From an uncultured Deferribacteres bacterium (GTDB lineage: Bacteria > Zhuqueibacterota > JdFR-76 > DREG01), in contig CAJVYQ010000023.1 of NCBI GenBank assembly GCA_913009825.1, forward strand, positions 1-64,000: a stretch of 64,000 nt of DNA. The letters run 5' to 3'. The position numbers and the translations under genes were made by a program. Under the pieces are notes generated by a model. The model ran no database searches, had not been told where the DNA came from, and saw only the letters and a list, made by a program, of their open reading frames with translations. Below, piece after piece: positions 1 through 64,000 of the stretch (positions are counted from its first letter, which is position 1; every line of letters starts with the position of its first letter).

Positions 1-490
1 TTGCCGTGAACGACAAGGCTAAGAAATAAAAGGGCGCTAAAGCGTCCTATTTACGATAGCATCCTTCAGGATGCTTTCATGTCTTAGCCTGAGGGGTTCA
101 CTCTCAGGCGACCTGAATAGTTACGATAAATTATATGTTAGCAAAAACTCTTGAATTACATTTTTGAATTTGGCACACGCAGGAACAAATAATTTGGCAT
201 TACTATTGCCATTTAAAATAATTTGAAAAGGTTTAGGCTGTAGATTATTTGAATACCGGATTCAGGGATCGTCGGAATATTCCGATACTTTGTAATTATT
301 CAATTATGTTTGTTAATTGTTGCACCATAAGCTTCCAACTGAGTTTATCCTGAGCATGTCGAAGGGTTCAGACCGGACAAAACAACCACACTGAACGGAG
401 TCGAAGTATGATTCCTTCAAAGTTAGGGAACATATCTGAATAGTTACGATACTTTTTATTATGTAAAAATCAAAATCGAAAGGGATAGAT
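1..490. other. Non-coding region with palindromic repeats
   Basis: No gene is visible here. Positions 16-90 are bounded by a perfect 9-bp inverted repeat (aggctaaga/tcttagcct) enclosing smaller hairpins such as gcatcc-ttca-ggatgc. It is followed by a right-hand element end CCTGAATAGTTAC ending at 124, whose left partner would lie outside the window. A second element occupies 292-447 and is listed separately. The last 40 bases lead into the first gene; no convincing promoter could be picked out. Confidence 0.7.
292..447. mobile_element. MITE-like element, GTAAC ends, perfect 8-bp target duplication
   Basis: The left end is GTAATTATTCAA (292-303) and the right end CTGAATAGTTAC (436-447), an imperfect inverted pair. 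The flanks are identical 8-mers GATACTTT at 284-291 and 448-455, the mark of a transposition event. The interior carries a hairpin of the common type 'ttatcctgagcatgtcgaag ... gaacggagtcgaag'. It contains no reading frame. It ends 43 bases upstream of the first gene, so it may influence its expression. Confidence 0.75.
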
Positions 491-1633
491 ATGAAATCAG
501 TAAAAGTTACTTTGCTGTTAACTTTATTTCTGTTATCTGCAGGAATGGGTTATGGTCAGTATTTACAGGTTTCTGCAACTTTCATGGGCGCGCCACAGAA
601 AATTTCTCTTCAGGATATTGATCTGACCAGCTCCGGCGGGCAGCCTCTGTTTACATTGCAATTAACTAATTCTGATTCAGTGAACAAAAAAGCAGAGGCC
701 AAATTATATATTGAAATTATAATGGATGGCAATAGTGGAAGTGAGGTGTTGGCTAGCGGTTCAACCAGACCCTTTAATCTGTACTTTGGTCAACCTATAA
801 ATATTTCCGATAAAAATCTGGATAGTGAACTTGATTTACAGGATTTCAGTGTGGAAACCGGTACTAAAGATATATTAAGCCAAATTTTGGCGACAGGTTT
901 TCTGCCGGACGGTGTTTATACATTTAAATTCCGCCTCACGGGTAATATTCTCCCGCCGGGGGGAGAACCGATTCCTGACCAGGGTAGTGAAACGGAAATC
1001 AGTCTGAATATCAGAAATACCACCACCATCGAGCTTGTGTATCCCGGCCGTCCGGCGGATCAGGGGGATTTACCGGTGGTTTACAGCTCCCAGCCAACTT
1101 TTCTGTGGTCCGGCAATGCCGCTCAATATACTATTATGGTTGCCATGCGGGACGAAAATAATGAAGACCAGAGCCCGGAAGATGCAATTCGTACCGGGGA
1201 AGAAGGGATCACACTCTGGACAAAAGATAATGTTTCGGGCAATACCATCCCTTATTCTACCAATCCGCCGTTGAAATCGGGCGCTACTTATTTTTGGCAG
1301 GTAAAAACAAATATAAACCTGGCCAACAACCGGTTCGAGGAATTTGCCAGCGAAATTTGGGGGTTCAAATACCAGGAGCCGGCATCCCAAAGCGGTCCTA
1401 TGCAGGATGATGTGAAAGAGAATTATTTTGTTTCCATGTTCAGCGGCATTGAAGGCATGGGAGATATAATTGATAATCTAATCGAACAGGGTTACCAGGT
1501 CGACACCGGGAATATGAAATATAAAGGTTCAAAAATGAATTTAGCCGGCTTACAGATTCTCATCGGTTTGATTAAATCCGGCGAAATTGAACTGGTTCCC
1601 TTCGGCGATGGAAATTTATATCAAATAAGATAG
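491..1633 (+). CDS. Secreted protein with fibronectin-like domain, function unknown
   Basis: A predicted exported protein of 380 residues. Residues 1-22 form a signal peptide, with cleavage likely just before Gln23. Residues 25-175 look beta-rich. Residues about 180-290 resemble a fibronectin type III-like fold: FLWSG at 204-208 and TYFWQV at 266-271 are the pattern of 'question-type' Fn3 repeats found in secreted FCB proteins. The C-terminal 80 residues are not recognised. A weak ribosome site (aaaggg) lies upstream of the ATG. The stop is 16 bases before the FecR gene, so the two are probably co-transcribed and may act together at the cell surface. No catalytic motif is seen, so no enzymatic role is proposed. 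Confidence 0.75.
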   Translation: MKSVKVTLLLTLFLLSAGMGYGQYLQVSATFMGAPQKISLQDIDLTSSGGQPLFTLQLTNSDSVNKKAEAKLYIEIIMDGNSGSEVLASGSTRPFNLYFGQPINISDKNLDSELDLQDFSVETGTKDILSQILATGFLPDGVYTFKFRLTGNILPPGGEPIPDQGSETEISLNIRNTTTIELVYPGRPADQGDLPVVYSSQPTFLWSGNAAQYTIMVAMRDENNEDQSPEDAIRTGEEGITLWTKDNVSGNTIPYSTNPPLKSGATYFWQVKTNINLANNRFEEFASEIWGFKYQEPASQSGPMQDDVKENYFVSMFSGIEGMGDIIDNLIEQGYQVDTGNMKYKGSKMNLAGLQILIGLIKSGEIELVPFGDGNLYQIR

Positions 1634-1649
1634 AAAAATTGAGGTTAGC

Positions 1650-2357
1650 ATGAGATCACCAATTAAAGTAATTTTATCCGTTTTTGTATTGGCCGGATTG
1701 TTCTCCATTAACGGGACGACCGATACAAAGGATATTGCCTTTTTATTTAAAACCAATGGCAAAGTGGAAATTCAACAAAACGGTTCAAAGTTGTGGCATG
1801 GTGCAAAACGGGGTTTCCGGTTGAATTCCGGAGATAAAATTCGTACCGGCGACAATTCTCTTGCTGCGCTTCTTTTCACTGACGATAAAAGTTTGATGAA
1901 AATCCGTTCCCGTTCCGATGTAATTGTAAAGGGTGAGCGGAAGCAGGCGTCTATTGCCAAATCAATTTTTATGCAAGTTGGCGAAGTTTTTATCAGTGTG
2001 AAAAAACAGCGGTCGGTTTTTCGCCTGGAAACTCCCACCGGCGTGGCCGCGGTCAAAGGCACCGAATTCTACGGCCAGATGGATGAAGATGGAAAGTTCA
2101 CCATTCTGGGGATCTCCGGCATTGTGGAATTGATCAATAAATACGGTTCCGTGCTGGTGAAGGCAGGCGAGAAAGGCATTTCTACCGGGGACAAGGCTCC
2201 TCAATCTCAAAAGGCGGCTCCGGGTGATGGAAAAACGTGGGGACAGGAAGGCGATAATAATGAACCGCAGTACGATGAGTTGGAAATTCCTTTCAAGGAC
2301 AAAGATGGTAATATCAGGACGCTTCAATTGAGAACAAAAGTAAAAGGAAAGAAATAA
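1650..2357 (+). CDS. FecR-domain protein, exported
   Basis: A 235-residue protein with a signal peptide (about residues 1-23) and a FecR domain over roughly residues 30-170. The diagnostic parts are GDKIRTGDNS (61-70) and TPTGVAAVKGTEF (128-140), the latter being the FecR core signature. Classical FecR is an anti-sigma factor that spans the inner membrane. This version has no cytoplasmic anti-sigma part, only the extracytoplasmic beta-rich domain, so it more likely acts as a structural or sensory periplasmic protein. The tail (about 180-235) is charged and probably flexible. Its TAA stop overlaps the ATG of the next gene (TAATG), suggesting translational coupling with the outer-membrane protein. 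Confidence 0.85.
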   Translation: MRSPIKVILSVFVLAGLFSINGTTDTKDIAFLFKTNGKVEIQQNGSKLWHGAKRGFRLNSGDKIRTGDNSLAALLFTDDKSLMKIRSRSDVIVKGERKQASIAKSIFMQVGEVFISVKKQRSVFRLETPTGVAAVKGTEFYGQMDEDGKFTILGISGIVELINKYGSVLVKAGEKGISTGDKAPQSQKAAPGDGKTWGQEGDNNEPQYDELEIPFKDKDGNIRTLQLRTKVKGKK

Positions 2358-4942
2358 TGATTTATGATGGACTGATGATGAAAAACAAGTGGTTGTTATT
2401 ATTTGGTATGGTTTTCTGTTTTACTACAATTTCTTTTGCTCAGCCGCGTTTCATATACAATCCGGTCTTTTTTGCCAGGGCGGATCAACCGATTGAAATT
2501 TCCATTCGTATCGATGGCAATGTTTCGGCTTCTGATGAAATGCGTATCTATTTTCGTACAAAAGGAAATGAATCTTATGATTATATTGTAAGTGAAAAAT
2601 ACGGCGAGGAATTTCGCGGCAGTATTCCTGCACAGTCGGCTTCGGTCGGGAAAATCGAATATTTTTTCACCTTTCTCTATGGAGGAAATATCTACACATT
2701 ACCCGAATCGAACCCGTATTATGAACCTTTCGAAATTCAAATCACCCCCGTGGAACCGGGTAACACGATTACTGTCCGGCAGCCTGTTTCGCCGCTTGTG
2801 GCAAAAAAGCCCCGGAATTCCGGTAATCTGCTCTCTTTGAGTACTGAAAAATACCTCATTCTCAGTCCGGAAAACGAAGAAAGATTGATGGGAGAAGATG
2901 TGGTCATTGCTGTTTCCCTGTTTTTTGAAACAGGTGAAATTGATATTTATAAAACTAAATTATTACTCGATGGCAGGCAGGTTAAGCCGGAGCTATCGGA
3001 GAATTTAATCACGTATGTACCGCCACATATTAGTGAGGGCCGGCATGAAGTTGATCTCAATTTTATCCGGTCTGACGGCAAGGAATATGAACCGGTGCGC
3101 CGGCGTTTTCAGGTGATGAGCGCCAGACGCGGCGGCATGGTTACTCTGCCGTTCGTTTCAGGCGCTTCCGGAAATATTTACGCGGAATCCAGATCCGAGA
3201 GTTACAGCGGCATCCGCCAGAATACAAACCTGACCGGCGGTCGGTTGCGCGGTAAAACAGGATTTCTGCATTACGGTACGCGGTTCTATATTACTTCTCT
3301 GGAGAATAAAAATTTTCAGCCGCGCAACCGCTTTCTGTTTTGGGTGGAGGCCAAATTTTTCAATTTGTACGGAGGCGATACGTCGCCCCGGTTCTCGGAA
3401 TTGATCCTCTATGGCAAACGGATACGCGGGTTTAATGTCCAGTTGAATCTCAAACTCATCAATTTTGACTTTGTCATGGGACAAACATACCGGTCTGTGA
3501 AAGGAATTTCTCTCAATCAACTCATTATCGATCCGGCCACGCAGGACACATCGTATTATAATCCGGCCACCGGTGATACAGTGCAGAATCCCATTTCCCG
3601 TTATGGTACCTATGACCAAAATCTTTTGGGACTGAAAGTTACATTTGGCAGACGCCGCGGGAGTCATCTGGGATTTAGCGCCATCAAAGTGAAAGATGAT
3701 ATCAATTCCATTCAATCCGGTTTGAAGCCTAAAGATAATGTGGTTGTAGGCAGCGATCTTCAGATTGCCATGTTCAGTAACCGGTTTCGCTGGAAGACGG
3801 AGGGAGCATTCAGCATTTTAACGGATGATATTTCCGGCGGTTCATTAACCAAATCAAACATCGATTCCTTAACCGGTGAAAGTATCCCTTTTGATCCGGC
3901 GGATTTTGAGAAGATTATTGTTCTCAATACCAGCACTATTCCAATAAATCCCGCGACATTTTCATCTATCGCCTTCACCGGCACTTTACAATTACGATTA
4001 CTGCGAAATGCGCTTACGGTGAAATACAAATCCATCGGCGCCGCTTACAATTCACTGGGCAATCCGTTTATTCGTAAAAATATTCGCGGACTTTTTGTCA
4101 ACGACAGAATCCGCCTGTTTCGCAACCGGGTTTATTTGAATCTTGGTTACGAAAAATACAAAGACAATTTTTCTCAGGATGACGGCAAACCTGTTTTGGA
4201 TCTGGAAACTCACCAATTAGGTATTAATTTCTTTCCCGGTAACGGACTTCCCAACCTAAACCTGAACTATAAAACGTACCAACGTAATAATGGTGTCGCC
4301 GTTTTTGATAACACTTCCCTGAATTCCGTGGATGAGCGGGAAAACAATACCACGAAAGAACTAAACATCAACGTGAATTATGATGTACGTCTGTTCAATC
4401 TGCGCCATAATCTCAGCGTGAACTACATCAAATTAGATAAAACGGATGCCCTTCAGGGTTCAAGAATGATGATGCCCAATTTTTTGCCTGTTGCCATCAA
4501 TAATGATATCCAGTCTTTTTCATTGCAGACCAGGTATCAAATTCCGCTGCGGACGACTGTCAGCTATTCGGGTAACAAAAATTCTTTTTTAGGCGGCCTG
4601 AATCTGTTTGAATTTAGCAGTATCGACGCTCGTGCTGATTACAGCATGTTTCAGGAAAAGCTGAATCTCTATACGGGATTCAGAAGATTTAATGCCTCCG
4701 GAGGAACACAGACCAATCTTCCCGGAGCTGCTTATCTGGGCAGCCTGGTTATCAAGTATGACAAAACGCAATTTAATGTCGGCGCCAGACTTATTCTGAA
4801 ACGAAAGCATCAATTTATTATTGATTTGACTTCCATCGATTTTAAAGACAACGGCGGATATTATGATGCCGACAATCAGTTTGTCGTCAATCCATCCTTT
4901 AAAGATTACATGGTAAGATTCCGGTATGAATTGCAATTTTAG
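2357..4942 (+). CDS. Large outer-membrane beta-barrel protein, function unknown
   Basis: An 861-residue protein. The N-terminus (MIYDGLMMKNKW followed by a hydrophobic stretch, with an Ala-Gln cleavage site near residue 31) is a signal peptide. Residues about 35-130 and 165-260 look like Ig-like beta domains. From about residue 275 to the end the sequence alternates polar and hydrophobic residues, with many Tyr/Phe/Arg/Asn pairs, and ends in RFRYELQF; a terminal aromatic residue is the usual sorting signal of outer-membrane barrels. ATG 2357 is favoured because it overlaps the fecR stop and follows an aaggaa ribosome site. It probably forms an envelope complex with the two preceding proteins. 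The family is not recognised. Confidence 0.7.
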   Translation: MIYDGLMMKNKWLLLFGMVFCFTTISFAQPRFIYNPVFFARADQPIEISIRIDGNVSASDEMRIYFRTKGNESYDYIVSEKYGEEFRGSIPAQSASVGKIEYFFTFLYGGNIYTLPESNPYYEPFEIQITPVEPGNTITVRQPVSPLVAKKPRNSGNLLSLSTEKYLILSPENEERLMGEDVVIAVSLFFETGEIDIYKTKLLLDGRQVKPELSENLITYVPPHISEGRHEVDLNFIRSDGKEYEPVRRRFQVMSARRGGMVTLPFVSGASGNIYAESRSESYSGIRQNTNLTGGRLRGKTGFLHYGTRFYITSLENKNFQPRNRFLFWVEAKFFNLYGGDTSPRFSELILYGKRIRGFNVQLNLKLINFDFVMGQTYRSVKGISLNQLIIDPATQDTSYYNPATGDTVQNPISRYGTYDQNLLGLKVTFGRRRGSHLGFSAIKVKDDINSIQSGLKPKDNVVVGSDLQIAMFSNRFRWKTEGAFSILTDDISGGSLTKSNIDSLTGESIPFDPADFEKIIVLNTSTIPINPATFSSIAFTGTLQLRLLRNALTVKYKSIGAAYNSLGNPFIRKNIRGLFVNDRIRLFRNRVYLNLGYEKYKDNFSQDDGKPVLDLETHQLGINFFPGNGLPNLNLNYKTYQRNNGVAVFDNTSLNSVDERENNTTKELNINVNYDVRLFNLRHNLSVNYIKLDKTDALQGSRMMMPNFLPVAINNDIQSFSLQTRYQIPLRTTVSYSGNKNSFLGGLNLFEFSSIDARADYSMFQEKLNLYTGFRRFNASGGTQTNLPGAAYLGSLVIKYDKTQFNVGARLILKRKHQFIIDLTSIDFKDNGGYYDADNQFVVNPSFKDYMVRFRYELQF

Positions 4943-5101
4943 TATTAAACAGTAACCGTTCAGGTATGCTTGCTTTATGATCTGAAAGAAGCCTTTGGCC
5001 CCCTGCCTGAGTATTACTTTAACCTGAATTGAGCGATTATTGGGCGATTCGCTGAATTCAGGTTTGACCCAAATTGAAGCTTACTTTTTAAAGAATCGCC
5101 A
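4943..5101. repeat. Gap with two small degenerate elements
   Basis: Positions 4952-5017 carry GTAACCGTTCAGG at the left and CCTGAGTATTAC at the right, a worn copy of the GTAAC-ended element whose flanking 8-mers agree at only 5 of 8 positions. Immediately after it, 5023-5062 is a 40-bp element with ends CCTGAATT/AATTCAGG and the hairpin-forming text gggcgattcgctgaattc. Its flanks TTTAA (5018-5022) and TTTGA (5063-5067) match at 4 of 5 positions, consistent with an old 5-bp duplication. Confidence 0.5.
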
Positions 5102-7234
5102 ATGACACTCAAACTAAGTGAAAAGAAAAGAAAAGTTATTGCCGTTATCGGCATCTCTTTTGTTGTTTTGCTGCTCACCGGTTTTTTTTCGGTCTTTTCG
5201 CCGGTAAGAAATCTGGAATTGAAAGTGCTTAATCAGCAGTTCAGCTCACGCGGGCCGATGACGGACCGGGATACTTCCCTGGTCATTGTCGCCATCGATG
5301 ACCAGACCTTTGCCAGCATGCCGATGAAATGGCCCTATCCCCGCAGCGTTTACGGCAAACTGATCCGCAACCTGAACGAAGCGGGCGCCAAATTGATTGT
5401 CTTCGATTTGGAATTCACCGAACCGACGGTGAACGATCCGGCACAGGATGATTCCCTCGCTGCTGCCGCGCGCAGATTCGGAAATGTGATTTTTGCCGGC
5501 AAACTGGTTTCCGAATTCGGTTCTTCCATGACGCTGAACCAGTATACTTTACCGCCCATTCCCCAATTGTTACGGTCTTCCCCGGTGGATTCGTCGGTTT
5601 TACCCTGGGGGTTGGTAAATATTGTGGAAGATGAAGACAGCTTTTTTCGGCGATATTTTTTGAGTAAAACAGTTGCCGGTAAACGATTTTATCCTCTTTC
5701 CATGTTGACGGCTAAAAAGTTATTGCACGTTCCGGATGATTCAGTAAGAGAAGATGCGCACTATTTTTATCTGGGAAATGTGGCCATCCCCAAAGCTACA
5801 TCTGAAACCATGTATATCAATTTTGCCGGGCCGGCCAAAACCTTCAATACTTACTCTCTGTCCAATATTCTGGACGATTTCGAGTTTGATTTGGGCGAAG
5901 GTGAAGATACCGACATCTTCGAGTTACATAAAATGTGGGGAACATTTAAAGATAAAATTGTCTTTGTCGGCGCTTCCGCCGAGGAATTGCAGGATACAAA
6001 ATTCACGCCGTTTTTTAAATACGGCGGCGTGGCCAGAAAAATGCCCGGTGTGGAAACCCATGTAAACGCCTTGAATACAATCCTGACCGGCAATTTTCTT
6101 AATAATGCTCCCCAATTGTTGGTATTTGTGCTTATTCTTCTGTTTGTTTTTTTAACCGGCGGCGCTGTGATCATGCTGAAACCCCTGAAAGCAGGAGCAA
6201 TCGCTATATTTTTTGTCCTTTTATTCACCGCCCTGACTCATGTGAGCTTTGTCAAATGGGAACTGATCCTGCCGCTCATTACCCCTCTTCTGTCGATCGG
6301 TTTGAGTTATCTGGGTAATACTGCTTATCTCTACGCCACGGAAAAAAAAGAAAAGGTTCGGTATCGCAAAATATTTCAGCAGTACGTTTCTAAAAGTGTT
6401 GTTGAAGAGATGCTGGGTTCCGGCAAATACCCCAGTTTTGGCGGTGAGCGAAAGGAACTATCCGTACTCTTTTCCGATATTCGCTCTTTCACTAGTTTTT
6501 CCGAACAATTTCCGCCCGAGGAGGTTGTGAAAAGATTGTCTGATTACCTGACGGACATGACGGAAATTGTGATTCAACATGAAGGTACTTTGGATAAATT
6601 CGTCGGTGATGAGATTATGGCTGTTTTCGGCGCGCCGCTGTTCTACCCGACCCATGCGGAAAATGCCTGTCGCGCCGCATTCCGGATGATCGATGTGCTG
6701 GTAAAACATCAGAAAGATTATGAAAAAAAAGGGGAAAAATATTTCAACATTGGCGTGGGCATCAATACCGGCGATATGGTAGTCGGCAATCTCGGTTCGC
6801 AACAACTCTTTGATTACACAGTCATTGGCGACGCAGTGAATTTAGGCGCGCGGCTGGAGGGCTTGAACAAATTTTACGGAACTCATATTATCATTTCGGA
6901 AAGTACCAAACAACAGGCAGGGAAAACGGTTGTGGTACGTGAATTGGATACGGTGAAAGTAAAAGGCAAAGATGAACCGATCCAAATTTACGAATTACTG
7001 GGCATCGACAGTATCGGCAAAGAGGAGCAGACCTGGCTGGTTGAAGCGTTTCAGAGGGGTTTAACTTATTATGCCGAAAAAAAATGGTACAAGAGTTTGT
7101 TGGAGATGAACCAGATTCTGAAGCATTTCCCCACTGACGGTCCTGCCAAACTATACATAAAACGCTGCCTGGAAATGATCGAAAATCCTCCCGAACGAGA
7201 CTGGCAGCCGGTTTATAAATTTGATACAAAATAA
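5102..7234 (+). CDS. CHASE2-domain adenylate cyclase (class III)
   Basis: A 710-residue membrane sensor-cyclase. One N-terminal membrane helix (about 13-34) is followed by an extracytoplasmic CHASE2 domain (about 35-330), three more helices (about 340-415) and a class III nucleotide cyclase domain (about 450-640). The metal-binding Asp lies in SDIRSFT (near residue 457). The substrate-selecting Lys lies in LDKFVGDEIM (near 497) and the Asp in FDYTVIGD (near 570); the Lys/Asp pair indicates ATP and therefore cAMP as product. The last 65 residues are helical and TPR-like. FecR/CHASE2 neighbours suggest that an envelope signal controls cAMP synthesis. No clear ribosome site precedes the ATG. The TAA stop lies inside the left end of a repeat element. 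Confidence 0.88.
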   Translation: MTLKLSEKKRKVIAVIGISFVVLLLTGFFSVFSPVRNLELKVLNQQFSSRGPMTDRDTSLVIVAIDDQTFASMPMKWPYPRSVYGKLIRNLNEAGAKLIVFDLEFTEPTVNDPAQDDSLAAAARRFGNVIFAGKLVSEFGSSMTLNQYTLPPIPQLLRSSPVDSSVLPWGLVNIVEDEDSFFRRYFLSKTVAGKRFYPLSMLTAKKLLHVPDDSVREDAHYFYLGNVAIPKATSETMYINFAGPAKTFNTYSLSNILDDFEFDLGEGEDTDIFELHKMWGTFKDKIVFVGASAEELQDTKFTPFFKYGGVARKMPGVETHVNALNTILTGNFLNNAPQLLVFVLILLFVFLTGGAVIMLKPLKAGAIAIFFVLLFTALTHVSFVKWELILPLITPLLSIGLSYLGNTAYLYATEKKEKVRYRKIFQQYVSKSVVEEMLGSGKYPSFGGERKELSVLFSDIRSFTSFSEQFPPEEVVKRLSDYLTDMTEIVIQHEGTLDKFVGDEIMAVFGAPLFYPTHAENACRAAFRMIDVLVKHQKDYEKKGEKYFNIGVGINTGDMVVGNLGSQQLFDYTVIGDAVNLGARLEGLNKFYGTHIIISESTKQQAGKTVVVRELDTVKVKGKDEPIQIYELLGIDSIGKEEQTWLVEAFQRGLTYYAEKKWYKSLLEMNQILKHFPTDGPAKLYIKRCLEMIENPPERDWQPVYKFDTK

Positions 7235-7409
7235 CTTTTCGGGTATGCTCTATGTATTAACTTTTATCACGCTTCGACTCCGCTCAGCATGGCTTTTAAG
7301 ATCAGACTAAGCTCTTCGTCAAGTTTATCCTGAACTTGTTGAAGGGCTCAGGATAAACTCAGTCGAAGGCTTATCTCACATCAGGAAACCGGTATACCTG
7401 AATAGTGAC
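7231..7409. mobile_element. GTAAC-type element overlapping the cyclase stop codon
   Basis: The left end ATAACTTTTCGGGTATGC (7231-7248) matches the ends of the neighbouring element at 4952 (GTAACCGTTCAGGTATGC). The right end is CCTGAATAGTGAC (7397-7409). The interior has the hairpin text 'ttatcctgaacttgttgaag ... caggataaactcagtcgaag'. The TAA within the left end (7232-7234) is the stop codon of the cyclase gene. No flanking duplication is recognisable, so the insertion is old or rearranged. Confidence 0.5.
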
Positions 7410-7495
7410 AATTTTTGCCACAAAGGCACTAAGTGACTAAAAATGGCAATATAAGGGCGTTTAAACTCAGTCTGTTTTATTAATTCTAATATTTA

Positions 7496-7612
7496 CCAAT
7501 AGTGAGCGATTCTCTTATTTTTGAGCTTGTTCTTGCTACTAAACGGATTTTCATTTTTAATGTAAATTCGGTTGGCGATTCAGCGAATCGCCCTACAATC
7601 GCTCAATTCAGG
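7496..7612. mobile_element. 117-bp element of the CCTAAATTGAGCG family, overlaps nuclease 3' end
   Basis: The ends are CCAATAGTGAGCGATTCT (7496-7513) and AATCGCTCAATTCAGG (7597-7612). The body aligns by eye with the reverse complement of the element at 34557-34684, including the hairpin ggcgattcagcgaatcgcc. No flanking duplication is seen. The end of the minus-strand nuclease gene (7580 onwards) runs into this element, so the last codons and stop of that gene are repeat-derived. Confidence 0.6.
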
Positions 7613-8572
7613 GTGAAGATATTCCGCTTGAAAACCGGCCTGTTGCAAATATTCGGGAAATTCGGGGAAACCATGCAGTGTGTATATTTGCTTCGGATCG
7701 ACTGCCCGGGCAAATTCGATCAATTCATCAAAATCCGCATGATCGCTCAACGGTAAAGCATAATCGGAATAAACCCGGTTCCATGAATAATGGTTGTTTT
7801 CCGCCCAGCCGGAGAGGAATATGGTTTGATAGTGCACATACCCGAAAGGGTTAAAATTTTTTACCTCATGTGGCGGGATGATAATTACGTCGTGCTCCGG
7901 GTCAATTTTATCTTGAAATAAGAAACAATTAGGGAATTCCATACCGAATTTTTTATAAATTTTTACAATCTTCCATACAGATTGGTGAACCAGAACATTT
8001 TGACCGCTTTGTTCAAGCATTTTCATCGCTTCCTGCGCTTTTCCCAGCGAGTAGGCCAGAATGACCGGCACCGCACCATTTTTTTGAATCTCTTCAATTT
8101 TATCATGCAATAAACGGGAGAGATTGGCTCTCGCTTGCCGGAAATGGTAAGACGGATGTCCGAACGTGGATTCCATGATAAGAATGTCTGCGTGGGGAAT
8201 TTCGATCTCCGCCGAGGTGAACCCCCTTTGTAGCTTAAAATCGCCGGTGTAGAGCAGGCGTAATCCTTCCTGTTCCACCAAAATCATGGCCGAGCCCAAA
8301 ATGTGTCCGGCGGGAAACAGGGTAATCGTTGCCTTTTTCAGTTCGAATGGTTGGTTAAAACCAAGCGGAATAAATTCAGGTTTTTTGACCCGTTTTTCAA
8401 ATCGCAATTTGAAAAATTCAATGGTTGGCGCTGTGGCCAATATTTTTTTGTGATTACGCAGATGATCCCCGTGTCCGTGACTGATAAAGGAAAACGGCAC
8501 CACCCGGTGGGCGTCCAGAAACAGGTCGTATTCTCTTAATTTAATCCCTTTTGCGTGATAATAAAACAAGTG
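7580..8572 (-). CDS. MBL-fold nuclease (ligase-associated exonuclease-like)
   Basis: A metallo-beta-lactamase-fold hydrolase of about 330 residues, related to DNA/RNA-processing MBL nucleases (the ligase-associated exonuclease and CPSF-like group). The zinc motif HGHGDH lies about 30 residues from the start. Further ligands appear in AGHILGSA and in YTGDF, and LPLSDHADF and TLHGFPE follow near the C-terminus. TTG at 8572 is chosen because aaggag sits six bases upstream; a TTG at 8599 would add nine residues with no ribosome site. The last ten residues (PELSDCRAIR) and the TGA are encoded by the repeat element at 7496-7612, so the natural C-terminus has been replaced. No DNA ligase gene is adjacent. 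Confidence 0.8.
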   Translation of the reverse strand, partial: HLFYYHAKGIKLREYDLFLDAHRVVPFSFISHGHGDHLRNHKKILATAPTIEFFKLRFEKRVKKPEFIPLGFNQPFELKKATITLFPAGHILGSAMILVEQEGLRLLYTGDFKLQRGFTSAEIEIPHADILIMESTFGHPSYHFRQARANLSRLLHDKIEEIQKNGAVPVILAYSLGKAQEAMKMLEQSGQNVLVHQSVWKIVKIYKKFGMEFPNCFLFQDKIDPEHDVIIIPPHEVKNFNPFGYVHYQTIFLSGWAENNHYSWNRVYSDYALPLSDHADFDELIEFARAVDPKQIYTLHGFPEFPEYLQQAGFQAEYLHPELSDCRAIR

Positions 8573-8610
8573 ATTCTCCTTTTGTTGCTTCGCCGGCAAA
8601 AAATCCGGGT

Positions 8611-8906
8611 TTACATGAAACAGAGTTTGTTCTTCCTGTCCAAATTTTCGATCGGTTCTTTCATTTTTTTTCGTTTGCTATGGCCGGCTTGGGGCAGCCA
8701 TTCTCCGTTACCGGAAAATCTTGTTCCCGGGTAAAAAGTAACTTCCGGATATCGACCAATTGATACCGCAATAATTGCCACAATCCCGGACTATCCTTCC
8801 CGCCTGAAATACCAACTACGATCCGGTCACCGGGTTGAATAAGTTGATGGCGGTCGATTGTTGCCGCCATCTGTTTTAGGAGCATTTTGTTGAGTCTGGT
8901 CATCAT
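8611..8906 (-). pseudogene. Remnant of a TtcA-like PP-loop tRNA thiolation gene
   Basis: An 81-codon open frame starts at 8906 with MMTRLNKMLLKQM and contains the PP-loop ATP-binding motif GISGGKDS at about residues 33-40, as in TtcA (tRNA 2-thiocytidine synthetase). Family members have about 250-310 residues with two CxxC motifs, which are missing here. After about residue 46 the text jumps to TREQDFPVTENGC, which resembles the C-terminal part of TtcA-like proteins, suggesting a large internal deletion. The frame ends at a run of eight A (8664-8671, minus strand); adding one A would continue it as MKEPIENLDRKN to a stop at 8611. I therefore read it as a decayed gene. The C-terminal assignment is inference. 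Confidence 0.5.
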
Positions 8907-8964
8907 TTTCTATAATAAAGTAGTTTTTGGCTACTATAAAATCAAGTGTGAACCCGGATTATTT

Positions 8965-9241
8965 GTAAAACCTCAGTTCCGGGTGGATAAAAGTGGTTTC
9001 GCTTCATTATTTTGTAGCCTGAGCTACCCATTTTAGAGTTCTGAAAACATTATTTTTATCTTTTACACCTTAATAGCATGATTTGCAACTAAGTCTCTAA
9101 ACCTTATTACCTTAGTTGTGATATGAAAGCATGAAAAATAAGGTAATAAGGTAAAAATGGGGTGGGGCTACTTGCAGCTATTAAGGTTGAAAAAACAAAA
9201 ATAAGGTTTATGCATACTTCCACCCGTAACTGAGGTTTTAC
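8965..9241. mobile_element. 277-bp MITE-like element, 23-bp inverted ends, perfect 8-bp duplication
   Basis: The left end 8965-8987 (GTAAAACCTCAGTTCCGGGT...) and right end 9219-9241 are inverted repeats of 23 bp with one mismatch. The flanks are identical 8-mers GATTATTT at 8957-8964 and 9242-9249. Inside is a perfect 14-bp inverted repeat, accttattacctta (9101-9114) and taaggtaataaggt (9139-9152). There is no reading frame of note, so this is a non-autonomous element. Confidence 0.8.
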
Positions 9242-9290
9242 GATTATTTTTCTTAAATCATAAATCTGTTCTGAGATGAAATATTCATCC

Positions 9291-9436
9291 GCCACAAAGG
9301 CACCAAGACACAAAGGTTAAATGAACAAAATGTTATATGAAATTATTTTTGAATAAAAGAATTCGTAAAACAAATTGAGTTTATATTATCAAGTTACCTT
9401 AATTTTAATATTATTCGTGTCTTAGTGTCTTTGTGG
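9291..9436. repeat. Inverted repeat GCCACAAAGGCAC type
   Basis: The left arm gccacaaaggcaccaagaca (9291-9310) pairs with the right arm gtgtcttagtgtctttgtggc (9416-9436), which reads back as gccacaaagacactaagac. The interior is AT-rich and non-coding. A single arm of the same type occurs at 7420-7435 (gccacaaaggcactaa). No flanking duplication is obvious. Confidence 0.6.
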
Positions 9437-9729
9437 CAAGAGTTTATAAATAATGAGGGTGTATGTTTCTCAAAATCCTGTGATATTTATTTCATTTTTA
9501 ACGGAGGGAAGAGAAGTTGAGAAATCTGAACCTCCATTGACATTAGATTGTTTTTTAATTGAAACCATCATTTATATGTTCAGGGAAAAGCCTTGTTAAC
9601 ACTATATATACAGTCAGTTACATTGAATTTTAGCTTTGCTGTCCGGGAGAAAAAGATTGATTTCGGTTCAAAAATTTATTAGCTTAAATTCATTTTACTG
9701 AATGTGTAAAATTAGTTGAAGGAACTATC

Positions 9730-11298
9730 ATGGCTCAACTCAAGGGCAAAGTGATGTGGGTGGATGATGAAATTCATCTGCTCAGGCCTCATATCATATT
9801 TCTGGCGGAAAAAGGATTTGAAGTGACACCGGTAACCAATGCAGAAGATGCGCTGCAATTACTACGCGAGCAGAACTACGACCTGGTGCTGCTCGATGAA
9901 ATGATGAGCGGCAAAGACGGTCTGGCCGCCCTTGTGGAGATTAAGGACTTATATCCGTCTTTGCCGGTGGTGATGATCACCAAGAGTGAAGAAGAAAGCT
10001 TGATGGAAGATGCCATTGGCGGCAAAATTGATGATTACCTGACCAAACCGGTGAACCCCAGTCAAATTTTATCTACGTGTAAGAAGTTTTTAGAAAGCCG
10101 CAAGATTGGTGGAGAAAAATTGACGAGAGATTATACTTCCGAGTTCCATTCCATCGCCATGTCCCTGATGCAAAAACTGGATTGGCAGGAGTGGCTGGAC
10201 ATTTATGCAAAGCTGGTCGACTGGGAAATCGAGTTAGAACGATACCCCGATTTGGGTTTACGTGAATCTCTGATCGAGCAGAAACGCTCTTGCAATATCG
10301 AGTTCGGCAGATTTGTTGAAGAAGAATACATCAAATGGATTCACCAGGACCGGTACTCCCCTCTTCTTTCCGTGGATGTAGTGCTCAATTTTGTCGCACC
10401 ATTTCTGCAACAGGGCAAAAAAGTGGTTTTTGTCGTCATCGATAATATGAGACTGGATCAGTGGCTTGCCATTGAACCGTTGTTATTTCCTTATTATAAC
10501 ATCCAGAAACACTACTATTTTTCCATTCTGCCTACCGCCACACCCTTTGCCCGGAATGCAATTTTCAGCGGTCTGTATCCTTCGGAAATCGAGAAACAGC
10601 ATCCCGATTTGTGGCAGAAAGGCAGTGAAGACGATTTTAGCCGGAATCGATACGAGAGACAATTGATGGATTTTCAATTGCAAGCGCTCGGGTTTACCTT
10701 TACCCAGAATCCAAAATATATCAAAATTATTGATAGCCAGGAAGGCCGGAATTTGGAACGGAATTTATCTTCCTATATTCAGTCTCAGTTACTATCGGTT
10801 GTGGTGAATATCGTGGATATTTTTGCGCATAATCGCAGCACGTCTGAAATTTTAAAGGAGATCGTCCCGGATGAAGCTGCTTTTCGCTCCCTGACCCGAT
10901 CCTGGTTCGAACATTCGTTTTTGTTCACCGTGCTTCGGGCTTTGGCCCGTGAAAATGTTACGGTTGTTATGACTTCTGACCACGGCAGTGTGCGTTGTAT
11001 GCGTGGCGTTAAAGTGATTGGTGACCGGGAAACCTCTACAAATTTGCGTTATAAATATGGCAAGAACATTAAATGTGGAGAGAAACATGCCATTTTTATT
11101 AAAAATCCCTACGAATTCAAATTACCTGCGCGGGGGATTAATGTGAATTATATCATTGCAAAAGAAGATTATTATTTTGTTTATCCGACGAATTATCATA
11201 AATATTTGAATTATTACAAAGATAGTTTTCAACATGGCGGTGTTTCCATGGAAGAAATTATCTTGCCTGTGCTTACGATGGAGCCGAAAAATTTATAA
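9730..11298 (+). CDS. porX: PorX-like response regulator with PglZ domain
   Basis: A 522-residue two-domain protein. Residues 1-122 are a receiver domain with the phosphoacceptor Asp56 (LLDEMM), the acidic pair at 12-13 and Lys106. Residues about 215-520 are a PglZ/alkaline-phosphatase-superfamily domain with metal ligands expected at Asp238 (FVVIDNMR), the nucleophile Thr271 (TATPFARNA) and SDHGS near residue 417. This matches PorX, which in Bacteroidota regulates the type IX secretion system and hydrolyses oligonucleotides. No PorY kinase or secretion gene is nearby, so its role here is inferred from the family. It lies just upstream of tsaE, 15 bases apart, and the two are probably co-transcribed. 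Confidence 0.88.
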   Translation: MAQLKGKVMWVDDEIHLLRPHIIFLAEKGFEVTPVTNAEDALQLLREQNYDLVLLDEMMSGKDGLAALVEIKDLYPSLPVVMITKSEEESLMEDAIGGKIDDYLTKPVNPSQILSTCKKFLESRKIGGEKLTRDYTSEFHSIAMSLMQKLDWQEWLDIYAKLVDWEIELERYPDLGLRESLIEQKRSCNIEFGRFVEEEYIKWIHQDRYSPLLSVDVVLNFVAPFLQQGKKVVFVVIDNMRLDQWLAIEPLLFPYYNIQKHYYFSILPTATPFARNAIFSGLYPSEIEKQHPDLWQKGSEDDFSRNRYERQLMDFQLQALGFTFTQNPKYIKIIDSQEGRNLERNLSSYIQSQLLSVVVNIVDIFAHNRSTSEILKEIVPDEAAFRSLTRSWFEHSFLFTVLRALARENVTVVMTSDHGSVRCMRGVKVIGDRETSTNLRYKYGKNIKCGEKHAIFIKNPYEFKLPARGINVNYIIAKEDYYFVYPTNYHKYLNYYKDSFQHGGVSMEEIILPVLTMEPKNL

Positions 11299-11313
11299 CG
11301 GTTCGGAAATAAA

Positions 11314-11835
11314 ATGATTAAAATAGATAAAGCGGTCTCTTCTCCCGGAAAAATAGAATCGATGAGCCTTTCACAGGACGATACTTTTCGTTTCGCTGAC
11401 ATACTGGCACAATTCCTTTACCCCGGCGTCATTGTAGCTCTGTTTGGCCGGTTGGGAAGCGGGAAAACCGCGCTGGTTAAAGGATTTTGTCACGGGTTGG
11501 GTGTGCAGGAGGAGGTGACCAGTCCATCTTACACCATCATGAACATTTACAAAGGACGGCTGCCGGTTTATCATTTTGATTTCTACCGGCTGTACCAAAA
11601 CACAGATTGGAACGAATTGGGTTTGGACGAATACTTGTTTGGCGAAGGAGTTTCGTTTATCGAATGGCCGGATCGTTTGGGGAATTGGCTGCCCGGGGAA
11701 AGTGTGGAAATCACCATTCAGCGTTTGCGTCCTTACACGGAAGCAAATGTCGATCACAGAAAAATCATGGTGAAGAATCTGAAAGGGGCGGATTTGTTAC
11801 AACATAGTGATAATGGAATTATAGCCAAAATTTAG
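11314..11835 (+). CDS. tsaE: tRNA t6A biosynthesis ATPase TsaE
   Basis: A 173-residue P-loop ATPase that works with TsaB and TsaD in forming N6-threonylcarbamoyladenosine at position 37 of ANN-decoding tRNAs. The Walker A motif GRLGSGKT is at residues 45-52. SPSYTIMN (70-77) and YHFDFYRL are the family's conserved switch-like motifs, and EWPDRL follows near residue 116. An internal ATG (codon 17) would give a length closer to the family norm of about 150, so the first residues are uncertain. tsaB follows after a 380-base repeat-rich gap; tsaD is not in the window. Confidence 0.92.
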   Translation: MIKIDKAVSSPGKIESMSLSQDDTFRFADILAQFLYPGVIVALFGRLGSGKTALVKGFCHGLGVQEEVTSPSYTIMNIYKGRLPVYHFDFYRLYQNTDWNELGLDEYLFGEGVSFIEWPDRLGNWLPGESVEITIQRLRPYTEANVDHRKIMVKNLKGADLLQHSDNGIIAKI

Positions 11836-12218
11836 TAATTGTAGGTCGATTCGCCGAATCGACTTACAGATTTACGGTAAAAAGGGAAACAAGCGTTTTT
11901 CGCATAAAAACAAAATTGAGAACAGGAAAATCGCTCTATTTTGGGGAGTATATTTATTACAATAAATGATATATTTTGGCGCTTTGAAAATATCTAATTT
12001 GCAATGAGGGAGAGATTTATGGGATCCTTCGACTCCATCCCGATAAAAACCATCGGGATTCTGCTCTGAGTGACAGCGTCGAATTTTGTCATACTGATTC
12101 TTTCGACAAGCTCAGGATAAACGAAGTCGAAGCATCTCGCAGCATGCAGGCAAAGAAATCGTCAATTTCAATGAACTAAAATGTTGCCAATAAATCAGGT
12201 GTCATGCGGATATAAAAT
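11836..12218. repeat. Gap between tsaE and tsaB with hairpin repeats
   Basis: Positions 11841-11867 hold a hairpin, gtcgattc-gcc-gaatcgac, related to the gcgattcgctgaatcgc hairpins elsewhere. Positions 12028-12140 hold two arms of the common 'ccttcgactccatcccgat...' and 'ttcgacaagctcaggataaa' type. The text gaactaaaatgttgc (12173-12187) resembles the right end of GTAAC-type elements (actaaagtgttac). No complete element with flanking duplications could be delimited, and there is no gene. Confidence 0.5.
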
Positions 12219-12881
12219 ATGTATATTTTAGGGATAGATACTGCCACAGATGTTGGCTCGGTTGCCATCAACGAAAATAATATTCTCCGTGGTGAGGTGA
12301 AGATAAACAAACGATTTGCGCAATCCAGAAATCTGGTGCAGGCCGTCGGTTTTTTGATGAAATCGTTGGAGATAAAAAGTGAGCAGCTTGGTGGAATCGC
12401 CATTTCCATCGGTCCTGGATCTTACACCGGATTGCGCATCGGATTGAGCATTGCAAAGGCATTGGCTTATTCCTGGGAAAAGCCGCTGCTGGCAGTGAAC
12501 AGTCTGGATAGTCTGGCCTGCCTTGGACAGGGCCGTACGGAATTGATCTGCCCGGTAATAAGGTTTCGTAAAAATGAATACTACCATGCTTTTTATAGCG
12601 ATAACAGAACAGAAATACAGAGGCAAAGTGATTACTCCGTCTCTCTGTTTCCTGAAATATTACAGGATGTTAATGTGAATCTGTTTCTGGCCGGCGTTTT
12701 ACAGCAAAGCGATCTCGATTTCGTTTTAAACGGAGAGTTGAAAAACAGAGTGGTCTATTTTCCGGAACGCTATCCAACTGCATTTTGGGTAGCTTATCTG
12801 GGGGCAAAAAATTTGGCAAAGGGAATAACCGAGAATGTGAATACTGTAACCCCTTTTTATATGCATGATTTTCCCTTATGA
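12219..12881 (+). CDS. tsaB: tRNA t6A biosynthesis protein TsaB
   Basis: A 220-residue ASKHA-fold protein, partner of TsaD in the threonylcarbamoyl transfer complex. It starts with MYILGIDTATDVGSVAI, the typical TsaB phosphate-binding strand. ISIGPGSYTGLRIGLSIAKALA (about 67-88) is the family signature. As is usual for TsaB, the metal- and ATP-binding residues of TsaD are absent. The TGA stop is ten bases before the chosen rimI start, and the tsaB-rimI pairing is common, with RimI often fused or adjacent to Tsa proteins. Confidence 0.93.
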   Translation: MYILGIDTATDVGSVAINENNILRGEVKINKRFAQSRNLVQAVGFLMKSLEIKSEQLGGIAISIGPGSYTGLRIGLSIAKALAYSWEKPLLAVNSLDSLACLGQGRTELICPVIRFRKNEYYHAFYSDNRTEIQRQSDYSVSLFPEILQDVNVNLFLAGVLQQSDLDFVLNGELKNRVVYFPERYPTAFWVAYLGAKNLAKGITENVNTVTPFYMHDFPL

Positions 12882-12891
12882 GTACCGGAAC

Positions 12892-13428
12892 ATGGCAATT
12901 GTAAGACTAAAAAAAGACCTGGATGTTTGTATTCAGTTTCAGTTGCGCAGCGGTGAAAAAGCCTGGGTGCGGCGTATGCGGGAGAGCGATCTGGAAGAAG
13001 TACATGAAATGGAATGTATTCTGTTCGATGATCCCTGGTCCTTTGACAATTTTCGTTACGAAGTAGTCCGCAGCGCCGTCTCCTGGCCGCTAATTGCTGA
13101 AACCGAATATGAAATAATCGGTTACGCAGTTCCCTGGTTTGTGACAGATGAAATGCACCTTGCCAATATTGCATCTTCCCCACTGTACCAACGACAGGGA
13201 ATTGCAGCGAAATTGGTGATCGTGATGCTGGATGAAGCGATGCGCCGTTCCATCCGGATTGTTTATTTGGAGGTAAGACCAACGAATAAAGCCGCTATCT
13301 CTTTATATAAAACGTTTGGTTTTGAAACGCTGGGAATTAGGCGCAGATACTACCGCAACGGCGAAAATGCGATTCTGATGCAGCGATTTTTACCTGAGCA
13401 GAGCAGCAACTTATTTCTCGCGGATTAG
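12892..13428 (+). CDS. rimI: GNAT acetyltransferase, RimI-like
   Basis: A 178-residue GNAT-fold N-acetyltransferase, by position and sequence the RimI type that acetylates the N-terminus of ribosomal protein S18. The acetyl-CoA loop is RQGIAAKLV (motif A, Q/R-x-x-G-x-A). VRPTNKAAISLYKTFGFETLG is the typical end of the fold. ATG 12892 is chosen; the frame is open to an ATG at 12865, but that would overlap tsaB and has no ribosome site. About 25 extra N-terminal residues precede the GNAT domain. Substrate specificity cannot be read from sequence alone, so another acceptor is possible. Confidence 0.85.
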   Translation: MAIVRLKKDLDVCIQFQLRSGEKAWVRRMRESDLEEVHEMECILFDDPWSFDNFRYEVVRSAVSWPLIAETEYEIIGYAVPWFVTDEMHLANIASSPLYQRQGIAAKLVIVMLDEAMRRSIRIVYLEVRPTNKAAISLYKTFGFETLGIRRRYYRNGENAILMQRFLPEQSSNLFLAD

Positions 13429-13448
13429 CGGCACATTTTGGAGGATAA

Positions 13449-14312
13449 ATGGTTTGGTTCAGAAGAAAAGAAAAAGGGGTGTTGACTACAGAGAAGAAAC
13501 AGATTCCCGATGGGCTTTGGCAGCAGTGTGAACAGTGCAGAGAAATTCTCTATCGCAAAGAGTTGGAAAAAAATCTGTATGTGTGTTCCAAATGCGGCAA
13601 CCATTTCAAAATTCGCAGCTGGCAGTATATTGCGATCATTTTAGATGAAAACTCGTTTGAGGAACAGGATAGTAACCTGCAATCGGTGGATCCGCTTAAG
13701 TTTAAGGGAGTGAAGAAGTATTCGGATCAGATCAAAAGCGCGGTCAAAAAAACCGGTTTAAATGAAGCTGTGGTCACCGGAAGCGGCAAAATAGAAAGGC
13801 TGCCGGTTGTAGTGGCGATCATGGATTTTGCCTTTATCGGCGGCAGTATGGGCAGCGTGGTTGGTGAAAAAATCGCCCGCGCCATCGAAACCGCCATCGA
13901 GAAAAAAAATCCGCTGATCATTGTTTCGGCCTCCGGCGGCGCCAGGATGATGGAGGGCGCCTATTCACTGATGCAGATGGCCAAAACTTCCGCACTTCTG
14001 GCTAAATTTTCTGACCGGTGTGGACTGTATATTTCTATTCTCACCAATCCGACAACCGGCGGCGTCACTGCCAGTTTTTCCATGTTAGGGGATGTGATCA
14101 TCGCCGAACCGGGGGCGCTGATTGGGTTTGCCGGGCCGAGGGTGATCAAACAGACCATTGGCGAAGACTTGCCGGAAGGATTTCAGCGGTCAGAATTTCA
14201 ATTAAAACATGGATTTGTGGATTCTATCATCCCCCGCACAGAATTAAAAACCAAGTTGGCACAGATTATTCGTTTATTATGGAGTGAAGGAGACAATGGC
14301 AGCAGAGAATGA
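13449..14312 (+). CDS. accD: Acetyl-CoA carboxylase carboxyltransferase beta subunit
   Basis: A 287-residue subunit that, with AccA, transfers the carboxyl group from carboxybiotin to acetyl-CoA, giving malonyl-CoA for fatty acid synthesis. The N-terminal zinc ribbon has Cys27, Cys30, Cys46 and Cys49. The crotonase-like core follows, with GGSMGSVVGEKI and SASGGARMMEGAYSLMQMAKT, the conserved CoA- and biotin-binding region. The ribosome site is ggagg, seven bases before the ATG. accA is not in the window. The coding end overlaps surE by 17 bases, so accD and surE are translationally linked. Confidence 0.95.
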   Translation: MVWFRRKEKGVLTTEKKQIPDGLWQQCEQCREILYRKELEKNLYVCSKCGNHFKIRSWQYIAIILDENSFEEQDSNLQSVDPLKFKGVKKYSDQIKSAVKKTGLNEAVVTGSGKIERLPVVVAIMDFAFIGGSMGSVVGEKIARAIETAIEKKNPLIIVSASGGARMMEGAYSLMQMAKTSALLAKFSDRCGLYISILTNPTTGGVTASFSMLGDVIIAEPGALIGFAGPRVIKQTIGEDLPEGFQRSEFQLKHGFVDSIIPRTELKTKLAQIIRLLWSEGDNGSRE

Positions 14313-15075
14313 AAAACCGTTCATTTTAATGGTGAATGATGATGGAATTTATGCGCCCGGGTTGGCTGCCCTGGTGAAAGAAATTAAAAAAATAGGGGAA
14401 GTGATGGTGGTTGCGCCCGCTACCGAGCAGAGCGCGGTTGGTCATGCCATTACACTGCTTTCGCCGCTGCGGGTTTGGCCGGCGAACCGTAATGGGGATT
14501 CAATCGGTTATGCCGTGAGCGGCACGCCAGCCGACTGTGTAAAAATTGCTTTTTGGGCGATCCTAAAAAAAAGAAAACCGGCCCTGCTTATTTCCGGCAT
14601 TAATCACGGTTCGAACTCGGGAATTAATGTGATCTATTCCGGGACGGCCTCCGCCGCCACTGAAGGAACAATATTGGGTATTCCGTCTTTTGCTATTTCG
14701 GCAGCAACTTATGAAGAAGTGGATTTTTCCGTGGCAGCCCGATTTGCCCGGCGTTTGGCAGGCAAGATTCTTAAAAACGGTTTGCCTCCGGCTACTTTTT
14801 TGAATGTAAATGTACCGCCGGTTGCCGAAGAAGATTTACAGGGAGTTGAGGTGACCCGGCAAGGGATGGCTGTTTTTCGGGAAAAGTTTGATATTCGGAC
14901 GGATCCCCATAAAAAAACCTATTATTGGCTCACCGGATACAAAGTTAATTTGGATCAGGAACCGGATGATGCCGACGATGTGGTTATCCTAAAAAATAAA
15001 ATTTCCATTACACCCATTCGCTACGATATGACTAATTATGATTTTTTGGATGATTTAAAAACGTGGGATATTTAA
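14296..15075 (+). CDS. surE: 5'/3'-nucleotidase SurE
   Basis: A 259-residue metal-dependent nucleotidase of the SurE family, which dephosphorylates nucleoside monophosphates and is linked to stationary-phase survival. The N-terminal motif VNDDGIYAPG carries the acidic metal ligands. APATEQSAVGHAIT holds the conserved Ser, and SGINHGSNSG the Asn ligand. ATG 14296 is preferred because aaggag lies just upstream; a GTG at 14284 in the same frame is the alternative. It overlaps the end of accD and is followed by guaA after three bases. Confidence 0.93.
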   Translation: MAAENEKPFILMVNDDGIYAPGLAALVKEIKKIGEVMVVAPATEQSAVGHAITLLSPLRVWPANRNGDSIGYAVSGTPADCVKIAFWAILKKRKPALLISGINHGSNSGINVIYSGTASAATEGTILGIPSFAISAATYEEVDFSVAARFARRLAGKILKNGLPPATFLNVNVPPVAEEDLQGVEVTRQGMAVFREKFDIRTDPHKKTYYWLTGYKVNLDQEPDDADDVVILKNKISITPIRYDMTNYDFLDDLKTWDI

Positions 15076-15078
15076 AAT

Positions 15079-16620
15079 ATGGAACATTCGGAATGGATTC
15101 TGGTGCTGGATTTTGGCTCCCAATATACGCAGCTTATTGCCCGTCGTATCCGGGAATGCGGTGTCTATTCCGAAATAAAACCGTTCAACTATGCAGTCGA
15201 TCAAATTAAAAAGAATCCGCCGTCCGGAATGATCCTTTCCGGCGGTCCTTTCTCCGTTTACCATGAAAAAGCGCCGTTGTCCGATCCGGGAATTTTTCGC
15301 CTGGGAATCCCGGTCCTGGGAATTTGTTACGGATTACAGCTAATCGCTTTTCAGTTGGATGGCCAGGTTGATCCGGCAGCAAAACGTGAATACGGCCGGG
15401 CAAAATTGCACGTAATGGATGCCGCCGGCTTGTTCAAAAACATCCCCGATTCATCTGTAGTCTGGATGAGTCATGGCGATCATCTTACTAAATTGCCGCA
15501 AGGATTCCGGGTTATTGCCCGAACCGATAACGCCCCTATTGCGGCAATCGGCAATAAAGCCGCCCGGATTTTCGGAATCCAGTTCCATCCGGAAGTGATA
15601 CATACGGAACATGGCGTAAAAATAGTAGACAATTTTTTAATGGAAGTTTGCCGACTTAAAAAATTGTGGTCGCCGCAATCTTTTCTTGAAAATACAATTG
15701 TCAACCTTCGCAAAAAGATTGGCGCTGAAAAAGTCATTTGCGGCGTCAGCGGCGGGGTTGATTCAACCGTAGTTGCCGAATTGCTGCACCGGGCTGTGGG
15801 GGATCGATTGAAAGTAATTTTTATTGATAACGGTTTGCTCCGCCTTGATGAAAGCGTGTGGGTGCGCAGAATGTTTGAACAAAAATTGCATATTCTGCCG
15901 CATTTTGTCGATGGTTCCGCTCTGTTTTTGGAAAAATTACACGGCGTTGTCAATCCGGAGAAGAAGCGTAAAATCATCGGGGAGGTTTTTATCCGACTGT
16001 TTGAGGAAGAGGCTAAACAATTTGACGATGCCGCATTTTTAGCCCAGGGCACTCTGTACCCGGATGTGATCGAAAGTCAATCGGCGGTAGGGCCATCGGC
16101 GCAAATTAAATCGCACCACAATGTGGGCGGATTGCCGGATTGGATGAAACTTGATCTCATTGAACCCCTGCGTGAACTGTTTAAGGACGAAGTGCGCAAG
16201 ATTGGTAAACTGCTCGATATTCCCGGCGAGATGCTGAACCGGCACCCGTTTCCGGGACCGGGTCTGGCCGTACGTGTGATCGGGGAAATCACGGGAAATC
16301 GACTAAAAATAGTACGATTTGCCGATGCCATTTTCATGGAAGAATTGCAGCGATCCGGTTGGTATGACCGTGTTTGGCAAGCGTTTGCTGTATTATTGCC
16401 GGTAAAATCTGTTGGCGTGATGGGTGATGAACGAACTTATGAAAATGTAATTGCCCTGCGCTCCGTAACCAGTCTGGACGGCATGACAGCGGACTGGGGT
16501 AAGCTGCCCTATGACTTGTTGGGGGTTGTCTCTAACCGGATTATCAACGAAGTGAAAGGCGTGAACCGGGTGGTTTACGATGTCAGTTCAAAACCGCCCA
16601 GTACTATCGAGTGGGAATAA
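15079..16620 (+). CDS. guaA: GMP synthase (glutamine-hydrolysing)
   Basis: A 513-residue enzyme converting XMP to GMP with glutamine and ATP. Residues 1-195 are the class I glutamine amidotransferase with nucleophile Cys83 (GICYG) and the His/Glu pair in QFHPEVIHT. The ATP pyrophosphatase domain follows with the PP-loop SGGVDST (about residue 220). The C-terminal dimerisation domain ends [10 protein letters not shown], the canonical terminus. Length and order are normal for the family. It closes the tsaB-rimI-accD-surE-guaA gene run. Confidence 0.97.
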
Positions 16621-17070
16621 AGGATCCGTCATTCAGAGTTTACCGGCTACTGCCGATTATTTAAATAGGTTGTAATAATTTATCTGTCATAACTATTCAG
16701 GCAAAGTATAATTGAGTTGAAAGTCTTACATCCCCCTCTGTCCCCTAATGTTGTTGACTTAAGGGGAAAATGTTGCACCGTGGTGAACCTCGAGGCTAAA
16801 AACAGGAAGAACGCTAAAGCGCCCTGTCTCTTGAGCGTCATTTATGGCGCTTGCTAATTTTAGCTCTGTGATTTATCGCGGGGCGGACGGCGGAAATTTC
16901 TAAAGTCAACAACATTGCCTGTGTCCCCCCTCTCAAGGCATGGATTTACTGTTCCCCCCTTGAGGGAGATACAGGAGGATGTTATCTCTGCCAATCTGAA
17001 TGGTTGCCCGGTTTCCGTTTTTAATACGGAAAACAATTGCTACATCCAACAGATTAAAAAGGAATCGATC
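16621..17070. repeat. Composite repeat region upstream of glmS
   Basis: A worn GTAAC-type element appears to span 16689-17007: left end ATAACTATTCAGG, right end CTGAATGGTTGC, with cccc/gggg-rich hairpin text (catccccctctg...). Nested inside is a perfect 14-bp inverted repeat, aatgttgttgactt (16747-16760) and aagtcaacaacatt (16903-16916). This encloses a copy of the ggcgctaaagcg palindromic repeat (16789-16880). No flanking duplication remains. The right end lies 63 bases before the glmS start. Confidence 0.5.
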
Positions 17071-18897
17071 ATGTGCGGTATTGTCGGCTATATCGGAAAG
17101 CAGAAGGCTCTTCCTATTTTGATTAACGGGTTGAAAAGATTGGAATATCGCGGTTACGATTCCGCCGGTATTGCCATGTTAGAGAACGGTGATCTTCAAA
17201 TTGTAAAACAACCGGGCAAAATTTGTGAGCTGGAAGAGAGTGTCGCCGCCGCAAATTTTACCGGCAATGTGGGAATCGGCCATACACGCTGGGCCACACA
17301 CGGCGTCCCGGATCGTAAAAACGCCCATCCCCATACTGATTGCCGGAAAAGGCTGGCCATCATTCATAACGGCATCATCGAGAATTATTCCACTTTAAAA
17401 AATGAATTGATTCTAAAGGGTCATACTTTTGTTTCCGAAACGGATACGGAAATTTTAGTTCATCTCATCGAAGAATTTTACGATAACAACCTGGAACAGG
17501 CGGTTCGCTATGCCCTGGCGGAAATTCAGGGCACGTACGGTATCCTGGTGGTTTCCAAAGATGAACCGGAAATGATTGTTGCAGCCCGGAATGGCAGTCC
17601 GCTGCTCATCGGCGTGGGAGAAGAAGAATATTTTGCCGCTTCCGATGCGTCGGCTATTATTCGGCACACGCGTGACGTTGCTTACCTGGATGATGGTGAA
17701 ATGGCAATTCTGAATCACAAAACGTTTGTTACCAAAACCATTCACGATAAACCGGTGACAAAATATGTGGAACGTGTATCTTTCGATTTGGAACAGATCG
17801 AAAAAGGGGGCTATCCCCATTTTATGCTGAAGGAAATTTTTAATCAACCGGAGACCATTCGTGATTGCATGCGCGGCCGGCTTATGCTCGAAAATGGCGA
17901 TGTCCGTCTGGGCGGGCTGGAAGTCCATCTGGATCAGATGCTGAAAGCAAAGAAAATCGTTTTGACCGCCTGCGGCACCAGTTGGCATTCCGCCCTAATC
18001 GGCGAATATATTTTGGAAGAACTGTTAAGATTGCCGGTGGAAGTGGATTATGCTTCGGAATTCCGTTATCGCAATCCGGTGCTGGACCCGGAAACCATTG
18101 TGATTGTAATCAGTCAATCCGGCGAAACCGCAGATACTCTCGCTGCCGTGCGGGAGGTTAAAAAAATGCGTTCACCTGTGTTTGGCATTTGTAATGTAGT
18201 GGGTAGTACCATCGCCCGGGAAACTCTCGCCGGCGTTTATTTGCATGTGGGACCCGAAATCGGTGTAGCCTCTACCAAAGCATTTACTGCTCAGGTCACG
18301 GTTTTAATGCAGATTGCCCTGCTGCTTGCCAGACGAAAATGGATGAGCGCGGAAGAAGGGAAAAAGATCATCCGGGAATTGCAGGCTATACCGGAAAAAG
18401 TAGAAAAAATTTTGCAGTTGGATCAAAAAATTCAAAAATTGGCTGAGTTGTACGGCAACTCCCACAATTTTCTATACCTGGGCCGGGGTTACAATTTTCC
18501 GGTTGCGTTGGAAGGTGCCCTCAAAATGAAGGAGATTTCTTACATACATGCCGAAGGATATCCTGCTGCCGAAATGAAACATGGCCCCATTGCTTTAATC
18601 GATGAAAATATGCCGGTGGTTTTTATCGCTATTAAGGATCATTCCTATGATAAAATAATCAGCAATATCGAGGAAGTGAAAGCACGTAACGGCCGGGTAA
18701 TTGCCGTGGCGACCGAGGGAGATGAGAAAATCAAAGAAAGGGCGGATCATGTAATCTATGTGCCGCAAACGCTGGATTTTTTATCGCCTTTGCTGACCAT
18801 TGTTCCGTTGCAGTTGCTGGCCTATCATGCTGCAATTGTAAGGGGATGTAATGTAGATCAACCCAGAAATCTGGCCAAAAGTGTAACGGTGGAATAA
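17071..18897 (+). CDS. glmS: Glutamine-fructose-6-phosphate aminotransferase
   Basis: A 608-residue enzyme making glucosamine-6-phosphate, the first step to UDP-GlcNAc for peptidoglycan and lipid A. ATG 17071 is chosen because MCGIVGYIG places the catalytic Cys at position 2, as the class II amidotransferase requires; an upstream in-frame start at 16915 would bury it. The glutaminase domain is followed by two SIS domains (TACGTSWHSAL, ISQSGETADT and the second-domain AEGYPAAEMKHGPIALI). The C-terminus QPRNLAKSVTVE is canonical. aaaagg precedes the ATG. It supplies UDP-GlcNAc precursor for the lpx genes further downstream. Confidence 0.97.
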   Translation: MCGIVGYIGKQKALPILINGLKRLEYRGYDSAGIAMLENGDLQIVKQPGKICELEESVAAANFTGNVGIGHTRWATHGVPDRKNAHPHTDCRKRLAIIHNGIIENYSTLKNELILKGHTFVSETDTEILVHLIEEFYDNNLEQAVRYALAEIQGTYGILVVSKDEPEMIVAARNGSPLLIGVGEEEYFAASDASAIIRHTRDVAYLDDGEMAILNHKTFVTKTIHDKPVTKYVERVSFDLEQIEKGGYPHFMLKEIFNQPETIRDCMRGRLMLENGDVRLGGLEVHLDQMLKAKKIVLTACGTSWHSALIGEYILEELLRLPVEVDYASEFRYRNPVLDPETIVIVISQSGETADTLAAVREVKKMRSPVFGICNVVGSTIARETLAGVYLHVGPEIGVASTKAFTAQVTVLMQIALLLARRKWMSAEEGKKIIRELQAIPEKVEKILQLDQKIQKLAELYGNSHNFLYLGRGYNFPVALEGALKMKEISYIHAEGYPAAEMKHGPIALIDENMPVVFIAIKDHSYDKIISNIEEVKARNGRVIAVATEGDEKIKERADHVIYVPQTLDFLSPLLTIVPLQLLAYHAAIVRGCNVDQPRNLAKSVTVE

Positions 18898-19281
18898 AAA
18901 CGGTTCACGCCCGAATAGTTACAAAATATTTAGAAAAAATGGGCCGTCCGCCGGTTGGCGGAAAATGCCGCAGAAAAAACAATAATCTGAATTGAGCGAT
19001 TGCAGGGCGATTCGCTGAATCGCCAACCGGATTTACATTATTCTTGCAAAGGCATGTAGCCAATAAAACCACAAACTTATAGATTCCCGCTTGCGGCGGA
19101 CACGCGCTCGATATGACATGTTCAGAGGTTGTCACCCTGAGTGCGTGTCCGATTCTGTCGGGGAATCCTGATGGTTTTTATCGGGATGAAGTCGAAGGGT
19201 TTACTTGTTCCTTCTCGCCACAAATAAGTTATTTTCAAAGAACTAAAGTGATACGATAAATTTTAAAGGAGGTCGTGGTTT
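18898..19281. repeat. Gap with truncated repeat copies
   Basis: A right-hand end CCGAATAGTTAC (18911-18922) lies next to the glmS stop without a visible left partner. Positions 18987-19040 carry ctgaattgagcgattg plus the hairpin gggcgattcgctgaatcgcc, matching the left half of the 34557-34684 element. The rest holds gaatcctgatggtttttatc and tgaagtcgaaggg arms and ends with gaactaaagtgatac (19241-19255). An unusually strong ribosome site, aaaggaggt (19264-19272), serves the next gene. Confidence 0.5.
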
Positions 19282-21186
19282 ATGAAACGGCTATGGTTGG
19301 TTGTGTTTATTTTATCTCTGAGCGTTGGTTTCTCAAACTTATATTCATCGGAGCCGGATAACTCTCCGGTCAATCAGCAGCAGAAGCTGAATCAGGATGT
19401 GGAGAACATCTTTCACAAAGCGGTGAATCATTATATCGATAAAAGATACGATATTGTCGAATGGGAATTACAGGGACTGCTGGATATCTACCCGAAAAAT
19501 CAGCGCATCACCTCGATTCTTTACTTAATGGGCCGTGCTCGATACAAACAGGGAAAATTTGCCGGAGCCAGACAAATCCTCGATCAATTGATTACGCAGT
19601 ATGACAACAGCGGTTATGTCGATGACGCCAAAGTTTTGCTCGGTGAAATTGCTTTTAAACAATCCGGTTATTTTACCGCCGGGCAAAATTTTTTATCTGT
19701 TCTGGATGAAACGAATGATCCGCGTCTGCGCGACCGGGTTGTTGGTTTAATCCTTCCCCTGCTCACCGATTATGTGAACTGGGACGATCTGCAATCATTC
19801 CAATCCCAATTCAGAAGCAAAAATATCCGTTCGGTCTTACGTTTTGCCGAAGGGGTAAAATTGTTTCGCCGGGGCGAGAAGGAGAGGGCAGTGACTGCTT
19901 TTCAGCAAGTAGTTGATATGGCTTCTTTGAATCAGGTAAAATCCGACGCAGAAAAATATCTGAAAAGAATTGCAGCAGCACCGGAACAGAATGTAAAAAT
20001 CGGTATTATTTTGCCTCTTAGCGGCGACCTTAGCGAGGAAGCGAAAAGCCTGCTCTCCGGCATTCGATATGCTTTCCGGAAAAATTCCATGGCCCGGGAT
20101 CTGGGTATCCAATTAGTGGTTAAAGATTCGGAAGGGGATGTTTTAACTACCATTCGCAGAACAAAGGAACTGCTGCAGGATAACAGCGTTATTGCAATTA
20201 TCGGCGAGATTGAGAGCGACCAAACGGCCGTGATTGCGTCTTTGGCCGGCGCAAAAAAAATCCCGGTTATTGCACCTACGGCAGCCGAAAGTGGATTAAC
20301 CGAATTGAGCAAAAATATCATTCAGATGAATCCTGACGTGAGTATCCGCGGCAGGATAATCGCCGAGTATGCCGTTAAAAAATTAAATCTGCATACTTTT
20401 GCCATTTTGGCGCCGGCGGATCGGTACGGCAAAACCATCACGGATAGTTTTTCCGAAACTGTGGATCATCTTAACGGTTCCATCCTGGTTCAAACCTGGT
20501 ATTATCAGGGGGCCACGGAGCTGAGAAGTCAATTCAGATACATTCGCGAAGTCGGGTTAAAAAAAATGGGCAGAGATTCCGTAGCGCAGCAATTTCCAGA
20601 TTTCAATTTGACCCGGATTGATTCTATGTTGGTTGTCTACGGAATACAGAAAAGAAAAGAGATGAAGGAGAAAAATCAACCTGCCCCCAAAAAGTTCACA
20701 GATTCAACCGCAACACCGGTTACCTCCATCGATGCCATTTTTTTACCGGTTTACACGGATGAAATCCCATACGTGGCTCCTCAATTTGCCCTGTTCAATA
20801 TCAAGTGTCAGATTTTAGGCAGTGACTTTTGGAATAATGAGGACGTTCTGGACAGCCAGGAATCTTATGTCTCCGGCGCAATTTTCCCCAGTGATTTTTA
20901 TGCTGATCCCGTCGATCCGGTTTATCAAAAGTTTCGCAACAATTTCCGTTTGGAAACCGGAATTTCCCCCGGGAAAATGGGAATCTTCGGTTACGATTCT
21001 TTTAATCTGTTGATGAGTGTTCTGAAAGATGATGTGAAAAATCCCGGGCAAGTTCTGCAAAGATTAAAGCATATCGAAACATTCAACGGCTTGCTCCATT
21101 CCTACCTTTTCAATCTCCAACCTTCCGTAAATTCATTTTTATATATTTTGCAGTACACGGATCGAACCATTAAGCGACTACAGTAA
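19282..21186 (+). CDS. Penicillin-binding-protein-activator-like protein (TPR plus periplasmic binding domain)
   Basis: A 634-residue exported protein. A signal peptide (about 1-22) is followed by helical TPR-like repeats (about 40-225; FHKAVNHYIDKRYDIVEWELQGLL and AGARQILDQLI are typical). A type I periplasmic-binding domain (about 235-634) starts NVKIGIILPLSGDLSEEAKSLLSGIRYAF. This order is that of LpoA/LppC-type activators and of FCB 'ABC transporter substrate-binding' homologues that have no transporter. No permease or ATPase is adjacent, which supports a structural or regulatory role in the periplasm. Residues about 435-480 (Lys/Glu-rich, KRKEMKEKNQPAPKK) look like an inserted loop. The ligand is unknown. 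Confidence 0.75.
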   Translation: MKRLWLVVFILSLSVGFSNLYSSEPDNSPVNQQQKLNQDVENIFHKAVNHYIDKRYDIVEWELQGLLDIYPKNQRITSILYLMGRARYKQGKFAGARQILDQLITQYDNSGYVDDAKVLLGEIAFKQSGYFTAGQNFLSVLDETNDPRLRDRVVGLILPLLTDYVNWDDLQSFQSQFRSKNIRSVLRFAEGVKLFRRGEKERAVTAFQQVVDMASLNQVKSDAEKYLKRIAAAPEQNVKIGIILPLSGDLSEEAKSLLSGIRYAFRKNSMARDLGIQLVVKDSEGDVLTTIRRTKELLQDNSVIAIIGEIESDQTAVIASLAGAKKIPVIAPTAAESGLTELSKNIIQMNPDVSIRGRIIAEYAVKKLNLHTFAILAPADRYGKTITDSFSETVDHLNGSILVQTWYYQGATELRSQFRYIREVGLKKMGRDSVAQQFPDFNLTRIDSMLVVYGIQKRKEMKEKNQPAPKKFTDSTATPVTSIDAIFLPVYTDEIPYVAPQFALFNIKCQILGSDFWNNEDVLDSQESYVSGAIFPSDFYADPVDPVYQKFRNNFRLETGISPGKMGIFGYDSFNLLMSVLKDDVKNPGQVLQRLKHIETFNGLLHSYLFNLQPSVNSFLYILQYTDRTIKRLQ

Positions 21187-21910
21187 GTTTGAAGATGAGC
21201 GGATTTATATCTTTGCAAACACTGTTTGAGGCCGCTGTGCAGGAAAACGGTGAACGATGAATTTCGATTTATTAAAAGATATGTTCTGTTTCACACCGGA
21301 ATAGCAAGTTTTAAAGAGGTGTATTATTCCGGACATGGTGAAAAATCTTTGCCCGATGAGGATTAAATTCTGTGCCGCGCTCAGAATGACATTTTTGCCG
21401 GACTACATCTATTCCATTCGATTTGGTTGGCTGCCATGGATCATCCCCTCTCGTCTGAGCGGAAAAGTTGGAAGAACCGCGCCCTTTTTATAAAATGTCC
21501 ACCGGTTTCCATTATCATCCAAAATTGAGAAAATTGCAACTGCTCAGGTAGCGCACTAAATACACGAAAGACACTGAATAACCTTTCGTATATTCAGTGT
21601 ATTTCGCGGGTTGAATAGTTACCCGAAATTGAAAAATGGTAACCGATCACCGGAATAAAAATTAACCCTCGCCTGAAGCTGAAGCAACAGGCTTAAATAT
21701 TGAAGCACCCTAAAGGGCGCTTTAGCGTCCTGCCACTTTTGAGCCTGAGGATTTATCCTCAGGCGGTATTGTGAACATCCCTGTGATTGGTTACGAAAAA
21801 TGTCTTTCTCCGGCCAAACCGGAAACAATGTCGTAATTTCTAATTTTACTTGATTTTGTGGGTTATTTCTTTAAATTATATCTGCTATGAACGAAGAGGA
21901 GCTAACAAGT
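21187..21910. other. Non-coding gap upstream of uppS with repeats
   Basis: Nothing recognisable lies in 21187-21535. Positions 21536-21622 look like a GTAAC-type element (left GCAACTGCTCAGG, right TTGAATAGTTAC; the flanks agree at 5 of 8 positions) with a cacgaaagacactgaa/cagtgtatttcgcg hairpin. Positions 21691-21770 hold a palindromic copy of the type at 16-110 (aggcttaaa ... gggcgctttagcgtcct ... ttgagcctgagg). Confidence 0.5.
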
Positions 21911-22663
21911 ATGACGCAGGATGAAACAGTTCAGCAAGAATTAAAAAAAACCGGCAATTTACCGCGTCATATCGCTATCATCATGGATGGTAACGGACGC
22001 TGGGCACGGATGAGAGGATTGCCCCGGGTTTCAGGTCATAAACAGGCGATCAAATCCGTCCGGGATGTGGTGGAAGCCTGTGGAGAATTGGATATAGATG
22101 TGTTGACTCTGTATACTTTTTCCATGGAAAATTGGCAGCGGCCGAAAGCAGAAGTGAATGCCTTAATGAAATTGATGGTGAATACAATAAAGCATGAAAT
22201 AGATGATCTGTTAAAAAATAATGTCCGGCTTATCACCATGGGACATTTGCATGATCTACCGAAACCGACAAGAGAGAGTATGCAATATGGGATTGATGTA
22301 ACCCAAAATTGTACAGGCTTAACCTTGAATCTTGCTTTAAGTTACGGTGGCAGATTGGAAATTGTCGACGCGGTAAAATCGGTTGCCGCAAAAGTTAAAA
22401 ACGGCGAAATGGAATTGGAAAATATTGACGAACAGTTGTTTTCCGGTTTTCTCTACACCAAAAACCTGCCCGATCCCGATTTGTTGATCAGAACAAGCGG
22501 TGAACTGAGAATTAGCAATTTTTTGCTCTGGCAGTTGGCTTATACCGAAATGTATATTACAGATTTACTTTGGCCGGACTTTCGCAGACAACATTTGTAC
22601 GACGCAATCCGAGCTTATCAAAAACGCGAACGTAGATTTGGGAGAGTAAGCAACCAATTGTAA
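21911..22663 (+). CDS. uppS: Undecaprenyl diphosphate synthase
   Basis: A 250-residue cis-prenyltransferase that elongates farnesyl diphosphate with isopentenyl diphosphate to the C55 lipid carrier for peptidoglycan and O-antigen. AIIMDGNGRWA carries the catalytic Asp, and TLYTFSMENWQRP and DLLIRTSGELRISNFLLWQ are family signatures. The end, ELYFTDLLWPDF-like and RERRFG, is normal. ATG 21911 is preferred because gaggag lies nine bases upstream; ATG 21887 would add eight residues. It opens the envelope-biogenesis region. Confidence 0.95.
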   Translation: MTQDETVQQELKKTGNLPRHIAIIMDGNGRWARMRGLPRVSGHKQAIKSVRDVVEACGELDIDVLTLYTFSMENWQRPKAEVNALMKLMVNTIKHEIDDLLKNNVRLITMGHLHDLPKPTRESMQYGIDVTQNCTGLTLNLALSYGGRLEIVDAVKSVAAKVKNGEMELENIDEQLFSGFLYTKNLPDPDLLIRTSGELRISNFLLWQLAYTEMYITDLLWPDFRRQHLYDAIRAYQKRERRFGRVSNQL

Positions 22664-22942
22664 ATCATTCTTGCCCCCGATTTTTTTCGATCGTACCGGT
22701 CTTCTCTCTTTAATTTTATGTTTGCAGGATTATGTTGTTTTTTGTTGGAGCTTGTTGTATGCGCTGTTACTTGTTGTAGGTTTCTCAATTTCATCCGGTT
22801 ATATTGGCCGGCTGCAGGAACTTTATATTGTGACAGCCGTTTTAAAAATAAGTTAAAAAGTTAGTGATTACTCGATTGCCAGACACTGTTAAACCTTTAA
22901 ACCTAAGTGTCTGGCAAATTAGTTTAATAGAAGAATATCGAC
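22664..22942. repeat. Short gap with a 12-bp hairpin
   Basis: A perfect inverted repeat ttgccagacact (22876-22887) / agtgtctggcaa (22906-22917) lies 25 bases before tamB. It has no T-run behind it, so it is not a typical terminator and may be a remnant element. A 61-codon open frame at 22671-22856 has no ribosome site or recognisable features and is not called. Confidence 0.5.
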
Positions 22943-25900
22943 ATGAATTCCCGGCGTTGGGTCATTTTTTTAGTTACATTTGTGGTTATTGTCGTAGTTG
23001 CCTTTCAAATTGTTTGGCGCGTTTTTTCTTTGGATGACAAGCTGCGCAGTATGATCATTGCACAACTTAAATCCAAATCAATTAGCCAGATTGATATTGG
23101 AAAGGTTTCCGCCGATTTTAATTCACTCAATTTCCATGACATCTCTTTCCGTCTGCCTAACACACTTCACGAGTTAAAAATTGCCAAATTGGAGTTGGGT
23201 TTCAGTATTTTTAATTTTTTGAAATACAATCTAAATCCCGTTCGTTTCATCTCTGAAGTTGTCCTGGACAAACCGGTTGTTGTTCTTAAGGAAAATACAG
23301 CCAATAATACGCCGGCCGATTCTTTGTCCACATTCAAATTGGATTCTTTGGAGTCCAGATACCGGAATAAACTTATCGATTTCGGTTTTGTCGGCCGGAT
23401 TATTATTAACAATGGATCGGTTATCTGGAGCAGTAACGACAGCACAGACCTTGTAATGTTGAATCAATTGAAGGGTTGGTTGAGTACCACCGATCTGGAA
23501 CACTCCGTTATCCGCATGAAAGGAAAACTTTTCCGTTCCGAAAAAGACAATATAGAACTTACCGGCGTAGGAGATCTCACTTCCGGCAGGATCGATTCTG
23601 TCTTAATTAATTTTAACGATGATGAACTGTCGACAACGATTCCTACTCTCTTTCCCGATGTACTGAAAGTTGAAAGCGGAGAATTACATGGCGGTGGTGT
23701 GCTTCGGCAATCGGCTGCCGGGAAACTAATTCTAAACGGCTACATCTCTCTGCAAAAAGCTCAATTGGATCTTTTCGATAACAAATTGACATTGGAAAAC
23801 CTGAATACGGAAGCGTTTATCCAAAATTGGGATGTAATAATTAAATCGTGTCAACTTGATTGTGATCAGTCAAAAATTACTATTTCCGGGACCATAAAAA
23901 ATCTACTCAAGCCGGCTTTCGATCTGGCCATTCATTCGGACGATTTAAAAATAAAGGAACTTGCCGCTTCCTTTATCGATCCGGAAAATAAACTGGGTAT
24001 TGCGGGTGTGGCAAATGTCGATCTGTCGTTGACCACAATAGACAAAAAATCAGTGATCAGCGGTAAGGTGGTTGTTCCCTCTCTTTCCGTGAAAGCGGTG
24101 CAATTCGACCGGGTCGAATCGGATTTTTCCTATGCCGACAAGGCGCTGAAAATAAATTCCATTTCCGGACTCTACCGGAATTTCAAATTACAGAATTCCG
24201 GTGAGATCGATTTTATTGGTGAAAAGCCGGTTTTTGATTTCAATATCCACGCCATCGGTGATCTGAAGTCTCTGTTACCCGGTTTTTTTAACGCTAAAAT
24301 CGAAACAACGCCATTTGATATGCAGGGAACTCTGAGCGGAAATTTTGCCGATATAAAAGGATTGGTAAATATTAAGCTCGCCGCAAAATTCAGCGACCGT
24401 GATTCAATTCCCATTGAAGGTCGTTTGCAGTTGGACAATCGCAAAATTAAGATCAGTGCATTTTATGACGGACAGCCTTTTCAATTAAAGGCCGATCTGG
24501 ATATTTCCGGTGAACAGGTGAAAATTGACGGTAGAATTGACCGCTTTGGCGGCCGGCTTTGGGAAATGACGGGATTGCCTGTCGCCGAGCAGTTGAAAAA
24601 TCTGGTCGATGTGAGCTTGCTTTTTACCGGGGATCAAAAATATGCTACTTATTCGATTTTAACCCATCGAAAAGATTACACCGGCGATTCCGACCTTCTG
24701 TTTCGCATCGATGGATTTTACAATGTAAACGGCGGCGGGACGAAAATCAATGGTAAAATTACCTATTTCCCGGGTACCGGCGGAGAAATTCCCGGTGAAA
24801 TAAAAGCAACTGTTTCCAAAAAGTTTTTTACCCTGGAGAAATATGAATTGGGAGATTTTTATCGCGCTGCCGGCCGGATAAATTTTACCGGATCGCGTGA
24901 AGTTTCCGGTCGGTTCAACATCTCTCAGGCCGATCTGGCTTACATTTTTGATGGTATTTTTCTTAAGCCTAACTTTGAAATGTTTGGCAAAATTTCCGGC
25001 AATATCGATCTGTCGGGGACAATGGATCAACCGGTTTTTCAGGGAAATCTGAATCTGCAAAACGGCATTATCCGGGCCTCGGGCTATTATTCGGGGGATA
25101 CTCAATTTTTGCTCGAGAATAAAAAACTTACCATCCGCAAGAGCCAATTGCAGTTAGATCAAAAAAAGTTGATGGATGTAGCCGGTAATATCGATTTCGG
25201 AAAAAAAGAATATAATCTGAAAGTTCAGGGGAGCGGGGTTAAAACCTCTCTGATACTGAATCTTTTCATTGGCGGTCTGAATTTTGTTCACGGAAAATCG
25301 GATTTTAATTTAACCGTTACAGACCGGTTAAGCAATCCGAATATTGCCGGTAAAATCATCACTACCAACGGCAGACTTTTTTTTGTTGATTTCGATTCGT
25401 TATATCTTGATGTTGGCAAAGACCTGAATTCCGGACAAGCACAATTAGCAGCAGCAGGCCCCGGTTTTCATATTCAGAACGCTCATTTAGTCAAAAAAAA
25501 TAAATATACCATCGATGGCCGCGGGTATTTGCCGTTCAGTGAAAATGATGATATGGATTTGACTTTATCGGGAACGGGGGACGGTTTTGCCATCCTTTTT
25601 GCCAATGAACCATTTGTTAAAGGAAGCGACAGCAAAACAACGTTTTCCTGGGGATTCGGCGGCACGTACAGCAGCATCATTTATACAGAAGGAAAAGTTT
25701 CGCTTACAGATGGGATGCTTCAGTTAGCGGATTTAACCCCAAAAGTTGAAAACATAAAAATTGAGGCTGAACTGGAACCGATGAATCAGTTTCTCCGTTT
25801 TGATAAAGTTACCGGAATTGTGAGAAAACAACCGATTTTTATGGAAAGCAGCCTTGATTCTTTAACAGTGAGTCAGGGATTGCAGCCGCTGATTATCAAG

Positions 25901-27121
25901 TCATGGGGATTGAATTTCGGTGTTATCCGGATTGCCACAGATAAAAAAGGGGTGCCGCTGCATATTCCCGGTTTGATGGAAGCAGGTGATGAAGGCTGGT
26001 TTGTGGTACAGGGGCGAGACCGGGAGAGATATTTTACTGTATCCGGTCCGGCGGAACATCCTTTAGTCCGCGGCCGGATTCTGGCGCACAATGCGACCAT
26101 CACGTATCCGTTCATTGTGGAAGAGGGAGATACTTCCGAACCGGACCTGACGGAGCAGATTTTGGAAAGCATGATTTGGGATTTGGACTTAATCCCCATA
26201 AATGATGTGCGTTACGTGAAAAAAATACCGGGATTAATTGATAATGTTTGGATCGATGTGTATATCGATCCGAAAATCAGTCATCTTACTTTCAGCGGTA
26301 TCATCGCCGATGAATCGTTCCGGGTGGATGGTATTGTGCAGACCACCCGCGGCAGTATCGAATATCTGAATTTGAATTTCAATGTTGTAAAATTTGCCGC
26401 GGAATTCGATAAAAGCGATATTTTTCCGGTAACCTACGGGAAGGCGATGACAACCATTTCCGATGAAAACGGGAACCCGAGCAATATCTACCTAACCCTG
26501 TTTGTTTACGATAAAAACACCAAACAGGAGTTGGAACGCGGACGTTGGAGTGACGATATCCGATTCAGGCTGTCTTCGGATAATCCCACTATCGGCAATA
26601 ATGAACGGCAAATTCTGGCAGAGTTGGGGTACACGGCCAGTACTATCGATTCTTACGGTATGATCGGCATCAGCACCGATAATCTGATTTTTCGCCCGTT
26701 ATTCCGGCCGGTGGAGCGGAAGCTGGAGCGCGCACTGAGGCTGGATGTTATTCGTTTTCATGCGCACTTTGCCCGCAATTTGGTGGATATGATCCAACCC
26801 CGCGATCCGTTGCAAAACAGTTTCGGAGCTAGTGACGATCCGAGTCTTAAAATTGATCCGCGTTACCTGTTGTTTCGCAGCACACAGTTGATGGTGGGGA
26901 AATACTTTTCCAACAATATCTATTTTGTTTATTCCGGTCAGTTGGAAGCGGGGCAAAATCGACTTTACCGGAATAACGGGATCGGGATAAAACATTCCCT
27001 GGATCTGGAATACCGGATATTACCCAATTTACTTTTGGAACTTCAATACAACTATGATAGTTTACTTCTATCAAACAGAGTCGACAAAAGGATTCAATTG
27101 AAACATTCTTTTAATTTTTAA
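22943..27121 (+). CDS. tamB: TamB-like translocation and assembly module protein
   Basis: A 1392-residue AsmA/TamB-type protein. One N-terminal membrane helix (about 7-27) anchors a very long periplasmic beta-rich region of repeated short strands, typical of the bridge-like lipid-transfer group. The C-terminal third carries the TamB (DUF490) domain; residues from about 1090 (GRILAHNATITYPF) to the end (RIQLKHSFNF) include the conserved VWIDVYIDPKISHLTFSGIIADESFRVDG-like region. TamB proteins are thought to move phospholipids to the outer membrane or assist outer-membrane protein assembly with a BamA-type partner. bamA follows at once, overlapping the stop region, which supports this. Confidence 0.85.
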   Translation: MNSRRWVIFLVTFVVIVVVAFQIVWRVFSLDDKLRSMIIAQLKSKSISQIDIGKVSADFNSLNFHDISFRLPNTLHELKIAKLELGFSIFNFLKYNLNPVRFISEVVLDKPVVVLKENTANNTPADSLSTFKLDSLESRYRNKLIDFGFVGRIIINNGSVIWSSNDSTDLVMLNQLKGWLSTTDLEHSVIRMKGKLFRSEKDNIELTGVGDLTSGRIDSVLINFNDDELSTTIPTLFPDVLKVESGELHGGGVLRQSAAGKLILNGYISLQKAQLDLFDNKLTLENLNTEAFIQNWDVIIKSCQLDCDQSKITISGTIKNLLKPAFDLAIHSDDLKIKELAASFIDPENKLGIAGVANVDLSLTTIDKKSVISGKVVVPSLSVKAVQFDRVESDFSYADKALKINSISGLYRNFKLQNSGEIDFIGEKPVFDFNIHAIGDLKSLLPGFFNAKIETTPFDMQGTLSGNFADIKGLVNIKLAAKFSDRDSIPIEGRLQLDNRKIKISAFYDGQPFQLKADLDISGEQVKIDGRIDRFGGRLWEMTGLPVAEQLKNLVDVSLLFTGDQKYATYSILTHRKDYTGDSDLLFRIDGFYNVNGGGTKINGKITYFPGTGGEIPGEIKATVSKKFFTLEKYELGDFYRAAGRINFTGSREVSGRFNISQADLAYIFDGIFLKPNFEMFGKISGNIDLSGTMDQPVFQGNLNLQNGIIRASGYYSGDTQFLLENKKLTIRKSQLQLDQKKLMDVAGNIDFGKKEYNLKVQGSGVKTSLILNLFIGGLNFVHGKSDFNLTVTDRLSNPNIAGKIITTNGRLFFVDFDSLYLDVGKDLNSGQAQLAAAGPGFHIQNAHLVKKNKYTIDGRGYLPFSENDDMDLTLSGTGDGFAILFANEPFVKGSDSKTTFSWGFGGTYSSIIYTEGKVSLTDGMLQLADLTPKVENIKIEAELEPMNQFLRFDKVTGIVRKQPIFMESSLDSLTVSQGLQPLIIKSWGLNFGVIRIATDKKGVPLHIPGLMEAGDEGWFVVQGRDRERYFTVSGPAEHPLVRGRILAHNATITYPFIVEEGDTSEPDLTEQILESMIWDLDLIPINDVRYVKKIPGLIDNVWIDVYIDPKISHLTFSGIIADESFRVDGIVQTTRGSIEYLNLNFNVVKFAAEFDKSDIFPVTYGKAMTTISDENGNPSNIYLTLFVYDKNTKQELERGRWSDDIRFRLSSDNPTIGNNERQILAELGYTASTIDSYGMIGISTDNLIFRPLFRPVERKLERALRLDVIRFHAHFARNLVDMIQPRDPLQNSFGASDDPSLKIDPRYLLFRSTQLMVGKYFSNNIYFVYSGQLEAGQNRLYRNNGIGIKHSLDLEYRILPNLLLELQYNYDSLLLSNRVDKRIQLKHSFNF

Positions 27122-27140
27122 TGCTTTGGAGACGATCAAA

Positions 27141-29465
27141 ATGTTGCAATCATGGAAAAAAATTATTATTTTTATTTTTATTTTTTGTGCAATTATCTTT
27201 ATTAACAGTTCTTTGACATACGCTCAAAAAAAGACCGTCAAAATTCTTGGCATAACGGTTAAAGGCAATCAAACCACCGATTCCGATATCATAAAAATGA
27301 CTGCCGGATTGCAGGATGGGCAGGAAGTGACCGGGGATCAGATACAGAATTCCATCAAGCAATTATGGGGTCTGGGAATTTTTTCGGATATTCAGCTTTA
27401 TCTGGACAGGGAAGTCGGCGATGGTGTATTTCTACTACTCCAGTTAAAAGAATTCCCTCGTCTGGGAAGTTTCTCTTTTACCGGCAACAAGAAGATCAAA
27501 GATAAGAAGTTTCGTGAAGACCTGGATCTTTATCCCGGTCAGATTGTGAGTCCTTCTCAAATATTGAAAACCAAGAGAAAAATTAAGAGTATGTATGAGG
27601 ATAAGGGATATCTGTTAGCTACTGTTTCTGCGGATTCTTTGCCGGGAGAACGGAAAAACCGCATCAAACTGATTTTTACCATCGACGAAGGGAAAAAAGT
27701 AAAAGTCAAAAATATTCGTTTTACGGGCAATAAATTTTTTGACGACGGCAAGTTGAGGAAGCAGTTGAAAGACACCAAAGAAGACAAGTGGTGGTGGTTT
27801 GGCGGTGACTTCAACAGAAAAAAATATGATGACGATCTGGAAAAATTGACTACATTTTACCACAAAAACGGTTTTCGCGATATGGAAGTGCTGAGCGATT
27901 CCATCTATTACGATGATCTGCGTGAAAACATGTTTATCAATATTAAATTACGTGAGGGCGTACGCTACCGGATAAGGAAGATCACCTGGGCCGGAAATAA
28001 ACTATTCAAAAAAGAATTTTTGGCCAATGCTCTCAGCCTGAAAGAAGGTGATTATTACAATCAGGAATCTTTGCAGAAAGATGTGTCCGAAAAACTGGGC
28101 AGCCTTTATTACGACCGCGGCTACATTTTTGCCCAGGTGCAGCCACAGGAAATTCCCGTAAGTGAAAATCAATTAGATATTCATTTTCAGATCACCGAAG
28201 GAAATCCGGTGACGGTACGGAAAATTCTCGTCGAAGATAACACCAAAACCAAAGAAAAAGTTATTCGCCGGGAATTGCGGATTTTACCGGGAGATACTTT
28301 TAGTCGTGCTGCTTTGATGCGGAGTCACCGGGAAGTTTTTATTTTGAACTATTTCAGCAATGTGACCCCCGATGTGAAACCGGTGAATGATAAGGAAGTG
28401 GACCTGGTTTTTAAAGTGGAAGAAAAGTCAACGGATCAGGCAAACATGTCTGCCGGCTGGAGCGAGCGTGACCGCATGATCGGCAGTGTGGGCATCGGTA
28501 TGAACAACCTGTTTGGTAACGGACAACGACTCAATTTCGATTGGACATTCGGCCGTTTTTACCGCAATTTTCAAATCGGTTTTACGGAACCGTGGCTTTT
28601 CGACTCACCGACACTGGCAGGTTTCTCCTTTTATGATACCAAACGGGACGCTTATTATATCGGTTACAAGCAGGAAAGTAAAGGCTTTTCCCTTCAGCTT
28701 GGCCGCAGAATGCGCTGGCCCGACAACTATTTCCGCAGCGATCTTATTTACCGTTTAGATCAAACGTCACTGTCCAATTTTTCGTCCTATATTCTGGAGC
28801 GGAATCCCAACGGTATCGCTTCAGAGAACTGGCCATTGACCAGCAGCAGCGTCACCTACGTTCTGTCGCGGGATAGCAGAGACAGGCCGGAATTTCCTAC
28901 TATGGGTTCGCAATTTTCCCTCACCACCGAATTTGCCGGAACTATTTTGGGCGGAAACGTGGATTACCATAAACATCTGTTTTCTTTCAAGGGATTTTAT
29001 CCCATGTTCTGGAAATTTGTCTTGTATTCGGATACGGAAATCGGCTATCTGGCCGGATTTTCCGCTACGTCGCAAATTCCCTATCTGGAACTCTTTTTTA
29101 TCGGCGGCGCCGGATTGTCCCGGTCCATTCCTTTGCGTGGTTATGATGATCCGTTGGCCGGCGGGCGGGCTATATCGAATGGCGGGCGGACATTGTTGAA
29201 ACAGTCCATCGAATTCAGGATGCCATTCATCGATAACCCGACTGCATTCGGCATTTTGTTTGCGGAGGCTGGTAATATCTGGCCTAATTTAAGCGACACG
29301 GATCCCTTCAATTTGCGCAGATCGGTAGGTGCCGGTGTTCGCATATTTATGCCGATGATCGGCATGCTGGGTTTTGATTATGCTTACGGATTTGATAACT
29401 TTGATAGTTTAGGCCGGCGCTACGGCAAATGGAAACCGCATTTTGTCTTCGGCAGAGGATTTTAA
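27141..29465 (+). CDS. bamA: Outer membrane protein assembly factor BamA
   Basis: A 774-residue Omp85 protein, the central subunit of the machine that inserts beta-barrels. A signal peptide ends near TYAQ. Five POTRA domains occupy about residues 30-415 (TVKILGITVKGNQTTDSDII begins the first). The 16-strand barrel follows, with the loop-6 motif RGYDDP near residue 670 and a C-terminal strand ending FVFGRGF. ATG 27141 is preferred, with ggag nine bases upstream; a TTG at 27126 is an alternative. tamB lies directly before it and skp about 320 bases after. Confidence 0.95.
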   Translation: MLQSWKKIIIFIFIFCAIIFINSSLTYAQKKTVKILGITVKGNQTTDSDIIKMTAGLQDGQEVTGDQIQNSIKQLWGLGIFSDIQLYLDREVGDGVFLLLQLKEFPRLGSFSFTGNKKIKDKKFREDLDLYPGQIVSPSQILKTKRKIKSMYEDKGYLLATVSADSLPGERKNRIKLIFTIDEGKKVKVKNIRFTGNKFFDDGKLRKQLKDTKEDKWWWFGGDFNRKKYDDDLEKLTTFYHKNGFRDMEVLSDSIYYDDLRENMFINIKLREGVRYRIRKITWAGNKLFKKEFLANALSLKEGDYYNQESLQKDVSEKLGSLYYDRGYIFAQVQPQEIPVSENQLDIHFQITEGNPVTVRKILVEDNTKTKEKVIRRELRILPGDTFSRAALMRSHREVFILNYFSNVTPDVKPVNDKEVDLVFKVEEKSTDQANMSAGWSERDRMIGSVGIGMNNLFGNGQRLNFDWTFGRFYRNFQIGFTEPWLFDSPTLAGFSFYDTKRDAYYIGYKQESKGFSLQLGRRMRWPDNYFRSDLIYRLDQTSLSNFSSYILERNPNGIASENWPLTSSSVTYVLSRDSRDRPEFPTMGSQFSLTTEFAGTILGGNVDYHKHLFSFKGFYPMFWKFVLYSDTEIGYLAGFSATSQIPYLELFFIGGAGLSRSIPLRGYDDPLAGGRAISNGGRTLLKQSIEFRMPFIDNPTAFGILFAEAGNIWPNLSDTDPFNLRRSVGAGVRIFMPMIGMLGFDYAYGFDNFDSLGRRYGKWKPHFVFGRGF

Positions 29466-29783
29466 ACAGGCGGATACCGGGAGAACGCCTCACCGGATTC
29501 AACAATACCGGAGCAGGGAATGACATCGTTTAAACTCATTTAAGATTGAAAAGGTACACTTCAAAAAATTAAAATGTTACAAAAACCTAAATTGAGCGAT
29601 TCTTAGCTTGAAACAACCGCCCAAAGAGTTTTGTCATTCTGCCTGCCCGACCGCAGGCGGGAAAGAATCTTGTTAGTTCTGTGCGTTAAACTAACAAGAT
29701 TCCTACGGAATGACATTAGAATCGCTCAATTCAGGAAAAATAAAAAATCGGCAGATTAAGCAACTAATTCTTAGGAGGTACGG
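29466..29783. other. Gap between bamA and skp carrying a 150-bp element
   Basis: The first 115 bases show nothing but an element-like right end, attaaaatgttac (29568-29580). The 150-bp element at 29586-29735 fills most of the rest. A strong ribosome site, taggaggt (29772-29779), precedes the skp GTG start. Confidence 0.6.
29586..29735. mobile_element. 150-bp MITE-like element, copy 1
   Basis: The ends are CCTAAATTGAGCGATTCT (29586-29603) and AGAATCGCTCAATTCAGG (29718-29735), inverted repeats with one mismatch in 18. The interior folds into nested hairpins (gtcattc ... gaatgac; gaatcttgttagtt ... aactaacaagattc; cctgc ... gcagg). The flanks are AAAAA on both sides (29581-29585, 29736-29740), a 5-bp duplication that is weak alone because of low complexity but agrees with the other copies. 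Confidence 0.85.
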
Positions 29784-30350
29784 GTGAAACAATTGAAATC
29801 GATCGTGGCGATCACATCTCTCTCATTATTGGCAATACTGATGATTTTTCAGTCATCGTTTGCTCAGGTAAAAATCGGTTATATCAATTCGCAAAAAATT
29901 CTGTTGGAATTCAAAGAAGCGCAGGATGTCCAAAAACAACTGGACGCAAAGAGCCAGGAATGGCAGAAACAAGTTCAGGATATGCAGGTTCAATTAAAAA
30001 ATATGAATGATCAACTGGAATCTCAAAGCCTGTTGCTGAGCCAGGAAAAGAAAGCTGAAAAACAAAAGGAAATGCAGGATTTGTACGCTAAAATGCAGCA
30101 GTTCCAGAATGAAAAATGGGGACAAAGCGGTGAACTGTTCAAATTGCAGCAGGATCTGCTAAAGCCTATCTATGGTAAAATCAATACGGTTCTGGAAAAA
30201 CTCGGCAAAGCGGATAAATTCGATTATATTTTTGACGGTGTTGCCGGAAATATTGTGTATGTAAATCCGGATCAACCTGATTTAACAGAAAAGGTGCTGG
30301 AGGAATTGAATAAAGGTTTAAAAACAAAAACCGCCGAAAAGAAAAAATAG
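29784..30350 (+). CDS. skp: Periplasmic chaperone Skp/OmpH
   Basis: A 188-residue OmpH-family protein. The signal peptide ends at SSFAQ. KIGYINSQKILLEFKEAQDVQKQLD opens the mature protein as in Skp, and a long coiled-coil (about 45-125, rich in Gln/Lys/Glu) would form the tentacles that hold unfolded outer-membrane proteins. YIFDGVAGNIVYVNPDQPDLTEKVL is the usual C-terminal body strand. The start is GTG with taggaggt upstream. Its position between bamA and lpxD matches the widely conserved order. Confidence 0.92.
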   Translation: MKQLKSIVAITSLSLLAILMIFQSSFAQVKIGYINSQKILLEFKEAQDVQKQLDAKSQEWQKQVQDMQVQLKNMNDQLESQSLLLSQEKKAEKQKEMQDLYAKMQQFQNEKWGQSGELFKLQQDLLKPIYGKINTVLEKLGKADKFDYIFDGVAGNIVYVNPDQPDLTEKVLEELNKGLKTKTAEKKK

Positions 30351-30385
30351 CACATCTTGACACAAATCTTTTAAATTCCAACCTG

Positions 30386-31414
30386 ATGAAACTTAGTGAA
30401 ATTGCTGATTTAGTGAGCGGTACTTTGCGGGGCGATGGCGGGATTGAAATATCCGGCATCGCACCGCTTGAAACTGCCGGCGACGGGGATGTCTCATTCC
30501 TTGCCAATCCACGCTATCAAAGCCAACTTAAAACTACCCAAGCTGCTGCACTTCTGCTGCCGGAAGGGGAATGGCCGGTTGAGCAACCGGTTATCATTTG
30601 CAAAAATCCCTATTTCGGTTTTGCCCTGTTGATGCAACATTTTCACCAAATTGTTCAAAAACAGGCGGCTGTTATTCATCCTGCCGCTCAGATTGCCGAT
30701 GATGTACAGTTCGGAGCCAATCCCTCTATCGGTGCATTCGTGGTGATCGGATCCGGTGTTCGGCTCGGTGACAATGTAACTGTTTTTCCGGGTTGTTATA
30801 TCGGGAAAAATTGTAAAACGGGCAATGATGTAACGCTGTATTCCCATGTCATGCTGCGGGAAGAAGTAGAAATCGGCGACAGGGTAATCATTCATTCCGG
30901 CTCGGTATTGGGCAGTGATGGTTTTGGTTTTGCGCAGGAGAAGGGTGTGTATCACAAAATTCCCCAAATTGGGCGTGTAGTTATCGAGGATGATGTGGAG
31001 ATCGGCGCCAACTGTTGCATCGACCGGGCGACACTGGGTGAAACCAGAATCCACCGGGGCACAAAACTGGACAATTTAATTCAGATTGCCCATAATGTGA
31101 AAATCGGCGAACATTCCGTCATCGCCGGCCAGACAGGAATTTCCGGCAGCACACAAGTTGGGCATCATGCTATGTTTGGCGGGCAGGTTGGCATAATTGG
31201 CCACATCACCATCGGTGATTATGTTATCTGCGGCGCTCAGGCGGGTGTGACGAAATCTATCCCGGATAAAGGTTTTGTTTCCGGCTATCCTGCCCGGCCT
31301 CATAAGGAACATTTAAAAATTGAAGCGGCAGCAAAAAAACTACCGGAAATGTTGCGCCGGCTGCATCGGTTGGAAGAGAAAATAGCTCGATTGGAAAAAC
31401 AGAATGAAGTTTGA
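30386..31414 (+). CDS. lpxD: UDP-3-O-acylglucosamine N-acyltransferase
   Basis: A 342-residue hexapeptide-repeat enzyme adding the second acyl chain in lipid A synthesis. The N-terminal uridine-binding domain (about 1-95) is followed by a left-handed beta-helix (about 100-305) of [LIV]-G-x(4) repeats. The catalytic His is expected in LIQIAHNVKIG, and the family motif GQTGISGSTQVG follows. A C-terminal helix (LPEMLRRLHRLEEKIARLEKQ) completes the trimeric fold. Only a short gap separates it from skp and from lpxC-fabZ. Confidence 0.95.
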   Translation: MKLSEIADLVSGTLRGDGGIEISGIAPLETAGDGDVSFLANPRYQSQLKTTQAAALLLPEGEWPVEQPVIICKNPYFGFALLMQHFHQIVQKQAAVIHPAAQIADDVQFGANPSIGAFVVIGSGVRLGDNVTVFPGCYIGKNCKTGNDVTLYSHVMLREEVEIGDRVIIHSGSVLGSDGFGFAQEKGVYHKIPQIGRVVIEDDVEIGANCCIDRATLGETRIHRGTKLDNLIQIAHNVKIGEHSVIAGQTGISGSTQVGHHAMFGGQVGIIGHITIGDYVICGAQAGVTKSIPDKGFVSGYPARPHKEHLKIEAAAKKLPEMLRRLHRLEEKIARLEKQNEV

Positions 31415-31461
31415 TTTCGTGCAGCCGTTATCTGTGAAAAGTAAATGAGGAACACTGAACA

Positions 31462-32868
31462 ATGTTCAAAAATCAACGCACAATAAAAAATCCGGTTTCG
31501 ATGTCCGGTGTAGGACTGCATACCGGCAATCAAACCAACTTGATTTTTAAACCGGCGCCGACCAATTCCGGCGTCCGCTTTGTCAGGGTTGACCTACCCG
31601 GTAAGCCTGAAATTTTGGCTAACATCGATCATGTCGTGGATATTTCACGGGGAACGACGATCGGAGTAAATGGGGTGCAAGTTCATACGGTTGAACATGT
31701 TCTGGCCGCGGTTTTTGGTCTGGAACTGGACAATATTTTTGTGGAACTGGATGGCAACGAGCCGCCGGTGTTCGACGGCAGCGCACAGCCTTTCGTGGGG
31801 AAATTGCTGCAAGCGGGATTTGTCGAGCAGGATTCACCCAGGGACATTCTCATCATCGACGAAACAATCACCTATTCCGAAGAAGACCGCGGTGTGGACA
31901 TTGTTGTTTTTCCTTCCGATGAGTTCAGAATCACCTTCATGGTAGATTATCAAAATCCGGCTCTGGGAACCCAGTACACCTCTATGTATTCATTGCGGGA
32001 TGAATTTGTTTCCGAATTTGCCCCGTCCCGTACGTTCTGTTTTCTCCATGAAGTTGAAGATTTAGCCGATCATGGCCTGATTAAAGGAGGCAATTTTGAT
32101 AATAGTGTGGTTATTATTGACCGGGACCTCGATGATCCCGAGTTGAACAGGCTGAAAAATTTGCTCCAGCTTAAAGAAGATATTCGTCCCAGCGCCAATG
32201 GCATATTAAATAATGTGCAGCTTCGCTTCAAAAATGAACCGGTTCGGCACAAAGCATTGGACCTGATCGGTGATCTGGCACTGCTGGGTATTCCCATCCA
32301 GGCTCATGTTATGTGTGCGCGCTCCGGTCATAAAGCCAATGTAGAGTTGGTTAAAAAGATTAAGAAAATTTACGAAAAGAAACTGATCACAAAAAAGTAT
32401 AAATCGGGAAAATCTGATGGCTACCTGCTGGATATCAACGCTATTATGCAGGTGATGCCCCATCGCTACCCGTTTCTGCTGGTAGACCGGATTGTCGATT
32501 TTGTGCCCCAGGAAAGAGTGGTTGGTTTGAAAAATGTTACTATCAATGAACCGTTTTTTGCGGGACATTTTCCCGGACATCCTATCATGCCGGGCGTTTT
32601 AATTGTGGAAGCGATGGCGCAGGTAGGCGGTTTTATGCTGCTCAACGCGGAAGAAAATCCCGGCAACAAACTGGTTTATTTCATGGGCATGGACAATGTC
32701 CGGTTCCGCAAACCGGTTGTGCCCGGTGATCAGATCCGCTTTGAATTAGAGATGATCAAACAACGCCGTTCCTATTGCAAAATGTCCGGCAAAGCGTACG
32801 TAAAAAATGATTTGGTTGCCGAAGCGGAACTGATGGCTGCTGTGGTGGACCGGGATAAAGAAAAGTAG
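31462..32868 (+). CDS. lpxC-fabZ: Fused LpxC deacetylase and FabZ dehydratase
   Basis: A 468-residue bifunctional protein. Residues 1-300 are LpxC, the zinc deacetylase that commits UDP-3-O-acyl-GlcNAc to lipid A: zinc ligand His79 in [10 protein letters not shown], then [13 protein letters not shown] and the second zinc site [15 protein letters not shown]. Residues about 318-468 are FabZ, a hotdog-fold 3-hydroxyacyl-ACP dehydratase: [12 protein letters not shown] with catalytic His, then [20 protein letters not shown]. The fusion is typical of Bacteroidota, Chlorobiota and relatives and links competing uses of 3-hydroxyacyl-ACP. lpxA follows after seven bases. Confidence 0.97.
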
Positions 32869-32875
32869 GGGTCTT

Positions 32876-33649
32876 GTGGCAGACGTACATAAAACAGCCT
32901 TGGTGCATCCCAAAGCCCAATTGGCTGAAAATGTTCAGGTTTCTCCTTATGCCATCATCGAAGAGGGAGTTACGATCGATGAAAATAGCTGGATCGGCCC
33001 CCATGTTCTGCTCGCGAAAGGATCAAAAATAGGCAAAGGATGCCGGATATTCACGGGCGCTGTGATTGGTACCATCCCCCAGGATCTCAAGTTTGAGGGG
33101 GAGGAAACATCGGTGGAAATTGGCGATAGAACCGTGGTGCGGGAGTATTGCACTCTCAACCGCGGCACAAAAGACCGCATGAAAAGTCAGATCGGCGAAA
33201 ATTGTCTGCTGATGGCTTATGTGCATGTGGCGCATGATTGCATCATCGGCAACAATGTGATCCTTGCCAATGCCATCAATATGGCCGGACATGTGGAAAT
33301 CGATGATTTTGCCGGTGTGGGCGGCATGAGCCCCATTCATCAGTTTGTGCGTATCGGACGGCATGCATTCGTCGGCGGAGGTTACCGTGTGCCCAAAGAT
33401 ATTCCGCCGTTTATTCTGGCGGCGGGAGAACCGCTGCGGTACGCCGGTGTCAACCGGATTGGCCTGAAACGGCGGGGGTTTTCTTCGGAAACCATCACTA
33501 CTCTGCAAAGAATTTACAGATTGATTTATCGCCAAAAATTGAATGTAACACAGGCGCTCACCAGAATTACAGATGAGTTTCCGCTTGAAGGAGAGGTGAA
33601 ACAGGTCGTGGATTTTTTTGAATCCAGCGAGCGGGGTGTATTAAGATAA
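32876..33649 (+). CDS. lpxA: UDP-N-acetylglucosamine acyltransferase
   Basis: A 257-residue enzyme transferring 3-hydroxyacyl from ACP to UDP-GlcNAc, the first lipid A step. A hexapeptide beta-helix (about 1-185) holds the catalytic His in HVAHDCIIGN and the motif GGMSPIHQFVRIGRHAFVGGG. The C-terminal helical domain starts NRIGLKRRGFSSETI. The start is GTG (32876), seven bases after the lpxC-fabZ stop. Its TAA is followed directly by the ATG of the next gene. Confidence 0.95.
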   Translation: MADVHKTALVHPKAQLAENVQVSPYAIIEEGVTIDENSWIGPHVLLAKGSKIGKGCRIFTGAVIGTIPQDLKFEGEETSVEIGDRTVVREYCTLNRGTKDRMKSQIGENCLLMAYVHVAHDCIIGNNVILANAINMAGHVEIDDFAGVGGMSPIHQFVRIGRHAFVGGGYRVPKDIPPFILAAGEPLRYAGVNRIGLKRRGFSSETITTLQRIYRLIYRQKLNVTQALTRITDEFPLEGEVKQVVDFFESSERGVLR

Positions 33650-34483
33650 ATGGAAACCTGGCGGATCGTGCAAACCCCCCATCTTCCCGGTTCATTCAAT
33701 ATGGCGATAGATCAAACTATCGCCAATTTTGTCAGTGAGGGCCGGGTTCGGTCTACACTGCGTTTTTTCAGTTGGCGGCCCTTTTGTTTATCGCTGGGAT
33801 ATCATCAGTCAACGGAAGATGTGGATTTTCCCGCCTGCCGTAAAAATGGGGTCGATGTTGTGCGCCGGCCAACCGGTGGGAAAGCGGTTTTTCATGCGGC
33901 TGAGTTTACATACTCGGTGATTGCCGATGCCTCCTCCTGCGTGTTTGGTGATTCCATTGCGGCAACGTTTCACCTTTTGGCCGGCTGGTTAACGGCGGGA
34001 TTGGCGGATTTGGGTGTTGCCGCGGAAATCAGCCCGGTGCTGGATGCGCTTGAAAAGCAGGCTCTTTTTAAAAATCCGTCCTGTTTCTCTTCCACATCCG
34101 GTTATGAAATATCCGTGCAGGGGAAAAAATTAATCGGCAGCGCTCAGCGACGCCGGCAAAATGTGATGCTGCAACACGGCTCTTTGCTCAGCGGGACGTT
34201 GTATCTGAACGTAGCCGGTCTGTTGCATCAATCGGCACAGAAACGCCGGAATATGCGCGAATATTTGGCAGCGCACACAATTTGTCTGAAACAGCTCATT
34301 GCTCCCGTCCCTGATTTTGAGACCATTGCCGCCGCGCTGACTTATGCCTGGCGGGAAAAAATTAAGGTGGCAAAGGTTCAGGCAGACTTGTCCGGTGAAG
34401 AATGGCTGCAGGCAAAAAAATTACAGCCGGAATTTGAGGTAAAAGCGGCAAAGCGTGCACAATGGCACCATCCGGGAAAATGA
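33650..34483 (+). CDS. Lipoyl/octanoyl transferase, LipM/LplA family
   Basis: A 277-residue cofactor-transferase of the biotin/lipoate ligase fold, probably moving octanoyl or lipoyl groups to the lipoyl domains of 2-oxoacid dehydrogenases or GcvH. RRPTGGKAVFH (72-82) is the substrate loop. GKKLIGSAQRRR (158-169) holds the acyl-binding Lys, and Cys145 in PSCFSS sits where LipM has its catalytic Cys. That favours octanoyltransferase over ATP-dependent ligase, though the call is not certain. The ATG directly follows the lpxA stop. It is unusual among lipid A genes; the common need for octanoyl- and hydroxyacyl-ACP may explain it. Confidence 0.78.
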   Translation: METWRIVQTPHLPGSFNMAIDQTIANFVSEGRVRSTLRFFSWRPFCLSLGYHQSTEDVDFPACRKNGVDVVRRPTGGKAVFHAAEFTYSVIADASSCVFGDSIAATFHLLAGWLTAGLADLGVAAEISPVLDALEKQALFKNPSCFSSTSGYEISVQGKKLIGSAQRRRQNVMLQHGSLLSGTLYLNVAGLLHQSAQKRRNMREYLAAHTICLKQLIAPVPDFETIAAALTYAWREKIKVAKVQADLSGEEWLQAKKLQPEFEVKAAKRAQWHHPGK

Positions 34484-34556
34484 AGAATTATTGTGATAAT
34501 TGTGATAGGAGAGTAAGGGGGATGTAAAGAATTTTGGTAAACTTTAATAATTCAGA

Positions 34557-34684
34557 CCTAAATTGAGCGATTGTAGGGCGATTCGCTGAATCGCCAACTT
34601 GATTTCTATGGATTTACCTGAAAAAATGAAAACCCGTTAGCCGCTTAAAACAAACTCAAAAACAGATGAATCGCTCAATTTAGC
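34557..34684. mobile_element. 128-bp element, CCTAAATTGAGCG ends
   Basis: The ends are CCTAAATTGAGCGATTG (34557-34573) and AATCGCTCAATTTAGC (34669-34684), with the internal hairpin ggcgattc-gct-gaatcgcc. The flanks TCAGA (34552-34556) and TCCGA (34685-34689) agree at 4 of 5 positions. It is a distinct subfamily from the 150-bp copies: the ends are shared but the interior differs. A relative in opposite orientation lies at 7496-7612. Confidence 0.65.
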
Positions 34685-34717
34685 TCCGATTAATCTTTAC
34701 AGTATTAGTGTTTGACT

Positions 34718-34836
34718 GTAACTACTCAGGTAACCCGCGAAAGACTCGAAAAAACACGAAAAAAAGTAGTATCGAGCCTTTAAAGTGTTTCGTATGTTTT
34801 TTGCCTGTGTCAGACAGGCGCGGGCTGAATAGTTAT
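34718..34836. mobile_element. 119-bp GTAAC-type element
   Basis: The left end is GTAACTACTCAGG and the right end CTGAATAGTTAT, with an interior of the cccgcgaaagactcg ... caggcgcggg type. The flanking 8-mers GTTTGACT (34710-34717) and GTTTGAAT (34837-34844) agree at 7 of 8 positions, supporting a transposition origin. The same interior forms the last third of the 347-bp elements at 44975 and 54618. Confidence 0.7.
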
Positions 34837-34910
34837 GTTTGAATGAAAATTATAAAATTACAGCAGAAGCATCATCTCTGCGAAACTTGTCTCATTAAAC
34901 GGAAAAAAAA

Positions 34911-36086
34911 GTGAAAAAAATCGCCATTTTTGGCGCCAGTGGTTCCATAGGTAAAAATACTCTGGACGTGATCAGTAGATTACCGGATGAATTTCGGATA
35001 ACCTGTATGAGTGTGCACACCAGCGTGGATTTTTTGCTGCAACAAGCGTTAAAACTGCGTCCGGAAGCGGTTATTGTCACCGGAGAAAATGCACCGCAGG
35101 GTTCAATAGAAAGACTGAAAGAAAATGGTATTTCCGTTTTCCTTGGCGCGGATGGTTTGCAGCAGGCGGTCAAATCCGTTGATTTTGACATTCTCCTCAA
35201 TGCGCTGGTGGGCGCTGCCGGGTTACTGCCCACATTGTTGGCAGTGGAAATGGGCAGAACTATCGCGCTGGCAAATAAAGAAACCCTGGTCATGGCGGGC
35301 GAGCTGATTACCCGGGCTGCGGAAAAAAGCGGCGCCAAATTGATTCCGGTTGACAGCGAACACAGCGCTATTTTTCAGTGTTTGTTGGGGGAGAGAAGTG
35401 AAAATGTAAAAAGAATTATACTCACCGGTTCCGGCGGGCCCTTTTTCACCAGACAGGAAAACCGGTTTGATGAAATTACCGTTGAAGAAGCGTTGTCACA
35501 TCCCAACTGGAAAATGGGCCCCAAAATTACGGTGGATTCCGCCACCATGATGAACAAGGGATTGGAAATTATCGAGGCGTTCTGGCTGTTCGGCCTGCCG
35601 CTGCAAAAAATTGATGTTGTCATTCATCCCCAGTCTATCATCCATTCTCTGGTGGAATTTGTCGATGGTTCTCTCAAAGCCCAATTGGGCTGGCCTGATA
35701 TGCGGATTCCCATTCAATTTGCACTGACGTACCCGCTGCGGAAAAAATTGCAGACCAAAAAATTGGATTTTGCCGATTTGAAACAGCTCACTTTTTTTCA
35801 CCCCGATTCACAAAAATTTCCCAATCTTCGCCTGGCCGTAGAAGCTTTGAAAATGGGCGGCACAGCTCCGGCGATCTTAAATGCGGCCAACGAAGCGGCG
35901 GTGCAGAAATTTTTGGCCCGGGAAATTCGTTTTACCGCCATTCCGGAATTGATTGAAACGGCGCTTTCCCGGCGGCCGGTCAGGAAGAATCCTACTTTGG
36001 ACGATATATTGCAGGAGGATCGCTGGGCAAGAGAGTTTGTCCGGAATGCGGTGCAATCGGGAAAAGTTGCATTTGAGAAAAAATAG
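34911..36086 (+). CDS. dxr: 1-deoxy-D-xylulose 5-phosphate reductoisomerase
   Basis: A 391-residue NADPH enzyme making MEP, the committed step of the non-mevalonate isoprenoid pathway that feeds UppS. GASGSIGKNTLDVI is the nucleotide-binding motif, PVDSEHSAIFQ the metal site (Asp, Glu), SGGPFF and HPNWKMGPKITVDSATMMNKGLE the substrate loops. Length and C-terminal helical domain are normal. The start is GTG at 34911 with only purine-rich sequence upstream. rseP follows after 44 bases, a very common pairing. Confidence 0.96.
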   Translation: MKKIAIFGASGSIGKNTLDVISRLPDEFRITCMSVHTSVDFLLQQALKLRPEAVIVTGENAPQGSIERLKENGISVFLGADGLQQAVKSVDFDILLNALVGAAGLLPTLLAVEMGRTIALANKETLVMAGELITRAAEKSGAKLIPVDSEHSAIFQCLLGERSENVKRIILTGSGGPFFTRQENRFDEITVEEALSHPNWKMGPKITVDSATMMNKGLEIIEAFWLFGLPLQKIDVVIHPQSIIHSLVEFVDGSLKAQLGWPDMRIPIQFALTYPLRKKLQTKKLDFADLKQLTFFHPDSQKFPNLRLAVEALKMGGTAPAILNAANEAAVQKFLAREIRFTAIPELIETALSRRPVRKNPTLDDILQEDRWAREFVRNAVQSGKVAFEKK

Positions 36087-36130
36087 ATTTAATTTTAATG
36101 AAAAAATAGAGATGTTTTAGGAAGAAAATT

Positions 36131-37195
36131 ATGTTAGTTACAATTTTAGCTACGGTGTTTGTCCTGGGAGTTTTGGTTTTTATTCATGAATTCGGCCATT
36201 TTATTGCGGCAAAGATGGTTGGCATACGCGTGGAAACCTTTTCAATCGGTTATCCGCCCCGGTTGTTCGGAAAAAAAATTGGCAATACGGATTATTGCAT
36301 CTCCGCTATTCCGTTCGGCGGGTATGTGAAAATGGCCGGTATGATCGATGAAAGCCTGGATAAAGAGGGTTTGAAAGGAGAACCGTGGGAATTTCAATCT
36401 AAACCGGTTCCGCACAGAATGGCTGCCATTTTAGCCGGCCCGCTGATGAATTATGTTCTGGCAATTGCCATTTTCGCCGGTCTGGTTATGTTCCACGGTA
36501 TCGGTGAAATTTCCGGCGATAGGATTGGCAGCGTTATACCGGATTTCCCGGCCACGAAGGCGGGAATTGTTCCCGGTGACCGTATCGTTGCCATCAACGG
36601 AGAGAAAATTGATTCATGGGATGAAATGACCATCATCATCCACAATCTGCCCAACCGTAACATTACCCTCGAGTGGGAACACGAGGGCACCATCCTTTCG
36701 GATACCATGACAACCCGGGCGGAAAAAGCGCCCATCGACGGAGATATCAGAGAAATAGGTCTGGTCGGCATCGGCCCGGAATTGACGATGAAAAAAGTCG
36801 GTTTCTTCAGCGCCGTCGGGTACGGTTTTGATCGAACCATTTATCTGACACGGTTGGTTTATGTCTCCCTTAAGATGCTTGTCAGCGGACAGGAATCGCT
36901 AAAATCCATCGGCGGCCCCGTGGTTATCGCAAAATTAGCTGGAGAGAGCGCCCGTTCCGGTTTTGGCAGCCTGCTGGCATTTATGGCGTTTTTGAGTTTG
37001 AACCTGGCCTTTTTGAATATTTTACCGATTCCCGCTCTGGACGGCGGCCATCTTCTTTTTCTGCTCGTCGAAGCGGTTACACGAAAACCGTTGTCCACAA
37101 AAGTGCGGGTAGTGATTCAGCAAGTAGGTATGGCCATTCTGCTGGCGTTAATGGTTTTTGTGGTTATCAATGATGTGAAAAATGTGTTTTTTTAG
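36131..37195 (+). CDS. rseP: Site-2 metalloprotease RseP
   Basis: A 354-residue inner-membrane zinc protease. HEFGH (19-23) in the first helix is the HExxH site, and the third metal ligand lies in NILPIPALDGGHLLF. A single PDZ domain (about 115-195; GDRIVAINGEKIDSWDEM) sits in the periplasm; E. coli RseP has two. At least four membrane segments are visible. In the family this protease cuts anti-sigma factors and leftover signal peptides. No sigma/anti-sigma pair is in the window, so its targets are unknown. Confidence 0.93.
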   Translation: MLVTILATVFVLGVLVFIHEFGHFIAAKMVGIRVETFSIGYPPRLFGKKIGNTDYCISAIPFGGYVKMAGMIDESLDKEGLKGEPWEFQSKPVPHRMAAILAGPLMNYVLAIAIFAGLVMFHGIGEISGDRIGSVIPDFPATKAGIVPGDRIVAINGEKIDSWDEMTIIIHNLPNRNITLEWEHEGTILSDTMTTRAEKAPIDGDIREIGLVGIGPELTMKKVGFFSAVGYGFDRTIYLTRLVYVSLKMLVSGQESLKSIGGPVVIAKLAGESARSGFGSLLAFMAFLSLNLAFLNILPIPALDGGHLLFLLVEAVTRKPLSTKVRVVIQQVGMAILLALMVFVVINDVKNVFF

Positions 37196-37197
37196 GG

Positions 37198-37890
37198 ATG
37201 AGCGACATCCCGGAACAAACCCAATCGACGAACATGGAAACTTCAGAACCTGATTCATCCGGCTCACTTTTTTATCGAACCATCACCCACTCCGGGAAAG
37301 CCGGGATTAAAATAAAAGGTTCCCGCTTCATTGCTCATGCCGAACCTGCGTTCGATGAGGAACAGTGCAAACATCTTATCGGGCGCTATCAAAAATGCTA
37401 TCACGACGCCTCGCATGTGTGCTTTGCCTATCGCACCGGTGTGGGAGACCGTTCAGCTTACCGTTTCAGCGATGCCGGAGAACCGGCAGGTTCAGCCGGG
37501 GCGCCTATCTTTAAAGTGATAGAGGGAACAGGTTTAACCAACGTGATTATTCTTGTTATTCGATATTTCGGCGGAACGAAACTTGGCATCGGCGGGTTAG
37601 TGCGTGCGTACACGGATGCCACCCGCACCGTTTTGGCATCGATAGAAACTGTAAAAAAAATCATCACCAAACCGCTGCATTTTCAGATTGAATACGATGT
37701 TTTTAAACCGGTGCTGCGGGAACTGTCCGCAAAACATGCTGAAATTACAGAGCAGAACTATGCTGATAAAATTGTATTTCATGTCTCAGTTCCCATAAAC
37801 AGTTGGATGTTGCTAAAAAACAACCTCACCAATATGACTTCCGGAAAAGTCGAGTTTTTGCCTTTGCATGAAGGGAAAACCGGGCGATGA
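37198..37890 (+). CDS. YigZ/IMPACT family protein
   Basis: A 230-residue protein of the UPF0029/IMPACT family. KGSRFIAHAEPAF begins the conserved domain; SHVCFAYRTG, FSDAGEPAGSAGAPI and VIRYFGGTKLGIGGLVRAYTDA are its signatures. The C-terminal part (about 145-230) is the usual DUF1949-like ferredoxin fold. Eukaryotic IMPACT modulates translation under stress; the bacterial role is not settled. About 30 disordered residues precede the domain. The ATG lies two bases after rseP, and the last four bases (ATGA) overlap the next gene. Confidence 0.88.
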   Translation: MSDIPEQTQSTNMETSEPDSSGSLFYRTITHSGKAGIKIKGSRFIAHAEPAFDEEQCKHLIGRYQKCYHDASHVCFAYRTGVGDRSAYRFSDAGEPAGSAGAPIFKVIEGTGLTNVIILVIRYFGGTKLGIGGLVRAYTDATRTVLASIETVKKIITKPLHFQIEYDVFKPVLRELSAKHAEITEQNYADKIVFHVSVPINSWMLLKNNLTNMTSGKVEFLPLHEGKTGR

Positions 37891-39101
37891 AAATCGTTCT
37901 GCTCACGGTGACTTTAATTTTGTCCGCCTTTTTCAGCGGTACAGAAACGGCTTTTGTCAGTGTCAGCTTTTTGGAAGTGCAGGTTTGGCTGAAAAGAAAA
38001 AATCCCGGCGCCCGTCTGATCCACTATTTTTCCAGCAGTTCCGACCGCTATCTGATCACCACCCTCATCGGCACAAATGTGGCGGTTGTGACGTTCTCTT
38101 CCTTTTCCACCTTTTATCTGCAACCCTATCTGAACGGTTTTATCATTTTGTTATTGAATTCGGCGTTTTTGCTGGTCATCGGGGAAATTATTCCTAAAAC
38201 TGTATTTCGGGAAACGGCAAGAAAAATATTGAGATTTCTGGCGCCGCCGTTATTGTTTTTTCGTTGGTTGTTTTATCCTCTTTTTCTGTTATTGAGTTTG
38301 GTCATTTCCCTGGTGATGAGAATATCGGGTCAAAAAGAAGAGACGCTTGCCAATTATTTTACCAAGAAAGATTTGGAAATATTGCTGCGGGAAAGTGAAA
38401 AAGTCGGCACTATCGATCCGCGGGAAGGGGAAATTATCTCCCGGGTATTCCGTCTTTCAAAATGCCGGGTGAAAGAGGTGTTGGTGCCAAGAACTGAAAT
38501 GGTAACCTTGCGCAGCGGTTCGGATATGCAGAAGGTCCGGGAAACTTTTGCCGATACCGGACTATCCAGGATCCCGGTAGTCGGAAAAACGTTAGATGAA
38601 ATTGTGGGTGTGGCCTATGCGAAAGACCTTTTTAGCAGGCCCAAACAGTTGCAGGAAATTCTCCGGGAAGTACATTTTGTGCCCCAGACCGTTCTTTGCT
38701 CCGAATTGTTGCAGAAGATGCGGGTAAAACACGCCACTTTTGCCATTGCCCTGGATGAATTTGGCGGAACGGCCGGACTGGTGACGCTGGGAGATATTGT
38801 GGAAGAGCTGTTCGGCGAAATTTCCGATGAATTCGATGTGAAAATGACCCGTATGAAAAAGGTGTCGGAAAATGAGTGGATTGTCAGCGGCCGGACGGAG
38901 ATTGGTTTTATCAACAAAGAGATGAATTGGCATTTACCCGAAGGAAAATATGAAACCATCAGCGGTATGATTCTGGAAAACCTGGGCAGGATTCCGGCGG
39001 AAGGCGAAAAGATTGAGATTCAGGATTATCGCATCACCATACTGCGCGCGGATAGAAAACGGCTCCGGTTTGTGAAAGTTGTGACGGTTTTGCCGGATTA
39101 G
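37887..39101 (+). CDS. CNNM/CorC-type membrane protein with CBS domains
   Basis: A 404-residue protein of the TlyC/CorC/CNNM group, proposed to transport or sense divalent cations (Mg2+). Residues 1-150 are the DUF21 membrane domain with three or four helices, opening with ILSAFFSGTETAFVS, the family signature. Two CBS domains follow (about 185-310; LVPRTEMVTLRSG and EFGGTAGLVTLGDIVEELFGEI), then a CorC/HlyC domain (about 325-404). Despite the 'hemolysin' label used in databases, toxin activity is not implied. It overlaps yigZ by 4 bp. Confidence 0.88.
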   Translation: MKIVLLTVTLILSAFFSGTETAFVSVSFLEVQVWLKRKNPGARLIHYFSSSSDRYLITTLIGTNVAVVTFSSFSTFYLQPYLNGFIILLLNSAFLLVIGEIIPKTVFRETARKILRFLAPPLLFFRWLFYPLFLLLSLVISLVMRISGQKEETLANYFTKKDLEILLRESEKVGTIDPREGEIISRVFRLSKCRVKEVLVPRTEMVTLRSGSDMQKVRETFADTGLSRIPVVGKTLDEIVGVAYAKDLFSRPKQLQEILREVHFVPQTVLCSELLQKMRVKHATFAIALDEFGGTAGLVTLGDIVEELFGEISDEFDVKMTRMKKVSENEWIVSGRTEIGFINKEMNWHLPEGKYETISGMILENLGRIPAEGEKIEIQDYRITILRADRKRLRFVKVVTVLPD

Positions 39102-39186
39102 ATTTAGTTGTTTTAGCAGTTGGTTTACACACCTGAGTCCACGAAAAATAAAACAACATTTGGGTAAGTTTGGGAGTTGGGTTACA

Positions 39187-39234
39187 TCCCCCTCACCCCC
39201 CTCAGCGAGGGGAGGAAGGGGGATGTTTTTTTGT
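39187..39234. terminator. GC-rich hairpin between convergent genes
   Basis: catcccccTcacccccctc (39187-39205) folds against gaggggaggaagggggatg (39209-39227) and is followed by eight T. It lies between the converging cation-transporter-like gene (+) and lhgO (-), so it can serve as a + strand terminator. The same cccc/gggg hairpin type recurs at 16730, 40668 and 45717, so it also belongs to a repeat family. Confidence 0.6.
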
Positions 39235-39334
39235 AGGCATCCGGGAAGTGTTTCTTGATGTGAATACGAAGTGTGTTTCCCGATAATTTAAAATTTCTCT
39301 TCAAAATTGTGAGCACTGCCGTAAAATCAAAATT

Positions 39335-40543
39335 TCAGTCAGGATCAAAGAAAGTCTTCTGTGCTTTGTCTGCAATGGTTTGTCCGATGGCAATGGAAGC
39401 GGTTGCTGCAGGGGAGGGGGCATTTAAAACGTGGATCATGTGTTCTGCGGTGACGATACGAAAATCATCCACCAGACCGCCGCGGGATGCAACCGCCTGA
39501 GCGCGCACGCCGGCGGCAGCAGGAACAATATCTTCGCTTTGAATCTCCGGGATCAATCGTTGCAGTGCCCGCACAAAAGCGCGTTTGCTGAAAGAGCGGT
39601 AGAATTCTCCCATGCCCATTTTCCAATATTTTGCCGCCATGGACCAAAATCCCGGATAACTGAAAACACTCAATGTGTCAGGCAGGTAAAAACCGGATTT
39701 ACGATACCCCTCGCGTTTGAAAGCCAGTACCGCATTAGGACCCGCCTCGCGGCCGCCGTGGATCATGCGGGTGAAATGCACACCCAAAAAAGGGAACCGG
39801 GGATCGGGAACCGGATAGATTAAATGATGAATCAGGTAATGCTTTTCCGGTTTTAGTTCGTAATATTCGCCGCGAAAAGGAACGATACGCACAGCGGGAT
39901 AAACGTTGCAAGCACGGGCGATGCGGTCAGATTGTAAACCGCCGCAGTTGATTAAATTTTTACAGTGAATTTCCGCATCGTTGGTTTCCAGCACCAATCC
40001 GCCCGGTTCTTTTTGTAAACCGAGGAATTTACTGTTTTTTCTGATCTCACCGCCGGATTGTTGCATAATTTGGGCGTATTTTTCCGTAACCTCGATGTAA
40101 TCCACAATCCCGGTTACCGGAACGTGGAGACCGGCAATACCGCTTACATGGGGCTCGTACTCTTTCAGTTCATCGGCGGAAAGTTTCTTCAAATCTGCCA
40201 AACCGTTTTCCCGTCCCCGCCTTTCCAATTCTGCCAGCGCCGGCAGTTCATCCTCACGTGTCGCTACTACCAGTTTCCCGCAGCGATCGTGGGCAATGCC
40301 GTGTTCTGCACAGAAACGGTACAGCATTTCCCGGCCGGTGACGCAATTTTTCGCTTTGAGCGATCCCGGTTTGTAATAGAGCCCGGAGTGAATCACACCG
40401 CTGTTGTGGCCGGTTTGGTGGGCGGCAAGCTTTTTCTCCGCTTCGATAACAATGACAGACCGGTTTGACTGCTGTGTCAGTGCCATTGCCGTTGCCATAC
40501 CAACGATGCCGCCGCCGATGATGGCGATGTCGTTCTGTTTCAT
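39335..40543 (-). CDS. lhgO: L-2-hydroxyglutarate oxidase
   Basis: A 402-residue FAD enzyme of the DAO family, oxidising L-2-hydroxyglutarate to 2-oxoglutarate and passing electrons to the membrane quinone pool. The FAD-binding motif IIGGGIVGMATAMAL is at residues 8-22. HQTGHNSGVIHSGLYYKPGSLKA and GPNAVLAFKREGY are family hallmarks. It stands alone on the minus strand between plus-strand neighbours. Its promoter must lie in 40544-40700, but I cannot identify it. Confidence 0.9.
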   Translation of the reverse strand: MKQNDIAIIGGGIVGMATAMALTQQSNRSVIVIEAEKKLAAHQTGHNSGVIHSGLYYKPGSLKAKNCVTGREMLYRFCAEHGIAHDRCGKLVVATREDELPALAELERRGRENGLADLKKLSADELKEYEPHVSGIAGLHVPVTGIVDYIEVTEKYAQIMQQSGGEIRKNSKFLGLQKEPGGLVLETNDAEIHCKNLINCGGLQSDRIARACNVYPAVRIVPFRGEYYELKPEKHYLIHHLIYPVPDPRFPFLGVHFTRMIHGGREAGPNAVLAFKREGYRKSGFYLPDTLSVFSYPGFWSMAAKYWKMGMGEFYRSFSKRAFVRALQRLIPEIQSEDIVPAAAGVRAQAVASRGGLVDDFRIVTAEHMIHVLNAPSPAATASIAIGQTIADKAQKTFFDPD

Positions 40544-40876
40544 TTCAAATTATCCTTTTTTCCTTTGTAACTTTCAAGAAACTTGAATTTTTTTAGAATT
40601 TTCTTGTATTCATTGAGACGCGCGAAATAGGCGGGTCTTGGTCACTATTCAGATAGATGAAAGGCACTCCCCCGTACCGCCTTGAGAGGGGGTACGGGGA
40701 TGTAAACCAACCCCCAATACACTTACACCTTTTCCGGAACCGGTATTGATTTTTCAAGATAATTAAATTGTTGTTGTGAAACAATAGCAAACTCTCGCTT
40801 CCGGGGGGAGTATGAAATTCTGTTTTGAGATCTGACGCCGGTTAAATGGTTGTTGTAGAACTATTCTTCTCATTAT

Positions 40877-40902
40877 TAAACCCTTTCGAGGGTTTAGCTT
40901 TT
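40877..40902 (+). terminator. Rho-independent terminator with no gene upstream
   Basis: The stem taaaccct (40877-40884), loop ttcg and stem agggttta (40889-40896) are followed by gctttttt. The loop is a stable UUCG-type tetraloop. It points in the + direction, but the only gene upstream is on the other strand, so it may end a small untranslated RNA or be a remnant. Confidence 0.65.
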
Positions 40903-40941
40903 TTGTAAGTTTTGTTGTAGGGATACTTATTCTCCAATTTT

Positions 40942-41042
40942 GTAGCTATTCAGGTCGCCGGCTAATAACGCTAAAAAACGCGAACATTTAATTATTTTGT
41001 CATATTCGCATAATTCGTGTAATTCGCGGGCTGAATAGTTAC
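40942..41042. mobile_element. 101-bp GTAAC-type element
   Basis: The left end is GTAGCTATTCAGG and the right end GGGCTGAATAGTTAC, with an interior of the gctaataacgctaaaaaacg ... taattcgcggg type. The flanking 8-mers CCAATTTT (40934-40941) and CAAATTTT (41043-41050) agree at 7 of 8 positions. The same interior forms the first third of the 347-bp elements at 44975 and 54618. Confidence 0.7.
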
Positions 41043-41494
41043 CAAATTTTTTCAATTTCTCTGCGTCCTCTGCGCCTCTGTGTTAAAAAACAGGCACTCT
41101 AAAACGCAGAGACGCAGAGAGCGCAAAGGACGCAGATTTCAGTAAAAACTAAAGTGTTACGAATTTTTCAAAGAACCCAATTCCTGGTTAAAATCCGGGC
41201 AAGTTTTGCAAAACCGGCCGGTATTCGACCATCCGTTTATTTGTGCAAATATTCACGCCGGTGTAAAATATTTCTCTTGTTTCCATCATTTATTTCGTTT
41301 ATTTAACATCTGTGCTTAAAAATCGGCGCTGCCGCACAAATTTCCCCATTTTGCCCTGAAGTAATCCTGAAGCTGAATTTATGAAAAATATTTCAGTGTG
41401 GCGTAATATTTGCAAAGCAAGTGCAAAGTTTCCATAATGAACGAAATCGGCAAAAATTTTGTTGCCGGTGGAGTTAAAAAGAGGGAAATGAAAT

Positions 41495-44400
41495 ATGAGC
41501 GAGCCAAAACAGAACAAAGGAAAAAATCCTGCAGCCTCAAATTTATTTCCCGGGAAAACAGCATTATTGGCACCGGCATCTATTTTTTCTCCCATTAAAC
41601 TCCTGTTATTTTTAATAGTAACGATCTTCAGCGCCGAACTGGTTATCATGTTATTTTTACATTCGCTTCCGGAAATGCCCGTATGGAAAGAATCCCTATT
41701 AGATGCATTTTCATTGATCTTTATTTTTGCCCCCGGTTTGTATTTTTTCTTCTTTCGTCCCGTTAAGAAAAGCATTGTGAATGATTTATATGCCAATGAA
41801 GCGATCCGGTTGAATGAAGAGAAATTGCGCACCGTGGTGGAAAATACACATGACGGAATTGTGATTATCGGTGAAAACCATCGGATTGAATACGCTAATC
41901 CTGAAATAGGCAGGATGGTTCAAATGCCGCCGGATGAATTGATCGGACAGGATTTTCGCCAATTTCTTTCCAATGAAAGTAAAACTCCGGTGAGTAATTA
42001 CTATAAGCGACGAAGAGAAGGGGAAAATGTTCCCAGCCTGTATGAATTTTCATTAGTGAGAAAAAATGGGGAAATCCGGTTGATGGAGTCGATATCAGCA
42101 GTGATCAGGGATGCAGATCAAGGCATCAGAAGTATCGGTCAGCTCCGGGATATCACCGAGCAGAGAGAATCTGAAAATAGATTGAAGGAAAAAGAGGAAC
42201 TTCTCCGGGCGACACTGGAGGCTACGGATGATGGGATTCTGGTTGTGAATGTCGAAGAAGAAGTTGTTCTCACAAATAACCGGTTTGCCCTTTTATGGAA
42301 GATTCCGGATGAACTGATCCGGACAAAAAATGATCAAAAACTGATTGAATATGTACTGGATCAGTTACAGGATCCGGAAACATTTGTGAAAAAAGTCCGG
42401 GAGCTTTATCAATCCAAACGGAAAAGTATGGATACTCTATATTTCAAAGACGGACGTATTTTCAAACGGTTTTCCGCGCCGCTGCTGCAAAACGGAAAAG
42501 TGAAAGGCCGGGTGTGGAGCTTCCGGGATGTAACGCGGCGCAATCAAATGGAAAACGAATTGCGGGAACGGGAGGCCTTCTTTTCCACCATCGTGGAAAA
42601 TATACCCATCAGTCTGTTCATAAAAGATGCCGGGGACCTGCGCTTTCTGCGCTGCAACAAGGCGAGAGAAGAGTTGTTCGGTTACTCCCGGGAGGAAGTG
42701 ATCGGCAAAACCAATGAAGACTTGTTTCCCCCAAAATTGGCGGAGTTCCTGACGCAGAAAGACAGGGAAGTGATTGCAAGCGGTGGTTTGGTGGAAACGG
42801 CGGAAGAGAGAGTGAGTACGCGTCATAAAGGGGAGAGAATCCTGCACACCCAAAAAATTCCGCTTTTTGATGAAATGGGAGAACCTAAATACCTGTTGTG
42901 TATTTCCGAAGATATCACCGAGCAAAAACAAATTGAAAAGGCGCTGCGGGAGAGTGAAGAAAAGTTTCGCCGGATTGTCGGTGTCATTCATGATGTCTTG
43001 TATGCGGTAGATAGTGAGACGAGAGAATTCAGTTATTTAAGTCCCGTTTTTACAAAAATGTTTGGTTATACCGAAGAGGATATTCAAAAAATGGGCGGCC
43101 GGAGCGCCTTTCTTACACAGGTCATTCAAAATGATCAGTTTACAAATCAGAAAGAGAAATTTGATCTGCTGAAGGTGAAGGTTCAAAAACCAGAAAAAAC
43201 CGTGCGCTGGGAATCCTGGTGGCGCTGTAAGGACGGCCGGCTGTTGTGCATCGAAGATCATTCAGTGCCTATTTACCGGGATGGCCGCTTGGCCGGCACT
43301 TACGGTTCGTTGCGAAACATCACTGAGCGCAAAGCGGCGGAACAGGAAATCCGCAAATTATCCCAGGCGGTGGAACAAAGTCCTGCTTCTATTGTAGTAA
43401 CCGATCCGGACGGGAACATCGAATACGTCAACCCAAAGTTTTGCCGTATAACCGGTTATTCGTCGGAGGAATCCATCGGACAGAATCCGCGCATATTAAA
43501 ATCCGGAGAACAATCGAAAGAGTTTTATGAAAATTTGTGGCAGACTATTACGAATGGGGAAACCTGGTACGGCGAATTTCACAACATGAAGAAAAATGGC
43601 GACCTATTCTGGGAAAAGGCAATCATCGGCCCTATCAAAGAGGATAATGGCGCCATTTCACATTTCATGGCAATAAAAGAGGATATTACAGAGAGAAAGC
43701 AGTTGGAAGATCAATTCCGCCAGGCGCAAAAGATGGAAGCCATCGGCACACTGGCCGGTGGTGTGGCCCATGATTTCAACAATCTGCTTACCGTCATTAA
43801 CGGCTATTCGCAAATTCTGTTGAACGATCTGAAAAAAGATGATCCCATGTATGGGGATATCCGGGAAATTTATGAGGCGGGCGAGAGGGCGGCGCAGCTT
43901 ACACAGCAATTGCTGGCGTTCAGCAGGAAACAGTTGGTTGCACCGGAAGTATTGGACCTGAACGATATTCTTTATCTGCTGAAAAAAATGCTGCAGCGTC
44001 TGCTTGGCGAAGATATTTTTCTGACCATCACTTGTGATGAACGGCCCTGTATCATCCACGCCGACCGCACCCAGATGGAACAGGTGATCATGAATCTGGC
44101 GGTTAACGCCCGTGACGCCATGCCTGAAGGAGGACAATTGACCATCCTGACTGAAAATATTTTATTGGCGCCGGAACACGGGCAGACCCCGCTTTCTCTT
44201 GCTGCAGGTGAATATATTCTGTTGATGGTCAGTGACACCGGCGAAGGGATGGATGAGCAAACCAGAGCTAAAATATTTGAACCGTTTTTCACCACCAAAG
44301 AGAGCGGTAAAGGAACCGGGCTGGGATTGGCGATGGTTTTCGGCATAGCAAAACAGAGCGGTGGTGAGATACTGGTCGACAGTGAACCCGGAAAAGGTAC

Positions 44401-44863
44401 CACCTTCAGGGTTTATTTGCCCCGATCGGAATATGAAGATCAAAAAGTATCCGTGCTGAAAGAAGATATGGCGTTGAACGGTTGGGAAACGGTTCTTGTT
44501 GTGGAAGATGAAGATATGGTGCGGGAACTGGCCTGCCGGACTCTGCGCCGCGCCGGTTACCGGATTTTGGCCGCGCGCAACGCCGGGGAAGCTTTTATGA
44601 TCTGTGAACAGACAGAAAAACCGGTTCATCTCCTGCTAACCGATGTGGTGATGCCGGTGATCAACGGCCGGGAATTAGCTGAACGGCTGCTGCAAGTGAA
44701 ACCCGGTATGAAAGTATTATTCATGTCCGGATACACCGATGACGCCATCATTCGTAAGGGGTTGCTGGAAGAAGGGTTGGACCTGCTGCACAAGCCTTTT
44801 GCTCCCCCTGTATTATTAAAAAGAGTTCGCGCTGTTCTTGATGGCCAAAAGGTGTTGAGTTAA
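41495..44863 (+). CDS. Membrane hybrid histidine kinase, multiple PAS domains
   Basis: A 1122-residue sensor. Two membrane helices (about 31-52 and 67-87) with a short loop are followed by about five PAS domains (about 105-750), several with PAC-like ends ([34 protein letters not shown]). The HisKA domain has the phospho-His in [11 protein letters not shown] (near 762). The HATPase has [22 protein letters not shown] and [13 protein letters not shown]-terminal receiver (about 1000-1120) has its phosphoacceptor in LLLTDVVMP (near 1050). This is the hybrid class that needs a further relay or feeds its own receiver. The ligand is unknown; redox or small-molecule sensing by PAS is possible. It is followed by a strong terminator. 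Confidence 0.9.
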
Positions 44864-44919
44864 GAAAAACGCCTGGTCAGGGGGCTCCTTTCTTGCGGAG
44901 CTTGTGGTTGGACAAGAAA

Positions 44920-44957
44920 GAAGCTGACCTTCTTAAAGAAGGTCAGCTTCTTTGTTT
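44920..44957 (+). terminator. Terminator of the hybrid kinase gene
   Basis: A perfect 15-bp stem, gaagctgaccttctt (44920-44934) with aagaaggtcagcttc (44936-44950), is followed by tttgttt. It lies 57 bases after the kinase stop. A similar tract, aaggtgaccttctt, appears in the terminator after the MscS gene. Confidence 0.8.
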
Positions 44958-44974
44958 CTAATGCTAAAATTTTA

Positions 44975-45321
44975 GTAACTATTCAGGTTGCCCGCTAATA
45001 TCGCTAAAAAACGAGAATCGTTAACTATTTTGTCCTATTCATACGATTTCGTGTAATTCGCGGGCTGAACAGGCAGACGATTTTTTCAATTTCTCTGCGC
45101 CCTCTGCGTCTCTGCGTTAAAAAAACAGGCGTTTTAAAACGCAGAGACGCAGAGAGCGCAGAGGAAGCGGATTTGTTCAAAAAACTAAAGTGTTACGGTA
45201 TGGTCACTACTCAGGCAGCCCGCGAAAGACTCAAAAAAAAAACAGGAAAAAAGTTAGATGAGATCATTCGATTGTTTCGTGTGTTTTTTGCCTGTGTCAG
45301 ACAGACGTGAGCTGAATAGTT
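44975..45321. mobile_element. 347-bp composite GTAAC-type element, copy 1
   Basis: It begins GTAACTATTCAGG and ends GCTGAATAGTTAC. The flanking 8-mers AAATTTTA (44967-44974) and AAATTTTG (45322-45329) agree at 7 of 8 positions. Three modules are visible: the gctaatatcgctaaaaaacg module, a long hairpin of ctctgcgtctctgcgtt / aacgcagagacgcagag, and the cccgcgaaagactc module beginning at an internal GTCACTACTCAGG (45200). It is almost identical by eye to 54618-54965. No coding capacity is seen. Confidence 0.8.
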
Positions 45322-45851
45322 ACAAATTTTGCCTCTTCGTAAGAATTTGTGGGTAACTTTCAAACCTTGCAAATTCGCATAGTGTTGATTTAAAGCAAAT
45401 AAGATGGTTTTGACTACTCCGGAGCAGTATATTTTTCTCACGGTCAGTTTTGTTTTGCTATGAATATCGCTCCCAAACGAGAAAAAGAAGGTTGTTCTCA
45501 TCGCATTCAGCTTAAATCTGTTATTACCATTATTATGCCTTAAAAAACCTTTTTGTTCAATGCGTCGTTTTTATCCACAAATTCTACAGGAGACCCCAAA
45601 TTTTATTCATATTCCAATATTACCATCATTTCAACTTCATTAAATATTGAATTTTGCCGATAAAAAAACAAGAGAATTGTTTAGGCAGGATATAATTGTA
45701 GTGAAAGTTGACTTTTACACCCCCCGTACCCCCCTCGGGGATTATTTTAATTCCACCTTGAGGGGGGTACGGGGGATGTTCTCTCCATCTGAATAGTGAT
45801 GAAATAAGTCAAAATTCCCATGGAACAGATTGGTAAAAGAAGGATTGTGAA
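45322..45851. other. Non-coding stretch before the second kinase
   Basis: No gene is visible in 45322-45672. Positions 45673-45800 look like an old GTAAC-type element with a strong hairpin interior, ccccccgtacccccctc (45717-45735) / gaggggggtacgggggat (about 45760-45778), and right end CTGAATAGTGAT. The flanking 8-mers AAAACAAG and GAAATAAG agree at 6 of 8 positions. An agaagga ribosome site precedes the kinase ATG. Confidence 0.5.
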
Positions 45852-48800
45852 ATGGCAAAGTTACTCATCGTCGATGACGAGAAACCTGTGCGGGGAATTC
45901 TTTCACGCATGCTCAGCGAAGCGGGTCATGAAGTGTGTGAGGCAGAAGATTCCGAACATGCCCGCATCGTTTTAAAACAGCATGAATTTGAGGCTGTCTT
46001 TTGTGATGTGGAGATGCCGGGCGAGTCCGGTGTGGATCTGGTGGCCTTTATTGTGCAGGAATACCCGGACACCGCCGTTATCATGGCAACCATTCTCAAT
46101 GATGCCAAAATAGTCGACCGGGTGCTCAAACTGGGTGTGTATGGTTATATTGTAAAACCGCTGGACAAAAATCAGGTTCAGATTGTTCTGGCCAATGCGC
46201 TGCACCGGCGCGAGTTGGAGATAAATAACCGCCGCCAGCAGGAGAATCTGGAACGGCTTGTTGCAGAGCGTACTTCGGAACTGCACACAACCATCGAACA
46301 GCTTAAAACAGTAGAACAGTTTCTGCGGGAAAGAGAAGAGAAATTCAGAACTATCAGCACTTATGCCAAAGACGGCATTGTGATGATCGATGAAGATGAT
46401 ACGGTAGCTTACTGGAATAGTGCGGCGGAGAAAATATTCGGATATTCGGAACAGGAAATCATCGGCCGGAAACTCCATGATTTTATTGTGCCTGAACAGT
46501 ATGTAGCTGCAAGTCAAGAAGGATTTAAAAAATTTAGGCGGAAGGGTTCCGGAGATGCCCTGGGACAAATACTGGAATTAAAAGCCTACCGAAAAGACAG
46601 ATCGATTTTTCCCGTTGAACTCTCGATCTCCGCGACAAAATATCATGAAAAATGGATGGCTATCGGAATTATCCGGGATATAACCCGGCGTAAAGAAATA
46701 GAAGAAGAAGAAAAACGCATGGCCACTTATGCCACGCTGATTAATGAAATCAGTCAGAGAGTAAGCAGTAAACTGAACCTGAATGAATTTCTGAACGAGA
46801 CGGTGTCAGCCATCCTGGATGCATTTCATTACTACGGTGTGATGATTCTTCTAACAGATCAAAACGGAAAAAGTTTGCAATTAAAAGCCATTGCCGGCGG
46901 TTATACCGCGATTTTTCCTGATGATCTCTCATTTTCTCTGGACGAAGGGATGATTGGATATTGTGCTGTGAGCGGAAAGATAGAATCTACCGGCGATGTG
47001 AGCAAAAATTCCCACTTTATTCAAAAAGCGGATGAAAAAACAAAATCCGAATTGGATGTTCCCATCAAAAGAAAAAACCGGGTACTTGGCGTACTGGACA
47101 TCCAGAGTGATCGGTATCATGCTTTCGGTGAATTGGATGTGACCGCCATGAAAACTCTGGCCAACCAGATTGCCATCGGTATCGATAATTCGATGTTATA
47201 TGAAAAAATGCGGCGGGAAATACGGGAACGCCAGCAGGCGGAAAAAGCGCTGTCACAGGAACAGCGTTTACTTCACCTTTTCATAGAGAACCTTCCCGAA
47301 GCGATCTATTTTAAAGATACTGCCGGCCGCTTTTTACAGATTAATCAAGCTCAGGCGAAACGGTTAGGATTGCAGTATCCGGGTGATGCTGTCGATAAAA
47401 CGGATTTCGACTTTTTTGACCGGGAGGTTGCCCGGCAGGTTTATGAGGAAGATCGGGAGATCATGAAGTCGGGTGATGTGAAGATTGATGAAAAAGAAAA
47501 AATGTATCCGGATGGCCGTACCCGCTGGATTACAACCACACGGGTGCCTTTACCGGATGAAAATGGAGGAGTCCTTGGACTTTGCGGTATCACCCGGGAT
47601 ATTACCCGGCAGAAATTAGTGGAAAAGGCGATAAAAGAAAGTGAACGGCGAATTAAAACTATCCTGGAATCGGTGCAGGCCGGCATCGTGATCGTTGATG
47701 TTGAAACCAGAAAAATTGTCGATGTCAATCGTACAGCGCTGAACTTAATCGGATCGGAAAAAGAAAATGTGATCGGAAAAGTTTGCCATCATTTTATCTG
47801 CCCTGCGGATGCAGGAAAGTGCCCGGTATGTGATCTGAATCAGAAGGTTGATAATTCGGAGAAAGTTTTGTTAACGATAGATAGCGAATCGATTCCGATC
47901 CTTAAAAATGTGGTAAAAGTGAAACTGGACGGCCACGAACGGTGTGTGGAGAGTTTTATCGATATCCGGCAACTGAAAGAGACGGAGAAGGCGCTCTCCC
48001 AAGCGCAAAAACTGGAATCCATCGGACAATTAGCGGCGGGAATTGCTCATGAAATCAACACGCCTACGCAATATATCGGCGATAACACCCGGTTTTTAAA
48101 AGAAGCTTTCAAGGATTTGAACCGGTTCATCACAAAATATAATCTGTTGAAGCAACAATGCAACGACAATAGCGCCGCTCATTTTATCCGGGATCTGGAC
48201 GATTTCTCGGCCGAGATCGATCTGGATTACCTGAAGGAAGAGATTCCCAAATCCATCGATGAGACACTGGGCGGCATTGAGGGAGTGGCAAAAATTGTCC
48301 GGTCCATGAAAGAATTTTCTCACCCCGGCATAAAAGAGAAAACTTTTATCGATTTGAATCATGCCATCGACAGTACCATCACCGTAAGCAGCAACGAGTG
48401 GAAATATGTGGCGGAAATGGAAACAGATTTTGATTCTGCCTTACCGATGGTAGATTGCCTGCCCGGTGAAATCAACCAGGTGATTTTAAATATCATCATC
48501 AATGCGGCGCATGCCATTGGGGATGTGTTGGGTGAAAATTCCGCAGAGAAAGGTAGAATTAAAGTTAAAACTCTTCACCGGAAAGATTGGGCGGAAATTC
48601 GCATCAGTGATTCAGGCAGCGGGATTCCTAAAGATGTGCAGACTAAAATATTTGATCCGTTTTTTACTACCAAGGCAATAGGTAAGGGAACCGGTCAGGG
48701 GCTGGCCATCGCCCACGATATCATTGTCAATAAACATAACGGAACCATTTCCTTTGAGACAATCGAAGGCGAGGGGACAACGTTTATCATCCGGTTGCCG

Positions 48801-48857
48801 GCTACCAAACCCGGAGAAGTAGCGGTTAAAAGTGATCAGGTGATGATGGAGAATTAA
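45852..48857 (+). CDS. Soluble histidine kinase with N-terminal receiver, PAS and GAF domains
   Basis: A 1001-residue protein without membrane segments. The order is receiver (1-120; Asp52 in FCDVEMPG), coiled coil (about 125-165), PAS (about 165-290), GAF (about 295-450), PAS (about 470-600) and PAS (about 605-715). The last PAS contains CHHFICPADAGKCPVCDLN, a Cys-rich motif seen in some sensory PAS domains. The kinase core follows, with the phospho-His in GIAHEINTPTQYIGDN. The ATPase has NIIINAAHAIGD, SDSGSGIP and TGQGLAIAHDI. A receiver at the front suggests it is itself controlled by phosphorylation, for example from the preceding kinase. Likely partners are the three response regulators downstream. 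Confidence 0.9.
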   Translation: MAKLLIVDDEKPVRGILSRMLSEAGHEVCEAEDSEHARIVLKQHEFEAVFCDVEMPGESGVDLVAFIVQEYPDTAVIMATILNDAKIVDRVLKLGVYGYIVKPLDKNQVQIVLANALHRRELEINNRRQQENLERLVAERTSELHTTIEQLKTVEQFLREREEKFRTISTYAKDGIVMIDEDDTVAYWNSAAEKIFGYSEQEIIGRKLHDFIVPEQYVAASQEGFKKFRRKGSGDALGQILELKAYRKDRSIFPVELSISATKYHEKWMAIGIIRDITRRKEIEEEEKRMATYATLINEISQRVSSKLNLNEFLNETVSAILDAFHYYGVMILLTDQNGKSLQLKAIAGGYTAIFPDDLSFSLDEGMIGYCAVSGKIESTGDVSKNSHFIQKADEKTKSELDVPIKRKNRVLGVLDIQSDRYHAFGELDVTAMKTLANQIAIGIDNSMLYEKMRREIRERQQAEKALSQEQRLLHLFIENLPEAIYFKDTAGRFLQINQAQAKRLGLQYPGDAVDKTDFDFFDREVARQVYEEDREIMKSGDVKIDEKEKMYPDGRTRWITTTRVPLPDENGGVLGLCGITRDITRQKLVEKAIKESERRIKTILESVQAGIVIVDVETRKIVDVNRTALNLIGSEKENVIGKVCHHFICPADAGKCPVCDLNQKVDNSEKVLLTIDSESIPILKNVVKVKLDGHERCVESFIDIRQLKETEKALSQAQKLESIGQLAAGIAHEINTPTQYIGDNTRFLKEAFKDLNRFITKYNLLKQQCNDNSAAHFIRDLDDFSAEIDLDYLKEEIPKSIDETLGGIEGVAKIVRSMKEFSHPGIKEKTFIDLNHAIDSTITVSSNEWKYVAEMETDFDSALPMVDCLPGEINQVILNIIINAAHAIGDVLGENSAEKGRIKVKTLHRKDWAEIRISDSGSGIPKDVQTKIFDPFFTTKAIGKGTGQGLAIAHDIIVNKHNGTISFETIEGEGTTFIIRLPATKPGEVAVKSDQVMMEN

Positions 48858-49222
48858 TCATTGCCCCTTAAATTACCGCCTCGTGGCTCACCGCGGTGTG
48901 AAGATAGTGATTTTAATGGAGTATTTTTTAATTCAACCCTAAATTGAGCGATTCTTAGTTTGAAACAACCACCCAAAGAGTTTTGTCATTCTGCCTGCCC
49001 GACCGCAGGCGGGAAAGAATCTTGTTAGTTCTGTGCACTAAACCAACAAGATTCCTACGGAATGACATGAGAATCGCTCAATTCAGGTCAACAATATTAT
49101 GAGAGGGGGAAGGGGAGTGTAAGACATTTGTGCTATAATTTGATCTGTCGGATTTATCGGGGGAATGAAATATAAAATGAAATCGGGGAAAAAAATGATG
49201 ACGAAGTGTGAGGTGAAAGCAG
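48858..49222. other. Gap with a 150-bp element
   Basis: The gap holds the element at 48938-49087 and about 135 bases of sequence before the HDOD regulator without recognisable signals. The text cctcgtggctcaccgcggtg (48889-48908) resembles the reverse complement of text at 16778-16797. Confidence 0.6.
48938..49087. mobile_element. 150-bp MITE-like element, copy 2
   Basis: Same orientation and length as the copy at 29586, with about six differences by eye. The ends are CCTAAATTGAGCGATTCT and AGAATCGCTCAATTCAGG. The flanks are identical 5-mers TCAAC (48933-48937 and 49088-49092). It is non-coding and folds into nested hairpins. Confidence 0.88.
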
Positions 49223-50452
49223 ATGAGTGAGATAAAAATTCTGTTTGTGGATGACGAACCCAACATCCTGGGGGGATTAAGAAGAATGCTGCGCAATATG
49301 CGGCATGAGTGGCAGATGAAATTTGTCGGCAGCGGACAGGAGGCGCTGCAGGCGCTTCAGGAAGAACCGTTCGACGTTATCGTTTCCGATATGCGTATGC
49401 CGGGAATGAACGGCGCCGAGTTGTTAATCGAAGTGATGAATCGTTATCCCCGGATGATTCGCATTATCCTTTCCGGCTATACGGATCAGGATTTAATCCT
49501 GAAAGCGGTTCGTCCGGCGCACCAGTATCTTTCCAAACCTTCCAATGCAGATAAGATCATAAACACAATCAAACGGGCCGGGAATTTAAGAAATCTGCTG
49601 AAAAATGAAAATCTGCTCAAAATTGTGGCACAGGTTGATACCTTGCCCAGCCTGCCGGATCTGTACTGGGAAATTTTACATGAATTACGTTCCGAAAATT
49701 CATCGTTACAGAAAATAGAGAAAATTATTTCCCGGGATGTGGGAATGACGGCAAAAATATTACAGTTAGTAAATTCAGCTTTTTTTGGTCTGCCCCGTCA
49801 CATTTCCATTCCTGCTCAGGCGGTTAGTCTTTTAGGGATCGATATCATTAAAACGCTGGTTCTGTCGGTACAGATTTTCTCGGAATCTGATGGAGGAGAG
49901 ATCGCTGGTTTCTCACTTAAAGAGATTATAGACCATAGTTTTTATACCGCAAAAATGGCCAAAGAGATCGCCAGAGCGGAAACCGGAAATAATATGGTTA
50001 TCGATGACGCTTACATGGCGGGAGTTCTGCACGATGCCGGCAAAATGATCTTATGCCATAATTTTCCGCAGCAGTATGCGGAAGTTTTAGCTTTGACGAA
50101 ACGGAAAGAGATACCGGAATTTATGGCAGAAAAGGAAATTTTCGGCACGTCCCACAGCAAAGTTGGGGCGTATCTCATGGGTCTGTGGGGCATGTCCGAT
50201 GCCGTTGTGGAAGATATTGCGTATCATCACAACCCTGCCGCAGCGCCGGACCGGGAATTTTCCTCCCTGACTGCGCTTTATGTGGCGAATATTTTTGAAA
50301 AAAATTTAAACGGTTCTCATGATAGCAGCAAAAATAGTATGGATTATAACTATCTGACCGGGATGGGAATGGAAAATCATGTGGATGATTGGCAAGAATT
50401 GTGCAGGAAAGTTAAAAATAGGAGTAACTATTCATGGAGCTTACCTGAATAA
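49223..50452 (+). CDS. Response regulator with HDOD output domain
   Basis: A 409-residue regulator: a receiver (1-120; Asp56 in SDMRMPG) followed by an HDOD domain (about 140-340), a metal-independent relative of HD phosphohydrolases used as a signalling scaffold. TAKILQLVNSAFFGLPRHISIPAQAVSLLG is the HDOD core. A C-terminal segment keeps HD-like residues (VLHDAGKMIL, YHHNP), so some phosphohydrolase function is not excluded. The last nine residues (SNYSWSLPE) and the TAA are encoded by a 33-bp mini-element (50424-50456), so this C-terminus is not ancestral. The next regulator starts 18 bases on. Confidence 0.88.
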   Translation: MSEIKILFVDDEPNILGGLRRMLRNMRHEWQMKFVGSGQEALQALQEEPFDVIVSDMRMPGMNGAELLIEVMNRYPRMIRIILSGYTDQDLILKAVRPAHQYLSKPSNADKIINTIKRAGNLRNLLKNENLLKIVAQVDTLPSLPDLYWEILHELRSENSSLQKIEKIISRDVGMTAKILQLVNSAFFGLPRHISIPAQAVSLLGIDIIKTLVLSVQIFSESDGGEIAGFSLKEIIDHSFYTAKMAKEIARAETGNNMVIDDAYMAGVLHDAGKMILCHNFPQQYAEVLALTKRKEIPEFMAEKEIFGTSHSKVGAYLMGLWGMSDAVVEDIAYHHNPAAAPDREFSSLTALYVANIFEKNLNGSHDSSKNSMDYNYLTGMGMENHVDDWQELCRKVKNRSNYSWSLPE

Positions 50453-50456
50453 TTAC
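50424..50456. mobile_element. 33-bp minimal GTAAC-type element with 8-bp flanking repeats
   Basis: GTAACTATTCAT and CCTGAATAATTAC face each other across only eight bases. The flanking 8-mers AAATAGGA (50416-50423) and AGATAGGA (50457-50464) agree at 7 of 8 positions. It is read as the last codons of the HDOD regulator and provides its TAA stop (50450-50452). Confidence 0.65.
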
Positions 50457-50470
50457 AGATAGGAAAAAAG

Positions 50471-51619
50471 ATGTCAGAGAAAATTTTGTTTGTCGATGAT
50501 GAGTTGAATATATTGCATTCCATCCGGCGTCAGTTGCGCAAAAATTTCAATATGGAAACGGCTCTTGGCGGTGAAGAAGGACTGGTAAAAATAGAGCAGA
50601 ATGGCCCTTTTGCTGTTGTGGTTTCCGATTTTCGGATGCCCGGTCTGAACGGTGTGCAATTCTTGGCAAAAGTTCGTAATGTTGCTCCCGATACCGTGCG
50701 CATGATACTTACCGGTTATGCAGATGTTACAACGACAATAACCGCAGTGAACGAAGGGAATATTTTCCGTTTTCTCACCAAACCGTGCCCCACCGAAAAA
50801 CTACTGACCGCTCTTTCGGCCGGTTTACATCAATATCAATTGATAACTGCCGAGAAAGAACTGCTGGAAAAAACCTTAAAAGGCAGTGTTAAAATTTTAA
50901 CGGAAATCATGGCGTTGGTAAATCCGGAGGCGTTTGGCCGGTCGGCGCGGATCCAACGGTTGGTGAAAAATATTGCCGAAGAGATGCATTTGCCGGATAT
51001 CTGGGAATTGGAAACGGCCGCCATGTTATCCCAGATAGGCTATATCATATTGTCCGAAACGACCATGAAGAAAATCAAATCCGGACAACCTCTAACGAGA
51101 GAAGAGATGAAACTGATAGATAAACATGCTTCTGTTGCAGCCAATTTATTGAGCAATATCCCGAGAATGAAAAAAATCGCCGATGCCATTGCATACCAGG
51201 ATAAGCATTACGACGGCAGCGGTTCTCCGCCTGATTCCGTTAAAGAGAAAGCCATCCCGGTTGGCGCCAGGTTGTTGAAAGTTACACTGGATTTTGACCG
51301 GTTGGAGTCGGGAGGATGGTTCAATGATGAAGCTTTGCAAATTCTGGAAAATCGCAACGGTGTTTATGATCTCTCCATACTGCATCTCCTGAAAAGAATC
51401 GTCTTGGCAAAGAAAACGGATCAACATGTTAAAAGTGTAAAATTGGCCCAGCTTACTCCAAATATGATTTTTGAAGAAGATGTCAAATCCGACCGGGGAG
51501 TGCTGCTGATTTCCCGCGGACAGGAGGCCGGTGTGATCATGATCGAGCGGTTGAAAAATTATGCCAAAACCTCCGGCATCAAACAACCGATTTTGGTGTC
51601 CGTTGCTGCGGGGAAATAA
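50471..51619 (+). CDS. Response regulator with degenerate HD-GYP-like domain
   Basis: A 382-residue protein: a receiver (1-120; Asp53 in VSDFRMPG) and an HD-GYP-like domain (about 145-300). Key residues are lost. The first His is replaced around Arg157 (GRSARIQRLV), the HD pair by Ser187-Gln188 (AMLSQIGYIIL), and the HH pair by Gln243-Asp244. Only the tail DGSGSP (248-253) of the HDGSGYP signature remains. It is therefore unlikely to hydrolyse cyclic-di-GMP and may act as a binding or scaffold protein. Residues 305-382 are an extra domain. Its receiver is similar to those of the two flanking regulators, suggesting tandem duplication. Confidence 0.85.
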   Translation: MSEKILFVDDELNILHSIRRQLRKNFNMETALGGEEGLVKIEQNGPFAVVVSDFRMPGLNGVQFLAKVRNVAPDTVRMILTGYADVTTTITAVNEGNIFRFLTKPCPTEKLLTALSAGLHQYQLITAEKELLEKTLKGSVKILTEIMALVNPEAFGRSARIQRLVKNIAEEMHLPDIWELETAAMLSQIGYIILSETTMKKIKSGQPLTREEMKLIDKHASVAANLLSNIPRMKKIADAIAYQDKHYDGSGSPPDSVKEKAIPVGARLLKVTLDFDRLESGGWFNDEALQILENRNGVYDLSILHLLKRIVLAKKTDQHVKSVKLAQLTPNMIFEEDVKSDRGVLLISRGQEAGVIMIERLKNYAKTSGIKQPILVSVAAGK

Positions 51620-51659
51620 GTAGCTTGTCCTCATTTATAAAAATAAGGCGGTAGAAAGT

Positions 51660-52250
51660 ATGTCACAAAAAATTCTCTTTGTCGATGATGAACCGAACGT
51701 GATTAATTCTCTGAGACGAACCTTGCAGAAAGAGTCTTTTGAGATACTGAGCGCTTTTTCAGGACAGGAAGCTCTGCAGCTTTTATCCGAACACATTGTC
51801 GATGTAGTTATTTCCGATGAACAGATGCCGGGGATGTCCGGCACGGAGCTGTTGAGCCGGATAAGCAAAAGCTATCCGGATACGGTCCGGATTGTTTTAA
51901 CCGGAAACGCAAATATCGATATGGCCGTCCGGGCGATTAACGAGGGACAAATTTACCGTTTCTTACGCAAACCCTGCCACGAATTAGAATTGATTGCCAT
52001 CATTCATGCAGCTCTACAGCACAGAGAATTTTTGCAGAAAACCAAAGAGCTGCTGAAACTCTACCGGCAGCAATCCGGTTATGTGGCGCAATTGGAGAAC
52101 CGTTTCCCCGGTATCTCCGACGTGCAAAAAGATGAAAAAGGCACTGTTGTCCTGACAGATATCCCGGATAATTATGAGAACCTGATCAAAGAAATAGAGA
52201 ATGAACTGGGTAAATCCCGAAGAAAAAAGCAGTACCAATTGTTGGGTTGA
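51660..52250 (+). CDS. Response regulator with short coiled tail
   Basis: A 196-residue protein: a receiver (1-125; Asp53 in ISDEQMPG, Lys in LRKPC) and a tail of about 70 residues. The tail starts with a helix (HREFLQKTKELLKLYRQQ) and has the segment ENRFPGISDVQKDEKGTVVLTD, a conserved short tail seen with other regulators of this type. There is no DNA-binding, enzymatic or GGDEF domain, so it probably signals by protein contact or acts as a phosphate sink. It closes the five-gene signalling island; the three regulator genes are 18 and 40 bases apart. Confidence 0.85.
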   Translation: MSQKILFVDDEPNVINSLRRTLQKESFEILSAFSGQEALQLLSEHIVDVVISDEQMPGMSGTELLSRISKSYPDTVRIVLTGNANIDMAVRAINEGQIYRFLRKPCHELELIAIIHAALQHREFLQKTKELLKLYRQQSGYVAQLENRFPGISDVQKDEKGTVVLTDIPDNYENLIKEIENELGKSRRKKQYQLLG

Positions 52251-52845
52251 ACCCAACAACTGCAATAAGTAATCCATACTCATTTCTCATTTTTGATAGC
52301 CAACAATTTAATTCTACAGATATTTATCCCCAAAATGCGGCGCTTTTATATTGAAAAATTGGCGGGGAAATATCCGGTTTGAACCGGTTTCTGCCGTGTT
52401 GTTGATTTAAAATTGGCGCCTGGAATAAAAAAAAATGGTGATACTTTAGTTTTTTGCAAAATTTCACCAACCATCTATGAAACAACTCTAAAAACATACC
52501 GGATGAATGGGAAGGAAATATTTTTCATTTTAGCTTAAACCTAAATTGAGCGATTCTTATGTCATTCCGTAGGAATCTTATTGGTTTAGTGCAAAGGATT
52601 AAAAAGATTCTTTCCCGCCTGCGGTCGGGCAGGCAGAATGACAAAACTCTTTGGGTGGTTATCGCAAGCTAAAAATCGCTCAATTTAGGTTAAATAAAAA
52701 ATGTTGGCAAGACGTACTGATACGAACTGCTCAGAAATAAAAATAGTTGCAAATAAAGATATTTGTTACTTTTTATAATTTATCCATCGAATTTATTTTT
52801 AACCCGGATTTTTTAAAAAAAATTTTAACAGAATACGGAGAGAAT
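52251..52845. other. 595-bp gap with a 150-bp element
   Basis: The first 190 bases show nothing recognisable. The text gatactttagttttttgcaaaa (52440-52461) resembles the left end of the 61149 element. The 150-bp element at 52540-52689 follows, then 156 bases up to the next gene, which has a ggagag ribosome site. An open frame from 52747 extends the next gene upstream but lacks a signal-peptide-type start. Confidence 0.55.
52540..52689. mobile_element. 150-bp MITE-like element, copy 3 (inverted)
   Basis: Opposite orientation to copies 1 and 2. The ends are CCTAAATTGAGCGATTCTTA and AAAAATCGCTCAATTTAGG. The flanks are identical 5-mers TTAAA (52535-52539 and 52690-52694). It differs from copy 4 at only about four positions. 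Confidence 0.88.
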
Positions 52846-53703
52846 ATGGTCAGGTACAAAAAGTCAGCATTTTTTTTAAGCATCTTTTTTCTTACCGGTA
52901 ATATCCTTTTTGCCCAGGAAAAAGAGCAGTCCCAATATGGCTGGAAGAAAGAAGTTGTCGGAGAGGTTAATCTATCGCAGGCCGGTTTTGATAATTGGGC
53001 GCAGGGCGGAGAGAATTCTTTAGTGTGGCAGTTGAACCTGAACGGGAAGTTTGTAAACGATCAGGAAAAAATGAACTGGTCAAACACCGGGAAATTCACA
53101 TTCGGCCGCACAAAAGTCGGGGATCAGGATTCAAGAAAATCCATAGATGAGTTAAAATTGGAGAGTGTGCTTACCTACAAATTGGGCAGTCTGATAAATC
53201 CTTACATTGCCGCCACGGGAGAAACCCAATCGGCAACCGGTTACCGGTACGAAGGTGAGACCAAAGTTGCCGTGTCCGGATTTTTGGATCCGGTTTATTT
53301 TACACAGAGTGCAGGCGTTGGCTATACTCTGAATAAGCAGTTCAAAACCCGCTTTGGCGCCGCGGCAAAACAGACCGTCACCAGCAATTATCCGGTTCCT
53401 TATGCGGATGACCCTGCCACAGAAACTGTGGAGAAAACAAAATCGGAGATTGGTGCCGAATTCGTGACGGATCTGAACCTGAAATTGAATAAGACAACAT
53501 TGCTTATTTCAAAGCTGGAACTTTTTTCCAATCTAACTGCTTTTGATGAAATTGATGTGCGCTGGGATAATCTTGTTTCCGCTAAAATTTCCAAATATAT
53601 CAACGTGAATTTTAATGTGAAACTTTTTTATGATAAAGATATTTCCAAAAAACGCCAGCTCAAGCAGGCGCTTGCTGTCGGTTTTACTTATTCCTTCTTT
53701 TGA
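52846..53703 (+). CDS. DUF3078-like secreted protein, probable outer-membrane barrel
   Basis: A 285-residue protein with a signal peptide ending NILFAQ. The opening WKKEVVGEVNLSQAGFDNWAQGGENSLVWQLNLNGKF is the hallmark of DUF3078 proteins, common in Bacteroidota and relatives. The remainder alternates like a beta-barrel and ends in FTYSFF, a terminal aromatic residue. ATG 52846 is chosen for the signal peptide and the ggagag ribosome site; an upstream in-frame ATG at 52747 would place the signal peptide internally. Function is unknown. The lipoprotein gene follows 45 bases later, probably in one operon. Confidence 0.8.
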   Translation: MVRYKKSAFFLSIFFLTGNILFAQEKEQSQYGWKKEVVGEVNLSQAGFDNWAQGGENSLVWQLNLNGKFVNDQEKMNWSNTGKFTFGRTKVGDQDSRKSIDELKLESVLTYKLGSLINPYIAATGETQSATGYRYEGETKVAVSGFLDPVYFTQSAGVGYTLNKQFKTRFGAAAKQTVTSNYPVPYADDPATETVEKTKSEIGAEFVTDLNLKLNKTTLLISKLELFSNLTAFDEIDVRWDNLVSAKISKYINVNFNVKLFYDKDISKKRQLKQALAVGFTYSFF

Positions 53704-53748
53704 TAAAAGATAGGAATCCTGATGATATTTTTAAATAAGGTGGATATC

Positions 53749-54621
53749 ATGAAAAAATACCCGCATGTAAAATCGGTTTTTGAGGCAATCTTGCCCCTGC
53801 TTTTTTTGTTGACCTCCTGTTCTTATAAGGAATTGCTCAACAAAGCCAACCTGAAAAATCCTGAGGTGGAAGTAGAGAAAGTTCGTTTTTCCGGCCTTTC
53901 TTTTGATTCTGTGAATCTGCTTTTCGATCTGAAAATTAAAAATCCCAACGGAATCGGGGTCAACCTTGCCGGATTCGATTACGATTTTCAGATCAACGAC
54001 AACTCGTTTGTAAGCGGCAGACAGGAAAACGGACTGAAAATTGTTGCCGGGGGAGAAAATGTGATCGGTTTGCCCGTCACGTTAAAATTTAAAGAACTTT
54101 TTCAGACTTACAAAACTCTCCGGGATCAGGATAGTTTGGCCTACAAATTGGCCTGTTCTTTCTCGTTTGATCTGCCGGTTTTTGGCGCCGTCAAAGTGCC
54201 GGTGAGTAAATCCGGGATGCTGCCGGTTTTGAAATTACCGTCTGTTTCCCTTGCCGGGGTGAAATTGAACAAGCTCAGTTTCTCCGGTGCGGATATGAAA
54301 CTTCAGGTGAAATTGAAAAATGACAACCCGTTCAAATTGTTTGTCGGCAAATTTAAATATGAATTCGCCGGGAATAGCAAAAACTGGATTTCGGGTGTCA
54401 ATGAGAAAAGCATGACGGTCGGTGGAAAAGGCGAATCGATCATCGAAATTCCGGTGTCGTTAAATTTTCTACAGGCCGGTCGTTCGGTTTACCAATTGCT
54501 GACGGGCGACCGGAATTTGAATTACAAACTTCTCGGCAGTGTTGATTTTTCTACTTCATTGCCAATTATCGGCGAGGTAAAGCTCCTGTTCGACCAATCC
54601 GGACAGGTGAAAATTAGGTAA
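53749..54621 (+). CDS. LEA14-like (LEA type 2) lipoprotein
   Basis: A 290-residue lipoprotein. The lipobox LLTSC places the lipidated Cys at residue 24. Two LEA-type-2/WHy-like beta-sandwich repeats follow (about 35-155 and 165-285): VRFSGLSFDSVNLLFDLKIKNPNG and LNKLSFSGADMKLQVKLKNDNPF are the matching openings. Such proteins bind hydrophobic molecules or other envelope proteins; the role here is unknown. ATG 53749 is preferred for the aaggtgg ribosome site and signal peptide. The stop codon TAA (54619-54621) lies in the left end of a mobile element. Removing the element and one 8-bp repeat restores an end VKISK instead of VKIR. Confidence 0.8.
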   Translation: MKKYPHVKSVFEAILPLLFLLTSCSYKELLNKANLKNPEVEVEKVRFSGLSFDSVNLLFDLKIKNPNGIGVNLAGFDYDFQINDNSFVSGRQENGLKIVAGGENVIGLPVTLKFKELFQTYKTLRDQDSLAYKLACSFSFDLPVFGAVKVPVSKSGMLPVLKLPSVSLAGVKLNKLSFSGADMKLQVKLKNDNPFKLFVGKFKYEFAGNSKNWISGVNEKSMTVGGKGESIIEIPVSLNFLQAGRSVYQLLTGDRNLNYKLLGSVDFSTSLPIIGEVKLLFDQSGQVKIR

Positions 54622-54965
54622 CTATTCAGGTTGCCCGCTAATATCGCTAAAAAACGAGAATCGTTAACTATTTTGTCCTATTCGTATGATTTCGTGTAAT
54701 TCGCGGGCTGAACAGGCAGACGATTTTTTCAATTTCTCTGCGCTCTCCGCGTCTCTGCGTTAAAAAAACAGGCGCTTTAAAACGCAGAGACGCAGAGAAC
54801 GCAAAGGAAGCGGATTTGTTCAAAAAACTAAAGTGTTACGGTATTGTCACTACTCAGGCAGCCCGCGAAAGACTCAAAAAAAAACAGGAAAAAAGTTAGA
54901 TGAGATCATTCGATTGTTTCGTGTGTTTTCTGCCTGTGTCAGACAGACGTGAGCTGAATAGTTAC
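54618..54965. mobile_element. 348-bp composite GTAAC-type element, copy 2, perfect 8-bp duplication
   Basis: It begins GTAACTATTCAGG and ends GCTGAATAGTTAC. The flanks are identical 8-mers AAAATTAG (54610-54617 and 54966-54973). The modules are the same as in the copy at 44975, and the two differ at only a few positions by eye. It lands on the end of the preceding lipoprotein gene and provides its stop codon. Confidence 0.88.
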
Positions 54966-55234
54966 AAAATTAGTAAATAGTGTCTTAACGAAAAGTGGAA
55001 AACATGCATCTTGCTTGTTTTATAAACTGTTTAGTTTCCTGCTTTTCAATAAGATTATAATTCAAACAAGATATTTGATATACAATTTAGATACTTTTCG
55101 TTCAGCCGTTAAATAAAACCGGCATCCATCGAACGGACGATTCAATGTTAATAAAAGCGCTTGGGAATGACAGAAAAGCGGAGTTTTCGGTCAGACACTA
55201 ATTAACAAACTCTAATGAACAAGGAGGGAAGAAA
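54966..55234. other. Gap before the MscS gene
   Basis: Nothing recognisable lies here beyond the target repeat at its start. aaggaggg (55220-55227) is a strong ribosome site for the channel gene. Confidence 0.5.
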
Positions 55235-56053
55235 ATGGAAAATGCAGCAAATTATAGGGATGTCGTTATTCAGTTTATTAAGAATACCGGTCCATCTGTT
55301 TTAGCAGCTATTGCTGTTTTACTCATCGGTTTATGGGTGATTAAACTGTTTGTGAAGGCGGTCAAGCGTGCGATGGATCGCAGTAAATTGGAAATTTCAT
55401 TACAAAAATTTCTCAGTAGCCTGGTGAAAATATTGCTGCAGGTACTGCTGTGGATCAGTGTGGCTTCTATGTTGGGTATTGCCACTACTTCTTTTATCGC
55501 TATTTTGGGTGCGGCGGGTTTAGCTGTCGGTTTGGCGCTGCAGGGCAGCCTGGCAAATTTTGCCGGCGGTGTGCTGATTATGATTTTCAAACCGTACAAA
55601 GTCGGCGATGTGATTAAAGCGCAGGGTTTCGTCGGTAAGGTTGATACCATTCAGATTTTCAACACTATTTTGAAAACGCCGGATAATAAAACGATCATCA
55701 TTCCCAATGGTCCGCTGTCCGGTAGCAGCATCACTAATTACTCTACGGAAGCACAGCGACGCGTGGATATGACGTTTGGCATTGGTTACTCTGACGATAT
55801 CGAGAAAACAAAGGAAGTTCTGAAAAAGTTAGTGGATGATGATCTTCGAATTCTGAAAGACCCCGAACCTGCTATTATGTTTTCAGAACTGGGGGATAGT
55901 TCTGTGAATTTTTCGGTGCGTGTCTGGTGTAATGCCGCCGATTATTGGGGTATCTACTTCGATATGCAGGAAAAAGTTAAGCTGGCATTTGATAAGGAAA
56001 ATATTTCCATCCCGTTTCCGCAAACAGATGTTCATCTTTTTCAGAATAATTAA
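55235..56053 (+). CDS. mscS: Small-conductance mechanosensitive channel, MscS family
   Basis: A 272-residue channel that opens under membrane tension to release solutes after osmotic downshock. Three membrane helices occupy about 18-110. The pore helix is GAAGLAVGLALQGSLANFAGGVLIMIFKPYKVGD, the Gly/Ala-rich MscS signature. The beta domain (PNGPLSGSSITNYS) and the alpha-beta C-terminal domain follow, ending NISIPFPQTDVHL, the usual terminus. Length matches E. coli MscS (286). It stands alone and has its own terminator. Confidence 0.95.
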   Translation: MENAANYRDVVIQFIKNTGPSVLAAIAVLLIGLWVIKLFVKAVKRAMDRSKLEISLQKFLSSLVKILLQVLLWISVASMLGIATTSFIAILGAAGLAVGLALQGSLANFAGGVLIMIFKPYKVGDVIKAQGFVGKVDTIQIFNTILKTPDNKTIIIPNGPLSGSSITNYSTEAQRRVDMTFGIGYSDDIEKTKEVLKKLVDDDLRILKDPEPAIMFSELGDSSVNFSVRVWCNAADYWGIYFDMQEKVKLAFDKENISIPFPQTDVHLFQNN

Positions 56054-56074
56054 TGAATTTGTGGATGAACCTCA

Positions 56075-56110
56075 GAAGGTGACCTTCTTCAAGAAGGTTA
56101 TCTTCTTTTT
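56075..56110 (+). terminator. Terminator of the MscS gene
   Basis: The stem agaaggtgaccttctt (56074-56089) pairs with aagaaggttatcttct (56091-56106), with two mismatches, followed by tttt. It lies about 20 bases after the stop codon. Confidence 0.75.
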
Positions 56111-56210
56111 ATCCGTATTTTATCAATCCTTGATTTTTATTCACTAGAAATGTAAATTATCCGATAAGTGATGGAGCAACTGATAAAATGGATTTGACCC
56201 GGAGCAGAAA

Positions 56211-56489
56211 TTGAACTTATTCAGATTTTTCAGAAGGACGGCGGAACAGGAGAAAGAAACGGACATGGCAGAAGAGATAGAAGAAATCCTGCAGGATGAA
56301 TTTGGCGATTGGATCAATGATGTGAACATCTCCCTGTCGGAAAATCGGCTGTTAATTTCTGGTTTTTGTAATTCAGGCAAGACCAGAGAAAGGGTTCTCA
56401 GCACGCTGCATGGATTTGATCCGCTCATAGAGATCGACGATGAACATCTGTTGACGCCGGATGAAAATTTCATGAAAATCTCGCCTTGA
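56211..56489 (+). CDS. Small BON-like protein
   Basis: A 92-residue protein. MNLFRFFRR followed by an acidic helix and then NDVNISLSENRLLISGFCNSGKTRERVLSTLHGFDPLIEIDDEHL has the rhythm of the BON domain in YgaU/LysM-BON proteins (a short beta-alpha-beta unit, with 'G' after the second strand). The LysM part of YgaU is missing. The start is a TTG at 56211; an ATG at 56265 (MAEEIEE), behind aggaga, is an alternative that would remove 18 residues. Role unknown; a possible membrane or envelope association is inference only. Confidence 0.5.
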   Translation: MNLFRFFRRTAEQEKETDMAEEIEEILQDEFGDWINDVNISLSENRLLISGFCNSGKTRERVLSTLHGFDPLIEIDDEHLLTPDENFMKISP

Positions 56490-56739
56490 AAGCTTTTTCC
56501 TACTTCTGTAGGTTTATTCCTCTTATCTCGATTCATTTCTGATTTTCCCAAAATTCACTTGAATTTCTGCAATTATTTTTTTATACTCAAATAGCTTCCA
56601 AACAAACAGATGCTGCTGTTTGCCGGGATTTTTCATTGTGGAACTATCTTTAGCCGGATCCGTTTGGCGGGGAAATTAGGTATTTAGGCATATTAATGAC
56701 GAGGGATTTTTTCCGATATTTTTGTGGAGGACGATTTTT
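56490..56739. other. Gap with no recognised features
   Basis: The sequence is AT-rich with no repeats, hairpins or genes that I can support. gtggagga (56722-56729) is the ribosome site of the next gene. Confidence 0.5.
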
Positions 56740-57300
56740 ATGACAATCCCTGTAAAAGTAGAAAAAGTAACATTAGATACATCCACCAACCGGTTTGTCG
56801 TTATTTTGCGGGATGATAGCGGTAAACGCTGGCTGCCCATCGTGGTTGGTTCGGCAGAAGCGCAGGCCATCGCGCTGCAACTGGAAAATATCGATCCGCC
56901 ACGGCCGCTGACTCATGATTTGATGAGGAACCTTTTGGATACCATGGGAATTCGTATTTCCCGTATCATTGTCAACGATCTGCGGGAGAATACTTACTAC
57001 GCCATCATCGATCTGAAAAACAGCGGCAGTAAAAAAGAGGTGGATGCCCGTCCCAGCGATGCCATTGCTCTGGCATTGCGCACAAATGCACCTATTTTTG
57101 TGGAAGAGGATGTAATGCGCAAAGCAGCGATCCGCGAAGGAGGCGAGAGCGATGAACCGGCGGAACCGCTGAATTCCATGCAGAAACTGGAAAGATTGAA
57201 CCTGGATCTGGACAACGCTGTTCAGGAAGAGCGATTTGAAAATGCGGCAAGAATCCGTGACGAAATTAAAGAATTGAAAGAAAATATGGGGAAAAATTAA
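56740..57300 (+). CDS. Bifunctional nuclease family (DUF151) protein with UVR motif
   Basis: A 186-residue protein. Residues 1-135 are the bifunctional nuclease (BFN/DUF151) domain: VEKVTLDTSTNRFVVILRD, WLPIVVGSAEAQAIALQLE and RPSDAIALALRTNAPIFVEEDVM are diagnostic. Residues about 145-182 (MQKLERLNLDLDNAVQEERFENAARIRDEIKEL) are a UVR motif, the UvrB/UvrC contact helix pair. Plant homologues have DNase and RNase activity; in bacteria the role is poorly known. ATG 56740 is preferred over GTG 56722 because the latter coincides with the ribosome site. A terminator follows. Confidence 0.9.
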   Translation: MTIPVKVEKVTLDTSTNRFVVILRDDSGKRWLPIVVGSAEAQAIALQLENIDPPRPLTHDLMRNLLDTMGIRISRIIVNDLRENTYYAIIDLKNSGSKKEVDARPSDAIALALRTNAPIFVEEDVMRKAAIREGGESDEPAEPLNSMQKLERLNLDLDNAVQEERFENAARIRDEIKELKENMGKN

Positions 57301-57327
57301 TTTGAGATAGACCATCAATTCTTTTTA

Positions 57328-57366
57328 AACCTTCAGTGAGAGGTGTCCTGAAGGTTTTATTTTTTA
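57328..57366 (+). terminator. Terminator of the DUF151 gene
   Basis: The stem aaccttcag (57328-57336) pairs with ctgaaggtt (57348-57356) around an 11-base loop, followed by ttattttttat. Confidence 0.8.
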
Positions 57367-57401
57367 TGTTTTTCATTGCCTAATTTTTTTTAGAATTTTT
57401 A

Positions 57402-57551
57402 CCTAAATTGAGTGATTTTTATGTCATTCCGTAGGAATCTTATTGGTTTAGTACAAAGGATTAAAAAGATTCTTTCCCGCCTGCGGTCGGGCAGGCAGAA
57501 TGACAAAACTCTTTGGGTGGTTATCGCAAGCTAAGAATCGCTCAATTTAGG
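57402..57551. mobile_element. 150-bp MITE-like element, copy 4 (inverted)
   Basis: Same orientation as copy 3 and nearly identical to it. The ends are CCTAAATTGAGTGATTT and AGAATCGCTCAATTTAGG. The flanks are identical 5-mers TTTTA (57397-57401 and 57552-57556). The rest of this gap (57557-57824) shows no further features; agaggg precedes the next gene. Confidence 0.88.
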
Positions 57552-57824
57552 TTTTAGAAAATATTCTGTTTTTCAATACACCAGGGAGAAAATATCACGC
57601 CCCAAAATTTTAACATCAATGCCGATTATAGCGGTTTGATGGGGGATTTATCACCTACTGTCGCCAGCGCGCGGCAAGATTATTGTGGGTCATCGGTAAG
57701 TTGACCTAACTTTGCTTTTGTCGCCGTATTTGTTTCGCTATAAAAAATTTGTAAACAGATATGTTCCTGCGCCGTAAAAAAAACGTTTTTTTTGAGAAAT
57801 AAACACAAAAAGAGGGATAATAAA

Positions 57825-58763
57825 TTGAAGAAAATTATATTAATATTGTTGCTTTTTGCCACCGGCTGCAATACTACGTCCAAATTAATGAAACAGGCGG
57901 ATGAAACCGGAGATTTTAAAACGCTGCGAACCCTGGCCGTTGAAAAATTGGCTGCAAAACCGAATGATCCTCTTGCCCTTTCCATGATGGGGAAAGTGTA
58001 CCTGGCGGAAGGGAAACCGGATTCTGCAGCAATTCTATTTGAAAAAGCAATGAAAATAAAGCCGGAAAATGCCGTATATCGAAACTTGTTAGTGGAATCG
58101 AAAGTTGTGTTGGGTGATTCTTTATTGAGCAAGGATTTTGTTCTCAGAGCAAGAGATCAATACCGTTTGGCCATTGAATTGGATTCTACTCATTTTCCGG
58201 CGCAATGCAGAATGGGATTGGTTCAGAAAAAACTCGGTCTTTATGATGCCGCACAGAATAGTTACCGAAGAGCTTATCACATAAATTCTTATGCCGACTC
58301 TCTGCAGAAAGTGCTGGATTTTTTCGACGCCGCTCATGTCCAATCCAATCTCCTCATGACGAAGGGGATCGATCTGTTGAAGAAAAAACGGTATAAAACG
58401 GCCATGGAAACTCTTACACAGGCGGTTCAGGCCAAACCGGACAACGAAGAAGCAAAATATTATGTGTATCTCTCTACCGGTTTGTTTAATTATAAAAGAG
58501 GGAGTCTGGGGAAATTGTGGAATGCAGTTGAACAATTTGGTTTGGCGGCCGCCCTTCAGCCGGAAAAACCGGAACCTCATTTTTACTTGGCTGAAACTTA
58601 TGTGAAAAAGGATAAAAAAGATTATGAAAATGCGATCCGTGAATACAAGGAAGTGATCGATATCGCGCCGGATTCAAACCTGGCCAAAGAGGCAAAAAAA
58701 CGTATTCAAAAATTAAAATCCGGGAAAAAACTGTTAGAAGATTTCTGGCACAAGAAAAGATAG
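57825..58763 (+). CDS. TPR-repeat lipoprotein
   Basis: A 312-residue lipoprotein. TTG 57825 is chosen because it gives a short lipoprotein signal (KKIILILLLFATGC, Cys at residue 15) and follows agaggg; another TTG at 57792 would add eleven charged residues. Six or seven tetratricopeptide-like units follow (PLALSMMGKVYLAEGKPDSAAILFEKAMKIKP; AIREYKEVIDIAPDSNLAKEAKKRIQKL). TPR proteins are scaffolds; this one would sit on the inner or outer membrane and could act in envelope assembly. It has its own terminator. Confidence 0.8.
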   Translation: MKKIILILLLFATGCNTTSKLMKQADETGDFKTLRTLAVEKLAAKPNDPLALSMMGKVYLAEGKPDSAAILFEKAMKIKPENAVYRNLLVESKVVLGDSLLSKDFVLRARDQYRLAIELDSTHFPAQCRMGLVQKKLGLYDAAQNSYRRAYHINSYADSLQKVLDFFDAAHVQSNLLMTKGIDLLKKKRYKTAMETLTQAVQAKPDNEEAKYYVYLSTGLFNYKRGSLGKLWNAVEQFGLAAALQPEKPEPHFYLAETYVKKDKKDYENAIREYKEVIDIAPDSNLAKEAKKRIQKLKSGKKLLEDFWHKKR

Positions 58764-58772
58764 CAAAATTTG

Positions 58773-58803
58773 AGGCGCCTGAAAATGACAGGCGCCTTTT
58801 TTA
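58773..58803 (+). terminator. Terminator of the TPR lipoprotein gene
   Basis: The stem aggcgcctg (58773-58781) pairs with caggcgcct (58789-58797) around a seven-base loop, followed by ttttttatt. It lies ten bases after the stop. Confidence 0.88.
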
Positions 58804-58862
58804 TTCCCTTTTCCGGATCGATTGCCCATCGTAAAAACCTAACCGGAAATTACTGATTATTC

Positions 58863-59272
58863 GTAACTATTCAGATTGCCCGCGGAAGACACGAAAGGCG
58901 ATAAAAAATCAGAACCGTTTCATTTTATATGACCTTTTAGTAACAGTTTAGTTTTTTGATAAAAAACTACGTTCTTTACGCTCTCTGTGTTTCTGTATTT
59001 CAGAGCGCCTGTTTTTTATCGCAGAGGCGCAGAGGACTTAGAGAAATTGGAGAATAAAAATTGTTGGCAACTATTCAGTTACCGGGCGAAAACTCCGTCT
59101 TGCATTCATTTCCGGAGGATTTAACCTGCCTGCTGCAGACCGGCCGTTAAAAACATGCAGGAAGAACGGGCCACCTGTTGATTGTTGATTTTCAGAAAAC
59201 AAAAGTGTTACACTTTTTGAGTGTTTCGTGTGTTTTCTGCTTGCATCAAACAGGCGTGGGCTGTATAGTTAC
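58863..59272. mobile_element. 410-bp composite of GTAAC-type elements
   Basis: The outer ends are GTAACTATTCAGATTGCCCGC (58863) and GGCTGTATAGTTAC (to 59272). Nested inside, GTAACAGTTTAGTTTTTTGA (58940) and acaaaagtgttac (to 59211) form a second pair; their flanks ACCTTTTA and ACTTTTTG agree at 6 of 8 positions. A cgctctctgtgtttctgt / cagaggcgcagagg hairpin lies within. The outer flanks are not convincingly repeated. It occupies most of the gap before the transporter. Confidence 0.55.
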
Positions 59273-59315
59273 TATAATTTAATAAACTATCCCGATTGTC
59301 AGGAGCCTGGAAATT

Positions 59316-61118
59316 ATGTCTGAACACACAAGCAAATCTGATCATCAAAAGTTAAAAAGTCGCTCCCCGTGGTTTTGGGTGCCCAGTCTGTATTATGCGG
59401 AAGGAATTCCCTACATTGTGGCAATGACTGTTTCGGTGATTTTTTATAAAAAGATGGGGATTTCCAACACAAAAATCGCATTGTACACCAGTTGGCTCTA
59501 TCTGCCCTGGGTGATCAAACCGCTCTGGAGTCCGGTGGTCGATATTTTCCGCACCAAGCGGTTCTGGATCATTTTTATGCAGCTTATCATTGGCGGCGGA
59601 ATGGCTTCCGTTGCGCTTACAATTCCGCTGCCCAATTATTTTCAGCTCACGCTGGCGTTTTTTTGGTTGCTGGCCTTTAGTTCCGCCACACACGATATTG
59701 CCGCCGACGGCTTTTACATGTTGGGACTGGACCAGCACCGGCAAGCCTGGTTTGTCGGTGTAAGAAGTACATTTTATCGTTTTGCCATGTTGACCGGACA
59801 GGGATTGCTGGTCATTCTTGCCGGCTACATAGAGAGTCACACCGGCTTACCTTCGGTAAAACTCCCGGTTACGGCGGTTCAGACCATGGAAATCTCCACC
59901 CGGTTTGTACCGCCGGACAGTCTGGTTATAAAGGAAGAAACCGGGCCGCTGCATATTGTTATGTTTCCTCAAAAACTTGAAATTCCGCTGCAAAAACGCC
60001 GGGCCGCCGAAATTGAAAAAATAGTGCAAAAAGTGGATCGGTGGAAGGCAGGGAATCATGTAGATTTCGGCGATCTTTTTTCAGCGCCGGAGCACAATGA
60101 TAACCGGAATGCCGGTAATATCGGTTTGGTCTATTTTTACCTGTCCGCGCCGCCGCCGGAGAATGAGAAAATTGTAGTTAATTTTGGCCGGGATGCCGGC
60201 AACAGAAGCATCTCTCTCCTCGCCGGTGGGCGTTTCGAATTTAATGCAACCAACTGGAACCGGCCGCAACTGGCTGTAATTCAGCTCGATCATAAATTAA
60301 AAAGCAAGACGCAGGCTTCCTTTTTGGCTACTTCCGGAAATGTTCCGCTTTCCTGGATTGTCACCTTTTCATTCATCGCTATCCTCTTTTTTATCCTCTT
60401 TGTTTACCACAAATTTATGTTACCCCATCCCCGCGAAGATGCGCCACGGCGGCCGAAGGCATTTTTGAAAGAATATGGGAATACATTTGCCCTGTTTTTT
60501 AAGAAGAAACATATCGGCTTTGCCCTGGCTTTTTTGCTTCTCTACCGTCTGGCAGAATCACAGTTGGTTAAGCTGGCTTCGCCGTTTCTTTTGGATACAC
60601 AGGATATGGGCGGACTGGCGCTGACCACCGGTCAGTTGGGGTTTGTGTATGGGACGGTTGGACTGTTGATGTTGACGATTGGCGGTTTGTTAGGCGGTTT
60701 CATCGCCGCGCGGGACGGGCTTAAAAAATGGCTCTGGGTGATGGTGATAGCCATTAATCTGCCGGATGCAGTATATGTTTATCTGGCGTATTACCAACCG
60801 GACAGTTTATGGATCATCAATCTTTGCGTCGGAATCGAGCAATTTGGCTACGGATTGGGATTTACCGCCTACATGCTGTATATGATCTATGTTTCGGAGG
60901 GCGAGTACAAAACCGCTCATTTTGCCATCGCTACCGGTTTTATGGCTTTGGGCATGATGCTGCCGGGGATGGTCAGCGGGTATATCCAGGAATGGCTGGG
61001 CTATGGACACTTTTTTATCTGGGTGTTAATCTGTGCCATCCCGGGATTTTTTCTGGTTAAATTTTTACCCATTGATCCGGAATTTGGCAAGAAAAAGGAG
61101 GTTCCCTCCGGTTCGTAA
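59316..61118 (+). CDS. AmpG-like MFS transporter with large inserted domain
   Basis: A 600-residue major facilitator of the AmpG/PAT group. The start RSPWFWVPSLYYAEGIPYIVAMTVSVIFYKKMG and the loop WVIKPLWSPVVDIFRTKR are typical of AmpG, which imports anhydro-muropeptides for peptidoglycan recycling. About five helices precede residue 180. Then a soluble region (about 185-345) is inserted, with a helix (KRRAAEIEKIVQKVDRWK) and a beta-rich part (NIGLVYFYLSAPPPENEKIVVNFGRD). Seven or so helices follow. E. coli AmpG has 491 residues and no such insertion. The substrate is uncertain, but the D-aminopeptidase gene next door fits cell-wall peptide recovery. Confidence 0.8.
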   Translation: MSEHTSKSDHQKLKSRSPWFWVPSLYYAEGIPYIVAMTVSVIFYKKMGISNTKIALYTSWLYLPWVIKPLWSPVVDIFRTKRFWIIFMQLIIGGGMASVALTIPLPNYFQLTLAFFWLLAFSSATHDIAADGFYMLGLDQHRQAWFVGVRSTFYRFAMLTGQGLLVILAGYIESHTGLPSVKLPVTAVQTMEISTRFVPPDSLVIKEETGPLHIVMFPQKLEIPLQKRRAAEIEKIVQKVDRWKAGNHVDFGDLFSAPEHNDNRNAGNIGLVYFYLSAPPPENEKIVVNFGRDAGNRSISLLAGGRFEFNATNWNRPQLAVIQLDHKLKSKTQASFLATSGNVPLSWIVTFSFIAILFFILFVYHKFMLPHPREDAPRRPKAFLKEYGNTFALFFKKKHIGFALAFLLLYRLAESQLVKLASPFLLDTQDMGGLALTTGQLGFVYGTVGLLMLTIGGLLGGFIAARDGLKKWLWVMVIAINLPDAVYVYLAYYQPDSLWIINLCVGIEQFGYGLGFTAYMLYMIYVSEGEYKTAHFAIATGFMALGMMLPGMVSGYIQEWLGYGHFFIWVLICAIPGFFLVKFLPIDPEFGKKKEVPSGS

Positions 61119-61801
61119 GCGTTGATGCCTGAAATTGTTTTGTATTTGGCACCATTTTAGTTCTTTGAAAACACAGGATTTGCTCCCTTTTAATTTTAAT
61201 CTTCGACTTCTGAAAATTCAGAATAAGCATTGTTTGAGAGTGCTAAAGGAAGAATTATAATTCCGCCCTTTCAGGGCTATGAAAAACAATGATAATCATT
61301 AACCCGGCGCTCCGCACCGGGCTGGAATATTTCACCCTTTCAGGGTGATCAGTACTTGCATAAATGATTCTGTTGATTAAACTTGAAAACCCTCCCGCAG
61401 GTTACCCGAAATTGATTAATTTAAGCTTGATCATTTGATTTTTCTATCAGGAAAAACCTGCGGGAGGGTTTGAATCAATAAACATATAAATGCGCTCTGA
61501 AAGAGCAAAATATATCAGCCCGGTGCGAAGCGCCGGGACTCGAAGCAAAAACATATTCTTAGCCCTGAATGGGCGAAATAAATCATTAAGAACAATGGCT
61601 GTGTTTAGTAAACGGGATCATCTTTTTCATTACAGGGTTAATTTTTTCAGAGGACTAAAATGATACTGTATTTGAAAGGATTCGGCTTTTTGTTAAATCG
61701 GCAATTTACCGGTTAACCATACAGGGAACGACCTATTTGTTACCATTCCGCCAAATTGTTTAAGCCTGCCAGTTGATCCTTCCAATCGTGTCTGCTGATC
61801 G
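61119..61801. other. Gap between converging genes, filled by a 518-bp element
   Basis: No gene is visible. The element at 61149-61666 takes up most of it. Nothing recognisable lies in 61675-61801. Confidence 0.6.
61149..61666. mobile_element. 518-bp element with perfect 8-bp duplication and nested palindromes
   Basis: The left end GCACCATTTTAGTTCTTTGA and right end (tcagaggactaaaatgatac) are inverted repeats with a few mismatches. The flanks are identical 8-mers TGTATTTG (61141-61148 and 61667-61674). Inside are two further mirror pairs. cccggcgctccgcaccggg (61303-61321) and cccggtgcgaagcgccggg (61519-61537) are each palindromic and mutually inverted. aaaccctcccgcaggtt (61387-61403) and aacctgcgggagggttt (61455-61471) are a perfect 17-bp pair. 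It is non-coding. Confidence 0.8.
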
Positions 61802-62626
61802 TCAATGAATTGCTAAATAGAAAAATTTGAGCATGTCCATAAAATCGGCGGAGCTGAATTTGACCGTGAGGTTGTCCGTCCGTTTGCTGCCCGGAATGAG
61901 TGCTGCTTTTTGGGCATCCCGCTCAGCGATAAACCGGAGTTGAATGGTGTAAGGCGGCCGCAAAATGAACGGTTCGAACCGGTCTCTTTGCCGCACTGCT
62001 TTTTTCACTCCCTCTTCAATGAATCGCTGGGAAAGGTGCGGATGAATGTTGCGCGCAGCGGTGCCGATTCCTTCCTTAACGATGACATATTCCCGCTGTC
62101 CCAACAGTTCTTTAGCCTGGTCAATCAGCGCCCGGTCGCCGGAGACAAACACTACCGGTACGCCGTAATTACCGGCGATGGCCGCATTCAGGCCCAATTC
62201 GGGTACCGCCTGATCGTTGAGGATAAGTTCTGTCAACCTGCCGGTCATAGTGTGATGAAGCACCGCATCACGCGAGCCTGCTTTGGCATGATAGCCGATG
62301 AAAACAGCGGCATCGAAACTTTCATCCAGCCCTTCCATCATCATCAACGGACCGCCCGACCATCCCCGAATGAGCAGCGCCGCTTCGTGAAGCTTCTCCG
62401 GAATCAGATTATTTGCGTTTCCGTGTGCATCCCGAACTACCACAATTTTTGCGCCGGCTTCCAAAGCGCCTTCCACAGCGGCGTTGGCTTCCAGTGTCAT
62501 CGATTCCCGGTAGCGCCGGTAATCGTGCCCTTTTTCCTCCGTTTCTCCCCAATTTATCACATCCGTAATCCCTTCCATGTCCACGGAAATATAAACTTTT
62601 GGCGGCGTTTTGTCTTTTTTCAGCAT
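61802..62626 (-). CDS. M55-family D-aminopeptidase, DppA-like
   Basis: A 274-residue zinc peptidase of the DppA family. DMEGI (Asp16, Glu18) supplies metal ligands, RDAHGN holds the next His, and IGYHAKAG and VLHHTM carry further His residues of the dinuclear site. B. subtilis DppA removes N-terminal D-amino acids from peptides such as D-Ala-D-Ala. Length matches the family. It converges on the AmpG-like transporter gene, and the two could act together in using cell-wall peptides, although they are on opposite strands. Confidence 0.88.
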   Translation of the reverse strand: MLKKDKTPPKVYISVDMEGITDVINWGETEEKGHDYRRYRESMTLEANAAVEGALEAGAKIVVVRDAHGNANNLIPEKLHEAALLIRGWSGGPLMMMEGLDESFDAAVFIGYHAKAGSRDAVLHHTMTGRLTELILNDQAVPELGLNAAIAGNYGVPVVFVSGDRALIDQAKELLGQREYVIVKEGIGTAARNIHPHLSQRFIEEGVKKAVRQRDRFEPFILRPPYTIQLRFIAERDAQKAALIPGSKRTDNLTVKFSSADFMDMLKFFYLAIH

Positions 62627-63024
62627 TTATTCAATTTTCCTTTTTTTTGCAAAAACAGAGTTTGTGCCTTTAAATTTGTGTTTTTTTAACTACTCAGACG
62701 AAAAGGCTCATCGTTTAAAATCCCCTGCTCGCCAGCTTGTTGATTTGCAGGGCGACGAGTCTCGTCGCCCTGCAGGCTGTATTTGTGTTTTAAACTTTTG
62801 AACCATGAACTCCGCAACGGAGAACCTGAGCAATCATGCGTTTTATATAATAGGAAAAAACCGGAATGAATTTCAAGGCGAATTTGTCTAACGGTTGATT
62901 CGCCGGAACATTTCTGTTGCTTTCGGGTGTTGAAACCCATAAATTTTCGTAATATATCTCTATCCGGGGTATAAAAAAATGAACGTCACCGGAAACGGTT
63001 CGGATAAAAACAGGGAAAAAATGT
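62627..63024. repeat. Gap with a perfect 27-nt palindrome inside an old element
   Basis: gcagggcgacgag-t-ctcgtcgccctgc (62750-62776) is a perfect 13-bp palindrome around one base. It lies inside a worn GTAAC-type element (about 62686-62838; left TTAACTACTCAG, right CCTGAGCAATCAT). The flanking 8-mers GTGTTTTT and GCGTTTTA agree at 6 of 8 positions. The remaining 186 bases precede the last gene, with agggaa before its ATG. Confidence 0.5.
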
Positions 63025-64000
63025 ATGCAGAATGAAAATATCCTGAAAAAACTCCGCTGGTATTTTTTAGCCGGCCTGGCAGGTTTTTTAGTTTACGCGC
63101 TGGTTTTCCCGCGGTTGGACGATCTGTCAAATCTGCAACTAAAGTACTCCGAAGATCAGGTAAAACAGAAAATTGCCGATTTGGCCCAAGAATTTCATGT
63201 TGATCTCACAGGATTAAAATCTGAAATATCCCTGCGGCGTAACACCGATATTACGGACTATACGCAAAAAAACCTGGGTTTGCGGGCCGCAATTGACCTG
63301 ATGAAAAAGGGCTTGCCTGCCTATCACTGGCATGTAGCATATAAAACCCCGAAAAGCAAAATGGATACCACCGCTTCAACCATTATCTCTCTGGGGGGTG
63401 ACCAGCCGGGAAAATCAAACCGGCGTGGCGATAAGACGGTTACTTTTCGCATCTCCACAGACGACCGCTTGCTCTCTTTTATAAGAAATTTCCCGCCTGA
63501 TACAGTAACGCACAATTTGGCGAAAATAACCGCCGAATCCGCGGAGAAAATATTGCAGCAACAGACCGCAATTTCATCCTGGAAATTACTTGATCAGCAG
63601 GAAAGCAAAAGACAACGCCGGATTTTTAACCATTTTCGCTGGGTTACTCACCAGGTTACCTGGACCGACAGTCTGATCGCTGTCATGAATTTTCGCAGTA
63701 ATGATCTGGTTCGGTTTGATCTGTCCACCGGAATTTTACAGAGCCGGGAAAAGAAATTCAGTGCGGATGATTTTTGGGGAATTTTTAAAGTTGTATTCGT
63801 CCTGATTTTTTCCATCATTGTGCTGATTAATTTGATGAAACGACTGCGACAGGATAAAATAGAATTCAAGAATGCCTGGATAATAGGCGGCATTGCCGCA
63901 TTTATGACGATCCTCAAAGCAATATCGGGCTTGCAAAATAATTCATTTTTAGAAGTAGTCCTGGGCGCTTTGTTGGGAGCGCCGTTTCTCGGTGTGTTCG
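63025..64000 (+). CDS. Membrane protein with large extracytoplasmic domain, cut by window end
   Basis: The reading frame is open from ATG 63025 (behind agggaa) to the last base, at least 325 residues. One helix (about 11-29) is followed by about 225 residues outside the membrane with no recognised motif (region ESLR-like, RISTDDRLLSFIRNFPPD). Then come helices at about 253-272, 286-303 and 310-325. The layout (N-terminal helix, long soluble part, then a bundle of helices starting KNAWIIGGIAAFMTILKAISG) is like FCB membrane proteins whose C-terminal part is a CPBP (Abi) intramembrane protease. The catalytic motifs would lie beyond the window, so this is only a guess. Confidence 0.6.
   Translation, partial: MQNENILKKLRWYFLAGLAGFLVYALVFPRLDDLSNLQLKYSEDQVKQKIADLAQEFHVDLTGLKSEISLRRNTDITDYTQKNLGLRAAIDLMKKGLPAYHWHVAYKTPKSKMDTTASTIISLGGDQPGKSNRRGDKTVTFRISTDDRLLSFIRNFPPDTVTHNLAKITAESAEKILQQQTAISSWKLLDQQESKRQRRIFNHFRWVTHQVTWTDSLIAVMNFRSNDLVRFDLSTGILQSREKKFSADDFWGIFKVVFVLIFSIIVLINLMKRLRQDKIEFKNAWIIGGIAAFMTILKAISGLQNNSFLEVVLGALLGAPFLGVF

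Follow-up and report, generated by a model that had tools for sequence, protein, structure and literature searches.

In the window, by which we mean the whole stretch of 64,000 nucleotides that was analysed, a cyclase gene and a nuclease gene on opposite strands both end inside short repeat elements, which belong to two different families named A and B here.

5102..7234, + strand: CHASE2-Guanylate_cyc cyclase gene, stop TAA (7232-7234) in a family B end
7231..7409, unstranded: family B MITE-like element of 179 nt, TIR GTAACTATTCAGGT diverged in this copy, no recognisable 8-bp TSD
7496..7612, unstranded: family A MITE of 117 nt, right end CCTGAATTGAGCGATT intact (read on the - strand), left end diverged, no TSD
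7580..8569, - strand: MBL/RMMBL nuclease gene, last 10 codons and TGA (7580-7612) from the family A end

The Pfam domains CHASE2 and Guanylate_cyc are present in the cyclase with 168.6 and 84 bits, respectively. The alignment places the cyclase TAA at 7232-7234 on the second to fourth base of the family B end GTAACTATTCAGGT, with A-TAA-CTTTTCGGGT as the sequence at the stop, so that the position of this stop inside an element end, as stated in the initial annotation, holds. Over its full length the copy at 7231-7409 shows up to 80% identity to complete genome copies with the ends GTAACTATTCAGGT..ACCTGAATAGTTAC. As the cyclase orthologues finish at the identical residue with ..F(E/K/S)TK* (e.g. 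..FETK* or ..FKTK*), the element stop occupies the place of the native stop and the predicted cyclase protein ends at its natural residue. The TAA may have been supplied by the element or may be a native TAA coinciding with the TAA of the TIR, and the two are indistinguishable. The span 7223-7612 given in the initial annotation joins two unrelated elements, with 7223-7230 being host DNA next to the B copy. A repeat of the type TTCGAC..GCTCAG / CTGAGC..GTCGAAG (window 7260-7370 and 12026-12132) makes up the inner part of some family B elements, and TTCGAC/GCTCAG at 7260-7370 was rejected as a third repeat family, being the inner part of the B copy at 7231-7409.

For the nuclease (Pfam domains Lactamase_B_2 and RMMBL) the final 33 nt of the gene, CCTGAATTGAGCGATTGTAGGGCGATTCGCTGA, start exactly where the family A copy has its outer edge (7612) and read CCT GAA TTG AGC GAT TGT AGG GCG ATT CGC TGA, which confirms the earlier claim that the last ten codons and the TGA (PELSDCRAIR*) are encoded by the copy at 7496-7612. 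This copy is ~91% identical to other family A copies. PELSDCRAIR is absent from nine nuclease orthologues, whose short tails mostly end in QLSLL or QLSLF, and judged from this protein comparison the orthologue-type tail has been replaced by the one from the element. As the copies at 7231-7409 and 7496-7612 are both devoid of a TSD, the pre-insertion sites of the two are not restorable. Relatives of the same taxonomic family share only ~55% identity at the cyclase and yielded no match to the nuclease or the LEA2 gene, and at such a distance there is no orthologous empty site at the DNA level.

Three further genes of the window end in elements, and additional family A copies are found in it:

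11314..11835, + strand: TsaE gene, TAG in a degenerate family A copy
11825..11944, unstranded: degenerate family A copy
29586..29735, unstranded: family A copy, 150-nt form
34557..34684, unstranded: family A copy, 128 nt
48938..49087, unstranded: family A copy, 150-nt form
49223..50452, + strand: response regulator-HDOD gene, stop lying within the minimal 33-nt family B copy
50424..50456, unstranded: minimal family B copy of 33 nt consisting of two TIRs only, TSD AAATAGGA/AGATAGGA (7/8)
52540..52689, unstranded: family A copy, 150-nt form
53722..54621, + strand: LEA_2 (lipoprotein) gene, TAA = bases 2-4 of a family B end
54618..54965, unstranded: family B element of 348 nt, perfect 8-bp TSD AAAATTAG
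57402..57551, unstranded: family A copy, 150-nt form

Thus five of ~40 genes in the window end in elements (cyclase, nuclease, TsaE, HDOD and LEA2); the earlier count of at least four genes in 64 kb was right about element-derived stops being real and was an undercount. The most direct view of what an insertion does comes from LEA2, where joining the flanks by excision of 54618-54965 restores the empty site and gives ..QVKISK* in place of the present ..QVKIR*. Orthologues end in VKISR*, IKISR* and IKIKR*, the first two of which match this empty-site VKISK*, so the insertion cost LEA2 one residue. Compared with orthologues, as had been proposed initially, the C-termini therefore range from the natural last residue (cyclase) over the loss of a single residue (LEA2) to a replaced tail (nuclease). 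Excision of the 33-nt B copy from the HDOD gene predicts a different tail of ~12 codons beyond the insertion point in a non-conserved region, and the 33-nt copy at 50424-50456 either arose by deletion or represents a minimal mobile unit. The HDOD gene is also the first of consecutive response-regulator genes (RR-HDOD, RR-HD_5 and a third at 51660-52250) in window 49223-52250, and 51669-52073 of the third regulator matches the receiver domain of the first.

Both families are short and non-coding and have TIRs and a TSD of fixed length, as is typical for MITEs, and in 1.66 Mb we found 71 A and 63 B paired copies, mostly of 100-350 nt. The inverted ends of family A, CCTGAATTGAGCGATT, are 16 bp long and enclose copies of mostly 117-154 nt without coding capacity. 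A TSD of 5 bp was observed directly, being perfect in 46 of the 71 pairs while other lengths gave no signal (1.66 Mb), and the target is symmetric (TWWN-TNNNA-NWWA). The A end has 629 genome-wide matches against 3 control matches and is essentially private, with 457 end matches here and at most 4 in the relatives searched. At L111:1179-2980 (G000:C21) we observed an intact-looking 1802-bp IS having CCTAAATTGAGCGATT at both ends, which are A ends with one mismatch each, and encoding a 467-aa IS1380-family transposase (PF13701, 1e-19). As an IS of the same genome combines the ends of family A with an IS1380-type transposase, family A is an IS1380-type MITE, and from these shared ends the transposase of L111 probably mobilises it. 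Another A end lies on the opposite strand 5 nt from this IS (L111:1173), giving back-to-back A-type insertions around a TATTA-like target. Family A resembles IS1380-family ISs and their derived MITEs in ends that begin with CCT, in 5-bp TSDs, as also known as 5-bp DR for IS1247 of the IS1380 family (PMC3281130), and in the IS with the same TIR and PF13701 (DDE_Tnp_1_4). Unlike IS1380-family ISs it is short (mostly 117-154 nt), non-coding, present in several hundred copies and equipped with a near-private TIR.

Family B has the ends GTAACTATTCAGGT and an AT-rich target, and its 8-bp TSD is perfect in 28 of 63 pairs with no signal for other lengths (1.66 Mb). Its end gave 435 genome-wide matches against a single control match, and at most 14 in the relatives searched. 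IS66 ends begin with GTAA, and family B shares with them the GTAA end and the 8-bp TSD. Direct repeats of 8 bp have been described for the IS66 members ISPpa5a and ISPpa7 (PMC3281130). Unlike IS66-family systems, family B is accompanied in the draft genome neither by a match to the IS66 transposase (PF03050), an absence that is weak as the assembly breaks at B copies, nor by an autonomous parent, as no transposase was found enclosed by long B pairs. We therefore call family B IS66-like by resemblance only and do not assign an IS66 derivation to it from its ends and TSD. In contigs C1, C3, C8, C10, C16 and C23 (the last one with window 111-124) a perfect B end that points towards the contig start lies ~110-200 nt from it, which suggests that near-identical B copies interrupt the draft assembly, so that recent copies are under-represented.

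Stop codons are part of the ends of both families, namely CC-TGA and C-CTG-AAT-TGA in A and G-TAA in B. Read inward from the A end the three frames close at a median of 2, 7 and 30 nt, and from the B end at 1, 27 and 56 nt, so two of three frames are closed within 10 nt for A and one of three for B. The nuclease uses the third, slower frame of A, and cyclase and LEA2 use the fast frame of B. Within 40 nt 84% of the frames are closed by the A end, 62% by the B end and 53% by intergenic background.

The placement of both families was counted in a sample of 2.42 Mb (47% of the draft genome, 1680 genes), divided into a discovery set of 1.664 Mb with 1153 genes, on which the target model was fitted, and a separate hold-out of 0.757 Mb with 527 genes. 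Genes were called with a simple hexamer-based caller, and the same BLAST definition of elements was used for the observed count and for the rotation null. In the 2.42 Mb 30 of 1680 stop codons (1.8%) are entirely contained in an element, which is a floor as very degenerate or minimal copies (e.g. 50424-50456) escape the BLAST definition and B copies at assembly breaks are partly lost. Rotating the element track within contigs gave 50.0 +/- 6.5 covered stops, with 0 of 500 rotations as low as 30, and stops are therefore under-covered. The genome count of element-stop overlaps suggested with the initial annotation, run on these 2.42 Mb, accordingly shows no excess at stops. Within the window covered stops are locally frequent (4 for 40 genes, P = 0.004 compared with the remaining sequence), but this stretch was chosen by the reader of the sequence. 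Element sequence accounts for 13.9% of the intergenic bases, 0.036% of the CDS bases and 3.0% of all bases; around stops coverage rises smoothly from 0 at ~60 nt inside genes to a plateau at ~100 nt downstream without a peak at the stop, and around starts it is lower over the first 40 nt.

The depletion within genes was directly observed and is strong. In CDS more than 60 nt from the stop we found 0 A and 3 B insertions against target-weighted expectations of ~122 and ~137, which supports the part of the initial annotation that has insertions elsewhere removed by selection (3 insertions against ~260 expected). In the last 60 nt of the CDS, with positions taken from the present stop and not from the lost original one, there are 9 A and 8 B insertions against ~16 and ~18 expected with the same weighting. 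DNA adjacent to stops scores as a target ~4-fold above CDS interior and ~1.5-3-fold above DNA 80-300 nt downstream. We infer that selection and not target choice is behind most of the CDS depletion.

These target scores also speak for the opposite idea that the elements actively favour gene 3' ends, with a transposase recognising a stop-codon or terminator context, as do the TWW of the A target, which is compatible with TAA (some A TSDs are TAAAA with the native stop), and an excess of B at 0-10 nt after stops in the discovery set (13 against 3.9 expected after target weighting; near stops 17 against ~8 under a uniform-intergenic null). With target weighting the A excess is however not significant, neither in the discovery set (5 against 3.8) nor in the hold-out (4 against 1.5, P = 0.07), and the B peak is missing in the hold-out (1 against 1.7). 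Pooled over A and B and both sets, this bin holds 23 insertions against ~11 expected, driven by the discovery set, and the B excess, a post hoc peak, was rejected as an established result. Convergent gaps make up 7.7% of gap bases and received 10 of the 179 A ends, which is no enrichment, divergent gaps, in which no stop occurs, make up 11% and received 27, at least the share due to them, and stops are covered less than rotation predicts. Insertions at stops or gene 3' ends above the target-matched expectation were thus not found, and we consider active targeting of gene ends very unlikely. A milder version, in which the B transposase slightly prefers the first 10 nt after stops beyond AT-richness and the elements settle as new 3' ends, is unlikely as well.

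It could also be imagined that the ends were selected to carry stops for safe insertion, or that the host uses the elements as portable 3' ends consisting of stop and hairpin. The 84% of frames closed by the A end against 53% in the background would fit, but B with 62% is near background, convergent gaps are not preferred, and the A end resembles the end of an IS from the same genome, so transposase binding can explain its sequence; we regard this as highly improbable. That the overlaps are accidental open frames of a gene-calling artefact, with the true gene ends elsewhere, has a negligible probability: the gene caller used is a simple one, and weak scores (10-12) occur in a few of the 30 covered-stop cases, but all five window genes show Pfam domains and clear coding scores, and their orthologues align up to the overlap.

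The pattern is best explained, with a probability of about 0.88, by two lineage-private families of MITEs with AT-rich targets and stop-bearing ends together with purifying selection. Copies of A and B would have inserted mostly between genes at AT-rich targets. For a copy landing within the final few codons of a gene, the frame would end almost immediately at the cost of one residue or a short foreign tail, and such near-harmless copies at gene ends would be kept while those deeper in genes would be purged. From the two readings offered initially, selection against insertions elsewhere is retained and a preference for gene ends falls with the 30 against 50.0 +/- 6.5 covered stops, the convergent gaps and the unreplicated B peak; AT-rich targets and stop-rich ends had been omitted there.

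Stops supplied by elements are already published for other bacterial elements, and our addition is the placement test with hold-out. GTAG-REP elements are mostly intergenic, and their termini often supply a TAG stop codon to flanking ORFs (PMC3733652). They are 20-40 nt palindromes with RAYT-type tyrosine transposases, whereas A and B are longer MITEs with TIR and TSD, so that a single 20-40 nt palindrome, a GTAG tag and the lack of a TSD do not describe them. In Coxiella burnetii QMITE1 and QMITE2 share 1-50 bp with the 3' ends of functional genes (PMC5896051), whereas the enterobacterial RU-1 replaced a stop and C-terminus (PMC2759123). Both are likewise MITEs at gene 3' ends, although elements and hosts differ from A and B, and the relevant passages (PMC5896051, PMC2759123) give no placement null.

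For the genome studied here the remodelling of gene ends by MITEs is now quantified, with near-zero tolerance in gene interiors, partial tolerance in the last 20 codons and free insertion outside, and striking local coincidences of stops and repeats need no targeting. Proteins of this genome may carry C-termini of recent and foreign origin, which bears on annotation and on judging conserved tails such as the lost QLSLF-like motif of the nuclease. The second longest contig (G000:C2, 153 kb; GC 0.40-0.42) has no perfect A or B end among the matches listed, and two 20-kb stretches of it hold only 3 ends (<=2 mismatches) against ~10 expected; it may be a separate replicon, a genomic island or DNA of foreign origin.
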